A stretch of DNA of 14,074 bases from Candidatus Zixiibacteriota bacterium (GTDB lineage: Bacteria; Zixibacteria; MSB-5A5; GN15; PGXB01): the NCBI GenBank assembly GCA_900498245.1, contig LS998015.1, positions 1,376,306 to 1,390,379 on the forward strand, given 5' to 3'. Shown here in pieces: positions 1 through 14,074 of the stretch (the stretch's first letter is position 1; the number at the start of each line of letters is the position of its first letter). Made by a program: the position numbers and the translations under genes. Under the pieces are notes generated by a model, which was not told the DNA's origin, ran no database searches, and saw nothing but the letters and a program-made list of their open reading frames with translations.

Positions 1-168
1 CACCTGCATATGCATATCGTCCCGCGCTGGGCGGAGGACACCAATTTTATGCCGGTCATAGGGGGGACCAGAGTGGTCTCTTTTGATCTAAAGATGATTT
101 ATCGGATGCTCAAAAAAGGTTTTGATTCATTATGCCTCGAGGCAAAATCCCGACCAAAGCGGAGTTGA
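1..168 (+). CDS. HIT-family protein, Ap4A phosphorylase-like, 3' end only
   Basis: The frame is open from base 1 to a TGA at 166-168, and the 5' part lies outside the window. The first residues read [10 protein letters not shown], which is the histidine-triad motif (His-x-His-x-His); the middle His is the nucleotidyl-accepting residue in this superfamily. The stretch [13 protein letters not shown] right after it is typical of the HIT branch that includes Ap4A phosphorylases and related nucleotide hydrolases or transferases acting on dinucleoside polyphosphates. About 55 residues remain, ending in a basic tail. The last 37 bases overlap the start of the aconitase-like gene in another frame, so the two are probably co-transcribed and perhaps translationally coupled. 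The family is clear; the exact substrate cannot be decided from a fragment. Confidence 0.85.
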
Positions 169-1754
169 TACAGCTTCAGAAGCTGTACAAAACCGACGAG
201 AAAATTGCCGAGCGTCTGGGGGGAGTCACGCCGCAACTGGTGGCGTACTGGCGGCGGAAGAAAAATATCGCCCGGCATGCCTACCCCAAGTTTTCCGAAT
301 TGGATATCAAGGAAATGTGGGAGCGGTTCGGCGATGACTATCGGGCCGGACTGGAGTTGGGACTTTCGAAAGCGGCTTTTTATAACTGGCGGAGAAAATA
401 CGGCATCAAGGAAAAGCCGGCTTTCCTGAAACTGGAGCAATTGGAACTCAATCTCGGCGGACCGACCCGGGCCGCGGGGAAACGGCCCAGTTCCGGGAGC
501 CAGACCGCCGTGCAGAAAATTCTCTCCGAGCGATCCGGGCTCAAGCGGGTCGAAGTGGACCAGATGGTGAGCGTCGAGCCGGATCTCGTGGTGGTTCACG
601 ATGACGCCGCCGGGGTGATTGAGCGCTTTCAATCCAGCGGCCTGAAATACGTCTGGAATCCGGGCCGAATCATTATTTCTCTCGATCGCACCGTTCCAGC
701 CGCCAACGAAGAAACGGCGGCGGCGCACCATATGATTCGTGATTTTGTCCGGCGGCAGAACCTTCGGAATTTTTATGATGTCGCGGAAGGAAGCGGTCAC
801 CTGCTGGCGGTGGAGAACGGTCATATTCTGCCGGGCCAGTTGGCGCTCGGCACCGATCCCTTTGTCGCCTCGTTCGGCTGTATCGATTCATTCGCGGCGG
901 GAGTGACGCCGTCCGAAATGTCCGCGATCTGGGCGACGGGACGGCTGGAAACAATCGTACCGGCGACCATAAAAGTCAATATCAACGGGCGAATCGCTTC
1001 GGTTCTCTCGGCGAAAGATATCGCTTTATTCATATATAAGAATCTTCGGGAAGTAGAAATCTCCGGCAAGGCCATCGAGTTTAACGGCGCTGCCGTGGCC
1101 CAGATGCCGATTGCGGAGCGATTTACTCTCTGCAATTTCGCGGTGGCGATGGGCGCCAGGGCGGCGATCTGTCCATTCGACTCCAATACCCGTCGTTATT
1201 TTCTCGGCCGGACCCATATGCCGTACCGGCCGGCGCTGGCCGACAAAGATGCTGTCTATCTCGACACGTACGAATTCAACATCGACAATATCGGTCCACA
1301 GATTGCGATTACATCCGACGGGAGAAGGATTGCCGGGGTGGCCGAAGTGGAAGGAGTCCCGGTTCAGCAGATCGTGATCGGGTCCTGCGGTAATGCTCGG
1401 ATCGAAGATCTCAGGATTATTGCAGATATATTAAAAGGGAAGAAGATTCATTCCGAGGTGCGGATGCTCATTTATCCGGCCTCGCGGTCGGTCTATCTGG
1501 AAGCGCTGAAAAAAGGATTCCTGCGGGCGCTGGTGGAAGCCGGGGCCCTGATCATGAATCCGGGCAGCGGGCCGTGCCCGGCCGGGTTTCATAAAAATCT
1601 TGCTCCGGGTGAAAAATGTTTGACGACCGCGCCGCTTCGGCTCGATGATTTGCTTGATGGCGCAACAGGGGATATTTTTCTGGTCTCGGCGGCCACCGCG
1701 GCCGCATCGGCTCTCAAAGGTGTCATCTCTGATCCAACCGGATATGTAAGGTAA
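132..1754 (+). CDS. Tandem-HTH domain fused to a degenerate aconitase/LeuC-like domain (probable pseudoenzyme regulator)
   Basis: The protein has 540 residues. Residues about 10-95 hold two similar helical units, each ending in a matching basic motif (AYWRRKKNI at 38-46, YNWRRKYGI at 84-92), which looks like two helix-turn-helix repeats. After a linker (about 96-122), residues 123-540 follow the domain 1-3 core of 3-isopropylmalate dehydratase/homoaconitase large subunits, with [12 protein letters not shown] (418-428), the FTLCN segment (331-335), [15 protein letters not shown] (268-282) and LAPGEKCLT (490-498). Aligned by eye to LeuC/aconitase, the DSH motif is DPF (242-244), the conserved DH is D185-R186, the catalytic Glu equals A339, and the NRN-x2-GR segment is replaced after T499. 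Of three [4Fe-4S] cysteines, C419 and C482 remain but the middle one is S479. Dehydratase activity is therefore unlikely and a DNA-binding regulatory role is inferred. No small subunit (LeuD-like) gene is adjacent. The ATG at 132 has only a weak AAAAGG-like site and overlaps the HIT gene. Confidence 0.85.
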
Positions 1755-1812
1755 ACTACCGGGCCCCACTTATTAGAGCGGACACCGACAAAATCCAATA
1801 TACAGTCCCGCT

Positions 1813-3063
1813 TTAGTCTTTCATCGACTGCAGGAACTGCTTGTTGTTCTTGGTCTTTTTCATCCGGTCGATTAGAAATTCCATCGCTTCTACCGGATTC
1901 ATCTCGGCCAGAAACTTTCGCAATATCCAGACTTTGGCCAGAACGTCCGGTTCCAGAAGGAGTTCTTCTTTACGGGTGGAACTGCGGTTGAGATCCATGG
2001 CCGGGAATATTCTCCGGTCGGCCAGACGGCGATCAAGAACCATTTCGAGGTTGCCGGTTCCTTTGAATTCTTCGAAAATGACTTCATCCATTCGCGAGCC
2101 GGTTTCGATTAGGGCCGTACCGATAATAGTGAGCGAACCGCCCTCTTCGATATTGCGGGCCGCCCCGAAGAATCGTTTCGGTTTGTGCAGGGCGTTGCTG
2201 TCGACACCGCCGGAAAGAATCTTGCCCGAATGCGGCACCACGGCGTTGTGGGCGCGGGCCAGGCGCGTGATACTGTCCAATAGTATCACGACATGCTGTT
2301 TATGCTCGACCAGGCGTTTGGCTTTTTCCAGCACCATATCGGCGACCTGCACGTGACGTTCCGCCGGCTCGTCGAAAGTAGAAGAAATCACTTCGCCCTT
2401 GACCGAACGGCGCATATCGGTGACCTCCTCCGGACGTTCGTCGATGAGAAGAACGATCAATCGCACTTCCGGATGGTTGGTCGTAACGGAATTGGCGATT
2501 TTTTGCAGAATTATCGTTTTACCGGCTTTGGGGGGAGAGGTGATGAGCGCGCGCTGGCCCTTGCCGATCGGGGTCATCAAATCCATGATACGGGTGGTCA
2601 GTTCGTCGGAATTGACTTCCAGCATAAACGATTGGTTAGGATAGAGCGGGGTCAGATTATCGAACAGGGTTTTATGTTTGGCAATATCGGGATCTTCGAA
2701 ATTGATGGCCTCGATTTTGAGAAGGGCAAAATACCGCTCATTGTCTTTCGGGGGACGGACCTGCCCCGTGATGGTATCGCCGGTGCGAAGGTCGAAACGT
2801 TTGATCTGCGACGGGGAAACATAAATATCATCGGGCCCGGGAAGGTAATTATAGTCGGGGGAGCGAAGGAAGCCGTATCCTTCGGAGAGAATTTCCAGCA
2901 CCCCCTCGGCGAATATCATTCCTTCCTGCTGGGCGGATGTGGCCTCCATGACCTTGAAGATCAATTCCGATTTGCGGAGACCGGAAACGCCGGGGATGTC
3001 GAGCGCCTCTGCTATTTGCAATAGTTCGGCGATGGTCTTGTTTTTCAGTTCGGCACTTTCCAT
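1813..3063 (-). CDS. rho: Transcription termination factor Rho
   Basis: Rho is the hexameric RNA-dependent ATPase that terminates transcription. This copy has 416 residues, close to the classic short bacterial length and without large N-terminal insertions. Residues 1-42 form the Rho N-terminal helical domain. Residues 50-120 form the cold-shock-like RNA-binding domain with the RNP-type motif GYGFLR (62-67). Residues 150-400 form the RecA-like ATPase: Walker A SPPKAGKT (176-183), Walker [11 protein letters not shown] (258-267), the Q-loop region [18 protein letters not shown] and the R-loop FKGTGNLE (333-340). The ATG at 3063 has AGGA seven bases upstream. It lies 67 bases downstream of rsfS. 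An A/T-rich stretch there (TATATT at 3089-3094, minus strand) could serve as a promoter element, but no good -35 is visible. Identification is certain. Confidence 0.98.
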
Positions 3064-3130
3064 ACAAGTATCCTATTTGATAAAGGTGAATATATTTTTT
3101 CGTACTTATGTTTTAAAAGGCGCCGGGGGG

Positions 3131-3478
3131 CTATTTCAATTCTTCCACGGGGGCGTCGCCCCAGAGTTTTTCGAGAGCGTAAAACTCACGGGCCGATTTC
3201 TGGAAGATATGCACGACAACGTCGACGTAATCGAGGAGGACCCATTTCCCTCCGCGGGTTCCTTCGCGGTGCCACGGGGCCAACCCCTTTTCCAAGAGCC
3301 CTTCGTCGACGGCATCGGCAATCGCCTTGACATGAACATCGACATCGCCGCTAATTATGACAAAGTAATCGCAGACGGTTGTGAGGTTCTTGAGATTCAG
3401 GATTTTTACGTCGTAGCCTTTTTTGGTGAGAGCAAGTTTGCCTGCTGTTCGCGCAACAGATAAGGGTGTTAATCTCAA
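3131..3478 (-). CDS. rsfS: Ribosomal silencing factor RsfS (RsfA/Iojap family)
   Basis: RsfS binds ribosomal protein uL14 on the large subunit and blocks subunit joining when nutrients are scarce. The 115-residue length is normal. The family core is visible: VCDYFVIISG (35-44), the following helix, then PWHREGTRGGKWVLLDYVDVVVHIF (68-92 by position, with key residues W69, G73, W79, D83, D86 and H90) and the C-terminal YALEKLWGDAP. The best frame-consistent start is a TTG at 3478, since no ATG is available upstream in frame. A GAGAGGAG ribosome-binding sequence (about 3492-3499) overlaps the stop region of the upstream LytR_C gene. This indicates co-transcription and probable translational coupling, with a 20-base gap between the genes. 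Confidence 0.95.
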   Translation of the reverse strand: MRLTPLSVARTAGKLALTKKGYDVKILNLKNLTTVCDYFVIISGDVDVHVKAIADAVDEGLLEKGLAPWHREGTRGGKWVLLDYVDVVVHIFQKSAREFYALEKLWGDAPVEELK

Positions 3479-3498
3479 TGCAGTGTTCGATTCTCCTC

Positions 3499-3999
3499 TC
3501 AGTTCGCCTTTTTTAAAAGGGTCGTGTTATAGTCCTCACCCACCACGAGAGTGGCGGTAATACTCCGGTAATTATTCTCAATCGGTTCGTAAACGATGTT
3601 GTCGGTCGGGAGACCCAGTTGTTCGGCCAGTTTTTTCGTTCCCGTCAGATCGGCCTCGCGGGCGATCAAGAAACTCCTTTTCACATTGGAGGCCTTGAAG
3701 TCAAACACTTCCACCACCGATGCCTCGACCGGCGCGGTCACCAGTTTGGGGAGAGCGTAGGCGATACGATCGGCCAGGCCGCGGGTCCCGCAGCCGTTAA
3801 GAATCTGTATACGGACCGGGTAGGTGGTCGTCACGGTGGTCTTGGAAACGCCGTTATTTATCCGCAAAGCGAAACTGGCGCCGTAAATTAACACCAGTAT
3901 AAAGATCGCCAGAATGCTGAGTTCCAGAAACCGCGACGGCTTGGTCGGTTTGGGAGTCCGCCTTGCAACTTTTCTTTTGGGTGATTTATTGAATACCAT
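3499..3999 (-). CDS. Membrane-anchored LytR_C domain protein
   Basis: The protein has 166 residues. The N-terminus is basic and proline-rich (MVFNKSPKRKVARRTPKPTK), followed by one transmembrane helix (about 24-46, LELSILAIFILVLIYGASFAL). The extracytoplasmic part (about 62-155) fits the LytR C-terminal domain (LytR_cpsA_psr_C): VRIQILNGCGTRGLADRIA (62-80) matches its hallmark LNG-x-G-x-x-GLA pattern, and LAEQLGLPTDNIVYEP (124-139) follows as usual. The catalytic LytR-CpsA-Psr phosphotransferase domain is absent, so this is a stand-alone LytR_C protein. Such genes commonly sit beside rsfS in several phyla. Function is unknown; an envelope or cell-wall role is inferred from topology and family. 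The ATG at 3999 lacks a clear Shine-Dalgarno sequence. The stop is 20 bases from rsfS. Confidence 0.85.
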   Translation of the reverse strand: MVFNKSPKRKVARRTPKPTKPSRFLELSILAIFILVLIYGASFALRINNGVSKTTVTTTYPVRIQILNGCGTRGLADRIAYALPKLVTAPVEASVVEVFDFKASNVKRSFLIAREADLTGTKKLAEQLGLPTDNIVYEPIENNYRSITATLVVGEDYNTTLLKKAN

Positions 4000-4035
4000 T
4001 TATCGGCAGGAGAAGAGGGTTAGCAATTTTTAAAT

Positions 4036-4512
4036 CTACCTCCACGGGTAATAATAGCCATAGGGAGAGTAGGGATTATAATAATAGTAATTGCCCGGAA
4101 TGGCCTGCACGCCGACAGAGAGGTGGAAACTATTCGAGGGATGAAAGTCGAGATTGAATCCGGGGAAGAAAGCGGCGTTGGTGGATTGGGTGCGGTCAAA
4201 TAGGGACCCGGGATTATGAGCAATACCAAGGACAAAATTCATGGAAAGGGAGCGGGACATTTCATAAAGAAGTGAACCGGTATATAAACCAACCGAACCG
4301 GAAGAGCCGCCGCCCGAGAAGAAACTCAAAGAATACGACTGACTCCATTTGAATTTCGATAAATCAATGAGGGAGAATGGCTTCAGGGCAGGTTTGAGGC
4401 CCAGATAATCGCCGCTGGTGGTGCCCAATTCGGCTTTATCGACCATCTGCGCCGACGCCAGAAAAGCAAATAAAAACACCAATAAGACTGATAATAATAT
4501 GCTTTTTTTCAT
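4036..4512 (-). CDS. Small secreted protein, possible beta-rich outer-membrane protein
   Basis: No family is recognised with confidence. The 158-residue product starts with a clear Sec signal peptide: basic MKK, a hydrophobic core to residue 18, and a signal peptidase I site ASA|Q at 19-22. The mature part shows alternating aromatic/hydrophobic and polar stretches (QSYSLSFFSGGG, SMNFVLGIAHN, AAFFPGFNLDFHP, SFHLSVGVQAIP) compatible with short amphipathic beta strands. It ends in a tyrosine-rich tail (YYYYNPYSPYGYYYPWR). It is much shorter than a complete large barrel, so a small barrel or surface protein is possible. The start is firm: an AAGGAGGGG ribosome-binding site sits a few bases upstream (4517-4525). 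It is the first gene of the run toward LytR_C, rsfS and rho, with a 36-base gap to the next gene. Confidence 0.7.
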   Translation of the reverse strand: MKKSILLSVLLVFLFAFLASAQMVDKAELGTTSGDYLGLKPALKPFSLIDLSKFKWSQSYSLSFFSGGGSSGSVGLYTGSLLYEMSRSLSMNFVLGIAHNPGSLFDRTQSTNAAFFPGFNLDFHPSNSFHLSVGVQAIPGNYYYYNPYSPYGYYYPWR

Positions 4513-4516
4513 AAAT

Positions 4517-4533
4517 CCCCTCCTTCCTGGAGG
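4517..4533 (-). promoter_or_regulatory. Ribosome-binding site with a self-complementary hairpin
   Basis: On the minus strand the leader of the small secreted protein reads CCTCCAGGAAGGAGGGG. The GGAGG core of the strong Shine-Dalgarno sequence (4519-4523) is exactly complementary to CCTCC just upstream (4529-4533), with a five-base loop. The Shine-Dalgarno sequence is seen directly. That the short hairpin hides it in the RNA and modulates translation is inference. Confidence 0.5.
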
Positions 4534-4541
4534 CCTAACCG

Positions 4542-4558
4542 AAAACTTACGAAGTTTT
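4542..4558. repeat. Perfect inverted repeat overlapping the promoter -10
   Basis: AAAACTT and AAGTTTT (7 bp arms) flank a 3-base centre (ACG on the plus strand). The palindrome covers the proposed -10 element and part of the spacer of the promoter at 4544-4571, a typical location for a repressor operator. Operator function is inferred from position and symmetry only. Confidence 0.45.
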
Positions 4559-4571
4559 AAGTATTTGTCAA
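4544..4571 (-). promoter_or_regulatory. Sigma70-type promoter candidate for the small secreted protein operon
   Basis: A perfect -35 TTGACA (minus strand, 4566-4571) is followed after 16 bases by TAAGTT (4544-4549). The latter keeps the most conserved -10 positions (T, A and the final T) but is weak. It lies 30-60 bases upstream of the ATG at 4512. The rest of the 150-base gap 4513-4662 contains no convincing gene. The assignment is by eye. Confidence 0.5.
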
Positions 4572-4662
4572 CTTATTTTTGGCCCGAAAGCCTGTTATAA
4601 TTATCGGCAAGTCGGTATCGCTCAATCACTCCGTCAAGTATGATAACGCCCGAAGGGGGCGG

Positions 4663-5415
4663 TTAGTTCATTTGTTTTTTATTACGAATTGTATCCTCAA
4701 GGGCGGCCAGTTCTTCCACGGAATTTATGCCGGTCACTTCGAACGGGTCGCCAATCGGCAATACCCGGCAGTCCCGCCCGGACCGGCGCAGGATTTTTAT
4801 GGTATCGGTCAGGTATAATTCCTTCTGGGCGTTGTTGTCATCGATTTTATGGAGAGCGGGGAACAGGTCGCCTGAAATAAAGCAGAAGGTGCCGGTATTG
4901 ACTTCCTTTATTTTTTTGGTCGTTTCGTCGGCATCTTTATATTCGATAATATCGGCCAGGAAGTCCGTTCCGGGCTCACGGATAATTCGTCCGTATTTGG
5001 CCGGATCATCATAAACCGCCGTCAGACAGGTCGCGGCTGAGCCGTTTTGATTATGAAAGTCAATCAATCCCCGAATAGTTTTTTCGGAAAGATACGGGAC
5101 ATCCCCGGCGGCCACCAGAATGTTACCGTCGAAATTTCTAAGTGCCTCCTCGGCCATCATGACGGCATGACCGGTGCCCCGCTGGTCTTTCTGCCAGACG
5201 AACTCGACCGGGAAATCTTTAAGTTCTTCGGCCACCATTTCGCCTTCGAAGCCTATGACGACGATGATGCGGCTGAAGGGGATAGCCGTCATCGTCCGGA
5301 GCAGGTGACGGATAAGCGGCTGGCCCTCGACGCGATGCAGGACCTTGGGGATTTCTGATTTCATCCTTGTCCCTTTGCCGGCGGCAAGGATGACGGCCGC
5401 GGTTAGTTTATTCAT
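4663..5415 (-). CDS. GlmU-type N-acetylglucosamine-1-phosphate uridylyltransferase domain, stand-alone
   Basis: This nucleotidyltransferase has 250 residues and most likely makes UDP-GlcNAc from GlcNAc-1-phosphate and UTP, a cytoplasmic precursor of peptidoglycan and LPS. It contains LAAGKGTRMKSEIPKVLH (10-27), Q76, RGTGHAV (79-85), the metal-binding GD (104-105), YGRIIRE (141-147), E154-like acidic residues, EVNTG (171-175) and TGINS (228-232). These match the pyrophosphorylase half of bifunctional GlmU. The left-handed beta-helix acetyltransferase half is missing, because the protein stops at 4663 with only 150 noncoding bases after it. Sugar specificity could differ from GlmU. The ATG at 5415 is preferred; an in-frame TTG at 5421 would add two residues. 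It follows panD by 20 bases, so the two likely form one operon. Confidence 0.88.
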   Translation of the reverse strand: MNKLTAAVILAAGKGTRMKSEIPKVLHRVEGQPLIRHLLRTMTAIPFSRIIVVIGFEGEMVAEELKDFPVEFVWQKDQRGTGHAVMMAEEALRNFDGNILVAAGDVPYLSEKTIRGLIDFHNQNGSAATCLTAVYDDPAKYGRIIREPGTDFLADIIEYKDADETTKKIKEVNTGTFCFISGDLFPALHKIDDNNAQKELYLTDTIKILRRSGRDCRVLPIGDPFEVTGINSVEELAALEDTIRNKKQMN

Positions 5416-5435
5416 GTTCAAATTCAGGGATAGAG

Positions 5436-5783
5436 TCAGACTATTTTGTTGTTCTTGTCAACCTTGACAATTTTGGGCTTGAACGAGGCCGCTTTTTCCT
5501 GCTCGATCAGACCGTAGGCGATAATAATTATGATATCGCCGATATTCCCTTTGCGGGCCGCGGCGCCGTTGAGAGCGATAATGCCGCTTCCGGCCTTCCC
5601 CTCGATAACATAGGTCTCCAGGCGCTCGGCATTGTTGACATTGGCGATCTGGACCTTCTCATACGGCACGATCCCGGCCGCTTTCATCAGGTCGGAATCG
5701 ATCGTAATCGAGCCCTCGTAATTTATATTGGCATCGGTTATGGTGGCCCGATGAATTTTCGCTTTACATATATGAATCAGCAT
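5436..5783 (-). CDS. panD: Aspartate 1-decarboxylase (pyruvoyl-dependent)
   Basis: PanD converts L-aspartate to beta-alanine for pantothenate and coenzyme A synthesis. The ATG at 5783 gives 115 residues starting [16 protein letters not shown], the canonical PanD N-terminus; the frame is open further upstream but that extension has no family match. The self-processing site G24-S25 (in NYEGSITID) is intact at the expected position, so cleavage to the pyruvoyl-carrying alpha chain should occur. K9, R54-type and NGAAAR (72-77) motifs are in place. The tail from about residue 95 is lysine-rich. A candidate promoter lies at 5814-5843. The GlmU-like gene follows after 20 bases. Confidence 0.97.
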
Positions 5784-5813
5784 AATTTTATATCCGCCGT
5801 TTTTAACAAGCCT

Positions 5814-5843
5814 ATAATATAATTGTTTCCGTTTATTACGCAA
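5814..5843 (-). promoter_or_regulatory. Candidate promoter of panD
   Basis: On the minus strand TTGCGT (5838-5843) and TATTAT (5814-5819) are separated by 18 bases, about 30 bases upstream of the panD ATG. This fits a sigma70-type promoter with a good -10. It lies in the 179-base divergent region 5784-5962 shared with the promoter of the plus-strand gene at 5963. Confidence 0.5.
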
Positions 5844-5875
5844 CAATTTTAGAAAGTTGCTTTTTTTTGATACCC

Positions 5876-5904
5876 TTGACTACGCCGTTTCCCCGTAATA
5901 TCTT
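5876..5904 (+). promoter_or_regulatory. Candidate promoter of the zinc-ribbon/DUF2007-like gene
   Basis: TTGACT (5876-5881) and TATCTT (5899-5904) are separated by exactly 17 bases, about 60 bases upstream of the ATG at 5963. It is one of the better promoter-like sequences in the window. Transcription would start near 5911. Confidence 0.6.
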
Positions 5905-5962
5905 AAGTATGTCATGAGGACAGAAAATGGGACGGCTCAGGGCTCTCGGGAAAGGAGAGATT

Positions 5963-6331
5963 ATGTTTTGCCCCAAATGCCATTACGAATATGAGATCGG
6001 CATCACCGAATGCCCCGACTGCGGTATTAAACTGGTGGCGGAACTTCCGCCCGACGACGAAATCGATTACACCGAACTGGTGACCGTATTTACCACCGGC
6101 GATGCCGGGCTTTTCATGCTGGCCAAATCGATTCTGGAAGATGCCGGGATAGATTACTACGCCAAGGGTGAAAAGACCAAGGAACTGTTCGCGGCCGGGT
6201 TTATGGAACTTCAGGTGCACCCCGACTACGCCGACGAGGCGATCAAGTTAATCGACGATATGGCGAAAGGGAACTATGTGACCGACGAAGACGAACTGGA
6301 CGAGGATGAGGAGGAAGAGGAAGAAAGATAG
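5963..6331 (+). CDS. Zinc-ribbon plus DUF2007-like small protein with acidic tail
   Basis: The product has 122 residues in three parts. First is a zinc ribbon, C3-P-K-C6 and C17-P-D-C20. Then about residues 34-95 resemble the DUF2007 putative signal-transducing domain: ELVTVFTTGDAGLFMLAKSILEDAGIDYY, where the pattern 'source of a value, helix, short-lived second strand' is followed by a VHPDYADEAIKLI helix that typically closes this fold. Last is a highly acidic tail, DEDELDEDEEEEEER. It is cytoplasmic with no signal peptide. The biochemical function of this family is not known. The ATG at 5963 is chosen because AAAGGAGA precedes it and the zinc ribbon begins at once. An upstream in-frame ATG at 5927 also has a GAGGA site and would add 12 residues. 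Confidence 0.75.
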   Translation: MFCPKCHYEYEIGITECPDCGIKLVAELPPDDEIDYTELVTVFTTGDAGLFMLAKSILEDAGIDYYAKGEKTKELFAAGFMELQVHPDYADEAIKLIDDMAKGNYVTDEDELDEDEEEEEER

Positions 6332-6411
6332 CCGTTCCTTCTCCAAATGAGCATTTTGAACCTTAACAATCTCAACTTGTTGGTCGATTACTTAGGCCGC
6401 TGGCGAAGTCA

Positions 6412-6714
6412 ATGTCCCCAAAATTTCAATTCTTAATCCATCTCATTGGCACGCGGGAGGGGTGGCCGGATAATATGACCGCCGCCGAAGAGAAAATCAT
6501 GGCGGAGCATTTCAAATATCTCAAAGACCTTACGGAAAAGAAGAAAGTCATTCTGGCCGGACCTTGTTTCGGCCTGCGTATCGGCATCATAATCCTTCAG
6601 GTTGAGAGTGAAAACGAAGCCCGCACCATCATGGCCAATGAGCCGTCGGTGGTGCAGGGGGTGCACAGGTATGAAATTTATCCGATGACCGTATCTCTTC
6701 TGATCAAACAATAG
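6412..6714 (+). CDS. YciI-like (YCII-related) domain protein
   Basis: The 100-residue protein fits the YCII/DGPF dimeric alpha-beta barrel family. The pattern is strand FQFLIHLIG (5-13), helix with MTAAEEKIMAEHFKYLKDLTEKKK including the conserved His33, then VILAGPC (46-52), GIIILQVESENEARTIMANEPSV and the closing strand HRYEIYPMTVSL. Family members are small cytoplasmic proteins whose enzymatic roles are mostly undefined. No catalytic assignment is made here. Start is ATG at 6412, with only a weak upstream purine stretch. It lies 80 bases after the DUF2007-like gene, and I see no gene or hairpin in that gap. Confidence 0.85.
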   Translation: MSPKFQFLIHLIGTREGWPDNMTAAEEKIMAEHFKYLKDLTEKKKVILAGPCFGLRIGIIILQVESENEARTIMANEPSVVQGVHRYEIYPMTVSLLIKQ

Positions 6715-6874
6715 CAAAATTCCGGCCTATTAAGTTGTTGAATGACAATAGAATAATAATCATCCCTCAATTTTACATTATAGACTATTTAATCCTGATT
6801 TTATTCAAGTCCTTTCCCCGATTCGCCGAAATTTATATATAGGCAAAATAACCCTGTCCGGGAGGTCATTTTCC

Positions 6875-7702
6875 ATGAGAAATCGAATTCTGGCAACAAT
6901 CATTGGGGGGCTCTTGATCGGGGCTGTCTTATTTTGGGGGTGCAGTGGCGATGACAAAAGCACCAACGGCGGCGGTACAACCGTGCCGGGCATAATCGCC
7001 GACCACCTGGCTATCGCTGATTTTGAGAGTATTCCGATAAATTACATCGAGCAGGCCAAAAGCAATTTCAAAATTTTCTACGGGCACACTTCCCACGGGA
7101 GTCAAATCATTAGCGGGATGGATATCGTTCACGAAGAGGACAGTCTGTATGATTACAACAATGGTGACGGGACCGTGCAGATTTCCGAATATAGCGACGA
7201 TCTCGGCCTGACCGGAGATACCTCGTGGGCGCCGATTACCCGGCAACGATTGAATGAACAGGGGAATGATATCAATATCGTCATTTGGTCGTGGTGCGGG
7301 GGATGCTCCGATAATACGGAAGAGGGGATCAATATTTATCTCAACAAAATGAGTCAATTGGAGCAGGCTTACCTCAATGTCAAATTTATTTACATGACCG
7401 GGCACCTCGACGGGACCGGTCCGGACGGTAACCTGTATGCCCGCAACAACCAGATCCGTCAGTACTGCCAAACCAATCACAAATGGCTGTTCGATTTTGC
7501 CGATATCGAAAGTTACGACCCGGACGGCAATTATTATCCCAATGCCTCCGATGCCTGCGAATGGTGCGGCGATTATTATAATTCGTTTCCCTGCGCGACC
7601 TGCCCCAGTTGCGCCCACTCCCATTGCTTTAACTGCTATCTGAAAGGGAAGGCTTTCTGGTGGATGCTGGCGAGGATGGCGGGGTGGAACGGAATGCCGT
7701 AA
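6875..7702 (+). CDS. Lipoprotein with SGNH-hydrolase-like features and a cysteine-rich C-terminus
   Basis: The protein has 275 residues. The N-terminus (MRNRILATIIGGLLIGAVLFWGC) looks like a lipoprotein signal with the modified cysteine at C23, although F20-W21-G22 before it is an unusual lipobox. A low-complexity linker follows (SGDDKSTNGGGTT). The body has FYGHTSHGSQ (68-77), IVIWSWCGGCS (135-145) and FIYMTGHLDGTG (171-182), a pattern resembling an SGNH/GDSL-like esterase fold with a Ser/His-containing first motif. The end carries C228, C231, C240, C243, C246, C251 and C254 with H248 and H250, then YLKGKAFWWMLARMAGW (255-271). Export to the envelope makes disulfides or bound metal plausible. 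Substrate is unknown. A GGGAGG site precedes the ATG at 6875. No convincing promoter was found in the 160-base gap 6715-6874. Confidence 0.7.
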   Translation: MRNRILATIIGGLLIGAVLFWGCSGDDKSTNGGGTTVPGIIADHLAIADFESIPINYIEQAKSNFKIFYGHTSHGSQIISGMDIVHEEDSLYDYNNGDGTVQISEYSDDLGLTGDTSWAPITRQRLNEQGNDINIVIWSWCGGCSDNTEEGINIYLNKMSQLEQAYLNVKFIYMTGHLDGTGPDGNLYARNNQIRQYCQTNHKWLFDFADIESYDPDGNYYPNASDACEWCGDYYNSFPCATCPSCAHSHCFNCYLKGKAFWWMLARMAGWNGMP

Positions 7703-7717
7703 TAAAGGCAAAATTAA

Positions 7718-7743
7718 AAGGGCGGATTTTCAGATCCGCCCTT
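7718..7743. terminator. Bidirectional rho-independent terminator
   Basis: A perfect 10-bp stem (AAGGGCGGAT / ATCCGCCCTT) encloses a 6-base loop at 7728-7733. It is followed by AATTTTTAT on the plus strand and by TTTTAATTTT on the minus strand. It sits between the stop of the lipoprotein gene (7702, +) and the stop of the PGI/PMI gene (7804, -), so it can terminate both converging transcripts. Confidence 0.9.
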
Positions 7744-7803
7744 AATTTTTATATAAAAAATTCGAATCTTATTAAAGTGCAAATTCCGAATCGCGATTAA
7801 GAA

Positions 7804-8868
7804 TCACTTCTCCAATTCGGCTTTGAGAAAATCGATCACTTCGACCGGGGTCGGATCGACATCGTTCAAAATGGCCAGATAGTAAGAAGTGAAATCGCCT
7901 AATTGAATCAGAGAGAAGATTCTTCCCAGCGGGAAATTACCGTTGGAGAAAACGTCGATTATCGGGACATCCTGCTTTTCAATCAACTTGCGAACAATCT
8001 CCATCCGCATTCTAATGCGCTCGTGGTCGTCGGAGTCACGAAGATAAATAACGACCAGTTTGTCGCGATACGGTTCTATCCGGTTCCAGCCGACCAGTTC
8101 ATTATGATTGAATTCCGCAAATTGATTGTTGAAAGCCAAAACCTTGGCGTTTTCGCAAATCTGCCCTTTCCAGCGGGTTCCGACGGTGTCGGTCAATTTC
8201 GGGCCGGAGTAAATAATGGGGATTTTCCGATGAAGGCGGGACGCCAGGGCCTTGGCCGGGTTTTTATCGAGCGCGGTTTCGATGGCATAGCGGTCGCGAT
8301 ACGCTTTAAGCCCCAAGATGACTTCCTTAATATCTTTTTCAGGATCTTTGATAAATCCGAGTTTTCCCAGAAGCATCAGAAGCGGCGCGAAAGAATACCC
8401 CAGGGCCGCCCGGGGCGGATATCCCTTGGGAAGGGCAATTACCGGGAATTTTTTCTTTTTGGCGATTTCGGCTACTTTGCCGCCGGATGTGATGCAGATT
8501 ATTTTCGCTTTCCGCGCGATGGCATCATTGAGCGCCGAAAGGGTCTCTTCGGTGTTGCCGGAATACGATGAGATAATTACGAGCGAGGTCCCGGAAACAA
8601 ATTGGGGGAGACGATAGTGACGGCAAATCTGCATCGGTATTTTCAGCGCCCCTGCCAAATAGGAACGAACCAGATCGCCGCCTATGGCGGAGCCGCCCAT
8701 ACCGGCCACGATGATGTTTCGTAATCCCCGATAGCGATTTTTGTCGAGTTTTAATTTTTTCCCGATCGCCAGGGCCTCTTCCAGTTGCTCGGGGAAACGA
8801 TAAATCTTGTCATACATTTTTTGCGGGTCAAGGGGCCCGATTTTGTCGAGGGTTTCAGGGAGATTCAT
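7804..8868 (-). CDS. Bifunctional phosphoglucose/phosphomannose isomerase (SIS domain)
   Basis: This SIS-fold enzyme of 354 residues interconverts glucose-6-phosphate and fructose-6-phosphate and, in the bifunctional family, mannose-6-phosphate. It contains GMGGSAIGGD (56-65), the phosphate-binding SYSGNTEETL (101-110), GYPPRAALGYS (149-159), the catalytic region QFAEFNHNELVGW (249-261, E252 and H255) and a C-terminal DFLKAEL supplying the conserved lysine. Its length and motifs match the PGI/PMI branch (Pyrobaculum/Aeropyrum-type), not classical Pgi. The ATG at 8868 is preferred because GAGG lies five bases before it. A TTG at 8883 overlapping the ptsI stop is possible but has no Shine-Dalgarno sequence. 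It is the last gene of the obg-dprA-ptsH-ptsI run and ends at the terminator at 7718-7743. Confidence 0.94.
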   Translation of the reverse strand: MNLPETLDKIGPLDPQKMYDKIYRFPEQLEEALAIGKKLKLDKNRYRGLRNIIVAGMGGSAIGGDLVRSYLAGALKIPMQICRHYRLPQFVSGTSLVIISSYSGNTEETLSALNDAIARKAKIICITSGGKVAEIAKKKKFPVIALPKGYPPRAALGYSFAPLLMLLGKLGFIKDPEKDIKEVILGLKAYRDRYAIETALDKNPAKALASRLHRKIPIIYSGPKLTDTVGTRWKGQICENAKVLAFNNQFAEFNHNELVGWNRIEPYRDKLVVIYLRDSDDHERIRMRMEIVRKLIEKQDVPIIDVFSNGNFPLGRIFSLIQLGDFTSYYLAILNDVDPTPVEVIDFLKAELEK

Positions 8869-8879
8869 CAGGTCCTCGC

Positions 8880-10622
8880 TCAAAGCGAAATATTATATTC
8901 GAACAGGCGGCTTTCGATATCTTTCAGGGTTGTCATCCGCATGATTTCATCGGCCAGCGCCACCGCATCGCCGTACTTCACCTTGGATATTACGTTGCAG
9001 GCGTTGGCGAGTTTGGACGGATTCATGGAAAGTTGGCTGATGCCCATGCCGATCAGAAGGGGAATGGCCAGTTCATCGCCGGACATCTCTCCGCAAACCG
9101 TCACCGGGATATTGCGCTTTCGAGCGGCCTCGAGAGTAATTTTTATCAGGCGCAGAACCGCGGGATGCAGGGGCGAGAAAATGCGCGCCAGCCGCTCGTT
9201 ATCGCGATCGGCGGCCAGGGTGTACTGGGTCAGGTCGTTGGAGCCGATGGAGAAAAAGGAAACCTTTTCGGCCAGAAGGTCCGCCGCCACCGCCGCCGAG
9301 GGAACCTCAATCATGACGCCGATTTCGATGTCGCGGTCGAACTCTATTTTTCTCTGCCGTAATTCGACCATGGCGCGCTTGATAAGAGACGAGGCCTTGC
9401 GCAGTTCCGAAATGTCGGCCACCATCGGCAATAAAATTTTGACATTCTTGTGGGTCGAGGCCCTCAAGATTGCCCGCAACTGATCCTTGAATATTTTCGG
9501 CATATCGAGGGCCGCCCGGATACCGCGCCACCCCAGGGCGGGATTGCTTTCATGCAGTTGCTGATCGGCGATGTACTTGTCGGAACCGAGGTCGAAAGTC
9601 CGTATGACGACCGATTGCGGAAAATAGCGGGCGGCGACAGCATCGTATACCTCGAATTGTTTATCCTCATCTGGGAAATGGCCGCTCTGGAGATATAGAA
9701 ATTCGGTGCGGTACAACCCGACCGATACCTTGTGTTTCGACAATATGTCATCGACCGGACCCGGCAGATCGATATTGGCGGCAACATCGACGGCTGTTCC
9801 ATCGCTGGTCCGCGGAGGAAAGACGGGGAGTTTCTGCAGACGGGAGATGTGCTGGGTGGTCAATTTAACTTTATTGCGATGCAGGGCCTCCCATTCCTCT
9901 TCCGGCGGATTTATGATAATGGTGCCTTTTTCACCATCGATAACCAACCGATCCCCCGATTTAATCCTGATATGGGCGCGGGGGACGCCGACCACGGCCG
10001 GGAGGAGCAGAGAACGAGCTATCAGGGCCATGTGAGATATGGCATTGCCGCCCGAAGTCACGATAGCGCTGGCATGATGCTCATATAAACTTAAAACCTC
10101 GCCGGGGCTCAATTCCGGGGCGACAATAATACTGTTGGGGGGAAACTGAGCGTCCTGATGGTCCTGACCGCCGCCAAGGTGACTGATAATACGATGCGAG
10201 ACCGCCTCGATATCGAACACCATCTGTTGCATATAGGGGTCGCTCGACAGGCGGAGCGGGGTAATGGTATTCTCCACCTCCAGGCTGTAAATATATTCCA
10301 CGTTGCGGCGGCTCTTTTTGACCTCGTCCTTGACCTTCCTCAAGAATTCCCGGTCGGAGGCGATCATCATCTGAGTATCGAAAATTTTGGCCACCGGGCC
10401 GCCGATTTTGAGACCGGCCGATTTGCGCCATTGCTCCAGTTCGACCAGGGTGGCCTCGACGGCATTATCCAGACGGGCAATTTCATCGGGAATGTCGATT
10501 TCGGAAATGACCCGTTCCTGAACGGGATGTTCCCATTTGAATATGACCCGGGCCTCGCCGAATGAGAATCCGGGCGATGCCGGTATCCCTTTTATGACAG
10601 TTCCTGCTTTACGCATGGGCAT
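8880..10622 (-). CDS. ptsI: Phosphoenolpyruvate-protein phosphotransferase (PTS enzyme I)
   Basis: Enzyme I transfers phosphate from PEP to HPr. The 580-residue length is standard. Residues 10-130 are the HPr-binding helical domain, and the phosphohistidine domain follows with catalytic His197 in GGNAISHMALIARS (191-204). The PEP-binding barrel has GLYRTEFLYLQ (302-312), VIRTFDLGSDKY (339-350), the EVPSA motif, IGSNDLTQYTLAADRDN (459-475) and the catalytic C510 in TVCGEMSGDE. The His loop and the GSDK motif differ slightly from the common GGRTSH and GGDK forms, but all key charged residues are present. The ATG at 10622 has AGGA eight bases upstream. It lies 59 bases downstream of ptsH and its stop precedes the PGI/PMI gene directly. 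Confidence 0.97.
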   Translation of the reverse strand: MPMRKAGTVIKGIPASPGFSFGEARVIFKWEHPVQERVISEIDIPDEIARLDNAVEATLVELEQWRKSAGLKIGGPVAKIFDTQMMIASDREFLRKVKDEVKKSRRNVEYIYSLEVENTITPLRLSSDPYMQQMVFDIEAVSHRIISHLGGGQDHQDAQFPPNSIIVAPELSPGEVLSLYEHHASAIVTSGGNAISHMALIARSLLLPAVVGVPRAHIRIKSGDRLVIDGEKGTIIINPPEEEWEALHRNKVKLTTQHISRLQKLPVFPPRTSDGTAVDVAANIDLPGPVDDILSKHKVSVGLYRTEFLYLQSGHFPDEDKQFEVYDAVAARYFPQSVVIRTFDLGSDKYIADQQLHESNPALGWRGIRAALDMPKIFKDQLRAILRASTHKNVKILLPMVADISELRKASSLIKRAMVELRQRKIEFDRDIEIGVMIEVPSAAVAADLLAEKVSFFSIGSNDLTQYTLAADRDNERLARIFSPLHPAVLRLIKITLEAARKRNIPVTVCGEMSGDELAIPLLIGMGISQLSMNPSKLANACNVISKVKYGDAVALADEIMRMTTLKDIESRLFEYNISL

Positions 10623-10681
10623 TTAATATTTCCTGATTTCTATTTGAATATTACCGCTGTTCAATTCCGAAAGCAACAAAT

Positions 10682-10957
10682 TTAAAGGTTTTTCAAGTCT
10701 CCGAAACCGGTTCCGATCAGTTCCGCCAGCGATTCGGCCGCCTCTTTTTCATCATCGCCGTCGGCGTATATGATAAGTTCCGAACCCATCTCGGCGGCCA
10801 GCATCATCACCCCCATGATCGATTTGCCGTTGACTTTGAGTCCGTCCTTTTCCAGAAAAATATCCGCCTTGAAACGGGAGGCATGACTGACGAACATGGC
10901 CGACGGACGCGCATGCATCCCGAGGCGATTGACTACTTTTACCGTTTTTAATACCAT
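10682..10957 (-). CDS. ptsH: Phosphocarrier protein HPr
   Basis: HPr has 91 residues and receives phosphate from enzyme I on His15, in GMHARPS (13-19). Ser46 in VNGKSIMGVMML (42-53) is also present, the residue phosphorylated by HPr kinase where that enzyme exists. The C-terminus (GDDEKEAAESLAELI) is typical. No EII component is found in the window, so sugar transport cannot be assigned; a regulatory phosphorelay is possible. The ATG at 10957 lies four bases after the dprA stop, without a clear Shine-Dalgarno sequence, suggesting coupling to dprA translation. Confidence 0.97.
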   Translation of the reverse strand: MVLKTVKVVNRLGMHARPSAMFVSHASRFKADIFLEKDGLKVNGKSIMGVMMLAAEMGSELIIYADGDDEKEAAESLAELIGTGFGDLKNL

Positions 10958-10961
10958 AAAA

Positions 10962-13107
<2,146 letters not shown>

Positions 13108-13869
13108 CTATTTTTTCAGATATTCAGCGAGTTTCTGTTTCAGTTCAGCGCGATCAATATCATTGTCCAATAGCCCGTTGCTGGTGATTGAAATTTCGCC
13201 GGTCTCTTCGGAAACCACCACCGCGACGGCATCTGAGACCTCGGTAATGCCGATAGCCGCTTTGTGACGCATGCCGTACAATTTTCTATATTGCTGGGCC
13301 TGGGTCAGGGGGAGAGTGCAAGCCGCGGCCGCAATGGTATCACCGTTGACTATGACCGCGCCATCGTGAAGAGGCGTATATGGCGTGAATATATTGATTA
13401 TAACTTCCCAGGATATCTGGGCGTTGAGAATTTTGCCCGATTCGATAAAATTCCTCAGGCCCTCCCTTTTTTCAATAACAATCAAGCCGCCGTAGCGGAG
13501 TTCCGAGAGACGAACCGCGGCGCGGGAAATTTCCTCGACCGATTTCTGTTCTTCCGCCCGCACCAGATATTGGAAAATGCTGGAGTGGCCCATCCGGGCC
13601 AGGGCGGAACGGAGTTCCGGCTGGAACACTATTACCAGAACGATAAACCCGACTGTGGCCAGGTTGGAAAAGAGCCATGATAAACCTTCCAGTTGGAACC
13701 AGAATGCGATAAAGGCGACGACAAAAATCAGAAAGAGACCGGTGACCATCTGGGCGGCACGGGTTCCTTTCATCAGGGTCAATAATTGATAAATGATGAA
13801 CGATACCGCCAGGACATCGATCAAATCGACCAGCCGGAAAGAGATAAAACCGATATGAAACAGTTCCAT
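13108..13869 (-). CDS. cdaA: Membrane diadenylate cyclase, CdaA type
   Basis: CdaA condenses two ATP to cyclic di-AMP, a messenger for potassium/osmotic and cell-wall control. The 253-residue protein has three N-terminal membrane segments (about 13-32, 40-59 and 68-83), then VFQPELRSALARMG (81-94) that marks CdaA, and the DAC catalytic domain. The DGA motif is intact in PLHDGAVIV (166-174). The second motif, usually RHR, reads RHK (201-203) in YGMRHKAAIGITE; this is a conservative change. ETGEISI (222-228) follows as expected. The ATG at 13869 is one base after the folP stop, with AGGAG ten bases upstream, so it is co-transcribed with folP, a known neighbour in many phyla. Confidence 0.95.
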   Translation of the reverse strand: MELFHIGFISFRLVDLIDVLAVSFIIYQLLTLMKGTRAAQMVTGLFLIFVVAFIAFWFQLEGLSWLFSNLATVGFIVLVIVFQPELRSALARMGHSSIFQYLVRAEEQKSVEEISRAAVRLSELRYGGLIVIEKREGLRNFIESGKILNAQISWEVIINIFTPYTPLHDGAVIVNGDTIAAAACTLPLTQAQQYRKLYGMRHKAAIGITEVSDAVAVVVSEETGEISITSNGLLDNDIDRAELKQKLAEYLKK

Positions 13870-13870
13870 C

Positions 13871-14074
13871 CTAATTTATCTCCTCGAGAGCCCGCCAGAC
13901 TTTGACCGCCTCCACCGTTTCCATGACATCATGCACCCGCACCATATCGGCGCCGTTCATCAGGGCGATTATGGTCGATGCCACCGAGCCGCCGACACGG
14001 CGGTATGGTTCGCGATCCACCCCGCTGGCCAAACCGATGAACGATTTGCGCGATGTCCCGATGAGCAAAGGACA
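13871..14074 (-). CDS. folP: Dihydropteroate synthase, 3' end only
   Basis: DHPS joins 4-aminobenzoate to the dihydropterin pyrophosphate in folate synthesis. The frame is open to the window edge, so only 67 C-terminal residues are visible. They include PLLIGTSRKSFIG (the SRKS-F motif with the pABA/phosphate-binding Lys), RRVGGSVASTIIALMNGADMVRVHDV (R-x-x-GS...RVHDV, with the arginine and histidine of the terminal phosphate site) and ETVEAVKVWRAL. The stop TAG is at 13871-13873, one base before cdaA. Confidence 0.95.
   Translation of the reverse strand, partial: CPLLIGTSRKSFIGLASGVDREPYRRVGGSVASTIIALMNGADMVRVHDVMETVEAVKVWRALEEIN

Follow-up and report, generated by a model that had tools for sequence, protein, structure and literature searches.

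The window (the whole stretch of 14,074 nucleotides analysed here) lies in a Zixibacteria genome that consists of one 3.5-Mb contig. At its start, the end of a HIT-family gene overlaps a gene whose frame joins a helix-turn-helix (HTH) head to an aconitase-type body. The features to which we refer are the following, with positions counted in the window.

1..168, + strand: 3' end of the HIT-family gene, overlapping the fusion gene by 37 bp (Pfam HIT, 1.5e-17 for the full gene)
132..1754, + strand: double-HTH/pseudo-LeuC fusion gene, 540 residues, open frame with ATG start
153..272, + strand: HTH unit 1, residues 8–47 (sub-threshold HTH_23 match in 23 of 24 relatives)
294..410, + strand: HTH unit 2, residues 55–93, a duplicate of unit 1 by profile comparison (sub-threshold HTH_Tnp_1 match in 24 of 24 relatives)
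438..455, + strand: QLELNL, residues 103–108, candidate beta-clamp-binding motif (conserved pattern)
501..1739, + strand: LeuC/HacA-type aconitase body, residues 124–536, catalytically dead as judged from its residues (family matches and site table)
687..689, + strand: R186 in place of the His101 equivalent (site table)
858..863, + strand: P243-F244 in place of the Ser166-His167 equivalents (site table)
1386..1388, + strand: C419, the Cys358 cluster equivalent, kept (site table)
1566..1568, + strand: S479 in place of the Cys421 cluster equivalent (site table)
1575..1577, + strand: C482, the Cys424 cluster equivalent, kept (site table)
1635..1652, + strand: L502 to L507 in place of the Arg447/Arg452 equivalents, NRNFxGR motif lost (site table)

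A preliminary description of this DNA had proposed a single uninterrupted frame of 540 residues with a LeuC/homoaconitase-like core, and both points are borne out: the frame is open from its ATG, and residues 124–536 match Pfam Aconitase (E 2.5e-59), NCBIfam PRK00402 (E 9.8e-113) and the solved IPMI/homoaconitase large subunits 4nqy, 4kp1 and 4kp2 (up to 9e-79). The homology to aconitase and IPM isomerase covers the whole large subunit. LeuC/HacA-type large subunits (PRK00402, TIGR01343 and the three structures) align with the body from end to end, but the protein in the window differs from them in its lost active site, in the added double HTH and clamp-type motif, and in having no LeuD adjoining. 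Its score falls just below the curated cut-off of PRK00402 and further below that of hacA_fam, and an intact relative (L087) scores above both. Ahead of the body, residues 1–108 comprise two HTH-like units with QLELNL at their end.

The fusion of head and body is real and widespread in the phylum. A search of related genomes found the head profile in 120 of 132 Zixibacteria genomes (76 of the 78 good ones), with one real copy per genome, attached in nearly all carriers to a frame of about 440–710 residues. Whole-length homologues of the fusion gene occur in about 50 of its 60 nearest relatives, and the start codon before a PTK motif, mostly ATG and sometimes GTG, is kept in frame across relatives. 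The conservation of the head and of the in-frame start across the phylum rules out a chance extension or a misplaced start. Outside the phylum, sampling covered 156 genomes plus a partly overlapping set of about 380, and among these several hundred genomes the head profile gave only two weak matches (E ~2e-4), consistent with other HTH proteins. On these grounds the fusion seems confined to Zixibacteria as far as sampled.

The presence of two HTH-like units in the first 95 or so residues, also proposed in the preliminary description, is supported by an internal duplication and by recurrent family matches, with the qualification that the match scores are sub-threshold and the structural model is of low confidence. 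The scores of residues 1–95 against HTH_Tnp_1 and HTH_23 lie below the curated cut-offs, yet these matches recur in all or nearly all of the 24 relatives compared. When the profiles of the two units were compared in a phylum-wide alignment, the score was 38.2 (E 9.2e-9) against a maximum of 15.4 among 60 column-permuted controls, and by this comparison the units arose by duplication. AlphaFold models could be built from one or two sequences and are of poor quality. The full-length model from a single sequence (pLDDT 38) is uninformative; the head model, with an overall pLDDT of only 54, has helices at residues 9–19, 22–28 and from 34 onward (local pLDDT ~60–78), which in this low-confidence model is the three-helix pattern expected of unit 1. 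A Foldseek search with the head model returned nothing significant, and a search of solved structures with the head profile gave no credible match. Overall, HTH folds in the head are likely, and by its sequence the head would bind DNA.

Chance-level matches of the head profile include short IS3-type transposase OrfA-like ORFs, whose HTHs resemble unit 2. The profile similarity of the OrfA HTH to unit 2 is weak, and OrfA differs from the fusion protein in having a single HTH and no aconitase body. These matches and the fast drift of the body could be taken as signs of a decaying gene, or relic, with a transposase-derived head. Such a history is extremely unlikely in view of the near-invariant single-copy head, the full-length frames in almost all genomes and dN/dS values of 0.05–0.08. 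Comparison of the window gene with its nearest relative gave a dN/dS of 0.053 for the head and 0.084 for the body, with a dS that is high and partly saturated, and this purifying selection rules out a pseudogene. The ratio of head identity to body identity is 0.91 in families with an intact active site and 1.42–2.16 across all degenerate families, which indicates that the head is the part most guarded by selection. Judged by these ratios, constraint on the body was relaxed without vanishing after the loss of catalysis, and the head was kept.

Immediately after the HTH units, QLELNL is preceded by an almost invariant KLE. The pattern Q[LMI]x[LFI]x[LFI] is present in 77 of 77 members, with its letters in 33 different combinations. 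The canonical form of a clamp-binding hexapeptide is Q-phi-x-[L/M]-x-[F/L] (PMC11139829); this strict form is found in 59 of 77 members, including QLELNL in the window, compared with 0.4% (0.004) of 25-residue segments from neighbouring proteins, although the motif was sought post hoc. In phage display against the clamp, LQLELDF was the most abundant binder (PMC11139829), and its hexamer QLELDF is carried by one member (L031). Hda binds the clamp via the hexapeptide QL[SP]LPL (PMC3836487), which the form Q[IM]QLPL in family f17 resembles. The fusion protein thus shares a hexapeptide of the form QLxLxL/F with Hda/HdaA and other beta-clamp binders; it differs from Hda/HdaA in lacking an AAA+ domain, in placing the motif after a double HTH, and in that its clamp binding is predicted from the motif. 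Residues 95–119 have a pLDDT below 50 in a poor model. By the motif argument, the hexapeptide would bind the beta-clamp, and residues 103–108 could instead dock on the body or on another partner.

To assess the body, we scored eleven positions which we take to be those of the active site, in mitochondrial aconitase numbering: D100, H101, D165, S166, H167, E262, C358, C421, C424, R447 and R452. A separate LeuC and both remote aconitases of the window genome carry 11 of 11 of these residues, which validates the choice of columns. The fusion protein in the window keeps five (D185, D242, E316, C419 and C482) and replaces six (R186, P243, F244, S479, L502 and L507), so that DSH has become DPF, DH has become DR, and the Arg pair of NRNFxGR is gone. 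The three ligands of the [4Fe-4S] cluster are incomplete, with C419 and C482 present and S479 in the third place; the CTHG Cys of archaeal enzymes is not a cluster ligand. From these replacements, the body in the window is catalytically dead, and an active enzyme is ruled out. The loss of the third Cys is recent, since the sister protein L009, 82% identical to that of the window, retains all three cluster Cys, although its DSH pair and both Arg are lost. Across the family the states are graded. All eleven residues are kept in 8 of 77 members (families f6, f12, f13 and f14), a further 11 members have the three cluster Cys without the full set of remaining sites, and 37 have no cluster Cys whatever; the E316 equivalent is kept in all 77.

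The preliminary description had inferred a transcription regulator that senses Fe-S status or a carboxylate ligand, and the two halves of that inference fared differently. A double-HTH head that is conserved across the phylum and held under purifying selection points most naturally to a role associated with DNA. Sensing through an aconitase-type active site is unsupported for the window, where S479, Pro243-Phe244 and the loss of both NRNFxGR Arg leave the site incomplete. The 37 of 77 members without cluster Cys exclude Fe-S sensing as a mechanism common to the family, and it is possible in those members that retain the cysteines.

The absence of a LeuD gene beside the fusion gene, noted earlier from the letters alone, holds for the window genome, where the next gene is a convergent rho, but not for several relatives, in which LeuD does adjoin. 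Elsewhere in the window genome, at C1:553588-555175, an intact LeuC is followed by LeuD, and the only stand-alone LeuD-like match of the genome sits directly behind that LeuC. An intact LeuD-like gene directly follows seven of the eight intact fusion genes; the exception is L107, with a different gene downstream and no LeuD. Beside five degenerate fusion genes (L040, L092, L095, L099 and L102), a LeuD-like gene is present in which the GCGSSREQA loop is lost to varying degrees. The positions of four of these genes, whose substrate loop is lost or altered, are as follows.

L040:9632-10114: LeuD-like small subunit
L092:6257-6718: LeuD-like small subunit
L099:5677-6162: LeuD-like small subunit
L102:2855-3358: LeuD-like small subunit

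The LeuD-like genes are apparently decaying alongside the large subunit. Since regain of an active site is implausible, an active fusion of HTH and isomerase, with LeuD, was probably the ancestral state. Unrestricted parsimony gives two changes of catalytic state, and without regain the drawn tree, whose backbone is weakly supported, implies about four losses; given that weak backbone, we limit the claim to catalysis having probably been lost more than once. The intact members raise the possibility of a bifunctional trigger enzyme, that is, an active isomerase that also binds DNA. Families f6, f12, f13 and f14, with all eleven residues and mostly an intact LeuD adjoining, may indeed be of this type, but for the window this is very unlikely, with six of eleven residues replaced, no adjacent LeuD and a separate intact LeuC-LeuD pair in the genome.

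The gene order around the fusion is highly consistent. By tblastn, all 56 loci have a HIT-family gene upstream; its absence from five loci according to a simple gene caller reflects caller errors. The two genes commonly overlap by 4 bp, and by 37 bp in the genus of the window, while in several f18/f19 and other loci they are separated by some hundred bases or more. Rad50/Mre11-like genes precede the HIT gene on the same strand in families f2, f5 and f15–f17, although these genes match known families far below the curated cut-offs, and most relatives within the order of the window have no DNA-repair gene adjoining. The loci with Rad50-like (~700 residues) and Mre11-like (~370–410 residues) genes are L050–L052, L057, L071, L072, L092, L093 and L095, with further ones at L097, L099, L100, L102 and L104. 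Before the HIT gene of the window genome lies a gene for a protein of 976 residues with TPR repeats, GAF, a sigma-54 activator part and a Fis-type HTH (L039:4592-7519, + strand). Elsewhere in the window we noted by eye a GlmU-like uridylyltransferase of 252 residues, apparently without the acetyltransferase half (4663-5421, - strand), and a CdaA-like diadenylate cyclase near obgE- and dprA-like genes (13108-13869, - strand).

The promoter region of the HIT operon contains the exact 12-mer AGAAACCRWTTG in six of seven family genomes; in the sister, one position differs. In the window genome, AGAAACCATTTG is at G000:C1:1375907-1375918 (locus L008/L039), about 390 bp before the start of the window. 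A regulon search with AGAAACCRWTTG gave five or fewer sites per genome and no enrichment relative to a reversed-pattern control. The 12-mer overlaps the likely -35 region and was chosen post hoc from the same sequences, and its role may be that of an operator or of a plain promoter element.

These observations bear on whether the protein could be a classical regulator, with the double HTH on operators and the body sensing a ligand of the tricarboxylate/malate type (or an Fe-S cluster where the Cys are kept), so that the metabolite level sets transcription and the short linear motif docks the head to the body. Conservation of the body at the level of the fold under purifying selection would fit such a regulator, as would the survival of D185, D242 and the universally kept E316 in the shell of the active site and the 11 dead members with all three cluster Cys. 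The occurrence of AGAAACCRWTTG before the operon and its lack of enrichment elsewhere are compatible with autoregulation, but the site may be a mere promoter element for the reasons given. Against it, the substrate Arg and the catalytic residues have been lost in ways that vary between families, and the cluster Cys are missing altogether from 37 of 77 members, which indicates that no common sensing chemistry survives; the gene in the window also has no adjoining LeuD, the subunit that contributes part of the substrate site. We consider such a regulator somewhat unlikely.

Both enzyme–DNA-binding fusions and nucleic-acid-binding aconitases are known kinds of protein. IRP1, AcnB and B. subtilis CitB are moonlighting aconitases in which the aconitase domains bind RNA in dependence on the state of the cluster. 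The fusion protein has the aconitase fold in common with them and, as we infer, a role with nucleic acid, but it has a separate HTH head and has lost cluster ligands; the intact cluster site of the RNA-binding enzymes is not found in the window, where the Cys421 equivalent is Ser. By analogy, the head might bind RNA or protein and cooperate with the HIT protein. The invariant partnership with HIT agrees with this, and three-helix HTH-like units can bind RNA or protein, but the head is similar to HTH families that bind DNA and to the HTHs of transposases, and the RNA-binding aconitases use the enzyme body and not an added HTH head; we regard the possibility as improbable. PutA, BirA and NadR also combine an enzyme body with a DNA-binding head, keep catalysis and regulate their own pathway, but their folds are different, and the enzyme of the fusion protein is dead in most lineages. 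Among the papers available for searching, none dealt with an aconitase–HTH fusion, a Zixibacteria aconitase or pseudoenzymes of the aconitase superfamily, and we know of no aconitase-family body with a dedicated double HTH, nor of such a graded series from active to dead.

We regard it as reasonably probable, though far from certain, that the protein is a DNA-binding, probably clamp-tethered pseudoenzyme that has kept the fold of its body and acts at DNA with the HIT partner. In such a protein, the two tandem duplicated HTH units would read an asymmetric DNA site, and a flexible segment with the beta-sliding-clamp hexapeptide would hold the protein at the replication clamp. The body would derive from the large subunit of an ancestrally active isomerase, working with LeuD, that lost catalysis in most lineages including that of the window, and the dead aconitase fold may be retained as a scaffold, for oligomerisation or as an altered ligand-binding part. 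The operon partner would be a nucleotide hydrolase or transferase of the HIT family, and the output could be control linked to replication or repair, perhaps with its own operon among the transcriptional targets. A role at DNA is more likely than one in leucine or citrate metabolism, given the shared operon with HIT and, in several families, the Rad50/Mre11-like neighbours. A bolder version, in which an isomerase was captured at the replisome throughout the phylum as a clamp-tethered pseudoenzyme, lost catalysis repeatedly and acts with the HIT enzyme in a novel replication or repair system, is possible and is offered tentatively. Aprataxin removes adenylyl groups from DNA, and one may speculate that the HIT partner acts in a like manner.

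The path from enzyme to regulator is thought to begin with the gain of nucleic-acid binding, followed by the loss of catalysis, and intermediates are rarely preserved. Here one orthologous gene, in a constant place in its operon, is found intact with LeuD, half-decayed with a decaying LeuD, and dead without LeuD. Such a graded series with a near-constant head makes the transition from an enzyme to a DNA-associated protein directly testable. Should the clamp motif prove genuine, Zixibacteria would also have a so far unrecognised protein associated with replication or repair.
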